Source of the DNA: a virus
Reading direction: 5' to 3' (one strand)
Virus record (IMG/VR): IMGVR_UViG_3300025759_000076
Location: 1 to 64,000 of that record
Length of the DNA stretch: 64,000 nucleotides
Shown here piece by piece: positions 1 through 64,000 of the stretch. The translations under genes were made by a program, and so were the position numbers. Below the pieces are notes generated by a model. The model searched no databases. It worked only from the letters and a program-made list of their open reading frames with translations, and was not told where the DNA came from. Each line of letters opens with the position of its first letter. Positions within the stretch are counted from its first letter, which is position 1.

Positions 1-901
1 CTTTCTTACCGTCCATCTCATACCGTCCGGCAACATTCTTCCATAGTCCACCAAGCTCTCCTAACTCAAGTAGACCATAGTACCGATCAAGACCCCTATG
101 ATCATAAAATAAACGAATAGTGACATCTTTATTCTCCTTGCTTAAACGCGACTTAGCAGTCTTTGCCTTGATAAGGTTTCCAACGATTTCCGTTCCATCC
201 TTCTCTTTCTTCTTACTAAGATAAATGATAGTACTAGCGGCATACTTGAGACCACTACCACCACCCATTTCTTTTGTAGGAACGTAAGAACCAATAACAT
301 CGTAGGTATGATTGGTAACAATCATTGGAATGTTTGCTTGACCAAGTTTCAATGTTAACATCCTAAATGCACCTTTGACAAGTTGAGATTTAGTCATGTC
401 TCGAACTTGCTTATCATTCAGTGCGTCAGTAATCTCTTTCTCTGTGGATAACATACCCAAAGAGTCTAACACGAACATACAAGGTTTACGTTCGTCTTCT
501 GGTGTTTTTAAATATATATCAACAGCCTGTAGTGCCTTCTGTCTAAACTGTTCAATTGTTACGACATTCACAACAACCAGTCTGGTTAAGTCAATCCCAC
601 GACTTGAAAGAAGAGATTTGTTAACTGCTGCCTCAGTGTCAAAGTACAAACAGTAACCGTCAGGATTACTATCCATAAAATTCTTAACCACAGCGAGACT
701 AAAGAAAGTCTTCCCAGTAGAAGACTCACCAGCAATGGCAGTAATCTTATTCCCAGAAACACCACCAAATATGCTACCTGAGACCAGTGAATTAAGAACG
801 TAAGAACCCGTGTCCACATAGGTTTCAGTTTCGTCGATGTCTGAGGCAAGTTGTGTGTACTCATCGCCAATCTCTTTTACAATATCGCGTAAGAAGTCCA
901 T
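1..901 (-). CDS. uvsX: UvsX RecA-like recombinase (3' end outside window)
   Basis: Recombinase that forms filaments on single-stranded DNA and drives strand exchange in recombination-dependent replication. About 300 codons are visible, starting at the ATG at 901. The protein begins MDFLRDIVKEIGDEYTQLAS. A Walker A motif GESSTGKT lies at residues 59-66, and CMFVLDSLGML fits the Walker B strand of the RecA fold. The start overlaps the stop of the upstream polymerase gene as TGATG, which suggests coupled translation. The C-terminus lies beyond position 1. UvsY and UvsW, its T4 partners, are also in the window. The assignment is firm. Confidence 0.95.
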   Translation of the reverse strand, partial: MDFLRDIVKEIGDEYTQLASDIDETETYVDTGSYVLNSLVSGSIFGGVSGNKITAIAGESSTGKTFFSLAVVKNFMDSNPDGYCLYFDTEAAVNKSLLSSRGIDLTRLVVVNVVTIEQFRQKALQAVDIYLKTPEDERKPCMFVLDSLGMLSTEKEITDALNDKQVRDMTKSQLVKGAFRMLTLKLGQANIPMIVTNHTYDVIGSYVPTKEMGGGSGLKYAASTIIYLSKKKEKDGTEIVGNLIKAKTAKSRLSKENKDVTIRLFYDHRGLDRYYGLLELGELGGLWKNVAGRYEMDGKK

Positions 902-3402
902 CAGGCAAAAAATGAATCAAGGTTTACAGTTTTCTCAACATGCCATCCAATCGCATCAAGAATAGTCTTGAGTGGCTCTAAGAAGGCTTTGCTGAATTGT
1001 AGGTCATAGTCAATGTATTTGTCAAGACCAATCTCACTAGGGAAATCTGAAATGAACGAGATTACATTCTCTCTAATAATATTTGGTGTCTTGAGATAGA
1101 TAAATTTAATCTTTTCACCATTGTTGATATAAGAATACTTGTTGGTCAATCCACACTCTTTAATGTAATGATTATATAGAAGTGCTCCACGAACATGAAT
1201 GGGAGAACCCTTACCGTAGATAGTTGAATGACTCTTATGTTTCTTTACATCAGATACTGAACGAGGGAATGCAATGTCTTCTGGTCGCATCTTATTAAAC
1301 TTTTTTCGAGAGTCTTCGATAAAGTTAATTACTTCATCTTCAGTCCCATTCATCATCAACTTAAGAGCATCCTTAATCATCTTCCTACATGGTGCAGGTG
1401 TTGATGACTTGACTGCCTCAATACCCATAATCTTCAGTTTAGGTTCTGAGTATCTTACACCTTCACTATCCCACACGTTGAGAATGTATCTCTTCTTTGC
1501 TGTCCATATTCCACGGTCTGCAATGTTCTCCCGTTTCATCTGCATCTTCTGGTCATATGCATTTACATACGTCGCAAGTTCCTGGTAAGACTCCTCAATA
1601 AAAGGTTCCAACTTCTCTTCGCAGATCTTATTAAGTATGGACACAACCTCAACCTTATTATCAGACTTACTAGAAAGAAATTTATCAACAATAGGTCCAA
1701 AGTTAATATAGATTGAGTCAGTGTCAGATGCAATGACATAATCCGTGTCTTGAGTTTGTAATAGGTTATTTAGATACCCGTTTACCTTGTTCTCAATCCA
1801 CCGAATAGATGTTTGTCCTGAAAGCGTGATAGCTTCTGCATTAGCAAGTTTGAAGAAACGGAAGTATTGATTACCAATTGCACCATAGCAAGAGTTCAAT
1901 GCAATCTTACGAGCCATCTGGAAGTTATTGAATTTGGCAATATCCTTCTCTAATTGTTTGGTAGGTTTCTTCTCATACTCCTGTTGGGCTTGGAGCATTT
2001 TCTTCTTATAAATCTTACGTTCTGCATACATCTTCTCCATCAACTCAGGCATGAACCCTCTGATGTCCTTACGGAACATTGCACCGTTTGCACACACTGC
2101 GTAGTCCTTATACATCTCAAAGGTAATCTCTTTATTCAAGATCCTATCAATGGTTGCAGAGGGATGTTTCTCCTCCACCAGGGTCTCTGGTGAGATGTTG
2201 TACTGCATCATCAGGTGAGGGTACAGGGAGTTCAAGTCAAACGACACCACCCAGTCATAGACACCAGGAATAGGTTGTTTTACATATGCACCTTCGTACC
2301 TCTTCTCCTTCTCACTTCTATCTCTAGGAGGTACAACAATATCTCTCTTCTTGAGATAATTATAGATGATGGTATCCCACATACGAACTTGGAACATCAC
2401 ATCAACATAGTTCACCTTGGCATCATATGCCATGGTCAATGCCAACTCAATCAGTTTCATCTTGTCTTCCATACGGTCAACAAGTTCCACGTCAACGATG
2501 TTATAGTCTACAAACTTCTTCCAGTTACCACGATAGAAGTCTTTGAAGGTATCAAACTCAGAGTGGTCAAGTTTCTTCTGACCAAGTTCTACCTCTGCAA
2601 TGTAGTCAAGTCTATAAGATTCCTGAGCCTTATAAGTAAACTTCTTATAAAGTTCAAGGTAATCTAGAGTAGTGACTCCAGCAATATCAAATGTATTGAA
2701 CTCTCTACCGTTGATAAAGACAGATTCTTGACTCACAATACCCCAAGGAGACAAAAGTTTTAACTTCTTGAGTCCCATTATACGATCGATTCTTCCACAC
2801 AAGTATGGAATATCATACAGTTTTACATTCCATCCAGTCACAATCTCTGGTGGGTTTCGATTCCACCAGGCAATGAATGAGTTGAGCATGTCAATCTCAT
2901 TTTCATAGTGGTAATAAGTTACGTTACTTTGGGATGGAGTATATCTATGTCTACCCCAGGTTGTAATCTGTTTGGTTGTGTAGTCCTGAACAGAGATAGT
3001 CAACATCTCTTCAGAACAAGAGTCTGGATCAGGGAATCCATTCTCTGCCTGAACCTCAATATCAATCGTAATCAGATTGATCTTTGTAATGTCAAATTTA
3101 ATCTCATCTTCGGGATACTTTTCTGAGATATATTGAAATGCATATCTATCATTACCATAAATCTTGAAGTTATCTACACCATCATACTTCTTGTAGAACT
3201 CTCTACAGTCACGAATAGAACCTGGAATAATAGGTTCTAAATTTTCTCCCTCCAGTGTTTTATACTTTGACTCTCGGTTGGAGTTAACAAAGAGAGTTGG
3301 TTGGAACTCATCTTTGAACATAACCCTCTTACCATTTTCATAACCACGGACGAGAACATTGTCTCCAACCAATTGAATGTTCGTATAAAACTTTAACGAC
3401 AT
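901..3402 (-). CDS. 43: DNA polymerase, family B (gp43)
   Basis: Replicative polymerase with 3'-5' proofreading exonuclease. It has 833 aa, slightly shorter than T4 gp43 (about 898). The Exo I motif DIE is at residues 114-116. Polymerase motif A reads DLNSLYP, motif B contains KIALNSCYGAIGNQYFRF, and motif C reads ASDTDSIY, so both active sites look intact. The gene ends in a TGATG overlap with uvsX. Upstream are two small LSm-like genes and hsp20, so the T4 neighbour regA is displaced. It works with the clamp gp45 and the clamp loader gp44/62 encoded at 5.8-10.4 kb. Confidence 0.98.
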   Translation of the reverse strand: MSLKFYTNIQLVGDNVLVRGYENGKRVMFKDEFQPTLFVNSNRESKYKTLEGENLEPIIPGSIRDCREFYKKYDGVDNFKIYGNDRYAFQYISEKYPEDEIKFDITKINLITIDIEVQAENGFPDPDSCSEEMLTISVQDYTTKQITTWGRHRYTPSQSNVTYYHYENEIDMLNSFIAWWNRNPPEIVTGWNVKLYDIPYLCGRIDRIMGLKKLKLLSPWGIVSQESVFINGREFNTFDIAGVTTLDYLELYKKFTYKAQESYRLDYIAEVELGQKKLDHSEFDTFKDFYRGNWKKFVDYNIVDVELVDRMEDKMKLIELALTMAYDAKVNYVDVMFQVRMWDTIIYNYLKKRDIVVPPRDRSEKEKRYEGAYVKQPIPGVYDWVVSFDLNSLYPHLMMQYNISPETLVEEKHPSATIDRILNKEITFEMYKDYAVCANGAMFRKDIRGFMPELMEKMYAERKIYKKKMLQAQQEYEKKPTKQLEKDIAKFNNFQMARKIALNSCYGAIGNQYFRFFKLANAEAITLSGQTSIRWIENKVNGYLNNLLQTQDTDYVIASDTDSIYINFGPIVDKFLSSKSDNKVEVVSILNKICEEKLEPFIEESYQELATYVNAYDQKMQMKRENIADRGIWTAKKRYILNVWDSEGVRYSEPKLKIMGIEAVKSSTPAPCRKMIKDALKLMMNGTEDEVINFIEDSRKKFNKMRPEDIAFPRSVSDVKKHKSHSTIYGKGSPIHVRGALLYNHYIKECGLTNKYSYINNGEKIKFIYLKTPNIIRENVISFISDFPSEIGLDKYIDYDLQFSKAFLEPLKTILDAIGWHVEKTVNLDSFFA

Positions 3403-3454
3403 AAATAAAATAACAGATTAAATAATATGGGATACATCTACCTGATTGAAAATC

Positions 3455-3727
3455 CTAGCAACCCTTCACCAGGCTCTCGTATTTGTCTCTCAGTTTACTA
3501 TTGGGTTCCGTAATCGTCAAGATTTTGTCCGAGTGAATCATAAAGACGTTTTCAGTTGTGACGTTGATTAACCAAGGTTGTAATGTCATGGTCAAGTCAT
3601 CACTTAAAATAAATGGTTCCGTCATTTTACAGTCAGGTTCACCAATTTCACAGGTTACTTCTTCAATCTGTGCTAATAGAACCTGTTGATTCATCAGAAC
3701 TAACACTTTGAGATTCTCTAGTTTCAT
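3455..3727 (-). CDS. Small LSm-like protein, paralogue 1
   Basis: A 90-aa protein of unknown function. Its N-terminal strand pattern (KVLVLMNQQVLLAQIEEV), a central PWL and the C-terminal LTITEPNSKLRDKY match, in the same order, three other small proteins in this window (3663-4022, 6198-6485 and 18399-18782). The family resembles short beta-barrel Sm-like folds, but that is inference. It starts at ATG 3727 after a GGAG and overlaps the end of the upstream paralogue by about 65 nt. It lies directly upstream of DNA polymerase gene 43. This copy lacks the SGED motif of the others (NQQV instead). Confidence 0.75.
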   Translation of the reverse strand: MKLENLKVLVLMNQQVLLAQIEEVTCEIGEPDCKMTEPFILSDDLTMTLQPWLINVTTENVFMIHSDKILTITEPNSKLRDKYESLVKGC

Positions 3728-4022
3728 ACTGGTCTACTCCATCTTGGTACATTGTTTTTAGTTGATTCACTGGTTCAGTAATTGTAACTACCCAGTCAGA
3801 AACCACAGGAATTACTTTGTCGGAACTTAGTGGCATCCATGGTTGAAGTTGAATTTTAGATGGAACTTTAGTATTACCTTCTGTCTGACTCATATCAGCA
3901 ACAAGTTTTACCCTACAAGGATACTTAAGATAGTAACCAACTACCTTTTCCTCAAGAACCATTTCCTGAATGTCTGCGACTACATCTTCCCCAGACTTCA
4001 GAAGTAAAAGTTTTACGGTCAT
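3663..4022 (-). CDS. Small LSm-like protein, paralogue 2
   Basis: A 119-aa protein of unknown function with the family pattern VKLLLLKSGEDVVADIQE at the N-terminus, LQPWMPLSSDKV in the middle, and VVTITEPVNQLKTMY. The C-terminal tail is extra and rich in Ser and acidic residues. It overlaps the next paralogue and is probably cotranscribed with it and gene 43. AGGAAA lies about 11 nt before the ATG. A strong terminator separates the group from hsp20 upstream, so a promoter should lie in the AT-rich stretch at about 4023-4055. An RNA- or nucleic-acid-binding role is only suggested by the fold guess. Confidence 0.8.
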   Translation of the reverse strand: MTVKLLLLKSGEDVVADIQEMVLEEKVVGYYLKYPCRVKLVADMSQTEGNTKVPSKIQLQPWMPLSSDKVIPVVSDWVVTITEPVNQLKTMYQDGVDQYETRESQSVSSDESTGSISTD

Positions 4023-4054
4023 TTTTTTACAATTTTCCTAAATTAATTATACCA

Positions 4055-4098
4055 ATAAAAAAGAGGGGTGTCAACTGCTAGTGGACAGTTACCCCTCT
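4055..4098 (-). terminator. Rho-independent terminator after hsp20
   Basis: On the minus strand AGAGGGGT (4098-4091) pairs with ACCCCTCT (4069-4062), and an inner AACTG/CAGTT pairing extends the stem. A run of T follows. It lies about 36 nt past the hsp20 stop codon. Confidence 0.85.
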
Positions 4099-4133
4099 GC
4101 GACGACGATATTTACAAGGTAGCCCTCTATTAT

Positions 4134-4562
4134 TTAGAGATACTCTTTACGCTGATGATGTTCTGGTACAACCTTTGTAAGGGTCACTGATAAAAGTCCG
4201 TCTTCAAATACGACGTTGGAGACTTCGGTGTCTTCAGCGAGGGTCCAGGATCGCTCAAAGTTTCTTCGAGCCAAACCCTTGTGGATAAACGTCCCTGTCT
4301 CGTCAGATGGTTCCTTTTCCCCCCTGATAAAAAGTTTTCCATACTCGGTGTAAGCATTTACTTCTTCCCTTTTAAATCCTGCTAGTGCAATTTCTAGACG
4401 TGTTTCAGTACTATTTACCTGAACTACGTTATATGGAGGATAGTTTTGAGTAGATGCGTTGAAAATTCTAGTAATGTAATCATCCATACCAATAGAATTT
4501 CTGGTAATCTGATGCATTAACTGATCCAAATCCGCAGCATTATACTTCGTTAGATTGGTCAT
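4134..4562 (-). CDS. hsp20: Small heat-shock protein, Hsp20/alpha-crystallin
   Basis: A 142-aa ATP-independent chaperone that would hold unfolding host or phage proteins. The alpha-crystallin domain is recognisable from NVVQVNSTETRLEIALAGF, through EYGKLFIRGEK and RNFERSWTLAED, to FEDGLLSVTLTKVVPE. I chose ATG 4562 over longer in-frame starts because AAGGAG lies 7 nt upstream and a TATAAATA late promoter lies at 4619-4626, inside the longer reading frame. A terminator on each side makes it a stand-alone late transcription unit set into the early replication block. Hsp20 genes are a hallmark of T4-like cyanophages and related marine myoviruses. Confidence 0.95.
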   Translation of the reverse strand: MTNLTKYNAADLDQLMHQITRNSIGMDDYITRIFNASTQNYPPYNVVQVNSTETRLEIALAGFKREEVNAYTEYGKLFIRGEKEPSDETGTFIHKGLARRNFERSWTLAEDTEVSNVVFEDGLLSVTLTKVVPEHHQRKEYL

Positions 4563-4618
4563 TTTGAGCTCCTTGTTAAAGCGAGTTTGTGTTGTGTGGA
4601 CCCTTACGGCATCCGATA

Positions 4619-4626
4619 TATTTATA
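4619..4626 (-). promoter_or_regulatory. T4-type late promoter of hsp20 (TATAAATA)
   Basis: A perfect match to the T4 late -10 octamer recognised by gp55. It lies about 57 nt before the hsp20 ATG and just downstream of the regA terminator. Confidence 0.8.
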
Positions 4627-4633
4627 ACGAAAC

Positions 4634-4666
4634 AAAAAAAGTAGATACGGTATATACCGTATCTAC
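4634..4666 (-). terminator. Terminator after regA
   Basis: A perfect 26-bp palindrome at 4641-4666 (GTAGATACGGTA paired with TACCGTATCTAC around a central TA) is followed on the minus strand by seven T. It lies between the regA stop and the hsp20 promoter and insulates the two units. Confidence 0.85.
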
Positions 4667-4720
4667 CTATAAGGGTTTCCGACTTTTGTAGAGACCGCAC
4701 GAAAGGAGTCTCACACTTAT

Positions 4721-5158
4721 TTATTCAGACTCTTCAGTCTTACCTCTTTTACCAATGTTATATTTTTGTTCTAGAATCCATTCTTGTTTGTCCTTATAAG
4801 ACAGAACTTTAATCTGATTCAGTGGTGCAATATCAAGAATTGAATCTTCTTTGACTATCGTAATGAGTCCCCAATCAGCAAGAAGCTTAGTAATACGATT
4901 CCTACGCTGAACATCGTTAATAGTAAGATTAGCGTGCTTTCCGTCTAATGCAAAAAGTTCTTTAAAACTTACAAGATAATATCTACCTTGCTTATGAAGA
5001 ATATGGCAAGATTGATATAATTTTTTCTCCTTTCTTGATGCGACTCCGATACGAGTTAAAGTTTCACGAACCTTTAAAAAATCATCAGGTTCATTCAACA
5101 AAACTTCAATCATCATATCTGGAGACCATTTCACAATTGGTTCATTTACACCTGACAT
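4721..5158 (-). CDS. regA: RegA translational repressor
   Basis: An RNA-binding repressor that in T4 blocks ribosome binding on early mRNAs, including those for replication proteins. The core LLNEPDDFLKVRETLTRIGV, then LYQSCHILHKQGRYYLVSFKE and KQEWILEQKYNIGKRG, matches T4 RegA closely along its length. At 145 aa it is longer than T4 RegA (122) because of short extensions at both ends. The start is ATG 5158: the sequence before it reads TGAGGAAAATT, a good ribosome site, whereas the only earlier in-frame start is TTG. The start overlaps the end of the inserted HNH gene by 17 nt. Confidence 0.95.
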   Translation of the reverse strand: MSGVNEPIVKWSPDMMIEVLLNEPDDFLKVRETLTRIGVASRKEKKLYQSCHILHKQGRYYLVSFKELFALDGKHANLTINDVQRRNRITKLLADWGLITIVKEDSILDIAPLNQIKVLSYKDKQEWILEQKYNIGKRGKTEESE

Positions 5159-5759
5159 AATTTTCCTCAAAATTATTTACATATCTTTTATTTAGGTTTT
5201 TAGACCATTCAAGCATTTGGAGATTATCTATAGAAGAACAAACTTCTTCAGATATATTATTATCATAACAAAATCTTACTGATAATTTATGATCTATTTG
5301 ATAACCACCTTCAACTCCACATAATGTTCTTGGATAATTATTTGGATTAATTATGTTTTGATATTTAACATAAGTTTTTTCAGTCAATCTTCTTACTTTA
5401 TTACAATATTTTTTATAGTGTGTAGTATTGTTTTGTCTACCTAAATTATAATAATTCAAAAGTCTACAAACATTACTCACAGAACATTTTAATAAATTTG
5501 CGATTTGTTTATTTGTTTTTTTAGAATTAATTAGATTAAGCAATTCTTCTTTTGTAACGGAATCAATTACTTTCCTATTATTTCCACCGCCTTGTGGTCT
5601 TTTTTGTATTTCTAGAGCATCAAACCATTTTCTAACTCTAGTTTTGGTGGTTTGATAAACTTCGGCAATTTCTTGTAGTGTATGAGTTTCATATAACTCT
5701 ACTAGGTCTTGTTTTAATGGAAGTTTCCCATATTTTATTTTTTGCCGATTTAGTTTCAT
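5142..5759 (-). CDS. HNH-type homing endonuclease between 62 and regA
   Basis: A free-standing endonuclease gene of 205 aa. Two helix-turn-helix segments (about residues 15-50, LQEIAEVYQTTKTRVRKWFD, and 70-105, KQIANLLKCSVSNVCRLLN) precede a C-terminal HNH-like region with YQIDHKLSVRFCYDNN and IDNLQMLEWSKNLNK, which gives the H, N and K positions. In T4-like phages such genes cut cognate alleles lacking the insertion and spread by repair. It separates 62 from regA, adjacent genes in T4, and its 3' end runs 17 nt into regA. It has its own late promoter (5781-5788). The codons look more AT-rich than those of its neighbours. Confidence 0.85.
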   Translation of the reverse strand: MKLNRQKIKYGKLPLKQDLVELYETHTLQEIAEVYQTTKTRVRKWFDALEIQKRPQGGGNNRKVIDSVTKEELLNLINSKKTNKQIANLLKCSVSNVCRLLNYYNLGRQNNTTHYKKYCNKVRRLTEKTYVKYQNIINPNNYPRTLCGVEGGYQIDHKLSVRFCYDNNISEEVCSSIDNLQMLEWSKNLNKRYVNNFEENYVRCK

Positions 5760-5780
5760 ATTTAAAATAGTTCCTTATAT

Positions 5781-5788
5781 TATTTATA
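5781..5788 (-). promoter_or_regulatory. Late promoter TATAAATA before the HNH gene
   Basis: A consensus T4 late -10 octamer about 22 nt before the HNH endonuclease ATG at 5759. It could also supply late transcripts of regA. Confidence 0.7.
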
Positions 5789-5807
5789 AAAAAACTATTT
5801 TAAAGAA

Positions 5808-6194
5808 TCATTTTTTTCCACCAGTGTCAAGTCGTTGTTTGATAAATTCAATTTGTTCATTAGATAGTATTTTCAGTACCTGAGATGCTTTCTCATTACT
5901 ATAACCATAGTATTGTTTAACAAACTCTAAATCTGATACCTTTTCCTTTCTAAGCCAAGGAGAGAATCTCTTCCTCTTTCTCAATATATTTAGATAAAAA
6001 TTATATTGCATATCTTTATCTAGGAAATGATACTTATTCATTTCATTAGCAAACAAGACACAATCCAAGTGACCTGACAAACATTTGTTAATAATAAAGG
6101 GGGGATATTCTTTAACAAGAGTTGAATCTTCTTCGATAAGATTCTCTTTGGTAAAGTTGATTGAGTTCAACCAATCCTTCAATTCAGTAGTCAT
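5808..6194 (-). CDS. 62: Clamp loader small subunit (gp62)
   Basis: The partner of gp44 in the ATP-driven loader that places the gp45 clamp on primed DNA. It has 128 aa, shorter than T4 gp62 (187). Recognised from the central FYLNILRKRKRFSPWLRK, the following YYGYSNEKASQVLKILSNEQ, and its position in the 45-44-62-regA series. Sequence similarity to T4 gp62 is weak, so context carries much of the call. The ATG at 6194 lies 3 nt after the stop of the LSm-like gene upstream. The homing endonuclease follows directly. Confidence 0.85.
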   Translation of the reverse strand: MTTELKDWLNSINFTKENLIEEDSTLVKEYPPFIINKCLSGHLDCVLFANEMNKYHFLDKDMQYNFYLNILRKRKRFSPWLRKEKVSDLEFVKQYYGYSNEKASQVLKILSNEQIEFIKQRLDTGGKK

Positions 6195-6197
6195 ATA

Positions 6198-6485
6198 TCA
6201 GAGAATCAATTTTGAACTTGGTTTTGCGATTGGAGAGAACATCTCTTCATATTTTTCAACGAGTTCATCATTTACATTAGCAATATAGACAATCCACTTC
6301 TTACTAATTTCTAGTTCTTTCTCGGTTCGTTTTAGAAGAGGAGCATAAGGTGCGAAACCAAGTTGCCCATCACCTTGATTGAATGCAACAATCGCATTCA
6401 TAACAATAAGACTTTCATCCTTATCTTCAAGGACCTCTGCAACTACATCTTCCCCAGAAGACATACGAAATACTTTAACGTTCAT
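6198..6485 (-). CDS. Small LSm-like protein, paralogue 3
   Basis: A 95-aa protein of unknown function. MNVKVFRMSSGEDVVAEVLE at the N-terminus and LGFAPYAPLLKR plus IVYIANVNDELVEKYEEMF downstream place it with the three other LSm-like proteins here. I start at ATG 6485 because that begins exactly at the conserved first strand; an earlier in-frame start lies in the upstream membrane-peptide gene. It overlaps that gene by 11 nt and precedes gene 62 by 3 nt, so the three are probably coupled. Confidence 0.8.
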   Translation of the reverse strand: MNVKVFRMSSGEDVVAEVLEDKDESLIVMNAIVAFNQGDGQLGFAPYAPLLKRTEKELEISKKWIVYIANVNDELVEKYEEMFSPIAKPSSKLIL

Positions 6486-6597
6486 AATTTTGTTCAATAT
6501 TTGTGTTGTGATAATACAAGTTGATGACCATACCACCCATAACTAACCAGTAGACCATAAGCATGGTCATACCAATTCTACTTGGAATACTTGTCAT
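6475..6597 (-). CDS. 40-aa single-span membrane peptide
   Basis: A short frame reading MTSIPSRIGM, then TMLMVYWLVMGGMVINLYY, a strongly hydrophobic run of about 20 residues that looks like one transmembrane helix, and a polar tail ending NYER. The ATG at 6597 is preceded by GGAG, and the stop falls 11 nt inside the next gene. The tight fit between neighbours supports a real gene. No function can be assigned. Confidence 0.6.
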   Translation of the reverse strand: MTSIPSRIGMTMLMVYWLVMGGMVINLYYHNTNIEQNYER

Positions 6598-6603
6598 TTG
6601 AAT

Positions 6604-7053
6604 TCACACTCCAGTAAAAATTCCAACTATCGTTCCTTTAGGAGGACCATTTTTGGGTTTATTTAACCTTGTGAATCCATCCTCCTTCACTTTCTTGTAT
6701 TCTCTAATCGGACCTTCATTTTTAGTTTTTAGAGAAGGTTTTAATCTAACAGGACCTCTATTACTACTTTTCCAATTTAATTGACCCCTTACAGGACCTG
6801 GTTTGAGTTTAGTAACCTTTTGTTCATACTCAAAATCAATCTCTTCACATTTTACATATTCTAAGAAATTGTAACTTAAAAGATTGTCTGGTGGAATTTC
6901 ATCCAAAACAGTGACATATTGATGATGAACATCGACTCTTAATTTACTATTAATTTCTCTGAGAGAACGATTGAGACTTGCTGCCCTTGAACCTATATTC
7001 GGAGAATCTTCTTTCCACACAGAGTCTCTAAAGTAGTATCTTATCTTTTTCAT
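6604..7053 (-). CDS. Hypothetical protein with GP[VI]R repeats
   Basis: A 149-aa basic protein I do not recognise. The N-terminal half (RYYFRDSVW ... LNRSLREINSKLRVDVHHQYV) looks globular. The C-terminal half carries spaced repeats PGPVRGQ, RGPVRLK, EGPIREYKK and NGPPKGT, probably an extended Lys/Arg-rich tail. The ATG at 7053 is preceded by GAGTGTGAGTTTAA. It lies between gene 62 and the opposite-strand HNH gene and would originally have followed gene 44. Confidence 0.65.
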   Translation of the reverse strand: MKKIRYYFRDSVWKEDSPNIGSRAASLNRSLREINSKLRVDVHHQYVTVLDEIPPDNLLSYNFLEYVKCEEIDFEYEQKVTKLKPGPVRGQLNWKSSNRGPVRLKPSLKTKNEGPIREYKKVKEDGFTRLNKPKNGPPKGTIVGIFTGV

Positions 7054-7076
7054 TTAAACTCACACTCGTAATGTGG

Positions 7077-7082
7077 TATAAT
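7077..7082 (+). promoter_or_regulatory. Possible -10 element (TATAAT) of the plus-strand HNH gene
   Basis: TATAAT followed by AATAAATAG, about 30 nt before the HNH ATG at 7112. No convincing -35 element was seen, so this is tentative. Confidence 0.35.
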
Positions 7083-7111
7083 AATAAATAGTTTTGAATT
7101 TACACTCGTAA

Positions 7112-7633
7112 ATGAATTACTCAAGTATCTATCAGTCTATCGTAGATAAGTATGGTTGTCAATCAACTGGTCTTGTTGAGCGACATCATATATTGCCCAG
7201 AAGCATGGGAGGTACTGATAGTAGTGACAATATAGTTGGAGTGTCGCCACGGGTCCATTACATTTTACATCTGTTATTGTATAAAATGACCGAAGGTAAT
7301 GATAAAAGGAAGATGTGGTATGCTGTCTGGAATATGTCCCATCAGGGCAAAACCAAATCTGGTTCTATGTATCAGTTCATAAGAGAACAGGCATCAGAAA
7401 GACAAAGAGAGATGCGAGGTAACAGAGTTCCCTGGAATAAAGGTAAAAAACACTCATCCGAAACTATTGAGAAACTCAGAAATACCCGGAAGGGGAAAAT
7501 GTATGGAAAGTTTTGGAGAGTTGAGTATAAAGGAACAATATACAATTCAATCAAAGAATGTATAAATCTAACCGGAGACAGTTACTATTTAATAACTACC
7601 TATGGTAAGAAGTTAGAAAAATACAGACCCTAA
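7112..7633 (+). CDS. HNH homing endonuclease with NUMOD3 repeat, opposite strand
   Basis: A 173-aa endonuclease of the free-standing homing type. The HNH core is at residues 22-55: LVERHHILPRSMGG, then the conserved Asn in SSDNIVGVSPRVHYILH. A NUMOD3-type DNA-binding repeat follows at about 105-130 (VPWNKGKKHSSETIEKLRN) and a possible NUMOD1-like IYNSIKECINLTG at the end. It is the only clearly functional gene on the plus strand. Its stop overlaps the stop of gene 44 tail-to-tail. It is placed exactly between gene 44 and the next gene, as expected of a mobile insertion that spares its host. Confidence 0.9.
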   Translation: MNYSSIYQSIVDKYGCQSTGLVERHHILPRSMGGTDSSDNIVGVSPRVHYILHLLLYKMTEGNDKRKMWYAVWNMSHQGKTKSGSMYQFIREQASERQREMRGNRVPWNKGKKHSSETIEKLRNTRKGKMYGKFWRVEYKGTIYNSIKECINLTGDSYYLITTYGKKLEKYRP

Positions 7634-8580
7634 ATGAAAGTACATTCTACCATTATCTCTGTGAGACAAGCCAACATATTTATCTCTTGGTCCGCGACGA
7701 ATCCACTTTGAAACTGATACTTAGCAATAATGAGGACAGCAGCAGCAATCCCAGAACCTTCCAAGTGTGTGTATATAGCATCGTAAATACTACGAATAAG
7801 CACACTAGGATCATTGTCCAGATTATCAACGACCCATTTTCTGACTTTAGAGAAGTCTTTAGTTTTGAGACTTTGGAATAAATCGTCGGTTTTGACGTTA
7901 CTAAATGCTGCAAGAATACCTGTATCAATCTTACCACTTACGGAGTATCGTTGAAGTTCATTAAGAACTCGTCTCCAATCAGGGAAGTGTTTCTGAATGA
8001 GTTCTACAAGTACTTTCGGATCGTATTCCACACTCTCTGTCTCAAGTATAGCCCTGAGACGGTTGAAAAACTTGGCTGCAAGTTCCTGTCGTTCTTTTCC
8101 CTTAATGGTAAAGTCGATGACTGCACATCGAGAGTGGAGGGGAGCAATGATCTTATTTTTGTAGTTACATGTGAAGATGAATCTACAATTTCCAATGAAC
8201 TCCTCAGTAAACGCCCGTAGGCAGAGTTGTACATCTGGGGTTGTGTTGTCAGCTTCGTCAATGATAATGACTTTGTGTTTAGAACTTGACGAAAGTGAGA
8301 CGGTCGAAGCGAAATTCTTCGCATTGTTTCTGACAGTATCAAGGAATCGTCCTTCATCAGATCCATTGATGACATAATAATCTACTCCTAATTCATAACA
8401 AAGGGCTTTGGCCACTGTGGTTTTACCACATCCAGGTGGACCAGACAAAAGTAGATTGGGGACTTCACCTTTCTCTACAAATTGTTTGAATGTATTCTTG
8501 ATCCCATCAGAAAGAATACAATCTTCGATAGTCTCTGGTCTGTACGATTCTGTCCATACGAAATCTTTTCTGTCACTCAT
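7630..8580 (-). CDS. 44: Clamp loader large subunit, AAA+ ATPase (gp44)
   Basis: The ATPase subunit of the clamp loader; it opens gp45 and loads it at primer ends. It has 316 aa, close to T4 gp44 (319). Walker A GPPGCGKT is at residues 47-54, Walker B VIIIDEADN at about 104-112, and the SRC arginine-finger motif at 150-152. ATG 8580 is preceded by AGGAAAGTTG; the TTG before it is part of that spacer. The start overlaps the end of the AbrB-like gene by 8 nt. The stop overlaps the stop of the opposite-strand HNH gene. Confidence 0.97.
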   Translation of the reverse strand: MSDRKDFVWTESYRPETIEDCILSDGIKNTFKQFVEKGEVPNLLLSGPPGCGKTTVAKALCYELGVDYYVINGSDEGRFLDTVRNNAKNFASTVSLSSSSKHKVIIIDEADNTTPDVQLCLRAFTEEFIGNCRFIFTCNYKNKIIAPLHSRCAVIDFTIKGKERQELAAKFFNRLRAILETESVEYDPKVLVELIQKHFPDWRRVLNELQRYSVSGKIDTGILAAFSNVKTDDLFQSLKTKDFSKVRKWVVDNLDNDPSVLIRSIYDAIYTHLEGSGIAAAVLIIAKYQFQSGFVADQEINMLACLTEIMVECTFI

Positions 8581-8716
8581 CAACTTTCCTCATAATAAAA
8601 GAATCACCATTATCAATAAATTCTAACATATCTCCTTCTTTCCATCCAGTTTCCTGGAGGATTTCTTCAGTGAATGTTAGAAAACCATCGTCATCTACAG
8701 TCAGTGTGGTTATCAT
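8573..8716 (-). CDS. 47-aa AbrB/MazE-like swapped-hairpin protein
   Basis: A short protein that reads as a single SpoVT-AbrB-type DNA-binding domain: LTVDDDGFLTFTEEILQETG, WKEGDMLEFIDNGD and FIMRKVDE. The strand, helix and 'GDxLEF' strand order is that of AbrB and antitoxin MazE dimers. The start at 8716 overlaps the upstream stop as ATGA, and the stop lies 8 nt inside gene 44, so it is translated within the operon. It could be a small phage transcription regulator. The fold is judged by eye only. Confidence 0.75.
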   Translation of the reverse strand: MITTLTVDDDGFLTFTEEILQETGWKEGDMLEFIDNGDSFIMRKVDE

Positions 8717-9240
8717 ATCCAATCAGGTTTGCGCTGTGGAAGTCTCAGATAATTATCTTTGACCCATGGTTTAGATGCAATATACATCTTGTAAGCATCA
8801 AATGTCGAGATACTATCATCAAACTTAAGCTCCTCAGGCATTGCACGAACAAAAGGAGTTGTTTCTTTACCAGACCTACCGGTAGGATCTCCTGTTGGTA
8901 GGATTTCCTTTGCAGCATTCAAGGTAGTGAAGCATGTGTGTAATTTACCATACCTGGCGGCATACTCACTACAAAGAGCAAACCCATGTGCAAGTAACCA
9001 CTGCCAGTTCATCACGTACTCATTAGCCCAGATGGTACAGGGGTGGTTACGGAAGGCACCCTTCTCTGTGTTGTATGGGGTCCCATCGGCCTTGGGTAAG
9101 GTACCGAACCCATGACCCCACTTGTCTGAACAGACGATAGCGAGCATCTGACATGTCTCTAGGGGCATCTTCACACAATGTTTGTCAGGTAGAACCCTGG
9201 CGCTCTGCCATGGATCCGAAGAAGTCGCGAAGATATTCAT
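8713..9240 (-). CDS. Conserved phage protein, function uncertain
   Basis: 175 aa. The N-terminus reads MNIFATSSDPWQSARVLPDK, then HCVKMPLETCQMLAIV, GAFRNHPCTIWA and NWQWLLAHGFALCSEYAARYG. The LPDKH...E pattern and the helical make-up loosely recall the pyrimidine-dimer glycosylase family, but I cannot confirm that and leave it unnamed. It overlaps the end of the upstream gene by 56 nt and the AbrB-like gene as ATGA. It lies in the 45-44 interval, which suggests a DNA-metabolism role by context only. Confidence 0.75.
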   Translation of the reverse strand: MNIFATSSDPWQSARVLPDKHCVKMPLETCQMLAIVCSDKWGHGFGTLPKADGTPYNTEKGAFRNHPCTIWANEYVMNWQWLLAHGFALCSEYAARYGKLHTCFTTLNAAKEILPTGDPTGRSGKETTPFVRAMPEELKFDDSISTFDAYKMYIASKPWVKDNYLRLPQRKPDWI

Positions 9241-9694
9241 TACTAAAAAATTGCATCAAGTATTGCACACCCCAGTTTAGTGTGCCTTCAGGAAAAACGT
9301 CAACCTCTTTTTCCAAGAGTTTCAATGCTGTTACAATCCTTTCCATTCCACATACTTGTGCAGTGGCTTCAGAAATTCTCATAAACTCAGCATAGTCCTT
9401 ATCACTACCTTTCTTCACACCATTGATATAGAACTCTCTTGCTTGACGCATGAGTTCTTCAGTTTCTGGTAGAAAGGTAATAGTCTCTTCTCTGAGAGGT
9501 ATTGCCATGTTCTTAATACATGACATACTAAATTTCATTACCTCTCGGGTTTGTTCGATCGGTAATGCATGGTCTAAGCCATCACGGAATGCATATTGGA
9601 TAACACCATTAGTACATTCCATGACACGAAGAACTGCAATCTTATCTAACTCAGAGTCAGGAAGATTGCCATATTGTTCTGTCCAGTCAGTCAT
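9185..9694 (-). CDS. Conserved hypothetical protein downstream of gene 45
   Basis: A 169-aa, mainly helical protein with no recognised motif, starting MTDWTEQYGNLPDSELDKIA. ATG 9694 is chosen; an earlier in-frame TTG lies in the stop region of gene 45, two bases upstream. Its last 56 nt overlap the start of the next gene. It probably belongs to the 45-44-62 operon. No membrane segment or cofactor motif is visible. Confidence 0.75.
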   Translation of the reverse strand: MTDWTEQYGNLPDSELDKIAVLRVMECTNGVIQYAFRDGLDHALPIEQTREVMKFSMSCIKNMAIPLREETITFLPETEELMRQAREFYINGVKKGSDKDYAEFMRISEATAQVCGMERIVTALKLLEKEVDVFPEGTLNWGVQYLMQFFSNEYLRDFFGSMAERQGST

Positions 9695-9696
9695 AA

Positions 9697-10362
9697 TCAA
9701 CCAAATGTGCTGTCCGGCTCCATGGCAATGAAATACGTCACGTCAATGTTCTGATTACTAAACCGAGACAACAGTTTAGAAGATACAACTACATTATAGT
9801 TACCAGGAATAATCTTCAGGTTCTCTTCTTTGAAGTTGAATACAAAGTCAGTATCAGTCTCACCAACAATGATGGAGAAGTCATTAGAAGTGTCGTTCTT
9901 CTTATCACGAGAGACAAGTTTGATGACACCATTCTCACCAATGGCAGATACGTCAGGAAGTTGATAAACTGATGCAGCCTTCTTGAGTTTCTCAAGTTGT
10001 TGACTGGTCAGTTCAAAACATACATCCTCAGAAGGAAGTGTAATCTCTTTCTCAGGTGGAGCAACAATTACAGATGGGTCTGCAAAGAAATACTTCGAAC
10101 GTGACTTACCTTCTTTGATGACAACATACTGGTCCCGTTCAAAATCAAGGTCTGGAGAAGAGTGAAGAGACAGACCATTCAAGAATTGGTTCAGGTCATA
10201 GATACCAAAGTCTTTAGGGAATTCTTCAGCAACATTAGCTTCAACCAGGATGTTCTTCATGACCGAAATACTTCGGAGCTTCTGACCCTTCTTGATCAAG
10301 ATAGACTGGTTGATAGAAGAGAAGTTCTTCAGAAGTGATACAGTGCTTTCAGATAGTTTCAT
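9697..10362 (-). CDS. 45: Sliding clamp, DNA polymerase processivity factor (gp45)
   Basis: A trimeric DNA-encircling clamp for gp43, and in T4 also the mobile activator of late transcription together with gp55. It has 221 aa (T4: 228). It begins MKLSESTVSLLKNFSSINQS, nearly as in T4, contains FGIYDLNQFLNGLSL and ADPSVIVAPPE, and ends YFIAMEPDSTFG, also T4-like. It lies 2 nt downstream of the DUF3310-like gene. The hypothetical 9185-9694 follows 2 nt later. Confidence 0.97.
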   Translation of the reverse strand: MKLSESTVSLLKNFSSINQSILIKKGQKLRSISVMKNILVEANVAEEFPKDFGIYDLNQFLNGLSLHSSPDLDFERDQYVVIKEGKSRSKYFFADPSVIVAPPEKEITLPSEDVCFELTSQQLEKLKKAASVYQLPDVSAIGENGVIKLVSRDKKNDTSNDFSIIVGETDTDFVFNFKEENLKIIPGNYNVVVSSKLLSRFSNQNIDVTYFIAMEPDSTFG

Positions 10363-10364
10363 AA

Positions 10365-10802
10365 TTAAAATGTTTCGTAGTTACTAGTAGTTTGAGAGTT
10401 TTTGTTGTGAAAGAACATTAGAAGAACAGCATAATGAATAATCTTCATAATGTCACGTTTTGGGGTCCCCTTCTTATCATAACGGGAAGTATACTTGAGA
10501 ATGTTATCTCTAGAAAATGCCTCCCCGTCACCATGAGAAGCCTCAATGAAATCCAGTGTTTGAATGTTCTGGTCATTGACAGCATAGTGTTGACTATAGG
10601 TCCCTCTAATATACTGAAGAAGTTCTCTTACAATCTCTTCTTCATTATACTTCCATGGTCTACTACTAACACTAAGGTTTGGTTCAACTTTTTTGGATTC
10701 GGTCAATTCAATTTTGTCCTCATTAGAAACAAGAGGGGTCCATTCGTACCCCTCCTCTGGTAAAGAATTCATGTGATCATATAATAAACTCCATGCGGTC
10801 AT
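10365..10802 (-). CDS. DUF3310-like protein
   Basis: 145 aa. The C-terminal half has the arrangement of DUF3310 domains, small proteins common in phages: a segment around IQTLDFIEASHGDGEAFSRD, then NILKYTSRYDKKGTPKRDIM and a closing helix HYAVLLMFFH. The biochemical role is not established. ATG 10802 is used because an AAGGAGG sequence lies 12 nt upstream; the earlier in-frame TTG overlaps that site. Four bases separate it from the AAA+ gene. Confidence 0.75.
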   Translation of the reverse strand: MTAWSLLYDHMNSLPEEGYEWTPLVSNEDKIELTESKKVEPNLSVSSRPWKYNEEEIVRELLQYIRGTYSQHYAVNDQNIQTLDFIEASHGDGEAFSRDNILKYTSRYDKKGTPKRDIMKIIHYAVLLMFFHNKNSQTTSNYETF

Positions 10803-10806
10803 TCTA

Positions 10807-11886
10807 TCAATTATCCTCCTTGTTGTCAACTTTCATCTCAAAATCTACATCAACTTTATCGTAAAGTTCTAAAAAAGAAGACTTGGTTTCTTCATCAAAA
10901 CGATTTATACAGACTTGAATTGCTTTACTCTTGTCACCAAAGATACTATAAGCACGGACGATATGAATCAAACGACGGGTCGAGATAACATCTTCAATAC
11001 CACCATCATAGAATGTCTTACGAATGATGTCAGCCCAGTCACAGAGATGCTTACAGAACTGTCGGTCTTCAATACTAAGGTCTAAAGCAATCCCTTCTAG
11101 AATTCTCTGTTCAGTCTTGGCCGTTGGATATTCTTGCTCAAGAGTAATACAGAAACGTTCTAGGAATGCCTCATTGAGAACGTTAGTTCCAATAAACCGA
11201 CCGTCATCGCTGCCTTTACCTTTAGTATTTGCAGTTGCAATAACATTGAATCCCTCCTTGGGCTGTACAAACTTACCGGTCTTCTTCAAGAAAACACCTG
11301 TACCTTCAAGAATAGATTGAAGACATAGGATTTTATTAGATGCCAGGTCAACTTCGTCTAGAAGCAACACTGCTCCACGTTCCAGAGCCTCGATGACTGG
11401 ACCGTTATGCCAAACAGTTTCGCCATTAACAAGACGAAAGCCACCAATAAGATCGTCTTCGTCAGTCTCGATAGTAATGTTGACACGGATTAGTTCTCTC
11501 TTGAGTTGAGCACAAGCCTGTTCAACCAAAAACGTTTTACCATTACCAGAAAGACCCGTGATGAATGATGGATAGAACAGACGGGACTGAATAATCTTTT
11601 TGATGTCTGTAAAATTACCAAACTTGACGAAGGTATTATCTTTTACAGGAATGAGATCTTGTTCGACTGCAGGAGTTGCAGGAGTTGCTTGATAGGTTTG
11701 TTCTAGTTGTTCTTGAACGGTAAGATTCCACTTACCCCGACCAGTCTTATATTCGTCTAGTTTTTTAGTTACAGTCTGATAATTACAGTCATTCATTGAA
11801 CACCAGGCACGAAGGTCACCAGAAGTAACATTTTCACCGTACAGTGCTTGAAGAGAAGTGACTACGTATTCTTTTGATAGTGTCAT
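10807..11886 (-). CDS. cobS: MoxR/CobS-like AAA+ ATPase
   Basis: A 359-aa AAA+ ATPase of the type annotated cobS in cyanophages. Walker A GLSGNGKT is at residues 111-118, Walker B VLLLDEVDL at about 172-180, and IATANTKGKG plus LERF fit sensor and arginine-finger regions of the MoxR/CobS branch. An N-terminal domain of about 80 residues precedes it. CobS works with CobT in cobalt chelation. Here the next gene upstream encodes a VWA protein, the usual partner class of MoxR ATPases, so protein remodelling is an equally good guess. ATG 11886 lacks a strong ribosome site. Confidence 0.88.
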   Translation of the reverse strand: MTLSKEYVVTSLQALYGENVTSGDLRAWCSMNDCNYQTVTKKLDEYKTGRGKWNLTVQEQLEQTYQATPATPAVEQDLIPVKDNTFVKFGNFTDIKKIIQSRLFYPSFITGLSGNGKTFLVEQACAQLKRELIRVNITIETDEDDLIGGFRLVNGETVWHNGPVIEALERGAVLLLDEVDLASNKILCLQSILEGTGVFLKKTGKFVQPKEGFNVIATANTKGKGSDDGRFIGTNVLNEAFLERFCITLEQEYPTAKTEQRILEGIALDLSIEDRQFCKHLCDWADIIRKTFYDGGIEDVISTRRLIHIVRAYSIFGDKSKAIQVCINRFDEETKSSFLELYDKVDVDFEMKVDNKEDN

Positions 11887-11920
11887 GATGTATGTGGTGT
11901 GGTCAACAAAGCTAATATAG

Positions 11921-11949
11921 TCCAAAACCACCCGTAGTGGTGGGTGGTT
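11921..11949 (-). terminator. Hairpin terminator after the peptidase/VWA gene
   Basis: On the minus strand AACCACCC (11949-11942) pairs with GGGTGGTT (11933-11926) around an 8-base loop and runs into TTTT. The T run is short, so read-through into the cobS-like gene is likely. Confidence 0.7.
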
Positions 11950-11968
11950 GGGACAGTTGTCAAACTGG

Positions 11969-14101
11969 TCAGGAGATCAGGTTGACGAATTGACTAAGTA
12001 CTTTTCTATTTAGAGACTTAGCCTTAAGATTTTTGGCAAATGCCGATTTGATTTTTGATTTAGATGCTCCCTCATCAACTTCAAATTCAATGTCATTATT
12101 CAGACCAGTATCTAACATACCAAAGTAAGAAGTATAACCTGAGTTCTTAATCTCATAGAACTTTTCTTTGCGAACAACTTTCATAAGTTCATCGTTCACT
12201 TCCATGTACCGATGTAAGAAAGGTTTGAATTCATAATTAGAAGCAATACGAATACCGATAAGATTTACATCAGGAAAACTTTCTTTCAAGTCTTTCAATA
12301 GAAGTTCTGTGAATTCATAGTATTGACTAGGAACTTTATAAGTGTGTCCAGTCTTACGATTACGAATATAATCAATAGGACTCATTCGAGCAATAGACAT
12401 CTTACCACCCATGTAATCACAAGTTCTGAATACTGGTAAGTGATTGGCTTCACCGTCAGTCAGAATAACTGTATTGACTTTTTGAACTTTATTCTTCATT
12501 TGAAATTGAGGAATAATCTGATGAAGACAAACAATTGCTTCATTCAATGGAGTACCAGAAAGAGAGAAGTTCAATGGAGGTTCATAGTTTACATTCATTG
12601 AACAGGAATATGCGATTCGATACAAAGACAACATCTGCTTATCAAGTTCTGCCTTTCTTGTGTCACTAGTAAAGAAGTGAAGAAGATTGAAGTCAGGAGA
12701 AACTACCAACATGTTATCTTTCACATCTTGATATTCGATATCTTCAAATTTAACACTTTGAGTGTACCGCTTTTCTGTATGTCGGTTTTCGATGTAGTTG
12801 TTACTGAATGCATATACATCGAATGGAATATTTACTTTCTTACAGAACCAAATCAAATTGAAGAGTTGCTTTATGGTAGAAAGAAGAGTAGTAGCCATAG
12901 AACCTGACCAGTCAAGAATAAAGATAAGACCATGATTCTTACCGTCAGGTAGTACATTTACCTTCTTGAATAGGTCTTCATTGTATTTGTAGGTATGAAG
13001 TTTAGTACAATCTAATACACCAGTCTTTGCAGTCAGAGACCGTGTGTATGCATCTGCAGACTTCTTACATTCAAACTCCTTTACAAGATAGTTGACTTCT
13101 TTTTGAGTAGATGATTTGAACTTAATATACTCACTGTCAACATAGGTAAAATCTGTTGCTTGGATTTTACGGTATGTTCTTGAGTACTCGTCCCAATAAG
13201 TTTCTTCAGTAGACAGTTTTGTCCAGTGTTCACTTATCTCTTTGTGACATTCAGTATTTGAAATGATAAGTTGTTCTACATCAACTTCAGGAACCTCATG
13301 GTATTCAGGATTTCTACCCTGTTCAGTTATACCATTGAGTTCTTGAGTACCTTCATTGAAAGTTTGGTCTGTCTGAACTTGAGGTTCTTCCTTAACAGTA
13401 TCATCACTGGAACCTTCGGTAGAACCTTCTGTAGAACCTGAAACTTCTGGTGTTTCAGTACCAGAGGTTTCTTCTTTCTCCGGTTCACTATCAACAGAAC
13501 CTTCTCTGTTTTGAGTGGTAGGTACATTTTTAACTGTCTGTTGTTCTTCTACCTCACCAATACAATACTTATAAAGAACTTCTGCTGCAAGAACTGCTTC
13601 GTCAAAAGTTTCTGTCTTACCTACAATGTCTAGAATATCTTTCTCTTCACCATCATCAATAGGTACATTGATGAAGTTACCAATCTTATAGTAAAGGTTG
13701 ATACGATCAGCAAGATTCATATCTCCAAGATCTTTATCCCCAAGTTCAAAGAAGTCTTGGTCAGATAGTTCTTTATAACCTTTATAGAAACTCTTTGCTA
13801 GACCAGGATACCGACGTTTCATCAGTTTCTCAATACGAGCATCTTCGGTCACGTTTACAAACTGTTGAGGAACTCTATCTTCCCAATCCCATTCATTAGC
13901 TGTATAAAGTGCGTGCCCAACTTCGTGACCCACCAACATATCATAGACACTCTCACTTGCCCTTTTCCACATAGGAAGAGTCAGTACCCTATTCTCTACA
14001 TCAAACTGTGCAGTTTTAATATTACGATTCTCAACTAAAATATCTTCAGTGGCAAGAAGTTTTGCAAGTTGTGATTTGATTTCATAGTTGACCATAGTCA
14101 T
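11969..14101 (-). CDS. Metallopeptidase-like protein with VWA domain
   Basis: About 710 aa. Near the N-terminus is a zinc-peptidase signature, LVGHEVGHALYT (HEVGH at about 59-63), followed 23 residues on by TEDARIEK, where a third metal ligand would sit. A Glu/Thr/Ser-rich linker spans roughly 190-250. The C-terminal half is a von Willebrand A domain with the MIDAS sequence ILDWSGSM at about 394-401 and VILTDGE at about 546-552. It is adjacent to the MoxR/CobS-like ATPase, resembling CobS-CobT or RavA-ViaA pairs but with an added peptidase-like module. Starts at 14119 or 14095 are also possible; 14101 follows GGAAACGAA. Confidence 0.85.
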   Translation of the reverse strand: MTMVNYEIKSQLAKLLATEDILVENRNIKTAQFDVENRVLTLPMWKRASESVYDMLVGHEVGHALYTANEWDWEDRVPQQFVNVTEDARIEKLMKRRYPGLAKSFYKGYKELSDQDFFELGDKDLGDMNLADRINLYYKIGNFINVPIDDGEEKDILDIVGKTETFDEAVLAAEVLYKYCIGEVEEQQTVKNVPTTQNREGSVDSEPEKEETSGTETPEVSGSTEGSTEGSSDDTVKEEPQVQTDQTFNEGTQELNGITEQGRNPEYHEVPEVDVEQLIISNTECHKEISEHWTKLSTEETYWDEYSRTYRKIQATDFTYVDSEYIKFKSSTQKEVNYLVKEFECKKSADAYTRSLTAKTGVLDCTKLHTYKYNEDLFKKVNVLPDGKNHGLIFILDWSGSMATTLLSTIKQLFNLIWFCKKVNIPFDVYAFSNNYIENRHTEKRYTQSVKFEDIEYQDVKDNMLVVSPDFNLLHFFTSDTRKAELDKQMLSLYRIAYSCSMNVNYEPPLNFSLSGTPLNEAIVCLHQIIPQFQMKNKVQKVNTVILTDGEANHLPVFRTCDYMGGKMSIARMSPIDYIRNRKTGHTYKVPSQYYEFTELLLKDLKESFPDVNLIGIRIASNYEFKPFLHRYMEVNDELMKVVRKEKFYEIKNSGYTSYFGMLDTGLNNDIEFEVDEGASKSKIKSAFAKNLKAKSLNRKVLSQFVNLIS

Positions 14102-14186
14102 TTCGTTTCCGATAGACATAGTATATAACAAAACCCGACCAAAAAATGGACGGGGTGTACAGTTCTATTATTGGCACATACATCAA

Positions 14187-14213
14187 TCCCCTCCACTTAT
14201 TAGGTGAAGGGGA
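14187..14213 (-). terminator. Hairpin downstream of the 55-aa gene
   Basis: A 10-bp stem with one G-U pair (TCCCCTTCAC with GTGGAGGGGA) and a 7-base loop. The minus strand has no T run after it, so termination is only likely. Nothing else was seen in 14102-14240. Confidence 0.5.
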
Positions 14214-14240
14214 CTTTGGTTTTAAACTCATTGATCGTTT

Positions 14241-14408
14241 TTATTCGGTAAGAATGTGACGACAGAACCTCCTTGCGGTACTATCGATAATTTCACAATC
14301 GGAAATACATTGAAAGTAATCTGTGACTTGATCTCGTGTCTCCTCGTTAGTTGATTTTTCGTCCCATTTCCAAGATGCTAGTTCGTTCCGTGATAAAAGA
14401 TCTTTCAT
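14241..14408 (-). CDS. 55-aa hypothetical protein
   Basis: A short frame reading MKDLLSRNELASWKWDEKST, continuing with YFQCISDCEIID and ending RRFCRHILTE. The CxxxC and the following Cys suggest a small metal-binding or disulfide protein. The ATG is preceded by CGGAGAATACC, a good ribosome site, and a TATAAT box lies about 20 nt upstream. It fills most of the gap between the peptidase gene and gene 46. Function unknown. Confidence 0.6.
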   Translation of the reverse strand: MKDLLSRNELASWKWDEKSTNEETRDQVTDYFQCISDCEIIDSTARRFCRHILTE

Positions 14409-14428
14409 GGTATTCTCCGTATCAATAT

Positions 14429-14434
14429 ATTATA
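14429..14434 (-). promoter_or_regulatory. Probable -10 element (TATAAT)
   Basis: TATAAT on the minus strand, about 20 nt before the 55-aa gene. No clear -35 or MotA-like box was seen. Confidence 0.4.
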
Positions 14435-14482
14435 TAGTATACTTTGTGTTAGTTTACTAACATTTGTATAGTCTTAATATAA

Positions 14483-16192
14483 CTATTCCTTTCTTGAAAA
14501 TCCTTTATGTTTAGAAAATCGAATGACTTGATCAAACTTATCCTCCAATCCCTCCTTATGAGATATTACGAAGACGTTGACATCTTTTAGATTATATCTA
14601 ATGATTTTCATAAAGTCATCTGATCCACTTCCATCCAGACTACTATCACAAACCTCGTCGAGTAATAGTAAATTACAATTGACAGAGTTTTTAACTCTAG
14701 AGATTTCTCTCCAGGTAAAGAGGAGGGATAAATCAATTCTGAGTTTTTCTCCTTCTGAGAAACTACTATAAGTAAAATCCTCATGTATTGGAGATTTTAT
14801 ACTCTCATTGAATTCACTATCCAATGAAAAATTAATGTAGAAGTCCATCATCTGAAGGTAGTTATTTACCTGTTGATTGATGAGAGGAAGATACTTCTTA
14901 ATAATCTTTGCCTTGACTCCACCGTCTTTAAGAAGACTATATACGAAATCATGGTAGGAAATATTCTCTTTCCGTTTAGTAAGTTCATCATATGTTTGAT
15001 CAAGGGTACTTCTTAATGTTTCTAACTTTTCATGCTCAGTATTTCTGTTCTGGATCTGACTGGTAACAGTTTGAATTTCTGATTCCAGTCCCCTAACCTG
15101 TTTCTGTAAGCTAGAGATCTGTACATTGAAAGAAGAAATTTCATTAAGTACTTTTGTAGTGTCCTTGGTGAGTTGATTAAATTGTGATTCTCTCAACTCT
15201 TCGTCTTTAATTGCACCTTGGAGTTGTTCATACCCCTCACGCAACTCTTCTGCTTTATTTTGAGAATCAATAATTCTATTTACACGGAATGATTCTTCAA
15301 TTTCCTGGTCACAGGTGGGACAAACCGTATTTTCACTGAAGAATTTATGTTCCTTTACAATAGTCTGTATTCGTTGTGACAATTTACCTTTGACATTACC
15401 AAACTCACGAAGTCTTTGTTGAACTCCTTCAAAGTTTTCTAAAGATTTATTGAGTTCTGCAAGTCTATCTTCTTCAGTCAAACTTTTCTTGAACAAAGTT
15501 TCGATTTCAGTATTGATAGAATTAATACTATTAGTCTTTACGGTAATGTCGTCTTTACTTTGACTCTCAAGTTTATCGATAAAGTCTTTTTGCATATCGA
15601 CTTTATCTTGAATCGACTCTTTCTTCAACTGTAGAGTCTTCGTCTCTTCACGAATAACACGAATCTTGGATTTGATTAAGTCATTCATCGATGAGAAGAT
15701 TTTAATGTCGAGAAGATCTTCCACAACTTCTCTACGACTAGATGCAGACAGTTGCATAAAGGGTACAAAGGTAGAAGAACCCAAGATCACGATCTGTGTG
15801 AAACTTTTATAGTTCATCTTGAGAACATTCTGTTCTAACCACTTCTGTTGGTCTATAGCAGAGTGTGATTGGTCTAACTCCTCACCATTGCGAGTAATCT
15901 TAAAAATGTTTGGTTTGATACCTCTTTGAATTTTCCACTCTACACTATTAACATCAAACTCAATTTTTACGAGTGCACCTTTATCATTTGTAGAGTTGAT
16001 AAGTTGATTTTTATTGATTTTTCTAAAACTTTTTCCATACAAAACAAAGGTAAGTGCATCCAAGATGGTTGACTTACCTGCCCCATTAGCACCGATGATA
16101 AGTGTGGTTGCAGTCTCATCAAGAATAACTTCTGTTGGTTGATTACCGGTACTTAAAAAGTTGGCCCAGGAGATTTTCTTAAAGGTTATCAT
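14483..16192 (-). CDS. 46: Recombination endonuclease subunit gp46 (Rad50/SbcC-like)
   Basis: An SMC-type ATPase that with gp47 resects DNA ends for recombination and degrades host DNA. It has 569 aa (T4: 560). Walker A GANGAGKS is at residues 34-41. Long coiled coils flank the zinc-hook motif CPTCDQ at about 292. Near the C-terminus FSEGEKLRIDLSLLF is the signature motif and LLLLDEVCDSSLDG the Walker B. The start overlaps the DUF3110-like gene by 14 nt. Confidence 0.97.
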   Translation of the reverse strand: MITFKKISWANFLSTGNQPTEVILDETATTLIIGANGAGKSTILDALTFVLYGKSFRKINKNQLINSTNDKGALVKIEFDVNSVEWKIQRGIKPNIFKITRNGEELDQSHSAIDQQKWLEQNVLKMNYKSFTQIVILGSSTFVPFMQLSASSRREVVEDLLDIKIFSSMNDLIKSKIRVIREETKTLQLKKESIQDKVDMQKDFIDKLESQSKDDITVKTNSINSINTEIETLFKKSLTEEDRLAELNKSLENFEGVQQRLREFGNVKGKLSQRIQTIVKEHKFFSENTVCPTCDQEIEESFRVNRIIDSQNKAEELREGYEQLQGAIKDEELRESQFNQLTKDTTKVLNEISSFNVQISSLQKQVRGLESEIQTVTSQIQNRNTEHEKLETLRSTLDQTYDELTKRKENISYHDFVYSLLKDGGVKAKIIKKYLPLINQQVNNYLQMMDFYINFSLDSEFNESIKSPIHEDFTYSSFSEGEKLRIDLSLLFTWREISRVKNSVNCNLLLLDEVCDSSLDGSGSDDFMKIIRYNLKDVNVFVISHKEGLEDKFDQVIRFSKHKGFSRKE

Positions 16193-16451
16193 ATTCTTCG
16201 TCAGGTGGAATTACAATGTCATTGGAGGTAATCACAGTATAACGGTGATCGTGCATTTCACAAGTTTTTATCATTACTTCATCATCTACTTCTAACACAG
16301 TCATTTTAGGATAACCAAGTTCTTCTAATTGCATAGAATATCTTGTTGCATCATCCTCCTGAATAAAGATATAAAGAACCTGTTCCCCATCTTCATCAAT
16401 AACAGAATATGCTCCTTCTTTTTCCTTACCTACGACTGTGATAATGTACAT
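16179..16451 (-). CDS. DUF3110-like protein of cyanobacterial type
   Basis: A 90-aa protein. The order EGAYSVID, QVLYIFIQEDDATRYSMQLE and YPKMTVLEVDDE matches what I recall of DUF3110, a small domain found mainly in cyanobacteria and their phages. Its function is unknown. It lies between 47 and 46, overlapping 47's stop as TGATG and 46 by 14 nt, so it is made together with the two nuclease subunits. If the family call holds it supports a cyanobacterial host. Confidence 0.7.
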   Translation of the reverse strand: MYIITVVGKEKEGAYSVIDEDGEQVLYIFIQEDDATRYSMQLEELGYPKMTVLEVDDEVMIKTCEMHDHRYTVITSNDIVIPPDEEYDNL

Positions 16452-17491
16452 CAAATAACCTCACATGCTTCCTGATATATCTCTTTAATCAGGGACTGAA
16501 TCAATGGTTTATTTAACTCGGTTTCAGACTCATCAATATATCTACTTAAGATAGACATAGTGTCTTCTGATTCTTCTGTTTCAAACTCTTCACTCTCAAT
16601 GAGTTGAAAGTTCTCTACAATCTTAAGGTCTGCAACACCAGTTGCATAAAGTTTGTCAATAAATTTTTCAAACTTCTTGATGTCACTTTTTTTTCTTACG
16701 ATAACCTTGACAATCTTATTCTCATACTCTGTGGTATTGAATGTTTGATGGTCTGTGTCTTCGTAATAGATGTTATAGAAGAGTCTGTGAGGATTATTTA
16801 CAGGGGTGTGTTCTAGAGATTCTGTATCAAAAAGAGTGAAACCTCTGGAATCTTTGACATCACTCCAGAACATTTCATAGGGATTACCGAGATAATAAAC
16901 GGTCCCATTGTCGGATCGAGTGTGATAATGTCCCGAGAATACTTTTTCGAACTTATCAAAGGATCTACTGTCGTGACCGTGGTCCATGACGATTTGGTTA
17001 TTGACTTTGAACCCGTTGAGCTCAAGGTGTCCCATTGCGACTGAACACTTGGTCTTACTGATAATCTTATCGGTTTCTTTCTGGTTGTCTTCATTGATCC
17101 AAGGAATAAAGAGAGTTTTAAGACCACCCAATGACACCTCTGTAGGAGAAGAATAAACCTCAACATTATCATATTCTTTCAGTAGAAGGTCTACTGCATT
17201 AACTTCGTTTGTGTTCTTGTAATATGCGTCATGGTTACCAACCATAAGATGCATTTTGATACCACGTTCCTTAAGAGGGTCAAACACAACTCTCTTGGAC
17301 CACTTTAGTGCTTTGAATTCAATACTCTTACGACTATCAAATGCATCACCCATATGTACTACAGTATCGATACCTTCCTTTTCTAGTGTAGGGAAGAAGA
17401 CATCTTGATAGAACTTTTCAAAGTAATCGTGAAAGAGTTTAGAGTTTTTACGAGCGCCGTAGTGCGTGTCGCTGATTATCGCTACTTGCAT
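16451..17491 (-). CDS. 47: Recombination endonuclease subunit gp47 (Mre11/SbcD-like)
   Basis: The nuclease half of the gp46/47 complex. It has 346 aa (T4: 339). Metal-binding phosphodiesterase motifs occur in order: IISDTHYGARK, VVHMGDAFDSRK, LMVGNHDAYYK, VAMGHLELNG and VFSGHYHTRSD. The start overlaps the preceding hypothetical by 44 nt. An acidic patch (EETEESEDT) lies near the C-terminus. Confidence 0.97.
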   Translation of the reverse strand: MQVAIISDTHYGARKNSKLFHDYFEKFYQDVFFPTLEKEGIDTVVHMGDAFDSRKSIEFKALKWSKRVVFDPLKERGIKMHLMVGNHDAYYKNTNEVNAVDLLLKEYDNVEVYSSPTEVSLGGLKTLFIPWINEDNQKETDKIISKTKCSVAMGHLELNGFKVNNQIVMDHGHDSRSFDKFEKVFSGHYHTRSDNGTVYYLGNPYEMFWSDVKDSRGFTLFDTESLEHTPVNNPHRLFYNIYYEDTDHQTFNTTEYENKIVKVIVRKKSDIKKFEKFIDKLYATGVADLKIVENFQLIESEEFETEESEDTMSILSRYIDESETELNKPLIQSLIKEIYQEACEVI

Positions 17492-17780
17492 GATGAGGTT
17501 TGTGTTCTCTGTCTAAAGGTTGTGATTTGGTGAGGTCTCTACGTGATTGGTTTTTGATAACGATGAAACAATCTTTATTATACTTACGAGTACCGATAGG
17601 TGACTGCCACTTTCTGTTATACTCTTCACCAACATCAATACCTGAGATTTGAGTACCACCGAGTTCTACAGTAATCTCATCATCTACAGACCAACCAAGT
17701 TTTTCTACATAACCAGCAACGAGTTCGTTGATAGTTGGTTTATCCAGAATACGCTCTTCTGGGTCAAGACTTCCATTCAT
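17448..17780 (-). CDS. Conserved hypothetical between 55 and 47
   Basis: 110 aa beginning MNGSLDPEERILDKPTINEL. Strand-rich middle (DDEITVELGGTQISGIDVG) and a basic tail ending SSDNQRHALRRS. No family recognised. The ATG lies 2 nt after the gene 55 stop and the last 44 nt overlap gene 47, so it belongs to the 55-47-46 transcript. Confidence 0.7.
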   Translation of the reverse strand: MNGSLDPEERILDKPTINELVAGYVEKLGWSVDDEITVELGGTQISGIDVGEEYNRKWQSPIGTRKYNKDCFIVIKNQSRRDLTKSQPLDREHKPHHASSDNQRHALRRS

Positions 17781-17782
17781 AA

Positions 17783-18262
17783 TCAACCACCTCTCAGTTT
17801 CTGATGCACTGCATCTTTAATACTGTTATAGTCGGAATAGTTACCACTGTCAAGTTCATTGGAATCAAAGACCTCATCGAAGTCACTCTTCTCAAGAATC
17901 TTGTTTTTAATTTCTAGTTGCTTTTTCTCTTGAGAGATACGTCTCAGAAATGCATAGTAGATAATCTGAGTGAAGTATGCAAAGGGGTTCTTTGACTTTT
18001 CTGGATTAAAGTTATGAATGTATCTTACGCAGTTCTCAATACCATCACAAATCATATCATCCTTGAACATGTAGTTCACGAAGTTAGGTTTGTATGATAG
18101 ATGGTTTGCAATCTTCAGGAAACATTCACCAATATACCTAGGAATAACTGGTTTGGGTTGGTCATTGAGTTTTGCTGTTGCAACCTGTGCAAAGTAATTC
18201 TCAAGAGCATTCAGAAATTCCTTATTGTTTACATAGTGTTCTGTACTTCTTGGTTTTGGCAT
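17783..18262 (-). CDS. 55: Late sigma factor gp55
   Basis: A small sigma-70-family factor that directs host RNA polymerase to TATAAATA late promoters with gp45 as activator. It has 159 aa (T4: 185). Recognised from ICDGIENCVRYIHNFNPEKS and NPFAYFTQIIYYAFLRRISQ, the region-2-like core, plus its place next to 47/46. Many of the predicted target promoters are listed here. A sigma-70 promoter with 17-bp spacing lies just upstream. Confidence 0.95.
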   Translation of the reverse strand: MPKPRSTEHYVNNKEFLNALENYFAQVATAKLNDQPKPVIPRYIGECFLKIANHLSYKPNFVNYMFKDDMICDGIENCVRYIHNFNPEKSKNPFAYFTQIIYYAFLRRISQEKKQLEIKNKILEKSDFDEVFDSNELDSGNYSDYNSIKDAVHQKLRGG

Positions 18263-18302
18263 AATGGTTTCAAGTCTTTAACCCGAATAATGTGTTGTAC
18301 TT

Positions 18303-18331
18303 ATTATAACATGACTTTATCAGTTCGACAA
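18303..18331 (-). promoter_or_regulatory. Sigma-70-type promoter of the 55-47-46 operon
   Basis: On the minus strand TTGTCG (18331-18326) is followed after exactly 17 bp by TATAAT (18308-18303), about 40 nt before the gene 55 ATG. This is a host-type, probably early, promoter. Nothing else was seen in the 136-nt gap. Confidence 0.65.
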
Positions 18332-18398
18332 GAGTTGACAAGAATACAAATGTCGTATAGACTAGGCTTGTCCCGGTTGATAGATAAGCTATAGGTTC

Positions 18399-18782
18399 TT
18401 AGAGATTATAGAGTTTCTCTAGAACTTCTTTAGCATCATGGACACTAGAAATGTAACCCATCTTTCTATCTAACTTATGAAAGTTACCTTTAGTAGATTT
18501 TCTTATGTACTCTTGATAGTTCATAATCATCTCAAGATTCTCTGATTCAGACATCGTAAGAACATCATCTAGATTAATTACAAATAAGTCTTCATGGGAA
18601 GTCTTTAACCATGGTTCAAACTTATATCCAGTAATAGAACCTCTACTCTTCACAGGTTCTATCATAATAGGATTTGATACCAGTAACATAGTTCTATCAT
18701 CTTCATCAGATGCTGCTACCTTGGCAAATATCTCATCACCACATTTAAGTTTTATGGTGGCAAAGAAATCGTCTTCAAGCAT
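18399..18782 (-). CDS. LSm-like protein, paralogue 4, with C-terminal extension
   Basis: 127 aa of unknown function. ATIKLKCGDEIFAKVA near the N-terminus, YKFEPWLKTSHEDLFVI in the middle and VLTMSESENLEMIMNYQEYI repeat the order seen in the three paralogues near 43 and 62. About 35 extra C-terminal residues end VLEKLYNL. ATG 18782 is preceded by AAGGAG 7 nt upstream. It lies between uvsW and gene 55. Confidence 0.8.
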   Translation of the reverse strand: MLEDDFFATIKLKCGDEIFAKVAASDEDDRTMLLVSNPIMIEPVKSRGSITGYKFEPWLKTSHEDLFVINLDDVLTMSESENLEMIMNYQEYIRKSTKGNFHKLDRKMGYISSVHDAKEVLEKLYNL

Positions 18783-18795
18783 ATACTCTCCTTGT

Positions 18796-20262
18796 TTAGT
18801 CTTTTATATCAATAGTTAAAATATCGTAGTTGAACTGTTCAGATACGTAAATTTTAATCCTCTCAATAAAATGATTTAGTGTATAGTTTTTTCTTGAGTT
18901 AATCGTAAAATCGTCAGCAATATCATAAAGTTTAGCACTCACTTTATCTTTGCCTTTCCTCAATACCCTTCCTATACTTTGAAGGTTTCTGATTCTTGAT
19001 TTAGAAGGAGAGGCAAATATCACATTGTGAAGTCGTTTGATATTTACCCCCGTGCTAAATGTCCCATATGATGCAACAATGATAGCGTCTTGTTGTGATT
19101 CTGTAATGAGTCTGACTTGTTCCCTATCTTCGGCATCTACACCACCGTGAATAAAGAATACTCTTCTTCCTTCACTTACCTTATTATTTATCATCTCATA
19201 TAAAATTGCACCATGAGATTCAACTCGACTGAATAAGACGAGAGTATTACCTTTCATATCACAGGAAAGATTTGTAATAAATTTATTTCTCATCTCGTGA
19301 GAGATGAGATGCTGAATCTCATCTTCGTATGTATCAAACCTCTTTGGTCGATACTTCAAGACTAAACATTGAATATCAAGTGACGCAAGATGACCTTCAT
19401 CAATGAGTTTCTTTGTTCCAGTAACTTTATATGATGGTCCAAACAACCCCTCTAACACCCATTTATGGGTCTGTGAGCCATCTAAAGTTCCTGTAAACCC
19501 ATATCTATACTTTGCATGATGTAACTTATCCATGATACTGATAAGAGACTTAGATTTGAAGTTATGTGCCTCATCCCCTATAACAACCTCATATGGTTCA
19601 AAGAACTTTCTATCTAACTGATATACAGACTGCCAGGTAGTTATAGTTACAGAGTTTGTATTGACCCTCTCACGCCCTGCGTAGATACGGTGACAGTGAT
19701 TTGCAACATCCCAACCATAACTTTCAAAATCTTTTTGCATTTGTTCAACCAGAGATGTTGTAGGGACTACCAATAATACTTTCTTTTTGCGGGCAACAAA
19801 ATATCTTACAATGCAGTAAATCATAAATGACTTACCAGAGCCAGTAGGGCTAATCAGTAATTTTCTGTTATATCTCAGTGCATCAAATACACCATCTACT
19901 TGATAGTCTCTTGGCGTTATGGAGGGTGCAATGGACTGCATATAGTCCTTTACTCCACCCTTACTTACAAAGTCATTGACTTCAAAAGGTGGTCCATAAT
20001 ACTTATTATTTTCGAATTGATATGTATATCCTGCAGTCTCACAGAATGCTACAACTTTATCTAATAGACCAACATAAATTCGCTTGGTCTTCATATTATA
20101 TAAATGCACATACCCGTCCCAATGCCTACTACGGTATTGGGGCATAAATTTATTATTCTCGACCTCGAAGCTGAATTTATCCCGCAACTCATGCTCAACA
20201 TGCGGTTCAGTTGTTATTTTTAGATATACTTCATTTACCTTCTCAATAATCAAATGAGACAT
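18796..20262 (-). CDS. uvsW: UvsW RNA-DNA/DNA helicase
   Basis: A superfamily 2 helicase that unwinds R-loops and branched DNA and shifts T4 from origin-dependent to recombination-dependent replication. It has 488 aa (T4: about 500). An N-terminal UvsW domain precedes Walker A SPTGSGKS at about 138-145 and a DEAH box at 230-233. VASYGTFSTGVNIKRLHN and IGRVLRKGKDK supply the later motifs. An AATAAATA late-type octamer (20285-20292) lies about 23 nt upstream; uvsW is a late gene in T4. Confidence 0.96.
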   Translation of the reverse strand: MSHLIIEKVNEVYLKITTEPHVEHELRDKFSFEVENNKFMPQYRSRHWDGYVHLYNMKTKRIYVGLLDKVVAFCETAGYTYQFENNKYYGPPFEVNDFVSKGGVKDYMQSIAPSITPRDYQVDGVFDALRYNRKLLISPTGSGKSFMIYCIVRYFVARKKKVLLVVPTTSLVEQMQKDFESYGWDVANHCHRIYAGRERVNTNSVTITTWQSVYQLDRKFFEPYEVVIGDEAHNFKSKSLISIMDKLHHAKYRYGFTGTLDGSQTHKWVLEGLFGPSYKVTGTKKLIDEGHLASLDIQCLVLKYRPKRFDTYEDEIQHLISHEMRNKFITNLSCDMKGNTLVLFSRVESHGAILYEMINNKVSEGRRVFFIHGGVDAEDREQVRLITESQQDAIIVASYGTFSTGVNIKRLHNVIFASPSKSRIRNLQSIGRVLRKGKDKVSAKLYDIADDFTINSRKNYTLNHFIERIKIYVSEQFNYDILTIDIKD

Positions 20263-20284
20263 AATGTAACTTTTCAGTTACTAT

Positions 20285-20292
20285 TATTTATT
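20285..20292 (-). promoter_or_regulatory. Near-consensus late promoter (AATAAATA) of uvsW
   Basis: One mismatch to TATAAATA. A small GTAAC/GTTAC hairpin lies in the short leader just before the uvsW ATG. Confidence 0.5.
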
Positions 20293-20473
20293 ACATATTG
20301 TCAAACCTATGTTCTAACATAATCTTATAGAAATTATCTCTCATCATAATTAAATCTAATTGTTCTGTCGGATCACCTCCAGGCCATCTCTCAACTGCTT
20401 GTGATAGACCGGTATGGATCAGACGAATACCTTCTATGGGTAATTCTATATGATAGTAACCTTCATCATCCAT
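20291..20473 (-). CDS. 60-aa hypothetical between uvsY and uvsW
   Basis: A small protein starting MDDEGYYHIELPIEGIRLIH, then a helix with PGGDPTEQLDLIMMRD. No family recognised. Its ATG overlaps the uvsY stop as TAATG. T4 also has tiny genes between uvsY and uvsW, but I cannot show homology. Confidence 0.65.
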   Translation of the reverse strand: MDDEGYYHIELPIEGIRLIHTGLSQAVERWPGGDPTEQLDLIMMRDNFYKIMLEHRFDNM

Positions 20474-20907
20474 TACCCTGCTCCAGAACTAAATCGCATA
20501 AAATCTATACTATTTTTAATTTGATATGTTCTATTACTTATCTGTTTTAAAATTTCTTCTATATATTTGAGCATAACTTCGTAGTAGTCAATCTTCAACG
20601 AAACTCCTGAGAGTTTCTCATCTGCGTCAAGATATTTTTGAAGAGTGTCTTTATCTCGGATCTTTTTGGGAAAAGGAGTTTCGATATAAACATCGGGATC
20701 TGCCTTACCTGAATAAAATTCATATCTTTCGTGACGAATATTCTTCTTCTGTTGTTCTGCTTTTTTCCTTAGTAACATAAGGTTATTATATATGTCATAA
20801 TATTTTGCGTGTAAAACGGGAATGTTTATGGATTCTGTATGTAAGTTATCAATATCAATTTTAGAATCCTTTTCCCACATCTCTTGGATTCCAGTCAAGT
20901 CAATCAT
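20473..20907 (-). CDS. uvsY: UvsY recombination mediator
   Basis: Loads UvsX onto single-stranded DNA coated with gp32. It has 144 aa (T4: 137). Matching T4 features are the N-terminal IQEMWEKDSKIDIDNL, RHERYEFYSGKADPD, and a C-terminal helical region ending YQIKNSIDFMRFSSGAG. It abuts the upstream structural gene (TAAATG) and overlaps the 60-aa gene. Confidence 0.9.
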   Translation of the reverse strand: MIDLTGIQEMWEKDSKIDIDNLHTESINIPVLHAKYYDIYNNLMLLRKKAEQQKKNIRHERYEFYSGKADPDVYIETPFPKKIRDKDTLQKYLDADEKLSGVSLKIDYYEVMLKYIEEILKQISNRTYQIKNSIDFMRFSSGAG

Positions 20908-21456
20908 TTAACAACAATCAAATGGTTCTATAGTATAGTTAAGATACTTGAAAGTGACATCAGCTGTCAAGTATTCCACATCAGTCAATGTTGAGTCAAA
21001 TCTGATGTCAGAAAGACTAGTCGGAAACATGTCTAAGAATTTGACTACAAACAGTGGTGTATTTATTGCACTGAGTATCGTCAGAGTTCCATCAGAAGTT
21101 AAGTTAATCTCACTTCGTTCTTCTTTAGGTACATCCCAAGAGTTTTGAAACTTATAAATCTCATCTAGACTATCTGGAAACCCAAGACCCCTCATCCAGT
21201 TTTGGATTTGCATATAGTTCTCAAGATTTTGATCGATCAAAAATCTTATTCTTAAATCATTAAAATCTAAGATATCACCAACTCTAGGTATCATCTTGAG
21301 ATAACTAGGTTGATCTGGAGAACCGAGTGTAAATCCAGGAACATTAATTGCGTTACCGAAAAAACCAACCTTATCAGCTCTTGCTACTGAAAATCTAAAT
21401 CCAGTAGCCTGTAGAAAGTTTCTATCGGTAACTTGTCCTGCGAATGAGTTTGTCAT
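20908..21456 (-). CDS. Tail-tube-fold structural protein (gp3 candidate)
   Basis: 182 aa. The N-terminal FRFSVARADKVGFFGNAINV and IPRVGDILDFNDLRIRFLID, and the final VEYLTADVTFKYLNYTIEPF, parallel the tail-tube protein gp19 in this window (LEEFTVSFDVQYYTI). It is probably a tube-family paralogue. By size and position it might be the tail completion protein gp3 (T4: 176 aa), but that is inference. A GATAAATA late-like octamer precedes it at 21494-21501. Confidence 0.7.
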   Translation of the reverse strand: MTNSFAGQVTDRNFLQATGFRFSVARADKVGFFGNAINVPGFTLGSPDQPSYLKMIPRVGDILDFNDLRIRFLIDQNLENYMQIQNWMRGLGFPDSLDEIYKFQNSWDVPKEERSEINLTSDGTLTILSAINTPLFVVKFLDMFPTSLSDIRFDSTLTDVEYLTADVTFKYLNYTIEPFDCC

Positions 21457-21493
21457 TTATTATTTGATTTTAACAACATAACATCTTATATAC

Positions 21494-21501
21494 TATTTAT
21501 C
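21494..21501 (-). promoter_or_regulatory. Late-type promoter variant GATAAATA
   Basis: One mismatch to the late octamer, about 38 nt before the ATG at 21456. It overlaps the stop region of the upstream gene. Confidence 0.4.
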
Positions 21502-22066
21502 AACAACCCTTTATTGTTGATGCTATTTCACTACCGACAGATGAACCTACATCTTGACCCAACATAAGTAACCAACCAGATGCTAAGAATCCAATATAAG
21601 GAATATTTGTAACTAATGGTACTATACTAGTGGCGACACTAGCTCCCACCAGAGCACCGCTTGACTCTCCTCCACCTTCCGCCTTGATACACTCTTCCGA
21701 TCTTACAGGCTTTCCCTCGCCATCTACTCCTGTATGAGTCTCAGATTGAGTACCAGGAACATATTGTCTACTTCTTGTAGTCGTTGATCTACCACCAATA
21801 CCAAATACTCCGTTAGATTTATCGACATATGTGTCAGAACCTAGAACTGTAGGATCATGTCTCTTATAATCTACACTATAACTTCCATCTGGATTTACTT
21901 TTACAGTATAAGATGAATAATCACCTACAGGAGGATAGTCAATCCTTGGAGTTTCTGTCTTAACTACTTTAGGTCCTTCTTTATTGAGTAGATGGCCAAC
22001 AATACCCAGATGCCCTACTACAATAATAACACCAACTCCTCCTGCAAACCATTTTAGAATTTTCAT
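21500..22066 (-). CDS. Membrane protein of unknown function
   Basis: 188 aa. An N-terminal hydrophobic stretch, WFAGGVGVIIVVGHLGIVGH, could be a signal anchor. A polar, Gly/Ser/Thr-rich middle with one Cys is followed by a second hydrophobic region, VATSIVPLVTNIPYIGFLAS. It lies between the gp23 terminator and the tube-like gene. No known family; a host-membrane or lysis-related role cannot be judged. Confidence 0.7.
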   Translation of the reverse strand: MKILKWFAGGVGVIIVVGHLGIVGHLLNKEGPKVVKTETPRIDYPPVGDYSSYTVKVNPDGSYSVDYKRHDPTVLGSDTYVDKSNGVFGIGGRSTTTRSRQYVPGTQSETHTGVDGEGKPVRSEECIKAEGGGESSGALVGASVATSIVPLVTNIPYIGFLASGWLLMLGQDVGSSVGSEIASTIKGC

Positions 22067-22105
22067 GGTGTAATTTTAGTGATAATCCTATTTAGAAAAA
22101 ACCCA

Positions 22106-22133
22106 TAAAAAAAGACCCCTGTAAAGGGGTCTT
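22106..22133 (-). terminator. Strong terminator after gene 23
   Basis: A 9-bp perfect stem (AAGACCCCT with AGGGGTCTT, loop TTAC on the minus strand) followed by a run of T. It starts 23 nt past the gene 23 stop, as expected for a very highly expressed capsid gene. Confidence 0.9.
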
Positions 22134-22155
22134 GATAAACTGATGAAGCCGAAGC

Positions 22156-23580
22156 TTACATTAAGTTTCTGACTGCAACGCGTCTGTAGTAACGGTTGGA
22201 GTTGAGGCGGAGACGGCCAAGACCGACTGTAGTGCCTTCTGCAAATGGGTTTGCAACCATACCATAACGCGTCTTAAAGCCGATTTTGGGCTGGAAGGTG
22301 TTCTCTCCAACTGCACGAACCATCTGAAGAGGAACGTATGGGCAGTAGAATAGACCTGCGTCATAAGGTGAAGAACCCTTATAACCAACGACATAGTACT
22401 GGTTACCACCAGATGCATTAGCAGAGGTGAGGTTAGCAGAATAGGGGTCGATGTAGACACGGAACTTGCCGTTAATTGTACCAGCAAAGGTGTTACCGGT
22501 GTCATCAACGTTCAAGTTAGCGTTGAGTGCTGGGGTGTAATCAAGGATACCAGCCATGGTCAGTGCGGAAGCAACGTCTGCGGAACACAGAACCATGTTG
22601 CCCTTTCCTCTACGAGTTCTTTGAGCAATCGCGTTAGCGTCTCTCTCGATTTGGAACAGAAGACCTTTGAACTTCTCAACAGACCAACGACCGTTAGAGT
22701 CAACGTCAAGGTCGAAAATACCAGCAGTAGCTGTATTGGTGACAGCACCTTGCTCAGCAATTTTGTAGATGGTACGGATAACTTCTCTGTTGATTTCCGC
22801 AAGGATTTCAGTAGAGAGGATGTTAGCCAGTTCGGCTTCTGCATTCAGACCATGAATAGCCTTAAGGTCTTGTGCCAGTTCCAAGGAGTACTCAGCCTTG
22901 AGTGCTCTAGACTTGGCAGTTACAGTGACTTTCTCAATCGAGAAGGCCATCTGGTTGAACTGATCACCGGTACCAGTGCCGAGATTCTCAGCATCACCAG
23001 TCTGCATTCCCTGACCAACATTATATGGTGAGGGGTTCGTGGTTGCAGTACCAACGGGGTTCAGTACAGAAGGGTTAGCACCATTTTGTGCAGTGGTACC
23101 AAAACCGACAGGACCATCGGAGAAACCACCTTCTAGGTTGAAACCGTCATCCTGACCAGAGAATGCTGTATTTGCCTCGTCGAACAGAGCTTCTGTACCA
23201 CTCTGATTCTCGTAACGAGAACGCATTGCGAAGATAAGTCCGGTAGGACCGTTCATTGGTTGAACACCAGCCAAGTCATATGCGACCAGGTTAGGCATTG
23301 AACGTCTGATCAAGGAGATCAGTACGGGGTCGAAACCAGCAACAGGACCAGCTGCGGCTGCACTACCACTGAAACCAGCAGGGTTACTACCTGCAGAGTT
23401 AGTGGGGGATTCCATCAGGTTGATACCCTGACTGAATGCTGCTTCCTCACGGAGGAATTTTTCTTGGTTCTCGAGCAGGACTGCGGTTACGCTTCTACGG
23501 TGTGAATCCTTGATTGGATCAAGGCCTTCATAGTCGAGAAGTGGACTCCACTTTTCCTGCAGATGTTCAGATTGAAACAT
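22156..23580 (-). CDS. 23: Major capsid protein gp23
   Basis: The main head shell protein. It has 474 aa (T4: 521). It begins MFQSEHLQEKWSPLLDYEGL and contains AYDLAGVQPMNGPTGLIFAM and KSRALKAEYSLELAQDL, typical of T4-like capsids, then ends YYRRVAVRNLM. The first 60 or so residues are the expected propeptide removed by gp21; LME/S in INLMESPTN fits the [I/L]-x-E cleavage rule, though the real site is not determined. It is followed by a strong terminator. Confidence 0.98.
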   Translation of the reverse strand: MFQSEHLQEKWSPLLDYEGLDPIKDSHRRSVTAVLLENQEKFLREEAAFSQGINLMESPTNSAGSNPAGFSGSAAAAGPVAGFDPVLISLIRRSMPNLVAYDLAGVQPMNGPTGLIFAMRSRYENQSGTEALFDEANTAFSGQDDGFNLEGGFSDGPVGFGTTAQNGANPSVLNPVGTATTNPSPYNVGQGMQTGDAENLGTGTGDQFNQMAFSIEKVTVTAKSRALKAEYSLELAQDLKAIHGLNAEAELANILSTEILAEINREVIRTIYKIAEQGAVTNTATAGIFDLDVDSNGRWSVEKFKGLLFQIERDANAIAQRTRRGKGNMVLCSADVASALTMAGILDYTPALNANLNVDDTGNTFAGTINGKFRVYIDPYSANLTSANASGGNQYYVVGYKGSSPYDAGLFYCPYVPLQMVRAVGENTFQPKIGFKTRYGMVANPFAEGTTVGLGRLRLNSNRYYRRVAVRNLM

Positions 23581-23624
23581 TTGCTTTTACCTAATAGTTA
23601 GTTTTGTTTGAATGAATGTTAAAT

Positions 23625-24677
23625 TCAGCTTTTGAATGCACCCAATGTTCTGAGATATGCTTCCATGCTGGAACCAACAGGAGCAGGAGTTGAATCAACT
23701 CCTTCAGAAAGGGTTTGGGGAGCTTCAGATTTTGTAGTTGGAGTTCTAGAGAAGTATGACTCCTTCAGAGTTTCCAGCTTTTCACGATATTCTTCTTCAC
23801 TTTCAAACTCAATACTTTCAGCTAGTGAAGCGAGCTTCTCTTTCTGTGTAGCGGCAAGGCCTTCAGAAACGTTATCAAGAATATTATCAGAAACTGATTC
23901 GGCAAGACGCTTGTTCAGGCCGATATTCTTATCGATTTGCTCGTTGAGTTTTGTCTCCATATCATCAAGTTTGTCTACCATGCTCTCAAGAACATCATAT
24001 TTCTCTTCAGGGATAGTTACATAATGTTCTTCAAATAGACCCTTCATTCCAGAGAGGAAGGATTCTGTCATTTCGGTCTTGAGACCATGTTCGATTGCCA
24101 ACTCATTCTCTTTCATCCACTCTTCGCAGACGTACTCAAGATAAGAGTCAACTCTTTCAGTAAGAGATTCTTTAAGGGTTTCTCTTTCTTCGTCCAGTTT
24201 GACTTCAAACTGAACTTCCAGGGTTTCCTGGATTTCTTTGATTTTTGAGGTTAATGCGGCTTCAAAGATGACCTTAGCCTTTTCTTTGAATTCTTCGGAG
24301 AGCTCTTCGCCACCGAGAAGTGCGTTTACATCTTCTTCAATGTCAATGCCTTCGTCTTCAGAAACAATCTCTTCTTCTTCAAGAACTTCTTCTTCTACAG
24401 ATTCGATTTCTTCTTTAGCCATTTTCTTCATTGCATCAGCTTTAGCAGCTTTTGAATTGACTACATCACTAACTGTTTTGATCGTAGGCTCTTTGAGCTT
24501 TGCAGGACCGTCAGGGTCATTGGTATAGTTCTCAGGGGTAGGACCACCAAGATCTTCGTATGAACCAGACAACCCTTCGCCAGGATTTGAAAGCTTCGGC
24601 ATACCCTCAGCAGGTTTTGCGTTCGCATTCACAGCAGTCTTAGATTGCTCCATTTCTTGTAAATCTCCACGAGACAT
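23625..24677 (-). CDS. 22: Prohead scaffold protein gp22
   Basis: The main internal scaffold of the prohead, later destroyed by gp21. It has 350 aa (T4: 269). Highly acidic and largely coiled-coil, with dense Glu runs around residues 90-110 and several L/I-x-E sites. It lies between 21 and 23 as in T4. The extra length is mainly the acidic N-terminal region. A TATAAATA promoter lies about 39 nt upstream. Confidence 0.93.
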   Translation of the reverse strand: MSRGDLQEMEQSKTAVNANAKPAEGMPKLSNPGEGLSGSYEDLGGPTPENYTNDPDGPAKLKEPTIKTVSDVVNSKAAKADAMKKMAKEEIESVEEEVLEEEEIVSEDEGIDIEEDVNALLGGEELSEEFKEKAKVIFEAALTSKIKEIQETLEVQFEVKLDEERETLKESLTERVDSYLEYVCEEWMKENELAIEHGLKTEMTESFLSGMKGLFEEHYVTIPEEKYDVLESMVDKLDDMETKLNEQIDKNIGLNKRLAESVSDNILDNVSEGLAATQKEKLASLAESIEFESEEEYREKLETLKESYFSRTPTTKSEAPQTLSEGVDSTPAPVGSSMEAYLRTLGAFKS

Positions 24678-24715
24678 TTGAACTTACTCCGATTAACCTA
24701 TGTATAATCTATATT

Positions 24716-24723
24716 TATTTATA
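24716..24723 (-). promoter_or_regulatory. Late promoter TATAAATA of genes 22-23
   Basis: A perfect late octamer in the gap between 21 and 22, about 39 nt before the gene 22 ATG. Confidence 0.8.
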
Positions 24724-24737
24724 ATTTGTTATTCTTA

Positions 24738-25388
24738 TCACAGATTGTTTAAAAAATCGTTAAACAGATTAAGTTTCTGTTCGTCCAATTGTTTTTGTGT
24801 GACAAGAGTATTAATATGCTTGTAAGTTTTGGCGGCTTGTTGTTCTCTAAGGATGCCACCATCCCAGATCCATTCCTTACCTTCCATGATACCTTCAACG
24901 AAAGCATCAGGTGCAGAAGGGTCTGCTACAATATCAGCAGCAGTGGCCAACATAAAGTCGGAACCAACAACGTTGATACCATCTCTAGTTTTAGTCAGTG
25001 ATCCGATGCCTCTAGAAGAAACCCCCAGTTTGACACCTTCACCAATAAGTGATTGTGCAATCTGACCCATTGGGGTTGAGAGGATCTTGGCCTTACCAAT
25101 GAAGTTTGTTCCACTTTCTTTGAGTGAAACAATTTTGTGACTGACACGATCCAAGTTAACTGTTGGACCATCTGGGTGTCCAAGTTCCCCAAGGGCCCTT
25201 CCACACTCAATATGGTTTTCTGTGTATCGTTGGACTTCCTTTCTCAAGCCCTCCATCTGATACATTCTTCCATTACGATTACAGATGTCACCTTGAAGGA
25301 AGATACCTTCAATGAACATACTCTTTTTACCGTTCTTTTCTTCGACGATAAAATCAACTGTTTCGATTTCTTCTCTGATAAGTTGCAT
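24738..25388 (-). CDS. 21: Prohead core protease gp21
   Basis: A serine protease that cleaves capsid, scaffold and internal head proteins at [I/L]-x-E sites during head maturation. It has 216 aa (T4: 212). GELGHPDGPTVNL (His71) and LGVSSRGIGS (Ser124/125) hold the expected catalytic His and Ser of the herpesvirus-protease-like fold. It is preceded by a structural gene 6 nt away. Confidence 0.96.
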   Translation of the reverse strand: MQLIREEIETVDFIVEEKNGKKSMFIEGIFLQGDICNRNGRMYQMEGLRKEVQRYTENHIECGRALGELGHPDGPTVNLDRVSHKIVSLKESGTNFIGKAKILSTPMGQIAQSLIGEGVKLGVSSRGIGSLTKTRDGINVVGSDFMLATAADIVADPSAPDAFVEGIMEGKEWIWDGGILREQQAAKTYKHINTLVTQKQLDEQKLNLFNDFLNNL

Positions 25389-25394
25389 GGATCT

Positions 25395-25943
25395 TCAGGA
25401 TGTTTGTACTTGTTGGATTTGAGCTGTGCCAGTTCCAGATGTAGTAACCGCAGCTACCTTAATTGACCTTCTCAATGTTGCGTAGTTAGAAGTAAAGTCT
25501 CCAATAACAGATGATGAGTTATAATCAATAACACATCTTGTACCAAAAAATCCACCAACACCGGCAGTATTATTCACTGATAGAACGTTTTGATGTGTAA
25601 AATCAAATGCAGCTTGACCAGTAACAGTCAACGATACAGCTTCTCCTACACCAAAAGGACATCCAGTCCCTTCAGGGAAATCTAGAGTTGTAGTAGTTCC
25701 TTTGGTATATGCAACAACTCTTTGAGAAGCTACAGGTCCAAGTGAAATCTCTGAAGTATCCGTTGTAGATACAAAGAAGTCTGAAGTAGTTGCAGTTGGA
25801 TTATTACCATATGCAACGTGAATTCCTGTTCCTATTGCTACGACTCTGAGAGTATCAGATTGCTGTGCAATTGCTGCTGTTTGAGCTGAAGAATTACTAG
25901 TTGCTAAAGTAGTATTGATTCCTACTGGTCGTAATGCGCCCAT
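25395..25943 (-). CDS. Virion structural protein, probably head-associated
   Basis: 182 aa, Ser/Thr/Gly/Val-rich and apparently all-beta: VVAIGTGIHVAYGNNPTAT, then SLTVTGQAAFDFTHQNVLSV. No charged catalytic motif. Lying between 67 and 21, inside the head gene cluster, it may be a head decoration or minor capsid protein; this is context only. Confidence 0.65.
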   Translation of the reverse strand: MGALRPVGINTTLATSNSSAQTAAIAQQSDTLRVVAIGTGIHVAYGNNPTATTSDFFVSTTDTSEISLGPVASQRVVAYTKGTTTTLDFPEGTGCPFGVGEAVSLTVTGQAAFDFTHQNVLSVNNTAGVGGFFGTRCVIDYNSSSVIGDFTSNYATLRRSIKVAAVTTSGTGTAQIQQVQTS

Positions 25944-25982
25944 TATTTTAAATTACAATAGTTACTTATAAAGTATTTAGTA

Positions 25983-26186
25983 TTACTCTTCTTCAGAAGG
26001 GTATACTTCTGTCTCAGATTCAATTTCTTCATCAGAAACTGACTCATCAAAAATTGATGCAGCAACGTTTGGTCTAACAATTTCAATCTGTTCCGCACTC
26101 TTTGCAAACAAAATGTCTTTGATTTTATCACTGATTTGTGATGCAGACTCGTCATCTTTGACGAGCATGTCCATAAGGTCATCCAT
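25983..26186 (-). CDS. 67: Prohead core protein gp67
   Basis: A 67-aa acidic protein: MDDLMDMLVKDDESASQISD, then KIKDILFAKSAEQIEIVRP and a Glu-rich tail. T4 gp67 is a small acidic prohead core component encoded between 20 and 21, as here. Cleaved by gp21 in T4. Confidence 0.85.
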   Translation of the reverse strand: MDDLMDMLVKDDESASQISDKIKDILFAKSAEQIEIVRPNVAASIFDESVSDEEIESETEVYPSEEE

Positions 26187-26214
26187 GTGAATTAATAATT
26201 ACGTTAAAAGTTAT

Positions 26215-27891
26215 TTAGATTACACCACCGGCTGGGTTTTTTGGAGCCGCTGGATCTTTGGGTACTTCTGGTGATTGAATTGCATCACCACCACCCATAT
26301 CAGGTGGAATTGCACCACCCATTCCTGGTGCACCACCCATTTCAGGATCCATTGCAATTGCATTAGGATCGGGAATGATACCATTCTCAATCTCTTTTTC
26401 AATCAACGTATCCTGCTCAATAATCTCATCATCAGTCTGACGGAAGATATTTCTTCTTACATACTCAGAAGAGTAATACTTACCAATATATGGTTCCATC
26501 AGTGTTGCCAGGTTGATTCTCTCTGTCATCAACTCTGCATTTTTAAGTTCTGCAAAGTGATTGTCATACAGGAAGTCATATTGAATATGGTCTGCCATGT
26601 ACTCCCAATCTTCAGGAGTCACAATGTTCTTCAATATAAGTTGAGTTCTCAACATGTCGTTAAACATATCAGAGAATCTCTTCCTCATTCTTCCAACAAA
26701 CTTGGAGAACTTAACTTCGTCCCTCAAGATTTCTGAAGAACGACCCAGTGACATACCAGAACCTTCACCTTCAATTCTGGTCTCAGGAACATTCAATGCT
26801 CTATAAAGCTTTCTCTGGAAGTAGTTGATGTCAGTAATTTCACCAAGGTTCTGACCACCAGGAAGTGTAGTAATTTCAGTACCACGACCACCTTCTCTAC
26901 GAGGCAGCCAGAAGTCTTCCATCATAGACATGAACTTCTTATCATCACGAAGTTCACCAGTGTTTGCATCATAGACTAACTTGTTTCTATAACGCATCAT
27001 GACATCACGCAGATACTGTTCTGCTTTCTGCTTGGGAAGATTGCCAACGTCAATGTAGAAGATTCTGCGTTCGGGTGCTCTTGATAGACGATAGATAACC
27101 AGTGAGTCCTCAATCATCATCAACTGATTGAGTGGTTTGATTGCCTTATGCATCCAGGACAATGTAAGTCCTTTGTTTCTATCTACCAGACCAGAGGTGC
27201 AATAGGTAACAGAATCACGAGTCATCTTGACTCCCTTCTGTGGATTACCACCGTACCCATTACCAGTACGAGCATCTGGAGTATAGATGAAGAACTCTTC
27301 TATCTCTGGAAAATCGTATGCAGTTTCGTTAGAATTTGTAAATGCGGTTTGTGCGGTCTGAACACTATCAGGACCTTTCTTCTTCAACTTACGAACATAA
27401 CGCATTTTGGCTGAGTCAATATACCTCAGTTCTTGAATACCCTCTTGTGGTTTCTTTTGGTCAATGACTTTATTGTAGTAAAGTCTTCCGTCAATATACC
27501 AATTCCTAAAGATTTCGTGTGCCTTCTTATCAAAGTCAAGAAGTTCGAGAATATATCTAAACTCTTCTCTTACCTTTTTCTTGATATTATCACTTGCACT
27601 TAGATTGGACAGTTCGATTGATACTGGAGTATCATTTGTATCTGAAACAATTGCTTCATTTACAATGTCTTCAATTGCACTATCACATTCTGGATAGAGT
27701 GCCATCTGACGATATCGTCTGATTAGATCAGTCTCATTTTTATATACCCCTTCAATATCTACGTAGCTACCAAAAAAACCACTACTGACATAGTTCTCCG
27801 ATCCATCCTGATTATTGGGTGGAATCGGAGATACTACGCCAGGCGGTGTTTTTTCGGTATCTTCAATTGAGTAACCAAATAGTCTCGCCAT
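26215..27891 (-). CDS. 20: Portal vertex protein gp20
   Basis: The dodecameric portal through which DNA is packaged. It has 558 aa (T4: 524). Typical portal features: SAIEDIVNEAIVSDTNDTPV, WYIDGRLYYNKVID, MSWMHK-type region SWMHKAIKPLNQLMMIEDSL, YRLSRAPERRIFYIDVGNLP and PETRIEGEGSGMSLGRSSEI. The C-terminal tail is rich in Gly, Pro and Met. A GATAAATA late-like octamer lies at 27925-27932. Confidence 0.97.
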   Translation of the reverse strand: MARLFGYSIEDTEKTPPGVVSPIPPNNQDGSENYVSSGFFGSYVDIEGVYKNETDLIRRYRQMALYPECDSAIEDIVNEAIVSDTNDTPVSIELSNLSASDNIKKKVREEFRYILELLDFDKKAHEIFRNWYIDGRLYYNKVIDQKKPQEGIQELRYIDSAKMRYVRKLKKKGPDSVQTAQTAFTNSNETAYDFPEIEEFFIYTPDARTGNGYGGNPQKGVKMTRDSVTYCTSGLVDRNKGLTLSWMHKAIKPLNQLMMIEDSLVIYRLSRAPERRIFYIDVGNLPKQKAEQYLRDVMMRYRNKLVYDANTGELRDDKKFMSMMEDFWLPRREGGRGTEITTLPGGQNLGEITDINYFQRKLYRALNVPETRIEGEGSGMSLGRSSEILRDEVKFSKFVGRMRKRFSDMFNDMLRTQLILKNIVTPEDWEYMADHIQYDFLYDNHFAELKNAELMTERINLATLMEPYIGKYYSSEYVRRNIFRQTDDEIIEQDTLIEKEIENGIIPDPNAIAMDPEMGGAPGMGGAIPPDMGGGDAIQSPEVPKDPAAPKNPAGGVI

Positions 27892-27924
27892 TGCAATATA
27901 TTTACTAGAAGTGTATCTCCTAGT

Positions 27925-27932
27925 TATTTATC
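27925..27932 (-). promoter_or_regulatory. Late-type promoter variant GATAAATA before gene 20
   Basis: One mismatch to consensus, about 34 nt upstream of the gene 20 ATG. Confidence 0.4.
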
Positions 27933-28563
27933 ATTCAATCAAAACTTCACCAGCACCACTACCAGAAGACTCCAGTGAGTTACCGATTGTATAATATTGA
28001 ACATCGAATGATACCGTAAATTCTTCTAACTGATCCCCACTACCATATGCAAGGTCAATTTGACTGATATTCGTTGGGAAAATATCGAAGAACTTATACG
28101 TCCTCAGAACCGCGGACTGACCACCTTCATTGGTGGTTACAAATCTTTCAGCACCTCTACCGAGTTGTTGAACATATGCGTCGGTCATGTATGATGATGG
28201 GTTGGTAACACCAGTTGCATCATCAAGTTTACTGATAACGTTTGCCCATCTTTCGAACGCTGTTCTAAGTTGGAAATCCTCATCATTGATGATTGTAACT
28301 TCCCATGCATCGAACGTTCTGTCTCCAGCAACCTTCAATTGTCTACCTCTAAAAGGTACATTAAATGAAGGTGTATTTGAAGCAGGAAGGGCTGCAGCCT
28401 TACAAAGGAACTTAAATGTTCCATTCTCCGACTGGTCGCCACTACCCCATGCATCAGAAATTGCCGATGGGAATGATGGAATTGAAACTTCAAATAGATT
28501 GGGGCGGGCGCCACCGCCCGCTAATCTGGATTTGAATTGTGAAAGTGATTTGGTCTCTGCCAT
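27931..28563 (-). CDS. 19: Tail tube protein gp19
   Basis: Forms the inner tail tube. It has 210 aa, longer than T4 gp19 (163). FEVSIPSFPSAI, FKFLCKAAALPASN, FNVPFRGRQLKVAGDRTFD and FEEWEVT-like WEVTIINDEDF are characteristic, and it ends with LEEFTVSFDVQYYTI. A strong ribosome site AGGAGG lies 8 nt before the ATG. It follows 18 directly. Confidence 0.96.
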   Translation of the reverse strand: MAETKSLSQFKSRLAGGGARPNLFEVSIPSFPSAISDAWGSGDQSENGTFKFLCKAAALPASNTPSFNVPFRGRQLKVAGDRTFDAWEVTIINDEDFQLRTAFERWANVISKLDDATGVTNPSSYMTDAYVQQLGRGAERFVTTNEGGQSAVLRTYKFFDIFPTNISQIDLAYGSGDQLEEFTVSFDVQYYTIGNSLESSGSGAGEVLIE

Positions 28564-28595
28564 TAGTTGATCCTCCTAGTAGTTATTTAATATAA

Positions 28596-31016
28596 TCAAA
28601 CAGTACCAATTACTTCTTCGAAGTCAACACCAGTTCTAGTAGCAACGAACGTCAAGGTGACGAAGTTGATAGACTTGGTTGGCTTCAGGAAGATATCAGC
28701 TCTAAACTCATTGTTGTCAATGACATCTGGAGTGTTATTGGATTCGTCACAAATAACTCTGAAATCGTAAACACCTCTCTTAGCTTGAACATCTCTCAAA
28801 TAGGGTTCGACAATGTTAACAAAGTTTGCTCTAGTGTTAGAGTCATTGAGTTCGAACAACTGGTCATTCGCAGCTCCCTCAAGAGCTTGTTCTACAGTCA
28901 AGAACAATCTTCTTACATTAATTCTATCGAAGGCCGAAGAATAAGCAAGAGCAGTCTTGTCACCGTAAAGTGCAATACCAGAACCTCTTTGGTTAATGAT
29001 TGAGTTAACTCTAGCACCATAGAGTTCGTCTCTTTGATTCTTGGATGGGTTGTATGCCATCTTAACTGCATTGTTCAGAACACCTCTCTGGAGACCAGCA
29101 GGTGAGAACCAAGGATACGCATTAAGTGCAGTTCTTACCATCAAACCAGCAATATCACCATTAGTTGGGATATAACGGAATGCGTTATTGAATCTATCGT
29201 AAGTGTACTTATAACCTGTATCAAACACCGCATAAGACGATGATTGAAGAGGTGAATAGAAACCTAATACGTTTGCTGTTTGTGTAGTAGAATTGGTTAC
29301 ATTTACAACGTTAGCTCTATGTGGAGAGATAGTCGCAATACAATCCTTTCTCTGTTCTGCAATAGAAATCAGAAGATTTGCTTTTGCTTGCGATTCATTT
29401 TCTACCGCAAGTCCAGGACCCATGATTAGATAATCAACAGCAATCTCATCTTTGTTAGCAAATAGATTGTAACCTTGTAACAGACCAGCAAGGTCAGCAG
29501 TCATACCCTTATTGGCACTATAGTCAACACCACCAGTCAGTGTATAACTTACATTTCCCAGTGAGGAGAAACTAATACCTTGTGCTTCTTGACCCCAAAG
29601 GCCTTCGGCATTTGTATAAGGTGTGAAGGAAGTCGAGAAACCAGATGCTGTTGGAATCGTATTCCAATAAGTATCTTGTGCATTCGATGGGTTAAACCCA
29701 GCAAAAGCAAACTTCGAATTGTTTGCAATGAAGTCCTTGTAGTAAGTCCTAGTAGGATTGTCTCCATCAGCAGTAGCATCAGAAGCCTTAGACAACGATA
29801 CAAACCTTTCAACAATATTACCCTGAACTCCGGTAACATCTCCACTGTCGTCTACAACCACTACGTGAATTGCATCGTTTGCACCAGATCTTTCAGTTGC
29901 AAATCTGTTGGATACTGGTCTTGGTGCTACATTTCTCCAGTAAACTATAGAATTTGTAAGACCAAGAGTTTGTTGATCGTACCAGTCAGATACTGTAGAA
30001 GTACTAGAAGTGGTTGGGGTTCCACCAGTTCCTGGAGTGATAGTGAGTATATCACCATCAGAGAATGAATTTGCTGGATTATAATTCTGATAAGTAATCG
30101 GAGTTTCAGTTCCTGCAATCGATGTCAGTGTTTGATAGGTAACAGCTGTACCAACCAATGCAGATTGAGCAATACCTACGGACAATGTGACTGTAGAAGA
30201 ACCAAAACTTACAACATCAATACCACTATTATTCTGTGTAACACAAATCGTTCCTGTAGTAATACCAGATGTACTATCGACAGAAAGTATTGTTGTACCT
30301 GCTGTTCCAATACTACTTATTGTAGTAAAACCAATGTTTGTGGTAGATTCTGTAGTCGGGTTAACCCTTGCAAGTACCTTAACTTCAATCGAACTATTTC
30401 CGTTTACTGCATCCGTGGTAACTCCAGTGATAATACCCTTCAGGTTGCCATTGAACTGAATTAGTGAACCATTACCTGGGATAGTAGTTCCAACCTTTGG
30501 TGTAGAAACACCATAACCAACAACAAATCCTGATGCACCTGGATTAGTAGTAGCGACACTAATAATCTGATCTGATAGATTGTCAATCACACAAACTTTC
30601 AGACTGTTCGACCATGTACCGGGATTTCTTGCTGCCCAGTAGAAACTGGAGTCTGTCTGATGATTCTGTTCGTAATCATCTAGATTATCAATTCTAACAG
30701 CTTCCGAAGCTTGTTGAGTTCCGGCATTACCATTATTAAGGGTGTCTCCACCGACTCTAACAACTTTTAAAATACCACCGTAGGAGAGGAATGAATTTCC
30801 AGACATCCAGTACTCGTACTGTCTATCAGTTCCAATTGGCTTACCAAAAGTATCAAGGAATTGTTGCTGTGTCTCAATCGTAATTGGTTCATTTACTGGT
30901 CCCAATGAAAAGGGTCCTGCAATTGCACCAATGTTGTCAAGAACGTTCTCAGCTCTTCCAACAGTTAAGTCAACTTCCCTGACTAAAACTCCTGGAGATA
31001 GTTGAGGAGTAGCCAT
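28596..31016 (-). CDS. 18: Tail sheath protein gp18
   Basis: The contractile sheath subunit. It has 806 aa (T4: 659). Begins MATPQLSPGVLVREVDLTVG. The C-terminal conserved part includes PWFSPAGLQRG, VNSIINQRGSGIALYGDKTA and FDRINVRRLFLTVEQALE. The extra length is a variable Ser/Thr/Gly/Ile-rich insertion at about residues 160-340 that would protrude from the sheath surface. A CATAAATA late promoter precedes it. Confidence 0.97.
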   Translation of the reverse strand: MATPQLSPGVLVREVDLTVGRAENVLDNIGAIAGPFSLGPVNEPITIETQQQFLDTFGKPIGTDRQYEYWMSGNSFLSYGGILKVVRVGGDTLNNGNAGTQQASEAVRIDNLDDYEQNHQTDSSFYWAARNPGTWSNSLKVCVIDNLSDQIISVATTNPGASGFVVGYGVSTPKVGTTIPGNGSLIQFNGNLKGIITGVTTDAVNGNSSIEVKVLARVNPTTESTTNIGFTTISSIGTAGTTILSVDSTSGITTGTICVTQNNSGIDVVSFGSSTVTLSVGIAQSALVGTAVTYQTLTSIAGTETPITYQNYNPANSFSDGDILTITPGTGGTPTTSSTSTVSDWYDQQTLGLTNSIVYWRNVAPRPVSNRFATERSGANDAIHVVVVDDSGDVTGVQGNIVERFVSLSKASDATADGDNPTRTYYKDFIANNSKFAFAGFNPSNAQDTYWNTIPTASGFSTSFTPYTNAEGLWGQEAQGISFSSLGNVSYTLTGGVDYSANKGMTADLAGLLQGYNLFANKDEIAVDYLIMGPGLAVENESQAKANLLISIAEQRKDCIATISPHRANVVNVTNSTTQTANVLGFYSPLQSSSYAVFDTGYKYTYDRFNNAFRYIPTNGDIAGLMVRTALNAYPWFSPAGLQRGVLNNAVKMAYNPSKNQRDELYGARVNSIINQRGSGIALYGDKTALAYSSAFDRINVRRLFLTVEQALEGAANDQLFELNDSNTRANFVNIVEPYLRDVQAKRGVYDFRVICDESNNTPDVIDNNEFRADIFLKPTKSINFVTLTFVATRTGVDFEEVIGTV

Positions 31017-31052
31017 GTTTTCTCTCTCCTTTTTTACTCATTTAACTAAAAA

Positions 31053-31060
31053 TATTTATG
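31053..31060 (-). promoter_or_regulatory. Late promoter CATAAATA of genes 18-19
   Basis: One mismatch to TATAAATA, about 37 nt before the gene 18 ATG, in the only gap between 17 and 18. Confidence 0.6.
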
Positions 31061-31098
31061 AATATCCCGGTTTTGATAGGGTAAACAGGAAGTAAACC

Positions 31099-31329
31099 CT
31101 ACCAATCAGGGTATTCCCACCTTGATTTCGGAGTTCTATCTTTCTTCTTCTCCTTTACATACTCAATAAAACACTCTTTACAGACATATGAATAGGAAGA
31201 AGGAACTGCTCCTCTATCCTTTCTTGTCCTATAAAAATCGTCTACAAGATTTTTGAACTCACCACAACTTTTACATCTCCTGTCATTTAAAAGTAAATGA
31301 CCCAGTTCTAGTTGCTCATCAAAGTCCAT
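31099..31329 (-). CDS. Zinc-ribbon-like small protein after terL
   Basis: 76 aa starting MDFDEQLELGHLLLNDRRCK. Two Cys pairs, CKSCGEF and VCKECF, about 33 residues apart, would bind one zinc. A basic segment (VKEKKKDRTPKSRW) follows. The start is fixed by overlap with the terL stop (TAATG); the earlier TTG lies inside terL. Similar Cys-pair proteins include endonuclease-VII-like fragments and nucleic-acid-binding proteins, but no function can be assigned. Confidence 0.75.
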   Translation of the reverse strand: MDFDEQLELGHLLLNDRRCKSCGEFKNLVDDFYRTRKDRGAVPSSYSYVCKECFIEYVKEKKKDRTPKSRWEYPDW

Positions 31330-32513
31330 TAGTAGTTCCAGAGTTCCCAACCACCTGCAGCAGTTCCATACTCATCATACTCATTACTCTTGGTATACCA
31401 CCTATCTCCTTCATTATCTACAAAGGTTCCTTCATCTAAACCATCATTCATAAAACCAAACGGTGCCATGTCTTGTTCGATTTGGTTCTTCTGTTCTTCA
31501 TACAGTCTCTTACGAACATCTTGGTCAGTTAGTTCTTTAAAGTAATCCTGTGCAACTAACCATGCATAAATGACTAGACACATTGCAAGGTCATCATTAC
31601 AACCTTCTTCTGCCTCAAATGAATTACTCTTTGAGATAAATGTAGTCAGTTCTGAAATAATCTCATAGTCATTGAAGATAAGTTTATCTTCTTCAATCAT
31701 TGTCTTAAGATTAAGTGACCCAATCTTTTTGACAGTCTTGGACATCTTGACACCAAGTTGGGTTTTAGTTCCAGAGAAACCCTGTCCTACAACTTGTCCT
31801 GCCCTACCCCTCATTGCACACATCAGAACATTCTGATATTCCAAGTCATATTGAAGAATACTTGCAACCTGGTCTCCAATATCATTGACCTCACAAAGAA
31901 CAAATGCATTGTTATATTTCTTTGCTAACTGAAAAATGATGTTAGGGAACAACATCGGTTTGATTTCATTGTTCCTATACTTCGCCACAACTCTATGTGG
32001 GAATGTAGTAATATCAGTAATAATAAATGCAGAGTAGTCATTACCTACTCCTCTTGCAACGTCAACAGTTACAATATAATCGTGGTCAGGAATTGGTGCA
32101 ACATGAACATCTAGTCCTGCACTTGTTTGAATTGGATTATCATACACCAGAGTTTTGAGTTTACTTGGTGCAATCAATGTATCAACAGACCCAAGGAATT
32201 CACAATTATGTGAAACTATTTTATTGGTAATGTATAGGTTTTCTTCCCCTACGTCCAATAAATCATATAAGTATATTCCTTCCTCAACTATTTCATTATA
32301 TACAACTTTTTTTCCTTGAATAATATCATCAAGTTTTAGAGAAGATGCCTTTATCTTTTCACTCCCAAATGAATGATTATCAGAACATTTTATCTCACTT
32401 CCATCATCAAAAATAATCCAATGATAAAATGGTTTGAAAACTTTCTGTATTCCACTAAATGATTGAAATCCAGTTGGTGTCTTTACTTTTATATTGTTGT
32501 TTATTTTATACAT
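31329..32513 (-). CDS. 17: Terminase large subunit gp17, C-terminal half fused to C-intein
   Basis: 394 aa. Residues 1-103 are the C-terminal part of an intein ending VSHN; residue 104 (Cys) starts the C-extein CEFLGSVDTLIAPSKL. The extein continues with the RNase-H-like nuclease domain, IVTVDVARGVGNDYSAF, with the first catalytic Asp at about 151, LCEVNDIGDQ, and DDLAMCLVIYAW. After splicing with the upstream half it would give a 555-aa packaging motor (T4 gp17: 610). The ATG at 32513 is preceded by GAGGGCAA. It is in the same frame as the upstream half, separated only by TGA-GGG-CAA. Confidence 0.93.
   Translation of the reverse strand: MYKINNNIKVKTPTGFQSFSGIQKVFKPFYHWIIFDDGSEIKCSDNHSFGSEKIKASSLKLDDIIQGKKVVYNEIVEEGIYLYDLLDVGEENLYITNKIVSHNCEFLGSVDTLIAPSKLKTLVYDNPIQTSAGLDVHVAPIPDHDYIVTVDVARGVGNDYSAFIITDITTFPHRVVAKYRNNEIKPMLFPNIIFQLAKKYNNAFVLCEVNDIGDQVASILQYDLEYQNVLMCAMRGRAGQVVGQGFSGTKTQLGVKMSKTVKKIGSLNLKTMIEEDKLIFNDYEIISELTTFISKSNSFEAEEGCNDDLAMCLVIYAWLVAQDYFKELTDQDVRKRLYEEQKNQIEQDMAPFGFMNDGLDEGTFVDNEGDRWYTKSNEYDEYGTAAGGWELWNY
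32205..32513 (-). other. C-intein of a split TerL intein (103 aa)
   Basis: Intein block features: IFDDGSEIKCSDNHSFG (an F-x-D-G/H-x-F region), then NLYITNKIVSHN, the C-terminal block with the penultimate His and terminal Asn needed for branch resolution, followed by Cys+1 of the extein. No homing-endonuclease domain. Length and sequence style match the long C-fragment of atypically split inteins such as AceL-TerL. Confidence 0.9.
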
Positions 32514-32519
32514 TTGCCC

Positions 32520-33398
32520 TCACATTGTATTGTATAAATCCTCTATCCTCATCTTACTGATAACATCATCTTTCTCAACTTCTACCAATGTATCACCTCC
32601 AACGCACTCAAACTCAATCTTGAACTGTTGTTCAGAAGTGTTCTTGATTGTCTGTTCTTTCCAGACTTCATCCCTACCAGGAACTTCTGACCAGTGAACA
32701 TCAGTTGGAATATATTCGTTCTTTGCCCTCTCTGCATCATGCCACATTCGATAGAAGTGGTTCATCCCGTGAGGGGTAGAAACAATAATTACCTTCGTTG
32801 ATTTACCAGAAGTAATCGTAGGATAAACAGATGCAAAGAATGCATCAGCAACATGATTTGGGACGAATGCAAATTCGTCCAAGAAGAGGATGTTAAAAGA
32901 CATACCTCGAACAGCTGATGCTGAGGTAGAAGCTGCAAGTATCTTACTACCGTTCTCTAATTCAATATTACCTTTGTTCCATACAAGAATACCCTGTTGC
33001 ATCCACTTGGGTAAGTTCTCATATGCAGTAGCCAGTCTTGCTAATAGTTCTCTTGCCGTTGTGGCTTTGTTTGCCAGGATACCAATGTTGACACTATCAT
33101 TAAAGATAGCATAATGAAGTAGATACGACACACAGGTGGTTGACTTACCAGTCTGTCTAGGCATCTTACAGATATTAAATCTGTTCTCGTGGAAATTATT
33201 GATTAACTTTTCTTGGAAATCATAAGTCTTGAATGGCTGAAGACCATGGTCCAAGGTCACAATCTTTACATAATTATTTGCAAAGTATACCGGATCCTGT
33301 TTACATTTGATATACTCTTCAATATTCTCTTGTGTAAACTCAATCGCGGTATTCGCCTTTTTCAGCAGCGGATTTCCTAAATAAACATCATTACTCAT
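32520..33398 (-). CDS. 17: Terminase large subunit gp17, N-terminal half fused to N-intein
   Basis: 292 aa. Residues 1-264 are the ATPase domain of the DNA-packaging motor: Walker A MPRQTGKS (79-86), Walker B ILFLDEFAF (170-178) with catalytic Glu, and VIIVSTPHGMNHFYRMW as the coupling motif. Residues 265-292 are a short N-intein. The N-extein ends EQQFKIEFE. On its own this half lacks the nuclease. The gene ends with TGA at 32520-32522, seven bases before the ATG of the second half. Confidence 0.93.
   Translation of the reverse strand: MSNDVYLGNPLLKKANTAIEFTQENIEEYIKCKQDPVYFANNYVKIVTLDHGLQPFKTYDFQEKLINNFHENRFNICKMPRQTGKSTTCVSYLLHYAIFNDSVNIGILANKATTARELLARLATAYENLPKWMQQGILVWNKGNIELENGSKILAASTSASAVRGMSFNILFLDEFAFVPNHVADAFFASVYPTITSGKSTKVIIVSTPHGMNHFYRMWHDAERAKNEYIPTDVHWSEVPGRDEVWKEQTIKNTSEQQFKIEFECVGGDTLVEVEKDDVISKMRIEDLYNTM
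32523..32606 (-). other. N-intein of a split TerL intein (28 aa)
   Basis: Starts with the nucleophilic Cys1 (CVGGDTLVEVEKDD), the intein block A pattern C-x-x-G-D-T-x-V, and ends MRIEDLYNTM. Only 28 residues long, far shorter than the roughly 100-residue N-fragments of DnaE-type split inteins. Confidence 0.9.
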
Positions 33399-33403
33399 AA
33401 AAA

Positions 33404-34759
33404 TTACCTAGTTTCTCTCCACTGAAATGCATTGTAAATATCTGTATCAGTATTATCAGACAAATTTGTTACAATAATAGCAAAGATGTTACTATCATCG
33501 GCATCAATGTTTTGTGCAATATAAGATCTTTTAGCCGAGGTTGGATCAAACGCAACTGTGGATGATGCTTGTTTTCCTGATGGATTATTTGCAGCAAGTA
33601 ATGATGCGTTTTTCAAGTCTCCACCAGTTGTTGTAAAATTAGTTCCTGCTGTAACATTATATTCAACTGCAGAATCATCGTTAGTACTTTCCCAAGTTCC
33701 ACCTGTAATATTATCGTTACTTGGTAATCTCCAAATCTCAAGTCTACAACTTGTGGAAGCACTCAATACTTCAATATCAGTCAATCTAACTGTTGTTCTA
33801 TTTGGAATTCCTTTGAATGTATTAGATAGTCTAATAGCACCTACACATTGTCTAAATGTGCTTTGTGTATTTCTTGATAAGGTAATTGGTCCATTAAACG
33901 CTGCAAATTCAACACCTGTTTCTTTATATCCACCTTCACTCAATACAGTGGAACAGATTTGTTCCATTGATGTAATACCAACAGCAGCTCCTGTATTAGC
34001 AATCTCACATCTAATTGGAAGTGATGGAAGTGACCAATATGCATGTTCTTCAATATTTGAATGATTGAATTCGTGGAAGTATATAGTTCTCCCACCCAGA
34101 ACAAATCCACATCTTATCCTACCCACACCCAACCACTGAAAGTCTGTTGCAAACAACTGTGTTTTAGTGAAGTCCAAAGATATACTGGTAATACCAGTAC
34201 CATCCATAGGATCTAAATTCCAATTAACCTGATTAACAACTGTATCACTGGCAATTCCAGTATTAAAAGATCTTTTTACAACAGAAACAGTTCCGTCTCC
34301 TTCTTGTTGAACAAATATACCATTTCTATCATCATAATATCCCACTTTCTTTGTTGTATTTTCTCTTACATCAAGAAAATTAAAACTTGTCATTATAGAT
34401 TGAGACTTACCTGGCATGTAATGGTGATACATTCTAGATTGGTGAATAACCTGATCCGTTGCACCAGTTCCAACAATTAATGCAATAGATGCTGTATTTG
34501 GATTTACTTCGGTTGTAGCACCAGCACCAACAGTTTTCGTAAGAAGTTCTACTTCTTCACCATAAATGTGTGTATAGTCGGCAAGAGTATATGGCATCGA
34601 TACTCTTGATCTTCCAAAAGCATCAACTGATCCACCACTTGTGCCAGTAGTTACTCCACAATCACCAATGTTGCCGTATCTGTCGGCACACATGTAAACT
34701 TCGTGAAGTGTTCTCTCCTGGTTTAGATAATCTTGTGTATTCTTATTCCACTGTGCCAT
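33404..34759 (-). CDS. Virion structural protein, unknown role
   Basis: 451 aa with a beta-rich composition and no enzymatic motif. It begins MAQWNKNTQDYLNQERTLHE and contains DAFGRSRVSMPYTLADYTH and YHHYMPGKSQSIMTSFNF; the C-terminal half is Ser/Thr/Asn-rich. Proteins of this type occur in marine T4-like virions, but the location in the particle is not known to me. Its ATG overlaps the preceding gene by 17 nt. It lies immediately upstream of terL. Confidence 0.7.
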   Translation of the reverse strand: MAQWNKNTQDYLNQERTLHEVYMCADRYGNIGDCGVTTGTSGGSVDAFGRSRVSMPYTLADYTHIYGEEVELLTKTVGAGATTEVNPNTASIALIVGTGATDQVIHQSRMYHHYMPGKSQSIMTSFNFLDVRENTTKKVGYYDDRNGIFVQQEGDGTVSVVKRSFNTGIASDTVVNQVNWNLDPMDGTGITSISLDFTKTQLFATDFQWLGVGRIRCGFVLGGRTIYFHEFNHSNIEEHAYWSLPSLPIRCEIANTGAAVGITSMEQICSTVLSEGGYKETGVEFAAFNGPITLSRNTQSTFRQCVGAIRLSNTFKGIPNRTTVRLTDIEVLSASTSCRLEIWRLPSNDNITGGTWESTNDDSAVEYNVTAGTNFTTTGGDLKNASLLAANNPSGKQASSTVAFDPTSAKRSYIAQNIDADDSNIFAIIVTNLSDNTDTDIYNAFQWRETR

Positions 34760-35099
34760 AATTTTCCCACTGTAATTTGCCAGGGTGATATCTTCTTACA
34801 TCACCAAATTTCACTGTTGGTTTTTGTTCTACTGGATATACTCTTTGAACAATTGCTCCAGGATATTCACCTTGAAGTTGTTCTGCTAATTCCTGATTAG
34901 TTGGTAGTCTTACTGAGTCAGCCTGTTCTAACTGTACTCTGTAAATACTACCCATCCAAACAAAGTCTGCAAGATACTTATAGTTCTCTTCCACCTGCTG
35001 TTCTGGAGAGACAGAATTATCACCACCTACATTGAGTGTTCCATTAAAGTCACCATGAATAGTGACTGATTCCTGTATAAAATCTTTAAAGTCTTTCAT
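34743..35099 (-). CDS. Candidate internal head protein with targeting-like N-terminus
   Basis: 118 aa starting MKDFKDFIQESVTIHGDF. The first 11 residues resemble the T4 capsid-targeting sequence (MKTYQEFIAEA), and IQE|S fits the gp21 cleavage rule. The C-terminal half (DFVWMGSIYRVQLEQ, PTNQELAEQLQGEYPG, AIVQRV) is paralogous to a module in the neighbouring 412-aa protein. Start 35099 is fixed by TGATG overlap with that gene. Function unknown; packaging inside the head is inference. Confidence 0.7.
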   Translation of the reverse strand: MKDFKDFIQESVTIHGDFNGTLNVGGDNSVSPEQQVEENYKYLADFVWMGSIYRVQLEQADSVRLPTNQELAEQLQGEYPGAIVQRVYPVEQKPTVKFGDVRRYHPGKLQWENYGTVE

Positions 35100-36337
35100 C
35101 AGCACTTCCACTTTCTAAGAGCAAGAGCCTTACGAGTGGGTTCGCCATTAGGTTTCTTCATTGGTCCCTTGACTCCACCCATTCTTGCACAGAAGGATCT
35201 TTTTCTAGGACCCCCTTCAGGTTGAGGAGCCTTGAGATCAGAACCAGGATTTTCACGTTCGTAAGACTTACGTCCTTTCTCGTTCAATCCACCTTCTTTG
35301 TTCTTACCTTCCTTTCTCTGCCATGCAGCAGACTTCTCTTCGAGTTCTTCTACTTCTTCACGGACACCTACATTAATCATAGGCTCACTTGGGTTGTATG
35401 GTGCAAGGTCAAATCTTTGAAGATAACAACCAGGATAAATCTTCTCAAGAGCACTAGTAACTTCTTTTCTAGATGGTCTCTTAACTTCAGGGAAGAAGAG
35501 TTTCATCATCATATACTTACCTCTCCAGGTAAAACCTACCAAGTAAACATTACCATTCTGTGCAGGAACTCTGGTTGCTTCTTCAATCTCAACTTCTTCC
35601 TTCTTCATTTTTGCCTTTGTCTTGGCAAGTAATCTTGCTCTGGCAGCATCTTGTTCGCTCTTAGGAATAGCAGTGACAGCACCGACTTTCTGATCTACAT
35701 CACCAGGTGCATATCCTTCACCAACAGGAACACAATTAGGGACTACTTTTTTACCCTTCTTCTTCATACCCTTCTGGGTATACCCAACCCAACACTTCTC
35801 ATCAAGAACTTCTACTTCAACACCTGCGGCTTTCATACATCTGATTTGAAGGTCAGTGAATTCTGGAAGAGCCATGAATTCTTCGTTCTTCTTTGACTTA
35901 CCATAGTTGGCAGCACCTTTCTTACGACACTGAACCAAACGACCAGAAGCATAAGCAGAAGGCCATACAGAAGCAGATGCCTTTACCTTGTGGTAACATG
36001 CATCCTTCTTACCACTACTTTTACCCTTTTTGTCCGCTTCGTTGATTTCCATTTCTTCCTTCATTTTCTTCTTTGGTTTGTCAGTTGAAACGTAAGTTGG
36101 TTTTGCAGCACCAGACTTTGATTGTTGGTTTGGGTCTGCAGCTTTCTTTCTTCTTTGTGCAGACTTCCTTTCGGCAGGAGTCATACTGGCCCTCTTTGAA
36201 GAAGATACACATTTAGGTGTTCCTTCACCTGGTTTATCACTAGCACAAGTACCACCAGTGACTACATTGACCCAACCAGACTTACCGTCTTTAGACTTGG
36301 ATCCCTTAAACCACTTATGTAGATTACCTTCCTGCAT
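35099..36337 (-). CDS. Basic multi-module protein, candidate gp21-processed head polyprotein
   Basis: 412 aa, very rich in Lys and with 12 Cys. Visible modules: residues 5-45 (KSGWVNVVTGGTCASDKPGE), 111-146 (DACYHKVKASASVWPSAYAS, DUF5872-like), 181-205 (CWVGYTQKGMKKKGK), 262-325 (FTWRGKYMMMKLFF ... YPGCYLQRF, shared with the next gene) and 337-412 (GGLNEKGRKSYERENPGSD ... SFCARMGGVKGPMKK, DUF6321-like). Acidic linkers between modules carry INE|A (98-101), LDE|K (178-181), IEE|A (251-254) and LEE|K (332-335). Domain names are from memory. A TATAAATA promoter precedes it. Confidence 0.8.
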   Translation of the reverse strand: MQEGNLHKWFKGSKSKDGKSGWVNVVTGGTCASDKPGEGTPKCVSSSKRASMTPAERKSAQRRKKAADPNQQSKSGAAKPTYVSTDKPKKKMKEEMEINEADKKGKSSGKKDACYHKVKASASVWPSAYASGRLVQCRKKGAANYGKSKKNEEFMALPEFTDLQIRCMKAAGVEVEVLDEKCWVGYTQKGMKKKGKKVVPNCVPVGEGYAPGDVDQKVGAVTAIPKSEQDAARARLLAKTKAKMKKEEVEIEEATRVPAQNGNVYLVGFTWRGKYMMMKLFFPEVKRPSRKEVTSALEKIYPGCYLQRFDLAPYNPSEPMINVGVREEVEELEEKSAAWQRKEGKNKEGGLNEKGRKSYERENPGSDLKAPQPEGGPRKRSFCARMGGVKGPMKKPNGEPTRKALALRKWKC

Positions 36338-36361
36338 ATCAAAGAAAGAGTTCTGTTTTAT

Positions 36362-36369
36362 TATTTATA
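36362..36369 (-). promoter_or_regulatory. Late promoter TATAAATA of the 412-aa gene
   Basis: A perfect late octamer about 25 nt before the ATG at 36337. The downstream block to gene 17 has no obvious further promoter and is probably read from here. Confidence 0.75.
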
Positions 36370-36403
36370 ACTAAATACTAATACTAACAGATACCTAATA
36401 AAG

Positions 36404-36691
36404 ATGGCGAGACTTGGTATTAATACCGGTACTGCTCCAAATGACGGAACCGGAGATACCCTTTTTCAAGCAGGAGATAAGACAAATAAAAATTTTAGTG
36501 AGTTATATAACTTTTTAGGTAATGGTACAGACCTTGCGTCTGGGTTTGTTACTTCAATTACTGCAGGAGACAATATCAGAGATATTTTTGCAGTAGTTCC
36601 ATTACCTGCAAAAAGTTTCATCTGTCCAGCATTCAACTGGATTTTTGTGTTTGTACTATTGCCAGTCTTTCTTCTAATCTGGTCTACATAA
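36404..36691 (+). pseudogene. Truncated structural gene fragment (plus strand)
   Basis: The first ~55 codons (GINTGTAPNDGTGDTLFQAG, NKNFSELYNFLGNGTDL, then TSITAGDNI) clearly match the N-terminal domain of the 97-aa structural protein at 51762-52055. After about position 36580 the frame continues for 37 meaningless hydrophobic codons (ending FVFVLLPVFLLIWST) that are the antisense of a second structural fragment. It is on the strand opposite to all other structural genes. The 95-aa frame is therefore most likely a broken remnant, although a short product could still be made. Confidence 0.65.
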
Positions 36692-36742
36692 ATGTCATTA
36701 TTGAATGTACATACAAAATAAACTACATCAAGTAGTTCATTA
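36580..36742 (-). pseudogene. Opposed fragment of a structural protein (minus strand)
   Basis: The minus strand reads, without a start codon in frame, YFVCTFNNDIYVDQIRRKTG and NSTNTKIQLNAGQMKLFAGN, a pattern typical of phage fibre or structural domains. It is bounded upstream by a TAA and runs leftwards into the antisense of the plus-strand fragment. It looks like the downstream part of a structural gene that was inverted relative to its N-terminal part. Confidence 0.5.
36721..36737. terminator. Small hairpin between convergent ends
   Basis: AACTAC and GTAGTT around ATCAA, between the plus-strand fragment and the minus-strand fibre gene; T-rich DNA lies on the minus-strand exit side. A weak terminator at best. 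Confidence 0.4.
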
Positions 36743-36754
36743 TATATTTATATT

Positions 36755-38143
36755 CTATCTTGCTTCGAGTTTATCTAACCTAGATTTGAGAAGTTCATTC
36801 TCATCTTTGAGCTCTTTAACAGACTCAATCAATAGACCAATCAAACCATTGTAGTTCACTGATTTGGGGAAAGAACCTGCAATTAGCTCGGGGAATACCT
36901 CTTCAACTTCCTGAGCAATAACACCCATAGAAGGCTTATGGGTGTTAATGAAGTCAAAGTGAACACCATTCAACTTGGAAACCTTATCCAGTGGACTAGC
37001 AATAACTCTTATATTCTCCTTAACACGCCTATCTGATAAAGAATCAAAGCTCTGTGAAGTAATAATACCAGAAATAGTAGCATTACTAGCTGAAATAAAG
37101 CCAACAGTAGCAATACCAGTTATGTTGATATTACTTATGATGTCCGCCTTTTGTGCAGTCAGACTATTAACAATAATATTTGGTATGCCAGTCAGACCTT
37201 GTGCATTAGTTGCAACTCCTGCAGTGGTCGCATAAGTTGCAATACCAGCAACATGGGCATAACTTGAGTTAGTTGCAAATTCTGATGTTGTGGAGATACC
37301 TGCAGTATGTGCATAACCTGCATCAGCACCAACCCACTTACCAGTAGATGTTTGATATTTAAGTACTTTGTCATTGACCTTGGCACTGTCTCTGTCAACA
37401 TCATCCAAGAATTCAAGTCTGACTTCACCACCACCACCTTGGACTTCAACCTTCTGAATGGTTTGATAAAACATCTTACGAAGTTGGCCAACCTCACGCT
37501 TCATTCGAGCCATCTCAGTTTCAGACTCATTGAGTTGTTCTTCTTCTGGAATCAATTGTTCCAAAATCTCAAGAGTTTTATCAATAGTACTTTCTTCTTT
37601 AGATACTATCTCACTACCAAGACCTTCTGTTGGTTTTAATGGTTCTGGTGTGATAATATCTTCAGTTTCTATCTTAAGTGGTTTATAATCATCCTTCCAG
37701 TTACTAGTATCTACTTCTTCCTTCTGTTGTTTTACCCAATCATCAGGTATAAGATTATGTTTTTCTTTAAATTGATTATGTAATTTGGTTGGTGTAATAT
37801 TATACTCTGCACTAATCCCTCTCATAAGTCTATCAATTGACTTATAAGATGTACTTTTAAGATTTACCAGTTCAGTTTCTAAAACCTTTACTGCTTTTAT
37901 CGCACTTTGTTCTACCTTCGGGGTTTCATTGAACAAAAATGCTTCAAAAATCTTAGCATCTTTTTTAATTTTATCTAGTTCTTTTTCTTTTTTTAAGTTT
38001 TTTTCTTTAACCTTCCGTTTTTCTTCACTCAAACTTGAGAAAAGGTCTCCAAGGGATACCTCCCCAAGTATTTCTTTATTCTTTTCTTTACTTTTTTTCT
38101 TCTCTTCACCAATAAGAGAAAAGAAATCTCCTAAGTTATCCAT
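36755..38143 (-). CDS. Fibre-like protein with C-terminal S74 chaperone domain
   Basis: 462 aa. Residues 1-60 are a charged region with an internal duplication (GDFFSLIGEEKKKSKEKNKE and GDLFSSLSEEKRKVKEKN). A coiled-coil part follows to about 235, then a beta-helical repeat zone rich in AHVAGIATYATTAGVATNA. From about residue 360 comes an intramolecular chaperone domain: DSLSDRRVKENIRVI, GVIAQEVEEVFPEL and a terminal coiled coil. In S74 proteins this domain trimerises the fibre and cleaves itself off before a conserved Ser (here in SLSDRRVKEN). Probably a short fibre or whisker; receptor role unproven. Confidence 0.85.
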   Translation of the reverse strand: MDNLGDFFSLIGEEKKKSKEKNKEILGEVSLGDLFSSLSEEKRKVKEKNLKKEKELDKIKKDAKIFEAFLFNETPKVEQSAIKAVKVLETELVNLKSTSYKSIDRLMRGISAEYNITPTKLHNQFKEKHNLIPDDWVKQQKEEVDTSNWKDDYKPLKIETEDIITPEPLKPTEGLGSEIVSKEESTIDKTLEILEQLIPEEEQLNESETEMARMKREVGQLRKMFYQTIQKVEVQGGGGEVRLEFLDDVDRDSAKVNDKVLKYQTSTGKWVGADAGYAHTAGISTTSEFATNSSYAHVAGIATYATTAGVATNAQGLTGIPNIIVNSLTAQKADIISNINITGIATVGFISASNATISGIITSQSFDSLSDRRVKENIRVIASPLDKVSKLNGVHFDFINTHKPSMGVIAQEVEEVFPELIAGSFPKSVNYNGLIGLLIESVKELKDENELLKSRLDKLEAR

Positions 38144-38145
38144 TT

Positions 38146-38481
38146 TTACACAGATATAGTTGAATTCACAATAACTGAACCCTCAAAAACCTTCGATACT
38201 ACATTCGAACCAGAGGTTACAAGAATATCATAGTAGTTTCTACCTACAGTCAAATTCGATGTAATTGAAGTTCCCATCGACAACGTAATTGTTCCGGTAG
38301 TTGATGCAATACCTACAGTAAAACTCTGAACATTGAGTACATCTTCTGGATATTTTCTAATTTTAGAAACCCCAGTGTAACCAGTCAAATCGATAATAGT
38401 CTGGTCAGGATTTTTCATCACAAAATTCTGTGAAAAATCTGTACCTTTGTCGATTTGTATATTTACTGATTCAGCAGCCAT
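38146..38481 (-). CDS. Small virion structural protein
   Basis: 111 aa, beta-rich: VNIQIDKGTDFSQNFVMKNP, DLTGYTGVSKIRKYPE, and ending VFEGSVIVNSTISV. The pattern is similar to N-terminal domains of upper baseplate or fibre-attachment proteins. It sits between terS and the S74 fibre gene, so it may anchor that fibre; this is inference. Confidence 0.65.
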   Translation of the reverse strand: MAAESVNIQIDKGTDFSQNFVMKNPDQTIIDLTGYTGVSKIRKYPEDVLNVQSFTVGIASTTGTITLSMGTSITSNLTVGRNYYDILVTSGSNVVSKVFEGSVIVNSTISV

Positions 38482-38490
38482 TGTATTTTT

Positions 38491-38916
38491 TTAAGTATTT
38501 AGGTCCTTACCTGCATTCTTTAACATCTTCTGAAGGTCTGCAGTTGAACCAACAAAAAGAGCATTATTGACGGTTGTTGGTCCTTTCAATTCCTCTTCCT
38601 TATTAACATCTTTCAACTTCTTCTGAAGGTCCATCAACTTATCAGTTGCATCAGAGACACTCTTAATTAATTGACCAGCAACTTCATATGCTCTCGGCAT
38701 CTCACTTTCTTGAGCTAGTTCAAGAATACCATTGATTGCTTCCTGACCCTTTTCAATGATTGAGTATAAATTACCTCTGGTATATTCGTAGTCTTTACGA
38801 ATATCTTCCTTGGAATTTTCATACCTTTCAATTCTCTTCTCAATAACATTCTTTTCTGGTGTTACCTCTATTGGTTCAACATCAAAAGTTTCATTGAGCT
38901 TTTCATACTTATCCAT
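38491..38916 (-). CDS. 16: Terminase small subunit gp16
   Basis: DNA-recognition subunit of the packaging motor. It has 141 aa (T4: 164). Predicted coiled coil with DYEYTRGNLYSIIEKGQEAI, NGILELAQESEMPRAYEVAG and a terminal TVNNALFVGSTADLQKML, the signature of T4-like small terminases in marine phages. It is about 5 kb away from terL, unlike the adjacent 16-17 of T4. Confidence 0.88.
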   Translation of the reverse strand: MDKYEKLNETFDVEPIEVTPEKNVIEKRIERYENSKEDIRKDYEYTRGNLYSIIEKGQEAINGILELAQESEMPRAYEVAGQLIKSVSDATDKLMDLQKKLKDVNKEEELKGPTTVNNALFVGSTADLQKMLKNAGKDLNT

Positions 38917-38924
38917 GATTTACC

Positions 38925-39926
38925 TCAGAAAAGATTTCCATCAAAACCGAAATTGTCACCAACTTCAATTTGTTCATTATCCGATTGAGTTATTGTATAT
39001 ACTTTCTCTCCAAGTAAATGATTTTGTAGTGGTGACTTATCTTGAGCTCTCTTAACTACTAGTCTATTTCCTGTCACATTCTCCACATACATTTCTTCTT
39101 GACCAATGTAAATATATGACTTCTCTGGAATCTTAGTTCCATCATCAACATCAATGATGGTTTCTACCATATCAACATTCTCCGAAAGTAGAGTTGCAAC
39201 TACACCATCATAATCTTTAACTGCCCTTGGAGTAACTTGATATGTAACATCTCTTTCATATGAATTACCACTGGTGGAACCAGCAACATAACCAATAGAA
39301 ACCTTTTTGATGATGTCCGAAGAAACATCCTTAAGAGGACCAAAGACATAAGTCTTTGCCGTAAATGTCAGAGTGTATATAAGTGCTCTTCTTGTATCAA
39401 AATTACCTTCATAATCATCACTCATAACAATGTTATCCAGTTGAACCGGAACATTGATTACTTCATTCAGATTACCCAAGAACTTGATAGGAAGGGTATA
39501 TCCTGGTTGAAAGTAAGGAACAATTTGTTCAATAATTTGAAGCATATCATCATTCAATTTGGTGTAAATTGAAAGAGTGATTGTCATGTTATATGGAACA
39601 GGAAGATATCCTTTCTTCGTCTCTGTTCCATCAGAACTTGTATAAACTACTGTCTGCGTTTGTGTTGATTTTCTTGAGGAATCATATGCCAGATTTGTAA
39701 ATTCAAATGACATCCTCGGAAGTGTCATTTGAACTGGTGCATTCAAGTCTGGGTTCTGTTTCAGTCTTGCAAGAAATTTTTGAGTAGGTCCGTAAGCAAG
39801 AGGAACTTTGATGACACTAAAGGTGGAGTCATTCTCATCTTTATGTTGAATTTGGATTCCATTGAATAAAGAACCAAATCCAATAATTACAGATCTAAAG
39901 ATCTCATTGTAAAAATATTCAAACAT
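38925..39926 (-). CDS. 15: Tail terminator / proximal sheath stabiliser gp15
   Basis: Caps the tail and binds the neck. It has 333 aa (T4: 272). Starts MFEYFYNEIFRSVIIGFGSL, as in T4 gp15, then IQHKDENDSTFSVIKVPLAY and YNMTITLSIYTKLNDDMLQI. The extra C-terminal 60 or so residues form a small beta domain (EKSYIYIGQEEMYVENVTGN). A GATAAATA octamer is at 39948-39955. Confidence 0.93.
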   Translation of the reverse strand: MFEYFYNEIFRSVIIGFGSLFNGIQIQHKDENDSTFSVIKVPLAYGPTQKFLARLKQNPDLNAPVQMTLPRMSFEFTNLAYDSSRKSTQTQTVVYTSSDGTETKKGYLPVPYNMTITLSIYTKLNDDMLQIIEQIVPYFQPGYTLPIKFLGNLNEVINVPVQLDNIVMSDDYEGNFDTRRALIYTLTFTAKTYVFGPLKDVSSDIIKKVSIGYVAGSTSGNSYERDVTYQVTPRAVKDYDGVVATLLSENVDMVETIIDVDDGTKIPEKSYIYIGQEEMYVENVTGNRLVVKRAQDKSPLQNHLLGEKVYTITQSDNEQIEVGDNFGFDGNLF

Positions 39927-39947
39927 TACTTTGAAGACATATACTTC

Positions 39948-39955
39948 TATTTATC
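39948..39955 (-). promoter_or_regulatory. Late-type promoter variant GATAAATA before gene 15
   Basis: One mismatch to consensus, about 22 nt before the gene 15 ATG, overlapping the stop of gene 14. Confidence 0.4.
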
Positions 39956-41423
39956 AGGGCATACCAAATGGATTGGATGTTGAGAAATCTAAAATTGTTT
40001 TTGCTTCTGACTCAATGTTATCATTATCTGCAAATGGTGTGACTAAATCATCAGTATTTACAGAACCAATTACATACTTTGCTCCAGATGTACTACCGGT
40101 TATATATTCTTGTGGAACAAAATTACCACTTACAATACTGATCTCCATAATATTTGTAACACCATTCCATTCCTTGACCCTTGCAGTTGTACCAGATAGA
40201 GAACCGGTTACAATCTCATTAAATACGAACATTCCACCAACACTAATATCAGGATTATCGACAAACGGCGGATCAATAATTACGACTGGGTTGGTGTCAT
40301 ATCCAGAACCACCATCAATAACATAAATTGCTGTAACAATACCTGCACTAATTGTAGCAAGACCAACTGCATATCTAGATGGTGATGGGTAGAATGAATC
40401 GAATGTTGTAACAGAAGAATCCCAATAATAATTAGTATCACTGAATAGTGGATAGGTACCTGCGGTCAAACCAATAGAAACATTAGGTGGTTTGATATAT
40501 CCAGAACCACCATCGGTAACTGTGATTTTACGAACAGAACCGTCTGTAGAAATACCAGTAGTTGCAGCTGCACCAACACCAGTATCTCCAGTTATTGATA
40601 CCCAAGGTGCAACATTATATCCACAACCAGCATCTGTCATATGAATAGCAGAAATTCTACCACCTATACCATTGCAATTTGGATAGTTGTAAGATAGTGA
40701 TGCAATACCTGTAGCAGTAATTCCTCCTGGAGGTGCTGAAGAGAAACCAACTTGAGGTTGTGTCACATAATCCTTACCCATATTGGTAATGGTTACCTGA
40801 CTCACTGCACCTGCTGGACATACCTGTGCGGTTGCTGTTGCAGATCTACCAGCACCAATTAGTGTTAGTGTCTGAATGTAACCAATCTGTGCAATCTCAT
40901 CATCAATATCTTCAATACCAGTATCAATAACTTCGTCTTCATAACGGAAGAGTTCACATCTTAACTCATAGACATATGTCTTCTTGAGTTGATAGAAGGG
41001 TTGTTCATGTTCTACAAACTTAATTTCAAATAACCTATCCCCAAGAGGGAAGTATATTAAGTCACCCTCTTTTGGTCGTGTCGAAAGTTCAATATCTGGA
41101 ACATCTTTAATCAGTGGTGTAATATAATTCTCATATCTTTCTTTTGAAATGACAAGTTGTAAGTCATCTCTATTTTCAATACCAAATTTCGAGAGAATAC
41201 TTCCCTGACCAGTATATCCTTCATAGTTATCTACATACGCTTCAATAGGATATGCATTAGTGAAGTCAGATTGAATAACTTCTTTGATAACAGTATTCGT
41301 TGTAACATACCTTCTGGGTAAGTAATAGACTTCTATTCCATACATCCTCAACTGTTCGTTGACAAGACTCTGGACTAGATTCTGCTCAGTTTTACTACCG
41401 TTCAGGAAAAATGGGTTGAGCAT
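39954..41423 (-). CDS. 14: Neck protein gp14 with repeat insertion
   Basis: Neck protein joining head and tail. It has 489 aa against 256 in T4. The first ~190 residues are gp14-like: MLNPFFLNGSKTEQNLVQSL, MYGIEVYYLPRRYVT and LQLVISKERYENYITPL. The C-terminal extension holds several copies of a module with the pattern ...DGGSGY..(P)P.V.I (KITVTDGGSGYIKPPNVSI; VIDGGSGYDTNPVVII). The insertion may form a beta-structured surface. It is 6 nt downstream of gene 13. Confidence 0.92.
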   Translation of the reverse strand: MLNPFFLNGSKTEQNLVQSLVNEQLRMYGIEVYYLPRRYVTTNTVIKEVIQSDFTNAYPIEAYVDNYEGYTGQGSILSKFGIENRDDLQLVISKERYENYITPLIKDVPDIELSTRPKEGDLIYFPLGDRLFEIKFVEHEQPFYQLKKTYVYELRCELFRYEDEVIDTGIEDIDDEIAQIGYIQTLTLIGAGRSATATAQVCPAGAVSQVTITNMGKDYVTQPQVGFSSAPPGGITATGIASLSYNYPNCNGIGGRISAIHMTDAGCGYNVAPWVSITGDTGVGAAATTGISTDGSVRKITVTDGGSGYIKPPNVSIGLTAGTYPLFSDTNYYWDSSVTTFDSFYPSPSRYAVGLATISAGIVTAIYVIDGGSGYDTNPVVIIDPPFVDNPDISVGGMFVFNEIVTGSLSGTTARVKEWNGVTNIMEISIVSGNFVPQEYITGSTSGAKYVIGSVNTDDLVTPFADNDNIESEAKTILDFSTSNPFGMP

Positions 41424-41429
41424 AATGTA

Positions 41430-42302
41430 TTAGCCAATAAGATCTAAAGGTGGAAGTTCATATGTACTCATCATCTTCTCTTGGATCTTATCAAGATCTG
41501 CTTGACCGTCTTCATATATTTGTCTTCCATTAAATTCAATACCACCTGGAAGTTTCACACCCTGGAACTTAATCAAATTCTGACCCCACTGTTTTTTAAC
41601 AAGGGCAGTTACATATGGTTTCAAGAACGAATCGTTCCAAATTCTCGAATACTCATTAGGGTCATTTGCTGCCCAACAATCAAGAACAAGAAACTCACCA
41701 ACCTGTAACTCACTCCAATCAATATCCAAATACAACCTATCAGTTCTCTGATTAAATCTAATCTGTTTGTGAGTGTTTAGAATAAAGTTAACTGTCTCCA
41801 AATAACTCATCGTCATCGAGTACGATGTCAAATCATACCCCGAAGCACCCCATCCATTGAGACCAATAAAATCATTCAACATCATTTGATACTTGACATT
41901 GAACATTCCTTGTCCCATTCCACCACCAAACTGAAATGCTTTATTCACTCCAATGATTGAGGGTGGAAGTTGTATATAATTACTGTTTTGATAGTATGTA
42001 AATGTTGTTGCAGTTCCTACAATATTTGCAGTAGCTGATGTTGACGCAATACCAGTAGTTCCACTCTCGTTTTGAGGAGCACCAGGTGGTCTTGCTCTTC
42101 CCCTGTTAACATCGTCTTGAGTTATCTGATACTTCAAATATACCTGGGTAACACCATCAAAGTGTCTCTCATTGAAATATTGAATTGCATCATCAATAAG
42201 ATCTTGAACCTGTTCGTCAGCAACATTGACCTCCAAAACAGGAGCACCAAGTTGTCTCAAAACATAATCGGTAAATTCTTGTCTGGTGGTAGGCTGAGCC
42301 AT
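41430..42302 (-). CDS. 13: Neck protein gp13
   Basis: Head-completion/neck protein. It has 290 aa (T4: 309). Starts MAQPTTRQEFTDYVLRQLGA, then VNVADEQVQDLIDDAIQYFN and FDGVTQVYLKY; the C-terminal half includes YNVKYQMMLNDF-like FNVKYQMMLNDFIGLNG and LVKKQWGQNLIKFQGVKLPG. A TATAAATA octamer lies 25 nt upstream. Confidence 0.93.
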   Translation of the reverse strand: MAQPTTRQEFTDYVLRQLGAPVLEVNVADEQVQDLIDDAIQYFNERHFDGVTQVYLKYQITQDDVNRGRARPPGAPQNESGTTGIASTSATANIVGTATTFTYYQNSNYIQLPPSIIGVNKAFQFGGGMGQGMFNVKYQMMLNDFIGLNGWGASGYDLTSYSMTMSYLETVNFILNTHKQIRFNQRTDRLYLDIDWSELQVGEFLVLDCWAANDPNEYSRIWNDSFLKPYVTALVKKQWGQNLIKFQGVKLPGGIEFNGRQIYEDGQADLDKIQEKMMSTYELPPLDLIG

Positions 42303-42325
42303 TTATATAAGAACTTCTATATTGA

Positions 42326-42568
42326 CTATTTATAGTCTGGTCTTAACATCGATGTAATATCTGAAAGCAAATTCTTAATATCACTCATATCACCTTTTAG
42401 AGACAACACTTCACTCTGAAGAGAATCAATTCTTTGTCTCTCCTTAGTCATGTTATCCCTATTTTTTACATAAGCTTGGAACTCAAGGTTATTTTTATTA
42501 AGAATGGCTCCGGTTGAGGAGTCTCTAAAATAACCTTCCATTCCTTCTACTGGTATCAACTGTTTCAT
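42326..42568 (-). CDS. 80-aa coiled-coil protein
   Basis: MKQLIPVEGMEGYFRDSSTG followed by a heptad-patterned helix (RIDSLQSEVLSLKGDMSDIK). The ATG lies one base after the stop of the 2533-aa gene, so it is likely coupled to it. A similar short 'VEG..GYFRD..TGAI.N' N-terminus occurs in small T4-like proteins, but the function is unknown. Confidence 0.65.
   Translation of the reverse strand: MKQLIPVEGMEGYFRDSSTGAILNKNNLEFQAYVKNRDNMTKERQRIDSLQSEVLSLKGDMSDIKNLLSDITSMLRPDYK
42327..42334 (-). promoter_or_regulatory. Late promoter TATAAATA of the neck operon 13-14-15-16
   Basis: A perfect late octamer 25 nt before the gene 13 ATG. It overlaps the last codons of the coiled-coil gene. Confidence 0.75.
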
Positions 42569-42569
42569 A

Positions 42570-45500
42570 TCAAGCGAACGAAATTGCACGAAGGTTTCTT
42601 ATCAGTGGAGCATTGGACTGATCAGTCGATGTACCCACTATCTTGATACGGAAAGAACCAAATGGTACTAAGTCATTTATTGTGAATTTATACTCCTTGT
42701 AGAGGTTCACAGACGGCTCTGGTTGATAGGAATCAATCTTAGGTACTTTTACATCAGATGTACCATTATTGTTTGAGATATCAATAATAGCACCATTACT
42801 TGCAACATTCGAATATCCTGGGAATGGGATAAAGACTGTCTCTTCCGGTTTAGTGTCTTGATTCACCGCATAGAACAATCTAATATCATTGTTATTAGAA
42901 ATGTATGCATCCAATATAACTTGAAGAGAAGTTGCAGGATTCTCAAGAACAATATTCTTGGAAACATATACGAACGAGTTTGGGTCAGTCTCCGTACCAT
43001 TGACTCTAAAGTCAGATGCATAATTAGTAACTGGTTTATTTACTCTATTTGAAGTAAAGACTACAGAAGCGTTATCCAGGTCAATTGCAGGACTCAATCT
43101 GTCATCAGTACTAAACATACTGAACAACATGGAGAATGATTTCTGACCAGGATATGTGTCACTATTCAAATATAGAGACTCATTCAGTGGTGATGCAATC
43201 ATTCTCTGAGAGTTGAAGTAATTTTTACTGAAGATATTGATTTGTTCGTAACCCTCATCGACATATGACTGTTGATTTCCAGAAATACTTGATGCAGAGA
43301 CTGTTCTTACTTGAGTGATAATATTAGTACCAGTTGGTGTGATTGTAGTCACTTTTGGTGTAATCAACGAGAAAGGTAGGTTATAGGAACCTGTGACATC
43401 TGGACCACCACCAACAGTTCTTTCATTGAAGTATAAAGGTGGGAAACCATCTGCATTACCAGGTGCTCTATTCACACCACCAACATTCATCTGAACTTTG
43501 ATGTAATAGTAATCCAAACCAATAGGTGCCTCTACCAAATCACTTGCATTGACATTTGAAAGTAGATGTTGTCTATTAATTCTTCTCAGCGAAACACCAT
43601 TCAATTGATACTTAGTAACAAGTTCTCCCATATCATGAGTTGCAATCGTCGTATTATCTACTCCTCTTACAATACCCGTCAATGTTCTACCATTAATACC
43701 ATTGTAACTGATAATTTCATCTCCGATCTTAATGTAACCGGGGTTAGTAGCACCAACTCCAATATTTTCAAATGTAGTGAATTCACTTTCTCCACCATCA
43801 AGAACAATAAATGAAGTTGAATTGAACGAATATTCTTGAGCAAGACCGGTTGGTATAGTATCTGAAGCTACTTCGGCGAGATCAAGTCTATTTACATTCG
43901 AGTATAGACCATGATTTCTTTGGAACACCTTAATATAATCACCATTGGTTACGACGTTTATTGGAGAAACTGGAATTACATCTCCACCAACACTAGAATT
44001 AAGTTCTGTCGTAATACCACTATTGTTATCATAGTATAGTGGGTAACTTGCATTAGCGATAAAGTTGCCTTGAACATTATCCAATATCAAAGTGTTATTT
44101 CCAAGAATTGCATTAACAGAAAGTTGCATTCCAGAACCAAGATTAACACCACCCAAGTTGACTGGGGTTAATACGTCCCCAACAACATAACCAACACCAC
44201 CATTGTTTATAGTTGCCGCAGTAGCAGAACCATCAGTAATAGTAATATTTGCAGTAGCATTCAATCCCTTACCGGTAATCGAAGTTAGTGCAACTCCAGT
44301 ATAAGATTGACTACCACTTGCCGGTACATATCCACTACCAGTGTTTGTAAGTGAAAGACTTGATGTTGCAGATCCTGCAAATGCGACCAACGTACCAGTT
44401 GCGCCAATATTGAGTTGTTTAACAGTATTACCTACAGTTAGGTCAGTATCTTGAACTGTAGTTCCAAGACCAACCCTAATTTCTCTAGAATTCATAGAGA
44501 GACCAGTTGGATCAATCTGTGAAAGTGATGTGGGTAGATTTGGATTAAAGAACTGAACGTTACCAGATGGACTAAACGAAGCTCTAAACATCTCAAACTT
44601 AAGGTCTTCATACTGACTTGGAGTCCATACTGAAGCATTTTGAGATTTAAACAAAGAACCAAGAAGAGGTTGTTCTGTTACAAGAATCTGACCAGCCTCT
44701 TGGTCTACAGTTCTTACGTCAGCCTCACCTAATCTACTAATCCATACTCTCCACTCAACCGAGTGTGACAGTAGAACCATAGCGTATTCAGTTCCACCGT
44801 TTAGGTATACTGGAGATGGTAATGTAATAGTATATGGAACAGAACCATCATCACTGACTGTTACGTCTGCAGGTTCAATATCAACTTCAGAGAAAGCAAG
44901 AACAGTCTCTGTTGGTGTTCCAAGTTTACATTCTCTCAACTGGAAAGTTGCTGGAGTGTTTGCATCTTTTGACTGGAAGAATACATTGACTTTGGTGATA
45001 AAAATTCCAGTCTCATCATCAACACGGAATGTTTGTGCGAGAGGGTCTCGTGCATTATTTTGCGGCCGAGGTGGTGGAGTTGGTCTTCGTATAACATTGG
45101 TAATAAAATTTTGCCCGATATTAGATGTGAAATTATTACCAAGACTTCTCGATTGACTGGAGTCTACAGTTTCAACAGTAGTATTTCTCAAAGAGAGTGT
45201 TGATTCTTGAGTAGTATCTACATTACCCTGTGAATAGAATGTTCCCTCTCCTGCAGTGGTTGTTGCCCCTTCAATTTGACTGTTAATCTTACTACTGGTA
45301 AGTCTAAATCTTGACCTACCAGTTTCAAACGTTGGGTTGGCATTATTTGCACCATCAGGTACTCTGAATGATGCCTGTAGAGTACCAACAGTATCACTGA
45401 TAAGTCTTACGTTAGTGATTTTTGCTTGAGCACCACTAGTCCTACCCGTCAGAATCATTCCCTTTGTGATGTAACCACTAAACTGTGGAAAATCTTCAGA

Positions 45501-48500
45501 AGAAAGACTGAATGTGTCTACGTTTACAGTACTAGACGATTCTGAATAAACAGAATTGACAGAAACGTTTCTATCATATGGACTTTGATCATATAGATCT
45601 GTTGGATTATTATATGGACCGTACTTATGGTCAGACTTTGCAACTCTAAAGTCGATACGTGGAACAGAACTAGAATTATTTCTTCTAGAACCACCGTCAT
45701 TCAATCTACCATTAACAGTTTCACCGATAACGAATGCACCATGAGTCATTTCAATTTCAATCAACTTAGGTACAACAAACTTGTTGACATCTACTTGATC
45801 AAAGAATGAATAAAGTCTAGTGTAAGGTCTGAATTTTGTTGCAGTAACTTCAATATTTCGAGATCTCATGAAGTGAATGATATCTCTTCTTACAACTCTA
45901 TCTCCAAGAGATTCTGTCTCAATTACTTCATTAACTGTTAATTGTGTTCCAGATCTTTGTTGATCCTGTGTAATTCCACCCCTTGCAGAAATATTATTGA
46001 CAATTGCATCACTTGCATCAATGATCTGGTCAACCCCAACATCTCTTCCACGAAGAAGATTGTCTACAAGACCATTTGATATTACATCAGATGCACCTTG
46101 AAGGAATTGTTGAACATTTGACAATGACATGTCTATATTGACACCAACAGTTTCCCATGAATTCCAAAGAACAGGACTTACACCAGTTCTTGAACCATCA
46201 GCATTGGTTGTGACTTCTGCGCTAAGAGATTCTGCAATACCTTGGAAAGAACCTTCCATCATTACATTATTAATCTCAAGTCTATTGACATCAATCCAAA
46301 CATCAACATCTGGAGTCAACTCAATGGTGCCTTGCCAGAACTGAATTAGGAAAGGAGTGACACTTTCAATTCTTGTTGCATATGGTTGTGTCAACCAAGA
46401 TTGATCAGTATAGTCAAGAGTAATAATTCTTCCTGTTTGTTTGATACCATTACCAAAAATCTCTGCAAATTGGGAATCTTGGTTTGCGTCAGAAGTTGCC
46501 CCAATTCCAGGAATTGCAGTTGTTCCTAGCTGAAGATTAATTGCAGTAGTGTAATGGGAGGGTCTTAGAATACCTTTCTTAGTATCAATACTATTCTTGA
46601 TACCAATCGTAGAATCTTGTGGTTCAAGAGAAGAGAAGTTATCTACAAAAATACCAGACTTAAACTTATTATTACCATTTACATCTTCTACAAACAAATT
46701 GAGAGTATTTGTCTCAATCTGACTCAAGGAAGTGTAGTACTCAAGATTTTTAATTCTCTGTTCAAGTTTAGCGATATCAGTCATCTGATATCTCTTATGC
46801 TCTACAAAATTAATTTTTGCATCAGATGTATTGTATAAGTATGCGGGTAGGAAAACATTCGCAATATTCATTGCTCCACTGATACTATCAGGAAGTCTTG
46901 GTTGGTCCTGAGGAGTACCTTGAATTACACTTATAGAACCAGATTTATCAATATAAACCCTATCTGCTCTCGGAAGATAATATTCATAACCAAGAGTCAT
47001 TACTTCATCAGAAGCGATAATATGGGTAGAACTGTGTTGATTCCCATCAACATCATCTGCAAAGTTTCTACCATCAAATTCTAGTGGTGATCTTGCACCA
47101 GCAACAACAGTATAATCAGTTACTCTAGGTCTTGCATCAATAATATCAGAATTTCTATGTCCATTTACTGTGGACAATTTTGCATAATCAAAATTATTAT
47201 ACGAGTTTACTGTGGTGATATCACCTTGGTCCGCAGGATCATAATGGGCATTTTGATAGTAAACTCTCAGTCTTCTAGAAGGAATTCCTGCAGAACCCTT
47301 TCTGATAATTCTTGAATAATCATAATATCCACCTTTCTGTCCATTAGAGAACTTGAAATCTTTGGTAATATTTTTGGAACCCAATTTTACAGTATTTGCA
47401 ATACCATTGGTTGAAGATAGATTACCCGATACAACTTCTCCATTTTGGAAAGTTGAACTATTTAAGTAGATAAAATATACTTTAGTATCTGTAAATTTCT
47501 CAATATATATTGCCTTAGCACCACTAGTTTGACCAGTCAGAGTCTCGCCGATAAACAAATCATTAGTTGTACCACTAACACCATTCATTTGAGATAGTGT
47601 CATATATGGGGCAGTAGGATCTCCTACATCATCAGACTGAAATACACCATAAATCTTAGTCACATCTGGGATATTCAGACAAATAACTTCGTCTTGTACT
47701 CTTGTTCCGAATGGATAATCTCCTGCAACCAATCCATCATCTAGAGTTGTAGAACCAATACCAGATGCAGATGAACTTGACTTGTCAATAATAAGACTGT
47801 TAGAGACAGAATTTAGTTTAGTTTTAGATGTAACATTACTTTTTTTAATTGTAGTAATGAGTTGAGTGTTAACATCGTTTGCACCCAGACCAGTAATTTG
47901 AACTGATGCAAATCCATTAGTAAATACAAATCTATCTTGGGTGAGAACTTCCGTCTGACCATTTGACCTGATTAAAGTATATCTTTCTTCGTCAAAGGGT
48001 AAGAATACTTCGTTATCTCCTGCATTGATAACCGCAGTAGAGTTAGATGTGATATTTGTATTATACTGTCTTCTGATGATAATATCAGAATTAATTAAAT
48101 CTACAGATGCGACATTACTCTTGGGGAATGCACTATACAGTGATTCGTTATCGGTAATATTACCAGAACCGGCGTTTCTTTGGGCTCTAGTACTAATTAT
48201 TTGTACATTAGAAATAGCTTCACTACTTCCTGTAGGAAGATTACCATCACAAATACCGGGAACTGTTGTTACACCCTCGACTGTAATATTGGTTCTACCA
48301 ACTCCAGTCACTCTTGTAAATGTTACGGTATCCAGATTAGTTCTAGAGAATCTTACGAGGTTACCAACAGTGACAATACCAACAAAAGAGAAACCCGGAT
48401 CTACTGGAATTGAAATTCTTGAAGAATTACCAACTTCTGGTGAACATGTTGCATTACCGATATCATAAACTGGGGTCTGAATAATATCCGCAGTAAATGT

Positions 48501-50171
48501 ATTACCAGTTCCTACAATACCAAATACTGATTTAGTATCTGACAGTGAGAAGTTAGTTGACTCAGTAACAAATCTTGCATTCTCAAGAACACCATTGAAT
48601 AGAAGTCTTTCACCTTTAAAGAAATCACCCTCAACACTGTATGCAGTAATTGCTGTTCCTGCATTTACAGAATACTTAAGGAACCCAGTTGCACCACTTG
48701 ACTCACCTTTCACATAGGAAGATGTGTTAAGTGTTACTGGCTCATTGAGTGTGATATCAGTGTATGTCTGAACATCAAAAAGTGATAGATCCCAAACATT
48801 TAAGTCTGGGAAATTTGTGTCGTAAGAACCAGACTCAAGTGCAAAGTCATAGATTCTTGCAATACCAATTTCTTTACCTGGTGCAGTTTCTTGATTTGAA
48901 CCAACTCTTCTACTTCTAAGACTCAGAGTATTTGTGGTATTAATACCAATAGTCGGAGATCCAAAGACTCTATTAAGTGCTATAGTTGGACCGAAACCAA
49001 AATTAAGACCTTGATTCTTTAATTGCTTAGTTGCTCTTGGTTTTGGAAAATCAATTAGAGAAGGTACGATAGTTTCTACTTCATAACCTTTGACATATGC
49101 CTTACCAGGAGAAATTTTATAGACTCCGATATTGTCATCAGGTGTATTTCCAGACTCGGTAGTTTGGCCGGGATTATATATTCCTCGGTTTCCTTCTTCA
49201 TTGTTCAGACTGTTTTTTACAGTAGTAACAAATTCTTTTACATAATAATGACCAGATTCATCAAAAGTTCTTTTTGCAAACTCATCACCTAGAAAATTAT
49301 ATTCAGTATCTCTATTGATTAGTCTTAGAGTACCATTACTGACTTCTGAAAGTTGAACAAAGTTACTTTCATCAAAATTGTCGAGAGGCTTTTTAGCCAA
49401 TACTGCGGTTATCTTAAGTCTATCTGCACCAGGTGCAGTATAGTTATTAAATCCTTGTGCATTATCATTCAGTAATGGGTCAACATCGGAAGAAATAATC
49501 TCCTCAACAACATCAAGACCAACTCTATAAGATGGAGTATTACTATACTGATCAAGAATTAGAGTCTGAGTTGCAACATCAACAAAATAACCTCTCAGGA
49601 AATAAATTCCTTGTGAAAGGTTAAAGGACGAACCGATAACAGGAGCATTCTGGGGGATTGTAGAACAGAATCCTTCACCAGATGCAATGAAAGTCGATGC
49701 GTAATTAATATTTGTACTTGTGGTTAAAACTTCTCCACTGATAAAAGTACTTACATCTTCCTCAGAAGATGAGTTTTCGTAGTTAACATATAAGGTATAA
49801 GTTCCTCTATCTGATTCATCCTCAGTGATATACGTTACAACACGTGCAGTTACATTTGACGATTGTCCAGTAATAATCGTCCCAACTATCTGATCAAGAT
49901 ATACACTTACAGGTATACCAAGAAACTCGGGTTCAATCTGAATTCCATAAAAGTCTTTGACATAAGTCAAATCACCAGGAATAACCTTAGCACCTTCTTT
50001 GAAGAAATGGTTACCCATGTCTTCGACTTGATTCTGAAGAATTGACTGCAGACCAGTTAATTCTCTAGCCTGAACTGGATAGCCAGGTTTGAAAAGAATC
50101 TTATAATAATTTTGTTTAGGATCAAAATCGTCAAAATATGGAGCGACGTTTAGATTAGTTTCCTGTGGCAT
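42570..50171 (-). CDS. Giant DUF4815-type tail/baseplate structural protein (2533 aa)
   Basis: The N-terminus matches DUF4815: TNLNVAPYFDDFDPKQNYYK, ILFKPGYPVQARELTGLQSI and NHFFKEGAKVIPGDL. Several thousand bases of beta-rich repeats follow. A conserved tail-protein module at about residues 1690-1830 begins with DPLAQTFRVDDETGIFITKV and includes LNGGTEYAMVLLSHSVEWRV. GxGY modules (LTNTGSGYVPAS; NNGGVGYVVGDV) lie at about 1930-1990. No lytic-enzyme motif is obvious. Its place between 13 and 8 suggests a baseplate-fibre connector or long fibre. It is 5 nt from gene 8. Confidence 0.85.
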   Translation of the reverse strand: MPQETNLNVAPYFDDFDPKQNYYKILFKPGYPVQARELTGLQSILQNQVEDMGNHFFKEGAKVIPGDLTYVKDFYGIQIEPEFLGIPVSVYLDQIVGTIITGQSSNVTARVVTYITEDESDRGTYTLYVNYENSSSEEDVSTFISGEVLTTSTNINYASTFIASGEGFCSTIPQNAPVIGSSFNLSQGIYFLRGYFVDVATQTLILDQYSNTPSYRVGLDVVEEIISSDVDPLLNDNAQGFNNYTAPGADRLKITAVLAKKPLDNFDESNFVQLSEVSNGTLRLINRDTEYNFLGDEFAKRTFDESGHYYVKEFVTTVKNSLNNEEGNRGIYNPGQTTESGNTPDDNIGVYKISPGKAYVKGYEVETIVPSLIDFPKPRATKQLKNQGLNFGFGPTIALNRVFGSPTIGINTTNTLSLRSRRVGSNQETAPGKEIGIARIYDFALESGSYDTNFPDLNVWDLSLFDVQTYTDITLNEPVTLNTSSYVKGESSGATGFLKYSVNAGTAITAYSVEGDFFKGERLLFNGVLENARFVTESTNFSLSDTKSVFGIVGTGNTFTADIIQTPVYDIGNATCSPEVGNSSRISIPVDPGFSFVGIVTVGNLVRFSRTNLDTVTFTRVTGVGRTNITVEGVTTVPGICDGNLPTGSSEAISNVQIISTRAQRNAGSGNITDNESLYSAFPKSNVASVDLINSDIIIRRQYNTNITSNSTAVINAGDNEVFLPFDEERYTLIRSNGQTEVLTQDRFVFTNGFASVQITGLGANDVNTQLITTIKKSNVTSKTKLNSVSNSLIIDKSSSSASGIGSTTLDDGLVAGDYPFGTRVQDEVICLNIPDVTKIYGVFQSDDVGDPTAPYMTLSQMNGVSGTTNDLFIGETLTGQTSGAKAIYIEKFTDTKVYFIYLNSSTFQNGEVVSGNLSSTNGIANTVKLGSKNITKDFKFSNGQKGGYYDYSRIIRKGSAGIPSRRLRVYYQNAHYDPADQGDITTVNSYNNFDYAKLSTVNGHRNSDIIDARPRVTDYTVVAGARSPLEFDGRNFADDVDGNQHSSTHIIASDEVMTLGYEYYLPRADRVYIDKSGSISVIQGTPQDQPRLPDSISGAMNIANVFLPAYLYNTSDAKINFVEHKRYQMTDIAKLEQRIKNLEYYTSLSQIETNTLNLFVEDVNGNNKFKSGIFVDNFSSLEPQDSTIGIKNSIDTKKGILRPSHYTTAINLQLGTTAIPGIGATSDANQDSQFAEIFGNGIKQTGRIITLDYTDQSWLTQPYATRIESVTPFLIQFWQGTIELTPDVDVWIDVNRLEINNVMMEGSFQGIAESLSAEVTTNADGSRTGVSPVLWNSWETVGVNIDMSLSNVQQFLQGASDVISNGLVDNLLRGRDVGVDQIIDASDAIVNNISARGGITQDQQRSGTQLTVNEVIETESLGDRVVRRDIIHFMRSRNIEVTATKFRPYTRLYSFFDQVDVNKFVVPKLIEIEMTHGAFVIGETVNGRLNDGGSRRNNSSSVPRIDFRVAKSDHKYGPYNNPTDLYDQSPYDRNVSVNSVYSESSSTVNVDTFSLSSEDFPQFSGYITKGMILTGRTSGAQAKITNVRLISDTVGTLQASFRVPDGANNANPTFETGRSRFRLTSSKINSQIEGATTTAGEGTFYSQGNVDTTQESTLSLRNTTVETVDSSQSRSLGNNFTSNIGQNFITNVIRRPTPPPRPQNNARDPLAQTFRVDDETGIFITKVNVFFQSKDANTPATFQLRECKLGTPTETVLAFSEVDIEPADVTVSDDGSVPYTITLPSPVYLNGGTEYAMVLLSHSVEWRVWISRLGEADVRTVDQEAGQILVTEQPLLGSLFKSQNASVWTPSQYEDLKFEMFRASFSPSGNVQFFNPNLPTSLSQIDPTGLSMNSREIRVGLGTTVQDTDLTVGNTVKQLNIGATGTLVAFAGSATSSLSLTNTGSGYVPASGSQSYTGVALTSITGKGLNATANITITDGSATAATINNGGVGYVVGDVLTPVNLGGVNLGSGMQLSVNAILGNNTLILDNVQGNFIANASYPLYYDNNSGITTELNSSVGGDVIPVSPINVVTNGDYIKVFQRNHGLYSNVNRLDLAEVASDTIPTGLAQEYSFNSTSFIVLDGGESEFTTFENIGVGATNPGYIKIGDEIISYNGINGRTLTGIVRGVDNTTIATHDMGELVTKYQLNGVSLRRINRQHLLSNVNASDLVEAPIGLDYYYIKVQMNVGGVNRAPGNADGFPPLYFNERTVGGGPDVTGSYNLPFSLITPKVTTITPTGTNIITQVRTVSASSISGNQQSYVDEGYEQINIFSKNYFNSQRMIASPLNESLYLNSDTYPGQKSFSMLFSMFSTDDRLSPAIDLDNASVVFTSNRVNKPVTNYASDFRVNGTETDPNSFVYVSKNIVLENPATSLQVILDAYISNNNDIRLFYAVNQDTKPEETVFIPFPGYSNVASNGAIIDISNNNGTSDVKVPKIDSYQPEPSVNLYKEYKFTINDLVPFGSFRIKIVGTSTDQSNAPLIRNLRAISFA

Positions 50172-50176
50172 ATCTC

Positions 50177-51736
50177 TTAGAATTGCAAGATAACTTTAAC
50201 ATCTTCTTTCTGAGAAGAGGATCGGGTAACAGAAGGTCTATTATCAACATAAACGATATCACCAGAATATTTTTGAGATTCTGGATTTGATACTCCTTTT
50301 GCGAATTCCTGACCCAAGTAGTATGTCCTACTATTTATTGCCGTTGAAACACCTGTAAAGTTCACATCAATATTTAAAGTATTACCCGAAGTAGGAACAA
50401 TGCTAATGGTACCACCGTTAGTAGGAGATGCGGTAAATTCTAGTTGATTGAATCCATATACAGGAACAGTATTTTTTGTTCCATCACTATTAAAACCTGC
50501 AGTTCGTCTGTCTTGCCAATACTTCAGAACACCAGTCTGATTGTCATAAGAAATAACTTTTCCTACAGCAGTAGAACCAAGACCAACTGTTTGGGTTACA
50601 AACGAGTCTGCAGTAAATACTGCTTCACTGTAACCAGTGCCTACCAATTTAAGTGCATACAAAGCACTTGCTTTATCTTTGGTAAGAAATGACGAAGAAT
50701 TGTAGTTTGTTGGATTTTTTACAATTCCTACTCTGGCAAATTGGTTACCAGTAATAAAGTCGGGGTTTTGAGTATCATTTTCAAATCTTGCATAAGATAG
50801 AACATTGTATGCACCCAGTTCAGAGTAAATATCAGCACCATGACCTCCAGGAGGAGGAATGATTACATCAAAGATTGGGGCAATTGTTCCATCTGGTACA
50901 CCACCACTCTTCAAATCTAGTGTACCAAAGGTATAACCATTACCACCTCTAGAAACAGTAACAGATTCTACCTTTGCGTCATTGTTAATAACAACAGTAG
51001 CTTCCGCACCTCTACCATTACCTAGAATAGGTACTCCGGTATAGGTAACATTTGCGGTTCCAATACCAACACCACGATTTCTGATAGTTACAATCTTAAT
51101 TTCACCACTATTTGCAGCATTCTCTCTTACTGGAGCATAAGATGCATTAGTATCCCAATCAGTTGGTACAGCGATATAACTTGTAGAATCAAATTTGATG
51201 ATTTGATTTGGTTTGATTGTGTAAAGATACTTCCAGATATATCCATCACCACTACTACCAGCTTCTCTAGGCTCTAGGTCAGTAAAGTTTGGTTCGTCTA
51301 GTGATGGACCACCTCTGTAACTATTCTCTGGGTTTGCATTATTAAACAAACAAATATAAACTTTATACTCACTATTCATTACATAGAAGTTTGAGTCATA
51401 AATGTCATATGAGTTGGATGGAAGAGATGGGTTATCCCTTGTAATATCATTTCTCCACATATCATATGTGGTTCCAGACTGCCATACAATCTTTCTAACA
51501 ACCTGACTTACATCAGTAGAGTTGATTCTCTTAAGAGCCAACATCGTATCCCAATAATCATTGGATTGATCTAAACTATCCTTGGGTGCTGGAGGATTCG
51601 AGTCCCAGTCACTTTGAAAATCAGCAGGATCTGGTAAACCAATCCAAGCGTAATAAGAATTAGAAGAATTCTGGACATCATCCACAAAATTCTTCGCATT
51701 CAAAATACGTAATTGATCTGTAATTATCGCAGCCAT
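50177..51736 (-). CDS. 8: Baseplate wedge protein gp8
   Basis: 519 aa (T4 gp8: 334). SSGDGYIWKYLYTIKPNQII matches the GDGYVWEYLFEI block of T4 gp8, and the C-terminus, SGDIVYVDNRPSVTRS then EDVKVILQF, matches its SGEMIYMENRPPI ... ILFTF end. The middle is expanded by a GxGY-type module (SVTRGGNGYTFGTLDLKSG) and others. An AATAAATA octamer precedes the gene. Confidence 0.88.
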   Translation of the reverse strand: MAAIITDQLRILNAKNFVDDVQNSSNSYYAWIGLPDPADFQSDWDSNPPAPKDSLDQSNDYWDTMLALKRINSTDVSQVVRKIVWQSGTTYDMWRNDITRDNPSLPSNSYDIYDSNFYVMNSEYKVYICLFNNANPENSYRGGPSLDEPNFTDLEPREAGSSGDGYIWKYLYTIKPNQIIKFDSTSYIAVPTDWDTNASYAPVRENAANSGEIKIVTIRNRGVGIGTANVTYTGVPILGNGRGAEATVVINNDAKVESVTVSRGGNGYTFGTLDLKSGGVPDGTIAPIFDVIIPPPGGHGADIYSELGAYNVLSYARFENDTQNPDFITGNQFARVGIVKNPTNYNSSSFLTKDKASALYALKLVGTGYSEAVFTADSFVTQTVGLGSTAVGKVISYDNQTGVLKYWQDRRTAGFNSDGTKNTVPVYGFNQLEFTASPTNGGTISIVPTSGNTLNIDVNFTGVSTAINSRTYYLGQEFAKGVSNPESQKYSGDIVYVDNRPSVTRSSSQKEDVKVILQF

Positions 51737-51755
51737 TTTTACCGGACTTTTTTCT

Positions 51756-51763
51756 TATTTATT
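51756..51763 (-). promoter_or_regulatory. Near-consensus late promoter AATAAATA before gene 8
   Basis: One mismatch to TATAAATA, about 20 nt upstream of the gene 8 ATG. Confidence 0.4.
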
Positions 51764-52055
51764 ATGATAATGTAAGTGTTGTTGAACCAACCCCAACAAC
51801 ACTAAATATGAGTTGGTTTCCAGAGAAATCAATCTTAACTGCTTGCGTAGAAATTCCACTAACAAAACCTCCAACAGCAGTTACAATACCTGTATTATAC
51901 TGTGAAGTTGCAGTAACAACACCTAGTGTAGTACCATTACCAACAACATTGTACAGTTCAAGAAAATTACTATTAATCTTTTCGGCACCTTCAATAAGTG
52001 AGTCACCTGTTCCACTATTAGGAGATGAACCCGTATTAATACCTTGATATGCCAT
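51762..52055 (-). CDS. 97-aa virion structural protein
   Basis: MAYQGINTGSSPNSGTGDSL, then EKINSNFLELYNVVGNGTTL and beta-rich repeats with Gly/Val/Thr (IVTAVGGFVSGISTQ). The first half is the domain that reappears as a broken copy on the plus strand at 36404. Usually such N-terminal domains attach tail fibres. No other function can be read. Confidence 0.75.
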   Translation of the reverse strand: MAYQGINTGSSPNSGTGDSLIEGAEKINSNFLELYNVVGNGTTLGVVTATSQYNTGIVTAVGGFVSGISTQAVKIDFSGNQLIFSVVGVGSTTLTLS

Positions 52056-52084
52056 CTTTTATACAGAATCTTTTTCTATGTTTG

Positions 52085-52092
52085 TATTTATC
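52085..52092 (-). promoter_or_regulatory. Late-type promoter variant GATAAATA
   Basis: One mismatch to consensus, about 30 nt before the 97-aa gene and at the end of the giant gene. Confidence 0.4.
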
Positions 52093-55000
52093 TAGACATT
52101 ATAATTATTGAATTTCAAAGGTTCAAATCTTTGTACAAGAGGTGATGATGATAATCCACTATATCCTTCAGGGAAGAATTCTAGAGCCATTGTAGGAACT
52201 CTGTTTATGAACTGTAGTTTACCCCATGTATATTCACCGAAAATACGAGAGTTATCAAATGTACCAGAACCAGAAGAATATCCTTGACTTGTAAACTCAA
52301 TTCTTCGAACAACAGTGACACCAAGACCAATACTTGAAAGATTCTTGGTTATATTTTCTGCATTCTTAACATAGTATATTCCATCAAAGTTATTGTCAGT
52401 AAATATACCCACATTTGATTCATTGACGACGAAGAAATCACCAGGACTCAATTGACTAACCGTAACGGCAAAACCCACAATAGATGCATCTCTCATGTAA
52501 GAATCTTCTGGGATATGTAGTTCAATAAAAGCAGTATTGATGTCAGAATGTGCATAACCAACAATATTACCATAATCACCAAAGTATGAGGTAATTCCAA
52601 TCTTCTCTCTTCTAATAGAAGGTTGTTGAATAAGAACATTAGGTGCCTGAGTGTATCCTGTTCCTGCATTAGATACCGAAATCGATACTACACCATCACC
52701 AGTTACTGAAGCAATACCTGTTGCTCTGGTTCCATTGAGTTCATCTGGTAAAGAAACTGATACTACAGGAGTTGTTAAGTAGGAATAACCTGCACCAACA
52801 TTACTTACCGTAAATGATGTGATTATTCCACCAGTACCGGTAGATGCCGTAGCAGTTGCAACATCGATATTTCCCTGGTCAATAATTACAACCTTATCTT
52901 GATAATCTAAAAGATTTGTTTCACTTCTAGAATTAAACAATGGTATAATACTGTCAACATAACCAGATGTACTAGTAAACCCAACATAAGATGTTAGATA
53001 TGCCGTAGGGTAAATATAAGGTTCTTGGTCAATTCTATCCTTGGTTACAAAGTCACCATTAATTGTAATATCATCAGTTTGCTTACACCAAGTAACAGGT
53101 CTTACAAGAGCAGTATTTTTAGTAACACCAGGACCGTTGTAAGCAAGAGTAGTTACAGTATCCAGAGTGGTAATACCTGTCACTACTCTTGGGTCTTGAT
53201 ATAAACCAAAAGTTTGACCTTTTGCGATGTCATTTTTCAGTTGTAATGTATCACCAATTTTAACGGTTTCGAGAATGTCAACAAAAACAACGTCAACATC
53301 TGGAGTACCCTTATAGAAGATAATTTTACAAGTGTCACCCTTTCTAGGAGGTTCTGTAAATTCTACATAACCACCACCCGTGAAGGTATATGAAATTTCA
53401 GGAACTTGTAAAACATCATTGATTGTTATGATTAATGCTTGAGCAAGATTAATGTTGGAACCTTTCTTGGCTTCAATCGCAAATTGTTGATTTGCAATCG
53501 TAAGTGGGAATTTTGTAGCCAACCCATCAAACAACTCATTAATACTATCAAATACCTCAAGTTCACCAATAGTAAACCCATTAAAAGTATCCCGATATAC
53601 ATCAGTGACACTTAATTCAAACGGAATGAACGGAAGACTTGAATCAGTGTTAATACCTGTTGTACCACCAATAGCAATATTGAGTTTATCGCCAACATTA
53701 TACCCAAAACCACCACTTACAATATCAAAATTGATAACACTAGAACCTTGTCCAACAATAATATCAACTCTTGCACCAGTACCAACTCCAGGTGCAGAAT
53801 TAGAACTATAGACTAGAGGAATATTTGAGTAACCAAGAGGTTTGTCTATAACAACAATGGGTGGATTGCCGGAGTCAAGATTAGAACCTAGGTTATAAAG
53901 GTCAATACTATCTACATGACCATCTACAATGTTTGCAGTACCAATACCAATAACTCGAACATCTCCAGTAGAAGATGTGATAATACCCACACCTACATTA
54001 GTTTGAATACCAGTTCTATAGCCAGAACCACTATTACCAATGCTAATAGCGCTAATTGTACCGGAGTTGACAAATACTGATGCACCAGCACCAACTAATG
54101 GTTGGAAACCAGAACCTGAAGTAGAACCAACAGAAATAATTGTTCCTCCTCTAGGAATTGAAGCTTTATTCGGGTCTTCTTCAGATGAGATACTATCACC
54201 AAGATATGTAATACTCGTAACACCTGCAACTTCAAGGAAACTATAATCGCCAGATGTTATCTGACCCCCCAATGGTTCTTGAAGAATATTTGAATTCAAT
54301 ACGATCGCCTTGTTGGTTGCAAATCCGACTAAGTTCTCACCGTTCTGAGTCAAAGTAAATACACTTCTCTGACCATTGAACCCACTTTGAATATTATCAA
54401 ATGTGTAGTTGGTCGCATAGGTGTCAAGGTCATCATTAAGAATACCACTTCTCATAAAGGTTCTACCTTGGAAACTTGAGTATGTGGTAACACCAGTCCA
54501 ATCTACATTATCAGGTCCTGCAGTAGTAGTTCCAATTGGAGTTGCTCCAAATGGTGCAGATGCAAAGTGAACAGTATTATCAACAATATTGTAGTTACCA
54601 CCAAGTAAATTAACTGAGGTTCCTATATTGTGTGATGCAACCTGTGTTCCCATCTGTGCTCGTAGAACTTTGAGACTATTCTCAGAAGAAACTCCCGTGT
54701 TCTGAACAAGCATAATCTCATTATCAATCTTAAGTAAATCATTTGCCTTGAATGAAGTAACTCCAACAACATCAAAATCTACATCAAATACAATACTTTC
54801 AGACAACTGCGTTTCAATATTCACTTCAGTTACTGGTGACTGAACCATATTATCAATTGCCAACAATGCTCTAGCATTTTGATTAGTTGCGGTAATTTTA
54901 TGGAATGTTCCAATACCAATAGATGTTAAGTCAAATACAACAGGAACTGCACTCAATGCATCTGTTGCACTTTTTGCAAACCCTACAGATTTTTCACTAT

Positions 55001-58000
55001 ACTTGACAATATACAAAGTAGACGGAAGTTTGTCAGTAGATACACCGGCAACACTTGTCGTTCCAATCCCAATGGCGTTTGCAGTTGATAGAATAGAGTT
55101 TTCATAATCGTAGGTAACTTTCTCCCCGGTCACAAAGAAGTGGTCTTCCAAAATAACTTGATTACCAGTAGTATTAACTACAGAAGTACTGTTCCCCACA
55201 AAACTTCTTTGGAATACATCTAGATTATTTGATTGTAACTTGAATGAGGTCTTTTTATCGAACTCTGTACCAGTGTATGTTCCGTATTCAGAGAATAGAA
55301 TGTTATTATTGAGGTCAATTGAAGAAATACCAACGATATTGTTGAAATTCTTAAGAGAAATACCAAATGCTCTTACTTCAACATTGATATTCGGATTTGG
55401 TGTGTATACGAGATGAGTTTCGGTACTACTATTCGTAACACCAACTGTTCCAAGACCTACATTAGTTCTAATATCACCATATTTTACAATTCTGTTTACA
55501 GTATCATTATCAAGGACATTTACCTCAAACATCTCATATTCGTTGTTTGTAGTGTCCTCTACCGATACAATAAAGTATTCTGAATTGAATGGAGATGAGT
55601 AAGATGCAACAATATTTTCAACAGGAGTTCCTGAAGATGTAATAGACTTGGAATAAGACGATAGATTAGTAACTACAAGATTTGATGTGGAAACTCCAGA
55701 AGCACTATTGTCAGCAATAGATACGATACTTACATTTGCAGTAACCGCAGTCCCTACAGTTGGAATAATGTCGACTTTTACAAGTCCACCAGAAATGTAT
55801 GCATTATATGTTCCAAATCCAGAACTTGGTAGACCCGCAAGACCAACCTTATTGTCATTTGCCCCATATTGAAGAGTGGTTACATTTGTTCCGTCGTGAA
55901 GGATATTAAGTTCATTACCATAATAGTTATTTTCTGCATCTTCCATTTGAATGAGAAGTTTTGCAGCTCTGTAGGTAGAAGAAATTGATACTAGATTGGT
56001 AGTGGTTGCAACAGATACATTAGTACTTGCAGTAGAAATTTTAACTACATTACCGATTTGTTGAGTTCCAATTCCGGTTACATTATTCAATCCACTGAAA
56101 GTGAAGTAAGAAATGTCATAGTTATTGTACTTAAACAGAGTTGGATAGAAGGTTAGACCCCATGTACTAGTTCCTGCGCCAATATAGTCGAAATAACCTA
56201 AAGACATTGCAGTGTCTAAAGTACCATATTGATTAATATAACCTCTAGTTCCATCTTGTACAACAGAAACAATACTAGACTGTTTTCTGTTTCTAACTTC
56301 TCTATCCTGAACCAAAGTAAAGAACTTATTGAAGTAGAATTTATTATCAAAGAAGTCTACAATAGAATATCTTGTATCTCTTGCATTACTGTTAAATTGA
56401 CTGCTAATATCATCCAGTTCTAATACTCTATTACCTCTAGATTCGAAGTAATCTAGTAAAATTCGATTTTCAAATATAATTTGGTCTGATACAGTCTTAC
56501 CATTGACAACATCAATAGTAGTTTCTGTTGCACCATCAAAATCTGGGAAACAATAGAGATTACCCTCGCCAATAAGATCAACCACCGTATCGATAGTTAC
56601 TTCTTTTGGTGAAGTATCACTAGCGGCATTGTTGTCGATGACCAAATCTGCAAATTTATCAAAACCTGCAGTGTGATTAAGAGAACTTACTGGGTCATCC
56701 CAAGTTTTATAAGGAATTCTAGATTTGAGTGAATATGAGAAGTTCTGATAGTACTCATTATTAGGAATAACTTGTAAATTGTCATTCAAGAAACCAGAAT
56801 TTGACTGCCAACCGTCGATAAATGTTGTTCCTGTACCAATAGTGATAGTTGAGTTAAAATCAATCTTAGATCTAACTATAGACTTAATTTGAGAAGTTTC
56901 GGACTCAATGATACTACCAACTTCGAAATCTGAATTGGTAGAAACGAACAAATATTCACTAACAGGATCCCATCTCTCTACTATACCTACACTATCTTCA
57001 TTTGAAACCTTTTCTCCATCAAAGAAATCTGAAATTTTGAGTTTAATGTCAAAAATTGGGAAATATGTCTTTGGAGTTACTTTTCCTACTGTAAAATTTG
57101 TTACTTCACCAGGGAATTCTCCCTCACCAAGATAATCTGAAAGATCATATTCGATATATGAACCAGATCCACCAAGATTACTATCAGTTGCAGTTAGAGT
57201 GAATAATGCATAATCATAATTCTCTGAATTATAACCTTTTCCTGTAGTATTAAAACCAATTGCTATATTTTCAACAATCACTGTCTCACCAACCTTAAAT
57301 GGCCAGTCTTGAGGATCACTAAACTGTTTAGATAGTGATAGTCTTACAATTTTTGATGCAGAGTTGTAACTAATAGAACTAATACCAAATCCATTCGAAT
57401 TATTGATAGGAATAATTTCTGGAGTGACATTGTTCAGTGAGATAGTGTTCTCTACAATAGTAACTTCAGTGTCATCTAAATCATAAACTAGTTTTACATC
57501 AGTTATCTGTAGTTTTGATACACTATCAACTACAACAAGTTCAGGAGCCTCATAATAATTCAAACCAGTAGAACTAATACCAATAGACTTGAATGTCGCC
57601 AAAGGTTCAATTCTTAAAATTTCTGGTAAGTTACCAGAAGCATTCAGAGTTGTGTCCGATGGATAACCAAAACCAATGTAGTTAACTTTTGTTGATATGA
57701 TATTACCAATCGTAGTACTTGATGGTTGTAGTAGAGCACCAGTACCAGTAGAACTTCTTACAGAAGTAAAACCAGGAAGAGATCTGTAACCTCTACCACC
57801 ATTCAAAATAGTCAATCTCGAAATAGGACCAACGGTATTAGAGGAATTCGTAGTGTAACTGAGAATTGCATTGGTTGGGTCATACGAATTAGTAGTATCT
57901 CTATTATAAGGTATGTTATAGTCGAAAGTCATAGATGTTACACCTACAACATTATACCTACCATCAAATTTATTATCAGTGACATTAATTTGGTTGTTAT

Positions 58001-61000
58001 TATAAACTGAAGTGTCCGTATACTTTCTCATCTTCACTGGAAGATTGATATCAATGTTATCAACCTCAAAGTTATACCACAGATTAGTGGGAATATTTTC
58101 ACTAACATAAAGAGTTAGGTTTGCATTGGTATCAATACCAACAGTTCCAGATTTAGTAACTTCAAATGAATCTGAATTTGGTGCAATCCAGAATTTATTT
58201 GCATATGATAAGTCACTATAGACAAACATATCAAATGCTGCAAATTTGGTACCAGCACTAACAAATGATAGAGAATTATCTGAAAGATTAAATTTTAAAT
58301 TCTGATTTTTTTGAACTTTTATTGCAGGGTTAATCCTAGAGATTGTTGTTGTATGTGCGGTTCCAATATTGACAAATGTTGGGTTCTCTTTTCCTAATTC
58401 GGAAGCATACTCAACAAGTTTAATCTGGTCATTCTTAAAGACATAGACATAGTAAAGACCTTTGTTAGAGAGACTAGGATCAGGTACTATTGAACTATAG
58501 ATGACCTTATCACCGATCTGATACTTATTCTCGGGAACAGTAAAAGTATTAGATACTGTATTAATTCCTACTGGTTCAATGGTGTCAGGATCAAATACCA
58601 TTCTTCGGTTATAATCGTCATAAACGACCGATATTTCTGTGGTCGTAATTGGTTTTACCTCACTAGTAATACTGTCACCAGGTTTTATACCATGAGTACT
58701 CGCGGTAGAAACAGTAACAACATTTTTAGAGAATCTACCATTCAATACTGAAGGAATATTGGTCTTAAAACTATGGTAACTACCAAGACCGACTGAAGTA
58801 GTAAAGTAAAGAAGACCACCTGTCTCACTATTAACCCCTACATATTGTCCAGAAATACTATCAATACCAACACGAACTGTTGCAATACCAATTACATCCT
58901 TATTAATGGGAACTGCAAAAAGATTTCTGTTCGATTCCAGTTGGAATATATTAGAACTAGTAATACCACTCCATGCACTAATACTCGTTCCACCATTAGT
59001 ATAATAGATGATAGGGGTGTTCAATCCCAATCTATGATCTGGGATATAGATTTGTTGTTGATCAACTCTCTGTTGAGTCTGACCTACACCTGGATTGGCA
59101 AAAACCAATGTTGTTGCAGTACCAACAGTTTCGGTACCAAGACCTATTGCCTCGTTTGGTTGAAAATAAAGTTGTCTATTTGTTGTTAGTTCTTTTGTAG
59201 TAACAATACCTGTTGCGGTAAATGCTAGTTTTCTGGGATCATTTCGAACTAATGTACCGGCACTATGTACAACTGCAAAAGTATTGTCATATCCTCTTAT
59301 AACTCTAATTCTACTCGAAAGTTTATCGATGTTTAGAACCTTAAGTTTTTCAGATTCAATTCTTAGAATATCGTCAGGTTCTATAATGGATTCATCAAGT
59401 GAACCAGAAACATACACATAGGTCACAATACCCGTTACAGGACCGGTAGAGATACCTAATGAAGTGTACCATCTGTCACTACTTACACCAACACTGTAAG
59501 AACCCTGTAGGTTCTTATAGGTATCAGACAGACCATCAATGTAGATAATGTTACCTGGAAGGAAACTGTGTGGTGCTGAAGTTAAACCAATAAATTCATT
59601 ACTATTAGAACTAGAATTTGAATAGATCTCAACATCTTCAATAGAAGTTGTTGCAAGACTTACATTATCTACTTTCTTACCACCAACCTGAGAAACCTTA
59701 ACATTTAAGTTACTACCATTAGTTTTAGTGTTATTGAATATAACCTTGTCATTAACTCTGTAACCACTACCTTGATCTAAGATTGTAACTGCGTCAATAC
59801 TTCCTGCGGATGTTGCAGTAACATCAATAGTCTGTTTTCTTACCGTGTTAGAGTTGAAGATATAATCATATCCACTCTGTCCACCATTCGTATAGTAATA
59901 CTTGGTATTTCTAAACCAACCTTTGTCTTCAATATCATAATCAGTCTGATTAGATCTTGCTAAGAAGTTGAATGGAATAGGTGTTGACTTATAGGTATCA
60001 CCAATTACATAAGGGAATACAGGTCTTCTGTAATTGTTGAATGGTCCACCAGAGTCATTTCCTTCGGAGATAGTACAGAAGTATGCATATATTCCATTTG
60101 GATAATCAGGTGTTACGCAGAATCTTCCATTATGAATATCTAAATCGCCTTCTCCAGTAAATATGTAATCATTTGTAAAAAATCCATTGGGGAATGAATC
60201 ATATGGAGGTCTACTCTTTTGAACTCTCTGCAATTTATAACCAGATTTCATTCGTGAAATATCACCAGTACCATCAATATTCTTAAATCCGTATGGTCCA
60301 TAGATTGGATTTCCATCATACGCCCATCCAACAATAGGTGAGTGATAAGTGTTACTAATTTCTCCACCAGTCTGTGGATCAAAACTCAAGTCAAAAGTAC
60401 CATACCGTTCATTATCTTTATCAAAACCATTAATTACATTCAAAGTCCTACGAAGAGGTCTGGGCAGATATGTCGCACAATATTCCAGTGACTTATTAGA
60501 AAGATTCTCTTCAATAACACCATCATCATCGAGTATGTTATTGAAGTTTTTTTCAAACAAGTTTAAATTCCAAGCCTGAATATTTGCATTTACTCTAGCA
60601 CCACCACCAGGTGGTACCACATTAACTGAAGTTTTTCCAGAAACATAACCAACACCACCTTTTGATATAATTATATTTTTAATAGAACCATTTTCAATGA
60701 TTGGAATTAGAACAGCATAGTTACCAGTCTCACTGACAATTTGTAAGTCTGGTGGAGAATTGTATCCACTACCTGGAGTATTAACAACAACTTCCACAAT
60801 TTCACCATTATTGATGATAGGAGTCAATTTTGCGTTAATCCCAGCATCAAATGTAATTTCTGGTTGTCTTACAAAATCGATAATATCCGAAGAACCATAA
60901 CCAACACCATTTGAAGTTAAATCGATAGTCTCGATAGACCCTCTAAAAATTGGTTGCAGTTTGGCATCATACAAAAGAATGTTACCAATGAATGGAGTAT

Positions 61001-64000
61001 CACTAATCAACCAATCAGTATCCTCATTTACATCCACATAAAATTCGTCTGTTACTATACCATTATTTGTAATCTCAGCTTCAGTATCTGTCCACGCAAG
61101 AACGAATACTGGAGTGGTAATATTTTCTTCAATCGGAGATTCGATTATAAAAAGTTCCTGAAAATCTTCAACAAAAGTCTTATCGTAAGATGCTGCAGCC
61201 CCTTCAACGGTTACTGTAATTGGTGGATAGTTGAAAGAACCCAATCCTTCATTACTAAAGTTAATGATAATACCGTTGTCGAAATAATAATCTGTTGCAA
61301 CGGGATCAACTCCAACCTTTGTCAGGGAGAATGCATCGTCATTAACTTTGACAACATAATAATCAGCAGTTTCGGATAATCCAATAACCCTATCACCAGT
61401 CTCAGGTCTCGTATATCTTATAATTTCTTTTGATTCATAACCATGATTTACAATCTCGACTTGATTAGATACCGTATTAACACCTACGGCAGGAATTGTT
61501 CTTCTTTTGTTCTCGTAGTTTTGTCCTGGATTAGTAATTACGACAGAAGATACAACTTGTTTTAGATCTGATGCAACAAAGTATTGTGTACCGGAACCAT
61601 ATTTGGTAAGATTGACCGTGTTAATACCAACAAAGGCATCACCTTCAGTGATATGAAGTTTAATTGCAGTTCGACTAACAACTTTAGTATAGTAAGAACC
61701 TCCAGTGGAAAGTCCCGTAATGATCTTGTCTCCTCTTGGTTCATAGATTATCTCTTCGCCATCCAAAAACTTATGGTCACTTGGGAAAGTAATTGTATTA
61801 TTGACAAGATCAACTTGAGATGGAAAGTCTGAAAAGAATGAATTTTCATGTTTGATTGAAATCATTCTTGGTTCAGCTTGAGCACCAAACCCATTACCAC
61901 CACTAATGGAGATTGTGGGTGGTTCATAATAACCAAGACCGGAATCTATGACATCAAGTCTTATGAGTGACCCTTTTACATTACAGAATCCAGTGGCACC
62001 ATATCCAACTTCATCCTTAATTGACAATACGGGTGGATTAATAATGTCATATCCACTACCACCAGCGGTCATGGACAAAGTATTGATCGTACCATAATAA
62101 ACACTACTTTGTGCTTTGTAGTTTAATAGTTCAACACCATTAACAAACATACCGGTATAGCCGGCTCTAGTACTATAATTCCTGTCATCATTGATTGGTT
62201 CTAAAATCTGTCTATACAGACCTTGAGGTTCGATGTTTTTATCGTAGAAATCTAGATATGCAAGAGAAGCATCAACTACAGAACCATTAAATGTAATATA
62301 GATTTTTCTAGATAGGTCAGCTTTACTTCTAGAAAGTTTAATAGTCTCCTCATCAACTCTAAAAACAAAATACGATGCTGATGGCATACCCTCAAAACCA
62401 TTTCCGGCAGAGGTAAAATACACTGCATCACCAGTATAATACCCGTGATCAGGTCTTGATGTTGGGTTAACTGGTAATTTTAGTTCATCTGTTAAACGAA
62501 GATTTGCACTAAAAGTTATTTTCTTGTCATATGGATTAGTTTCAAGGTTATCATAGTTTGCAATAGAGTTTGATGCAATGACTAAATCATTATTATACTT
62601 AGAATATGTGTTCTGAACATTCGCAATATAGTCATTCAAGTAAGGATAGACCTGAGATTCACCTTTCAATGTCTGATTTTCGATTACAAACTGACCTTTT
62701 AGGTTAATTTGCTGTGAAAAAGTTACTATAATACTTGTTGAAGAAAGAACTCTGGAAACTGTACCAAAAATAGAGTAAGTTCCGTCGAAATTTTCATATC
62801 TTACGGCATAACCCTCTCTTAAAAAGTGGTCTTTTGCAAATTCGAACTCATATACAAAGGCATTTGCGTCAATAACACTAGATTTTATAACATCCCAGTT
62901 AGTTTTTACATTTAAGACGTAATTATTTGACTTTTTCGTGTCAGATTCCCATCCAAGAGACTTCAGTTCTATGGTATCGTGCGGTTTGTAGTAAGAATTG
63001 GGCCCGTTGGGGATAAAATCCTTCACTGCAGAAGTAAATCTGACTCTTATCTCCTGACTGGTGTCAATACCAACGTACGCATACGAATATGTGTCTAAAG
63101 TTATGTCAGTTTTCTTTGCAATTTGACCAATAATACCACTTGTATTAAAAAATTGGTTTAGAGTCTTGCCAGTATATGCAATTGATATTTCATTATCATC
63201 AATATCCAATACACTAAGACTACCAAACTCGGGAAAACCGATTGTAGAGTCAACATCAATGATAGTTGAACCAACACTTACGTCATTTAAGACTTTTGTG
63301 AGTGGATTTGACTTGAATTGTCCGTAGATAGAACCACTTACATCACTATCTCGGTCAAAACCGGAGTCAATACTGATCTGATAGAACTGAAAATTCTCAT
63401 AAGGTATCTGTTGAACGTTAGTAACAGAACCTCGGGCACTAGTTAGGTCTTGATATATCGTAAGATTCTTCAAATCAAGAGGATCACCTTGAAGTTGTTC
63501 TACGATAAAGTCTTTAGTGACCTTATAATTTGCATTAGATGGTGTAAAAAGAAATCTTGATGGACGAATAAGCTCTACATCTTCCCCATATAGTGCTCGG
63601 AAGAGTATTTCGTAAGATTGTTCAGTACCTTTTGACTTATAAAAACTATCAGAGTTGATTATAAAGTTTCTTTTATCCAATCCTGTATAGAAATTCCTAT
63701 CAGTAAACCCTGGAGTTACCTGTCTCTTGAGTTTAGTGAGAAATTCTTTGAGAAAAAGTATGTTTAAATTCTTAACAGTTGCACCGGTGGTGTGAGATTC
63801 TGCAATTGTTGAAGAAAATGTCAGTTCATCGGGTGAACCAGAAGTAATATATGTTGTAACTCCACTAAAACCTCTAGAACACTCTACAAAGGTATTCGAA
63901 GTTTTGGATTGATATAATATAATTTCGTTATCAATTTGAATGATACCATTATTATCTGAAAATCCTTCAGTAGAACTTACAACAATAGTAGTGTCAACAG
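52092..64000 (-). CDS. Giant virion structural protein, at least about 3968 aa (5' end outside window)
   Basis: The frame is open from 52092 to the right edge, so the true start lies outside; a TTG at 63680 is internal because the upstream codons read sensibly (KNLNILFLKEFLTKLKRQ, VTPGFTDRNFYTGL). Near there, SFYKSKGTEQSYEILFRALY and GEDVELIRPSRFLF look like a conserved baseplate-type segment. Many GxGY modules follow (LSMTAGGSGYDIINPPVLSI; LDVIDSGLGYYEPPTISIS). A YHYH-like domain lies at about 60050-60365. Ile/Val/Thr/Ser/Asn/Gly-rich beta repeats fill the rest. It probably forms a long tail fibre or large baseplate component. Confidence 0.85.
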   Translation of the reverse strand, partial: VDTTIVVSSTEGFSDNNGIIQIDNEIILYQSKTSNTFVECSRGFSGVTTYITSGSPDELTFSSTIAESHTTGATVKNLNILFLKEFLTKLKRQVTPGFTDRNFYTGLDKRNFIINSDSFYKSKGTEQSYEILFRALYGEDVELIRPSRFLFTPSNANYKVTKDFIVEQLQGDPLDLKNLTIYQDLTSARGSVTNVQQIPYENFQFYQISIDSGFDRDSDVSGSIYGQFKSNPLTKVLNDVSVGSTIIDVDSTIGFPEFGSLSVLDIDDNEISIAYTGKTLNQFFNTSGIIGQIAKKTDITLDTYSYAYVGIDTSQEIRVRFTSAVKDFIPNGPNSYYKPHDTIELKSLGWESDTKKSNNYVLNVKTNWDVIKSSVIDANAFVYEFEFAKDHFLREGYAVRYENFDGTYSIFGTVSRVLSSTSIIVTFSQQINLKGQFVIENQTLKGESQVYPYLNDYIANVQNTYSKYNNDLVIASNSIANYDNLETNPYDKKITFSANLRLTDELKLPVNPTSRPDHGYYTGDAVYFTSAGNGFEGMPSASYFVFRVDEETIKLSRSKADLSRKIYITFNGSVVDASLAYLDFYDKNIEPQGLYRQILEPINDDRNYSTRAGYTGMFVNGVELLNYKAQSSVYYGTINTLSMTAGGSGYDIINPPVLSIKDEVGYGATGFCNVKGSLIRLDVIDSGLGYYEPPTISISGGNGFGAQAEPRMISIKHENSFFSDFPSQVDLVNNTITFPSDHKFLDGEEIIYEPRGDKIITGLSTGGSYYTKVVSRTAIKLHITEGDAFVGINTVNLTKYGSGTQYFVASDLKQVVSSVVITNPGQNYENKRRTIPAVGVNTVSNQVEIVNHGYESKEIIRYTRPETGDRVIGLSETADYYVVKVNDDAFSLTKVGVDPVATDYYFDNGIIINFSNEGLGSFNYPPITVTVEGAAASYDKTFVEDFQELFIIESPIEENITTPVFVLAWTDTEAEITNNGIVTDEFYVDVNEDTDWLISDTPFIGNILLYDAKLQPIFRGSIETIDLTSNGVGYGSSDIIDFVRQPEITFDAGINAKLTPIINNGEIVEVVVNTPGSGYNSPPDLQIVSETGNYAVLIPIIENGSIKNIIISKGGVGYVSGKTSVNVVPPGGGARVNANIQAWNLNLFEKNFNNILDDDGVIEENLSNKSLEYCATYLPRPLRRTLNVINGFDKDNERYGTFDLSFDPQTGGEISNTYHSPIVGWAYDGNPIYGPYGFKNIDGTGDISRMKSGYKLQRVQKSRPPYDSFPNGFFTNDYIFTGEGDLDIHNGRFCVTPDYPNGIYAYFCTISEGNDSGGPFNNYRRPVFPYVIGDTYKSTPIPFNFLARSNQTDYDIEDKGWFRNTKYYYTNGGQSGYDYIFNSNTVRKQTIDVTATSAGSIDAVTILDQGSGYRVNDKVIFNNTKTNGSNLNVKVSQVGGKKVDNVSLATTSIEDVEIYSNSSSNSNEFIGLTSAPHSFLPGNIIYIDGLSDTYKNLQGSYSVGVSSDRWYTSLGISTGPVTGIVTYVYVSGSLDESIIEPDDILRIESEKLKVLNIDKLSSRIRVIRGYDNTFAVVHSAGTLVRNDPRKLAFTATGIVTTKELTTNRQLYFQPNEAIGLGTETVGTATTLVFANPGVGQTQQRVDQQQIYIPDHRLGLNTPIIYYTNGGTSISAWSGITSSNIFQLESNRNLFAVPINKDVIGIATVRVGIDSISGQYVGVNSETGGLLYFTTSVGLGSYHSFKTNIPSVLNGRFSKNVVTVSTASTHGIKPGDSITSEVKPITTTEISVVYDDYNRRMVFDPDTIEPVGINTVSNTFTVPENKYQIGDKVIYSSIVPDPSLSNKGLYYVYVFKNDQIKLVEYASELGKENPTFVNIGTAHTTTISRINPAIKVQKNQNLKFNLSDNSLSFVSAGTKFAAFDMFVYSDLSYANKFWIAPNSDSFEVTKSGTVGIDTNANLTLYVSENIPTNLWYNFEVDNIDINLPVKMRKYTDTSVYNNNQINVTDNKFDGRYNVVGVTSMTFDYNIPYNRDTTNSYDPTNAILSYTTNSSNTVGPISRLTILNGGRGYRSLPGFTSVRSSTGTGALLQPSSTTIGNIISTKVNYIGFGYPSDTTLNASGNLPEILRIEPLATFKSIGISSTGLNYYEAPELVVVDSVSKLQITDVKLVYDLDDTEVTIVENTISLNNVTPEIIPINNSNGFGISSISYNSASKIVRLSLSKQFSDPQDWPFKVGETVIVENIAIGFNTTGKGYNSENYDYALFTLTATDSNLGGSGSYIEYDLSDYLGEGEFPGEVTNFTVGKVTPKTYFPIFDIKLKISDFFDGEKVSNEDSVGIVERWDPVSEYLFVSTNSDFEVGSIIESETSQIKSIVRSKIDFNSTITIGTGTTFIDGWQSNSGFLNDNLQVIPNNEYYQNFSYSLKSRIPYKTWDDPVSSLNHTAGFDKFADLVIDNNAASDTSPKEVTIDTVVDLIGEGNLYCFPDFDGATETTIDVVNGKTVSDQIIFENRILLDYFESRGNRVLELDDISSQFNSNARDTRYSIVDFFDNKFYFNKFFTLVQDREVRNRKQSSIVSVVQDGTRGYINQYGTLDTAMSLGYFDYIGAGTSTWGLTFYPTLFKYNNYDISYFTFSGLNNVTGIGTQQIGNVVKISTASTNVSVATTTNLVSISSTYRAAKLLIQMEDAENNYYGNELNILHDGTNVTTLQYGANDNKVGLAGLPSSGFGTYNAYISGGLVKVDIIPTVGTAVTANVSIVSIADNSASGVSTSNLVVTNLSSYSKSITSSGTPVENIVASYSSPFNSEYFIVSVEDTTNNEYEMFEVNVLDNDTVNRIVKYGDIRTNVGLGTVGVTNSSTETHLVYTPNPNINVEVRAFGISLKNFNNIVGISSIDLNNNILFSEYGTYTGTEFDKKTSFKLQSNNLDVFQRSFVGNSTSVVNTTGNQVILEDHFFVTGEKVTYDYENSILSTANAIGIGTTSVAGVSTDKLPSTLYIVKYSEKSVGFAKSATDALSAVPVVFDLTSIGIGTFHKITATNQNARALLAIDNMVQSPVTEVNIETQLSESIVFDVDFDVVGVTSFKANDLLKIDNEIMLVQNTGVSSENSLKVLRAQMGTQVASHNIGTSVNLLGGNYNIVDNTVHFASAPFGATPIGTTTAGPDNVDWTGVTTYSSFQGRTFMRSGILNDDLDTYATNYTFDNIQSGFNGQRSVFTLTQNGENLVGFATNKAIVLNSNILQEPLGGQITSGDYSFLEVAGVTSITYLGDSISSEEDPNKASIPRGGTIISVGSTSGSGFQPLVGAGASVFVNSGTISAISIGNSGSGYRTGIQTNVGVGIITSSTGDVRVIGIGTANIVDGHVDSIDLYNLGSNLDSGNPPIVVIDKPLGYSNIPLVYSSNSAPGVGTGARVDIIVGQGSSVINFDIVSGGFGYNVGDKLNIAIGGTTGINTDSSLPFIPFELSVTDVYRDTFNGFTIGELEVFDSINELFDGLATKFPLTIANQQFAIEAKKGSNINLAQALIITINDVLQVPEISYTFTGGGYVEFTEPPRKGDTCKIIFYKGTPDVDVVFVDILETVKIGDTLQLKNDIAKGQTFGLYQDPRVVTGITTLDTVTTLAYNGPGVTKNTALVRPVTWCKQTDDITINGDFVTKDRIDQEPYIYPTAYLTSYVGFTSTSGYVDSIIPLFNSRSETNLLDYQDKVVIIDQGNIDVATATASTGTGGIITSFTVSNVGAGYSYLTTPVVSVSLPDELNGTRATGIASVTGDGVVSISVSNAGTGYTQAPNVLIQQPSIRREKIGITSYFGDYGNIVGYAHSDINTAFIELHIPEDSYMRDASIVGFAVTVSQLSPGDFFVVNESNVGIFTDNNFDGIYYVKNAENITKNLSSIGLGVTVVRRIEFTSQGYSSGSGTFDNSRIFGEYTWGKLQFINRVPTMALEFFPEGYSGLSSSPLVQRFEPLKFNNYNV
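60050..60365 (-). other. YHYH-like domain within the giant structural protein
   Basis: In order: TYHSPIVGWAYDGNPIYGPY, then NGRFCVTPDYPNGIYAYFCT and VFPYVIGDTY. This is the spacing of YHYH domains (Asp-Gly-x-Pro-Ile-Tyr-Gly-Pro and TP-Y-P-G-Y-Y-F). These domains are found in bacterial and marine-phage proteins of unknown, possibly metal-binding, function. Confidence 0.8.

What the first reader, a model, noticed from the sequence alone, without database searches (positions are those of the whole stretch)
32205..32606. Atypically split intein in the terminase large subunit
The two adjacent genes encode the ATPase and nuclease halves of gp17. The first ends with a 28-residue segment starting C-V-G-G-D-T, and the second begins with 103 residues ending V-S-H-N before Cys+1. 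Joining the exteins gives a continuous TerL across FKIEFE/CEFLGSV. A very short N-intein and long C-intein in TerL is the architecture of the AceL-TerL class, known mainly from metagenomes. A genomic copy in a T4-like phage would tie the class to its virus. Active trans-splicing is inferred from intact Cys1, penultimate His, terminal Asn and Cys+1.
Basis: partly seen in the sequence, partly recalled or inferred. Interest (0 to 1): 0.9.

Follow-up and report, generated by a model that had tools for sequence, protein, structure and literature searches.

The report
Split intein that lost its nuclease
A marine cyanobacterium-infecting phage makes its DNA-packaging motor from two separate genes whose products are very probably stitched together by a short/long split intein, and comparison with 84 relatives shows that this copy recently lost the selfish DNA-cutting gene that normally sits in the gap, so the gap now survives only as one leftover stop codon.

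Summary
On the minus strand, TerL-N ends in a 28-residue N-intein (32606-32523). After TGA GGG CAA, TerL-C opens with a 103-residue C-intein (32513-32205). Spliced TerL would be 555 aa, the length of intein-free Synechococcus phage S-B05 TerL (91.7% identical). The halves match the two chains of PDB 6dsl, the Cat consensus of the AceL/GOS-TerL class, so it is a new member of that class.

The window equals its ~99% identical sister L002 minus one 587-nt block. Four other relatives also lack the nuclease gene, by different junctions; one (L011) is re-fused. In nuclease-bearing loci the N-intein's stop lies in a leader resembling the C-extein start, followed by a T4-type late promoter, as in I-TevI autoregulation. 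The window's stop is a relic of that leader. IntC is under purifying selection (dN/dS 0.086) and moves between phages (dS 0.035 against 0.83-0.96 in exteins).

"Known mainly from metagenomes" needs qualifying: this record is itself metagenomic, and cultured Vibrio and Campylobacter phages carry related split TerL inteins. Splicing is inferred, not shown.

The parts
32607..33398 (-). TerL (gp17) N-extein, 264 aa, ATPase domain, ending FKIEFE
   Evidence: Pfam Terminase_6N E 6e-21; aligned to S-B05 TerL
32523..32606 (-). N-intein (IntN), 28 aa, Cys1 ... EDLYNTM
   Evidence: Matches PDB 6dsl_A CatN, E 0.0033; Cys1 in all 83 split IntN
32520..32522 (-). TGA stop of TerL-N, in frame with IntC; relic of the nuclease gene's leader TGTGAG...
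   Evidence: Leader alignment of nuclease-bearing relatives
32518..32520 (.). Junction where relatives carry a 587-nt block (leader, late promoter and most of the 189-aa GIY-YIG gene)
   Evidence: Window-type L005 equals L002 minus one block: 88-nt identical prefix, 36-nt identical suffix, 1-nt overlap
32514..32519 (-). GGGCAA, matching the last bases of the lost nuclease gene (TGTTGGGCAAATG); with the stop forms GAGGG, a Shine-Dalgarno-like site for IntC
   Evidence: the ribosome-binding role is inference
32205..32513 (-). C-intein (IntC), 103 aa, ATG start, ends VSHN
   Evidence: PDB 6dsl_B CatC E 8e-51; dN/dS 0.086
31329..32204 (-). TerL C-extein, 291 aa plus stop, nuclease domain, begins CEFLGSV (Cys+1)
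   Evidence: Pfam Terminase_6C E 1e-13; aligned to S-B05 TerL

Best explanation
This is a naturally split class-1-type intein of the AceL-TerL/Cat class in the large terminase of a T4-like cyanophage. TerL-N with the 28-aa IntN and TerL-C with the 103-aa IntC are translated from adjacent, probably coupled cistrons. The fragments associate, Cys1 and Cys+1 carry out the acyl shift and transesterification, and the terminal Asn cyclises with help from the penultimate His. The product is a continuous 555-aa TerL. The split site is where a GIY-YIG homing-endonuclease gene with its own leader and late promoter had inserted; that gene mobilised the intein between cyanophages. In the window's lineage a single 587-nt deletion removed it. 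What remains is a split intein that cannot home by itself, kept split only by the relic stop codon and restarted from a GAGGG-ATG juxtaposed by the deletion. Shown by sequence: intein identity, site, the 587-nt difference, purifying selection, horizontal movement. Inferred: splicing, translational coupling, nuclease activity and target.
For: Both halves match both chains of 6dsl, and Foldseek of the predicted model ranks 6dsl first, then other inteins including VidaL 6vgv (model confidence modest, pLDDT 65). C1, SHN and C+1 are conserved wherever the sequence is complete. IntC dN/dS is 0.086 over 1,503 pairs. The exteins join to the exact S-B05 length. 79 of 84 distinct loci carry the 189-aa nuclease gene, intact in 78, with a GIY-YIG match over Pfam's cut-off. 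The window-type junction equals sister L002 minus one block. L067 and L098 keep 3' remnants of the nuclease gene. Absence is polyphyletic on the TerL tree. IntC dS is 0.035 against extein dS 0.83-0.96 for L003 and L008, and identity falls off at the intein borders.
Against: No protein or RNA evidence of splicing. The contig is incomplete, so a nuclease gene elsewhere in the genome cannot be excluded (none like it on the 74.6 kb). The polarity loss-rather-than-gain rests on the remnants and the tree; for the window itself the remnants are only 6 nt on each side. The Pfam and NCBIfam intein models score below their curated cut-offs, as such short divergent phage inteins may do.
Confidence: 0.9

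Rival explanations
1. Readthrough of the in-frame TGA makes a single chain, and the working form is a cis-spliced 134-residue intein; the split is only apparent.
For: TGA GGG CAA keeps the frame. Relative L011 is a genuine single ORF with a 126-aa cis intein.
Against: L056, L067 and L098 have out-of-frame halves (gaps 98, 134, 106), 10 loci use TAA, and a GAGGG-ATG restart is present. Nuclease-bearing sisters with identical inteins cannot read through.
Confidence: 0.06
2. The two TerL halves work as separate subunits, as in the split NrdA of phage Aeh1, and the intein no longer splices.
For: Non-spliced split phage enzymes exist (PMC2988022). The ATPase and nuclease domains fall on different halves.
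Against: Catalytic residues are intact and IntC is under strong purifying selection. The close relatives Cat and AceL-TerL are reported to splice in trans (PMC11766414).
Confidence: 0.03
3. The intein was split before any nuclease gene, and the nuclease gene was gained by the sister lineages; the window is ancestral, not deleted.
For: Presence/absence alone is symmetric. L011 and intein-free phages sit near the window clade.
Against: The window junction holds TGTGAG from the leader and GGGCAA from the nuclease tail. L067 holds about 40 nt of the nuclease 3' end. Nuclease-free types are scattered and each has its own junction.
Confidence: 0.06
4. Assembly or sequencing artefact, or a self-splicing group I intron rather than an intein.
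For: Single metagenomic contig.
Against: Two further contigs have the same junction, L007 at 99.99% over 7.8 kb. No Rfam match in 31000-34000.
Confidence: 0.01

Closest known systems
AceL-TerL / GOS-TerL / consensus Cat atypically split inteins (PDB 6dsl)
   Same: TerL host protein, IntN of 25-37 aa, IntC about 104 aa, split after the first helix (S2 position, PMC13014065), Cys chemistry; both chains of 6dsl match by sequence
   Different: Sequence is new. In this lineage the gene between the halves is gone. Whether the original AceL and GOS loci carried a nuclease gene could not be read here.
'Fractured genes' of Dassa et al. 2009 (split intein with a free-standing endonuclease gene between the halves; paper not held, known here from memory and citations)
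   Same: Relatives of the window have exactly this layout, with a GIY-YIG gene
   Different: The window lacks the endonuclease gene: a decayed fractured gene
Vibrio phage VP-1 and 1.244.A TerL inteins
   Same: Same insertion site in TerL, GIY-YIG-like nuclease at the same point of the intein, IntC in a separate reading frame
   Different: The nuclease is fused in frame to IntN; about 39% (VP-1) and 35% (1.244.A) identity in IntC
Campylobacter phage CP81 (Fletchervirus) TerL
   Same: 31-aa IntN with stop plus separate long IntC in TerL
   Different: Inserted at the Walker B motif (IDE/CAF), and the two half-genes lie about 22 kb apart on opposite strands
I-TevI autoregulation in phage T4 (PMC2988022)
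   Same: In relatives of the window, a target-like sequence sits at a T4-type late promoter upstream of a GIY-YIG gene
   Different: Binding and repression are untested here, and the element is absent from the window except for TGTGAG

Membership tests
AceL-TerL/GOS-TerL/Cat atypically split inteins | Sequence homology of both fragments to characterised members | tested here: met
   IntC to 6dsl_B E 8e-51; IntN to 6dsl_A E 0.0033
AceL-TerL/GOS-TerL/Cat atypically split inteins | Short IntN (25-37 aa) and long IntC (about 104 aa) on separate genes | tested here: met
   28 and 103 aa; reference lengths from PMC11766414
AceL-TerL/GOS-TerL/Cat atypically split inteins | Catalytic residues Cys1 (or Ser1), penultimate His, terminal Asn, Cys+1 | tested here: met
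   Present in the window; C1 in 83 of 83 split IntN, SHN in all 80 complete IntC ends
AceL-TerL/GOS-TerL/Cat atypically split inteins | Exactly the same insertion site in TerL as native AceL-TerL and GOS-TerL | not tested
AceL-TerL/GOS-TerL/Cat atypically split inteins | Protein trans-splicing activity | not testable with these tools
   Needs co-expression; purifying selection is indirect support
Class 1 intein / HINT fold | Curated intein domain models | tested here: inconclusive
   PF14890 20.2 bits against cut-off 35.8; TIGR01445 14.2 against 24.5
Class 1 intein / HINT fold | HINT fold | tested here: inconclusive
   Foldseek ranks inteins first, 6dsl E 2.7e-9, but pLDDT 65 and TM 0.40
Fractured gene (split intein with endonuclease gene between halves) | Free-standing endonuclease gene between the halves | tested here: not met
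   Only TGA GGG CAA between the halves in the window; met in 79 of 84 distinct relatives
GIY-YIG homing endonuclease (in relatives) | GIY-YIG domain match over the curated cut-off | tested here: met
   L002 insert, PF01541 23.0 bits against 22.6; no such gene found on the 74.6-kb record
I-TevI-type operator at a late promoter (in relatives) | Target-like site at TATAAATA upstream of the nuclease gene | tested here: met
   TATAAATA in 77 of 79 leaders; leader reads C[EK]F[LFI]G in 78 of 79
I-TevI-type operator at a late promoter (in relatives) | Nuclease binds it and represses transcription without cutting | not testable with these tools
   Needs gel shift, cleavage and reporter assays

The most novel reading that the evidence does not exclude
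The atypical split position of TerL inteins is a scar of nuclease-gene insertion at a non-canonical place in the intein, tolerated because the nuclease is made as a separate protein. The element brings a target-mimicking operator that both ends IntN and controls the nuclease. After the nuclease is lost the intein can stay split by the relic stop (window) or re-fuse into a cis mini-intein (L011): a complete and reversible homing cycle of a split intein seen in one group of phages.
Probability: 0.5. Interest if true: 0.75.

Novelty: new member of a known kind. Interest (0 to 1): 0.55.

Why it matters
Atypically split TerL inteins are protein-labelling tools whose natural setting is poorly described in the literature readable here. 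The IMG/VR series supplies dozens of natural pairs at about 75-100% identity, ties the class to T4-like cyanophages, and puts empty, nuclease-bearing, nuclease-broken, nuclease-deleted and re-fused forms of one element side by side. That makes the origin and reversal of intein splitting testable. It also offers a natural cis/trans comparison: L011 has a single TerL ORF with an intein close to the window's split one.

Tried and rejected
Group I intron or other RNA element: no Rfam match. Chance ORF: excluded by homology. Assembly error: excluded by two independent contigs. Nuclease gene elsewhere on the contig: only weak matches to an HNH/NUMOD3 protein at 7415-7510 and to a second short stretch at 72448-72564. 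Relatives in bacterial and archaeal genomes: none with the Cat-like query. Single-sequence fold: useless (pLDDT 31). First fold alignment A1: IntN rows misplaced, dropped. Second fused contig like L011: none by an exact-type pattern, so L011 is a single observation. The small zinc-finger-like ORF 31350-31099 was considered as a homing gene and dropped: S-B05 also has a small ORF right after TerL and no nuclease domain is matched. Primary papers on GOS-TerL, fractured genes, intein splitting and VidaL were not held.

Full report
WHAT IS THERE. On the minus strand, TerL-N (33398-32520) ends in a 28-residue segment CVGGDTLVEVEKDDVISKMRIEDLYNTM. TerL-C (32513-31329) begins with 103 residues ending VSHN and continues as CEFLGSV. 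The two ORFs are in the same reading frame, separated only by TGA GGG CAA. Removing 32606-32205 leaves a 555-aa TerL that aligns at 91.7% with the 555-aa TerL of Synechococcus phage S-B05, through the junction. The N half is the ATPase domain and the C half the nuclease domain.

WHAT IT IS. IntC matches chain B of PDB 6dsl ('Consensus engineered intein CatC') at E 8e-51 and IntN matches chain A ('CatN') of the same entry at E 0.0033. Cat was designed from AceL-TerL and GOS-TerL and splices in trans (PMC11766414); a 2026 paper places the AceL/GOS split after the first helix, position S2 (PMC13014065). A predicted model of the joined halves has modest confidence (pLDDT 65), but Foldseek ranks 6dsl first and other inteins, VidaL among them, next. 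Pfam and NCBIfam intein models match below their cut-offs.

THE RELATIVES. IMG/VR scans returned more than 100 relatives. After removing identical copies, 84 loci show both halves. In 79 of them the space between IntN and IntC is about 590 nt longer than in the window and holds a 189-aa ORF, intact in 78 and stopped at codon 95 in L076, with a GIY-YIG domain over Pfam's cut-off and a weak NUMOD3 motif. Its stop codon overlaps the ATG of IntC and its last codons supply an AAGGAG-like ribosome site in many loci. So the usual layout is a 'fractured gene': a split intein with an endonuclease gene inside. I know that term from Dassa et al. 2009, which is not held here.

THE WINDOW LOST THE NUCLEASE GENE. 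Window-type L005 and its nuclease-bearing sister L002 share an identical 88-nt prefix and an identical 36-nt suffix with 1 nt overlap: the window allele is L002 minus one 587-nt block. L002 is about 99% identical to the window in flanking DNA. The bases left are TGTGAG from the leader and GGGCAA from the nuclease tail. L007 (99.99% over 7.8 kb) and L005 (99.4% over 8.4 kb) come from other metagenomes and share the junction. Four other nuclease-free types have different junctions: L056 (98 nt), L067 (134 nt, with about 40 nt of the nuclease gene's 3' end), L098 (106 nt, with a trace of the tail and a 37-aa IntN) and L011 (69 nt). The TerL tree needs at least three changes for the split nuclease-free forms in it (L067 was too short to include). 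L011 is a single open frame of 681 codons in which ...EDLY runs straight into KVNNNIKV...: a contiguous intein. It was seen in one contig only.

A TARGET-LIKE LEADER IN THE RELATIVES. In nuclease-bearing loci the stop of IntN lies inside a leader, TGTGAGTTTYTTGGATTATAAATA, before the nuclease ATG. Its first 15 nt read C[EK]F[LFI]G in 78 of 79 loci, like the C-extein start CEFLG, and match each locus's own C-extein start at mostly 11-13 of 15 positions, against usually 8-10 for the best place elsewhere in the same insert. Of the six leader positions that vary, five are positions that also vary in the C-extein start (my count; hypergeometric chance about 0.01). TATAAATA, the T4-type late-promoter element (from general knowledge), follows in 77 of 79. 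In phage T4 the intron endonuclease I-TevI binds a target-like operator at its own late promoter and represses itself without efficient cutting (PMC2988022). The parallel is close, but binding is untested; a relic of how the gene moved in is the alternative. These loci share ancestry, so they count as few events. In the window only TGTGAG survives, and it supplies the stop codon that keeps the intein split.

SELECTION AND MOVEMENT. IntC has a median dN/dS of 0.086, like the neighbouring N-extein (0.082). Against L003, L008 and L010, IntC synonymous divergence is 0.035-0.053 while extein synonymous divergence is 0.83-0.96; nucleotide identity falls from 99% in IntC to roughly 73-94% within the flanking exteins. 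The intein has moved between phages. The intein-free alleles are those of cultured cyanophages: 483 phage records match TerL, the listed ones at about 75-80% coverage as expected without the 402-nt insert, S-B05 and P-TIM68 were checked directly, and no cyanophage appears among the listed IntC matches.

THE VIRUS. The window is part of a 74.6-kb IMG/VR record. Its nearest cultured relatives are phages of Synechococcus MW02, S-B05 being placed in Kyanoviridae. A 188-kb record with the nuclease-bearing form (L034) carries a photosystem reaction-centre gene, a cyanophage hallmark. The kind is not confined to metagenomes: Vibrio phages VP-1 and 1.244.A have a nuclease fused to IntN at the same TerL site, and Campylobacter CP81 has a 31-aa IntN and a separate IntC at Walker B, on genes about 22 kb apart.

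WHY THE SPLIT IS WHERE IT IS (inference). Nested endonuclease domains in ordinary inteins sit at one conserved site, and a large insertion at other positions is argued to clash with the host protein (PMC6801210). Here the nuclease is a separate protein, so an insertion near residue 30 costs only a split. On this view the atypical split point is simply the insertion point. The stages seen - empty, full, broken, deleted, re-fused - follow the homing cycle described for inteins (PMC3229294).

VERDICT. Observation confirmed; class assignment supported; the 'ties the class to its virus' claim is partly right but not new in the sense meant. The window is a nuclease-deleted member of a known class. 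The evolutionary series and the leader are the more interesting results; both rest on sequence only.

Noticed in passing
L082 (Vibrio phage VP-1, MH363700.1), TerL-N ORF 1837-4053: VP-1 TerL appears to hold a second, contiguous mini-intein at the Walker A motif (RQSGK/CVDHDT...DGILSHN/TTVV) besides the split one; the annotation misses both.
   Followed up: no
L088 (Campylobacter phage CP81, NC_042112.1) 27159-27875 (+) and 3877-5205 (-): TerL halves with a 31-aa IntN and a separate IntC are encoded about 22 kb apart on opposite strands; about 40 Campylobacter phage records match the IntC.
   Followed up: partly
L083 (Escherichia phage kaaroe) 2251-5362: RB49-like coliphage TerL is split at the Walker B motif, with a nuclease-like region fused to IntN and a separate IntC; 14 Escherichia phage records match the IntC.
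   Followed up: partly
L076, insert between IntN and IntC: Nuclease gene interrupted by a stop at codon 95: a decaying copy.
   Followed up: partly
L009, around 3639-5311: C side 100% identical to the window, N side about 78-90%: recombinant, co-conversion tract or assembly chimera.
   Followed up: no
window 7112-7633 (+): Possible free-standing HNH/NUMOD3 homing-endonuclease gene, on the strand opposite to its neighbours.
   Followed up: no
window 5142-5759 (-): Helix-turn-helix protein with an HNH-like stretch next to the clamp-loader subunit gene (5808-6194); possible second homing gene.
   Followed up: no
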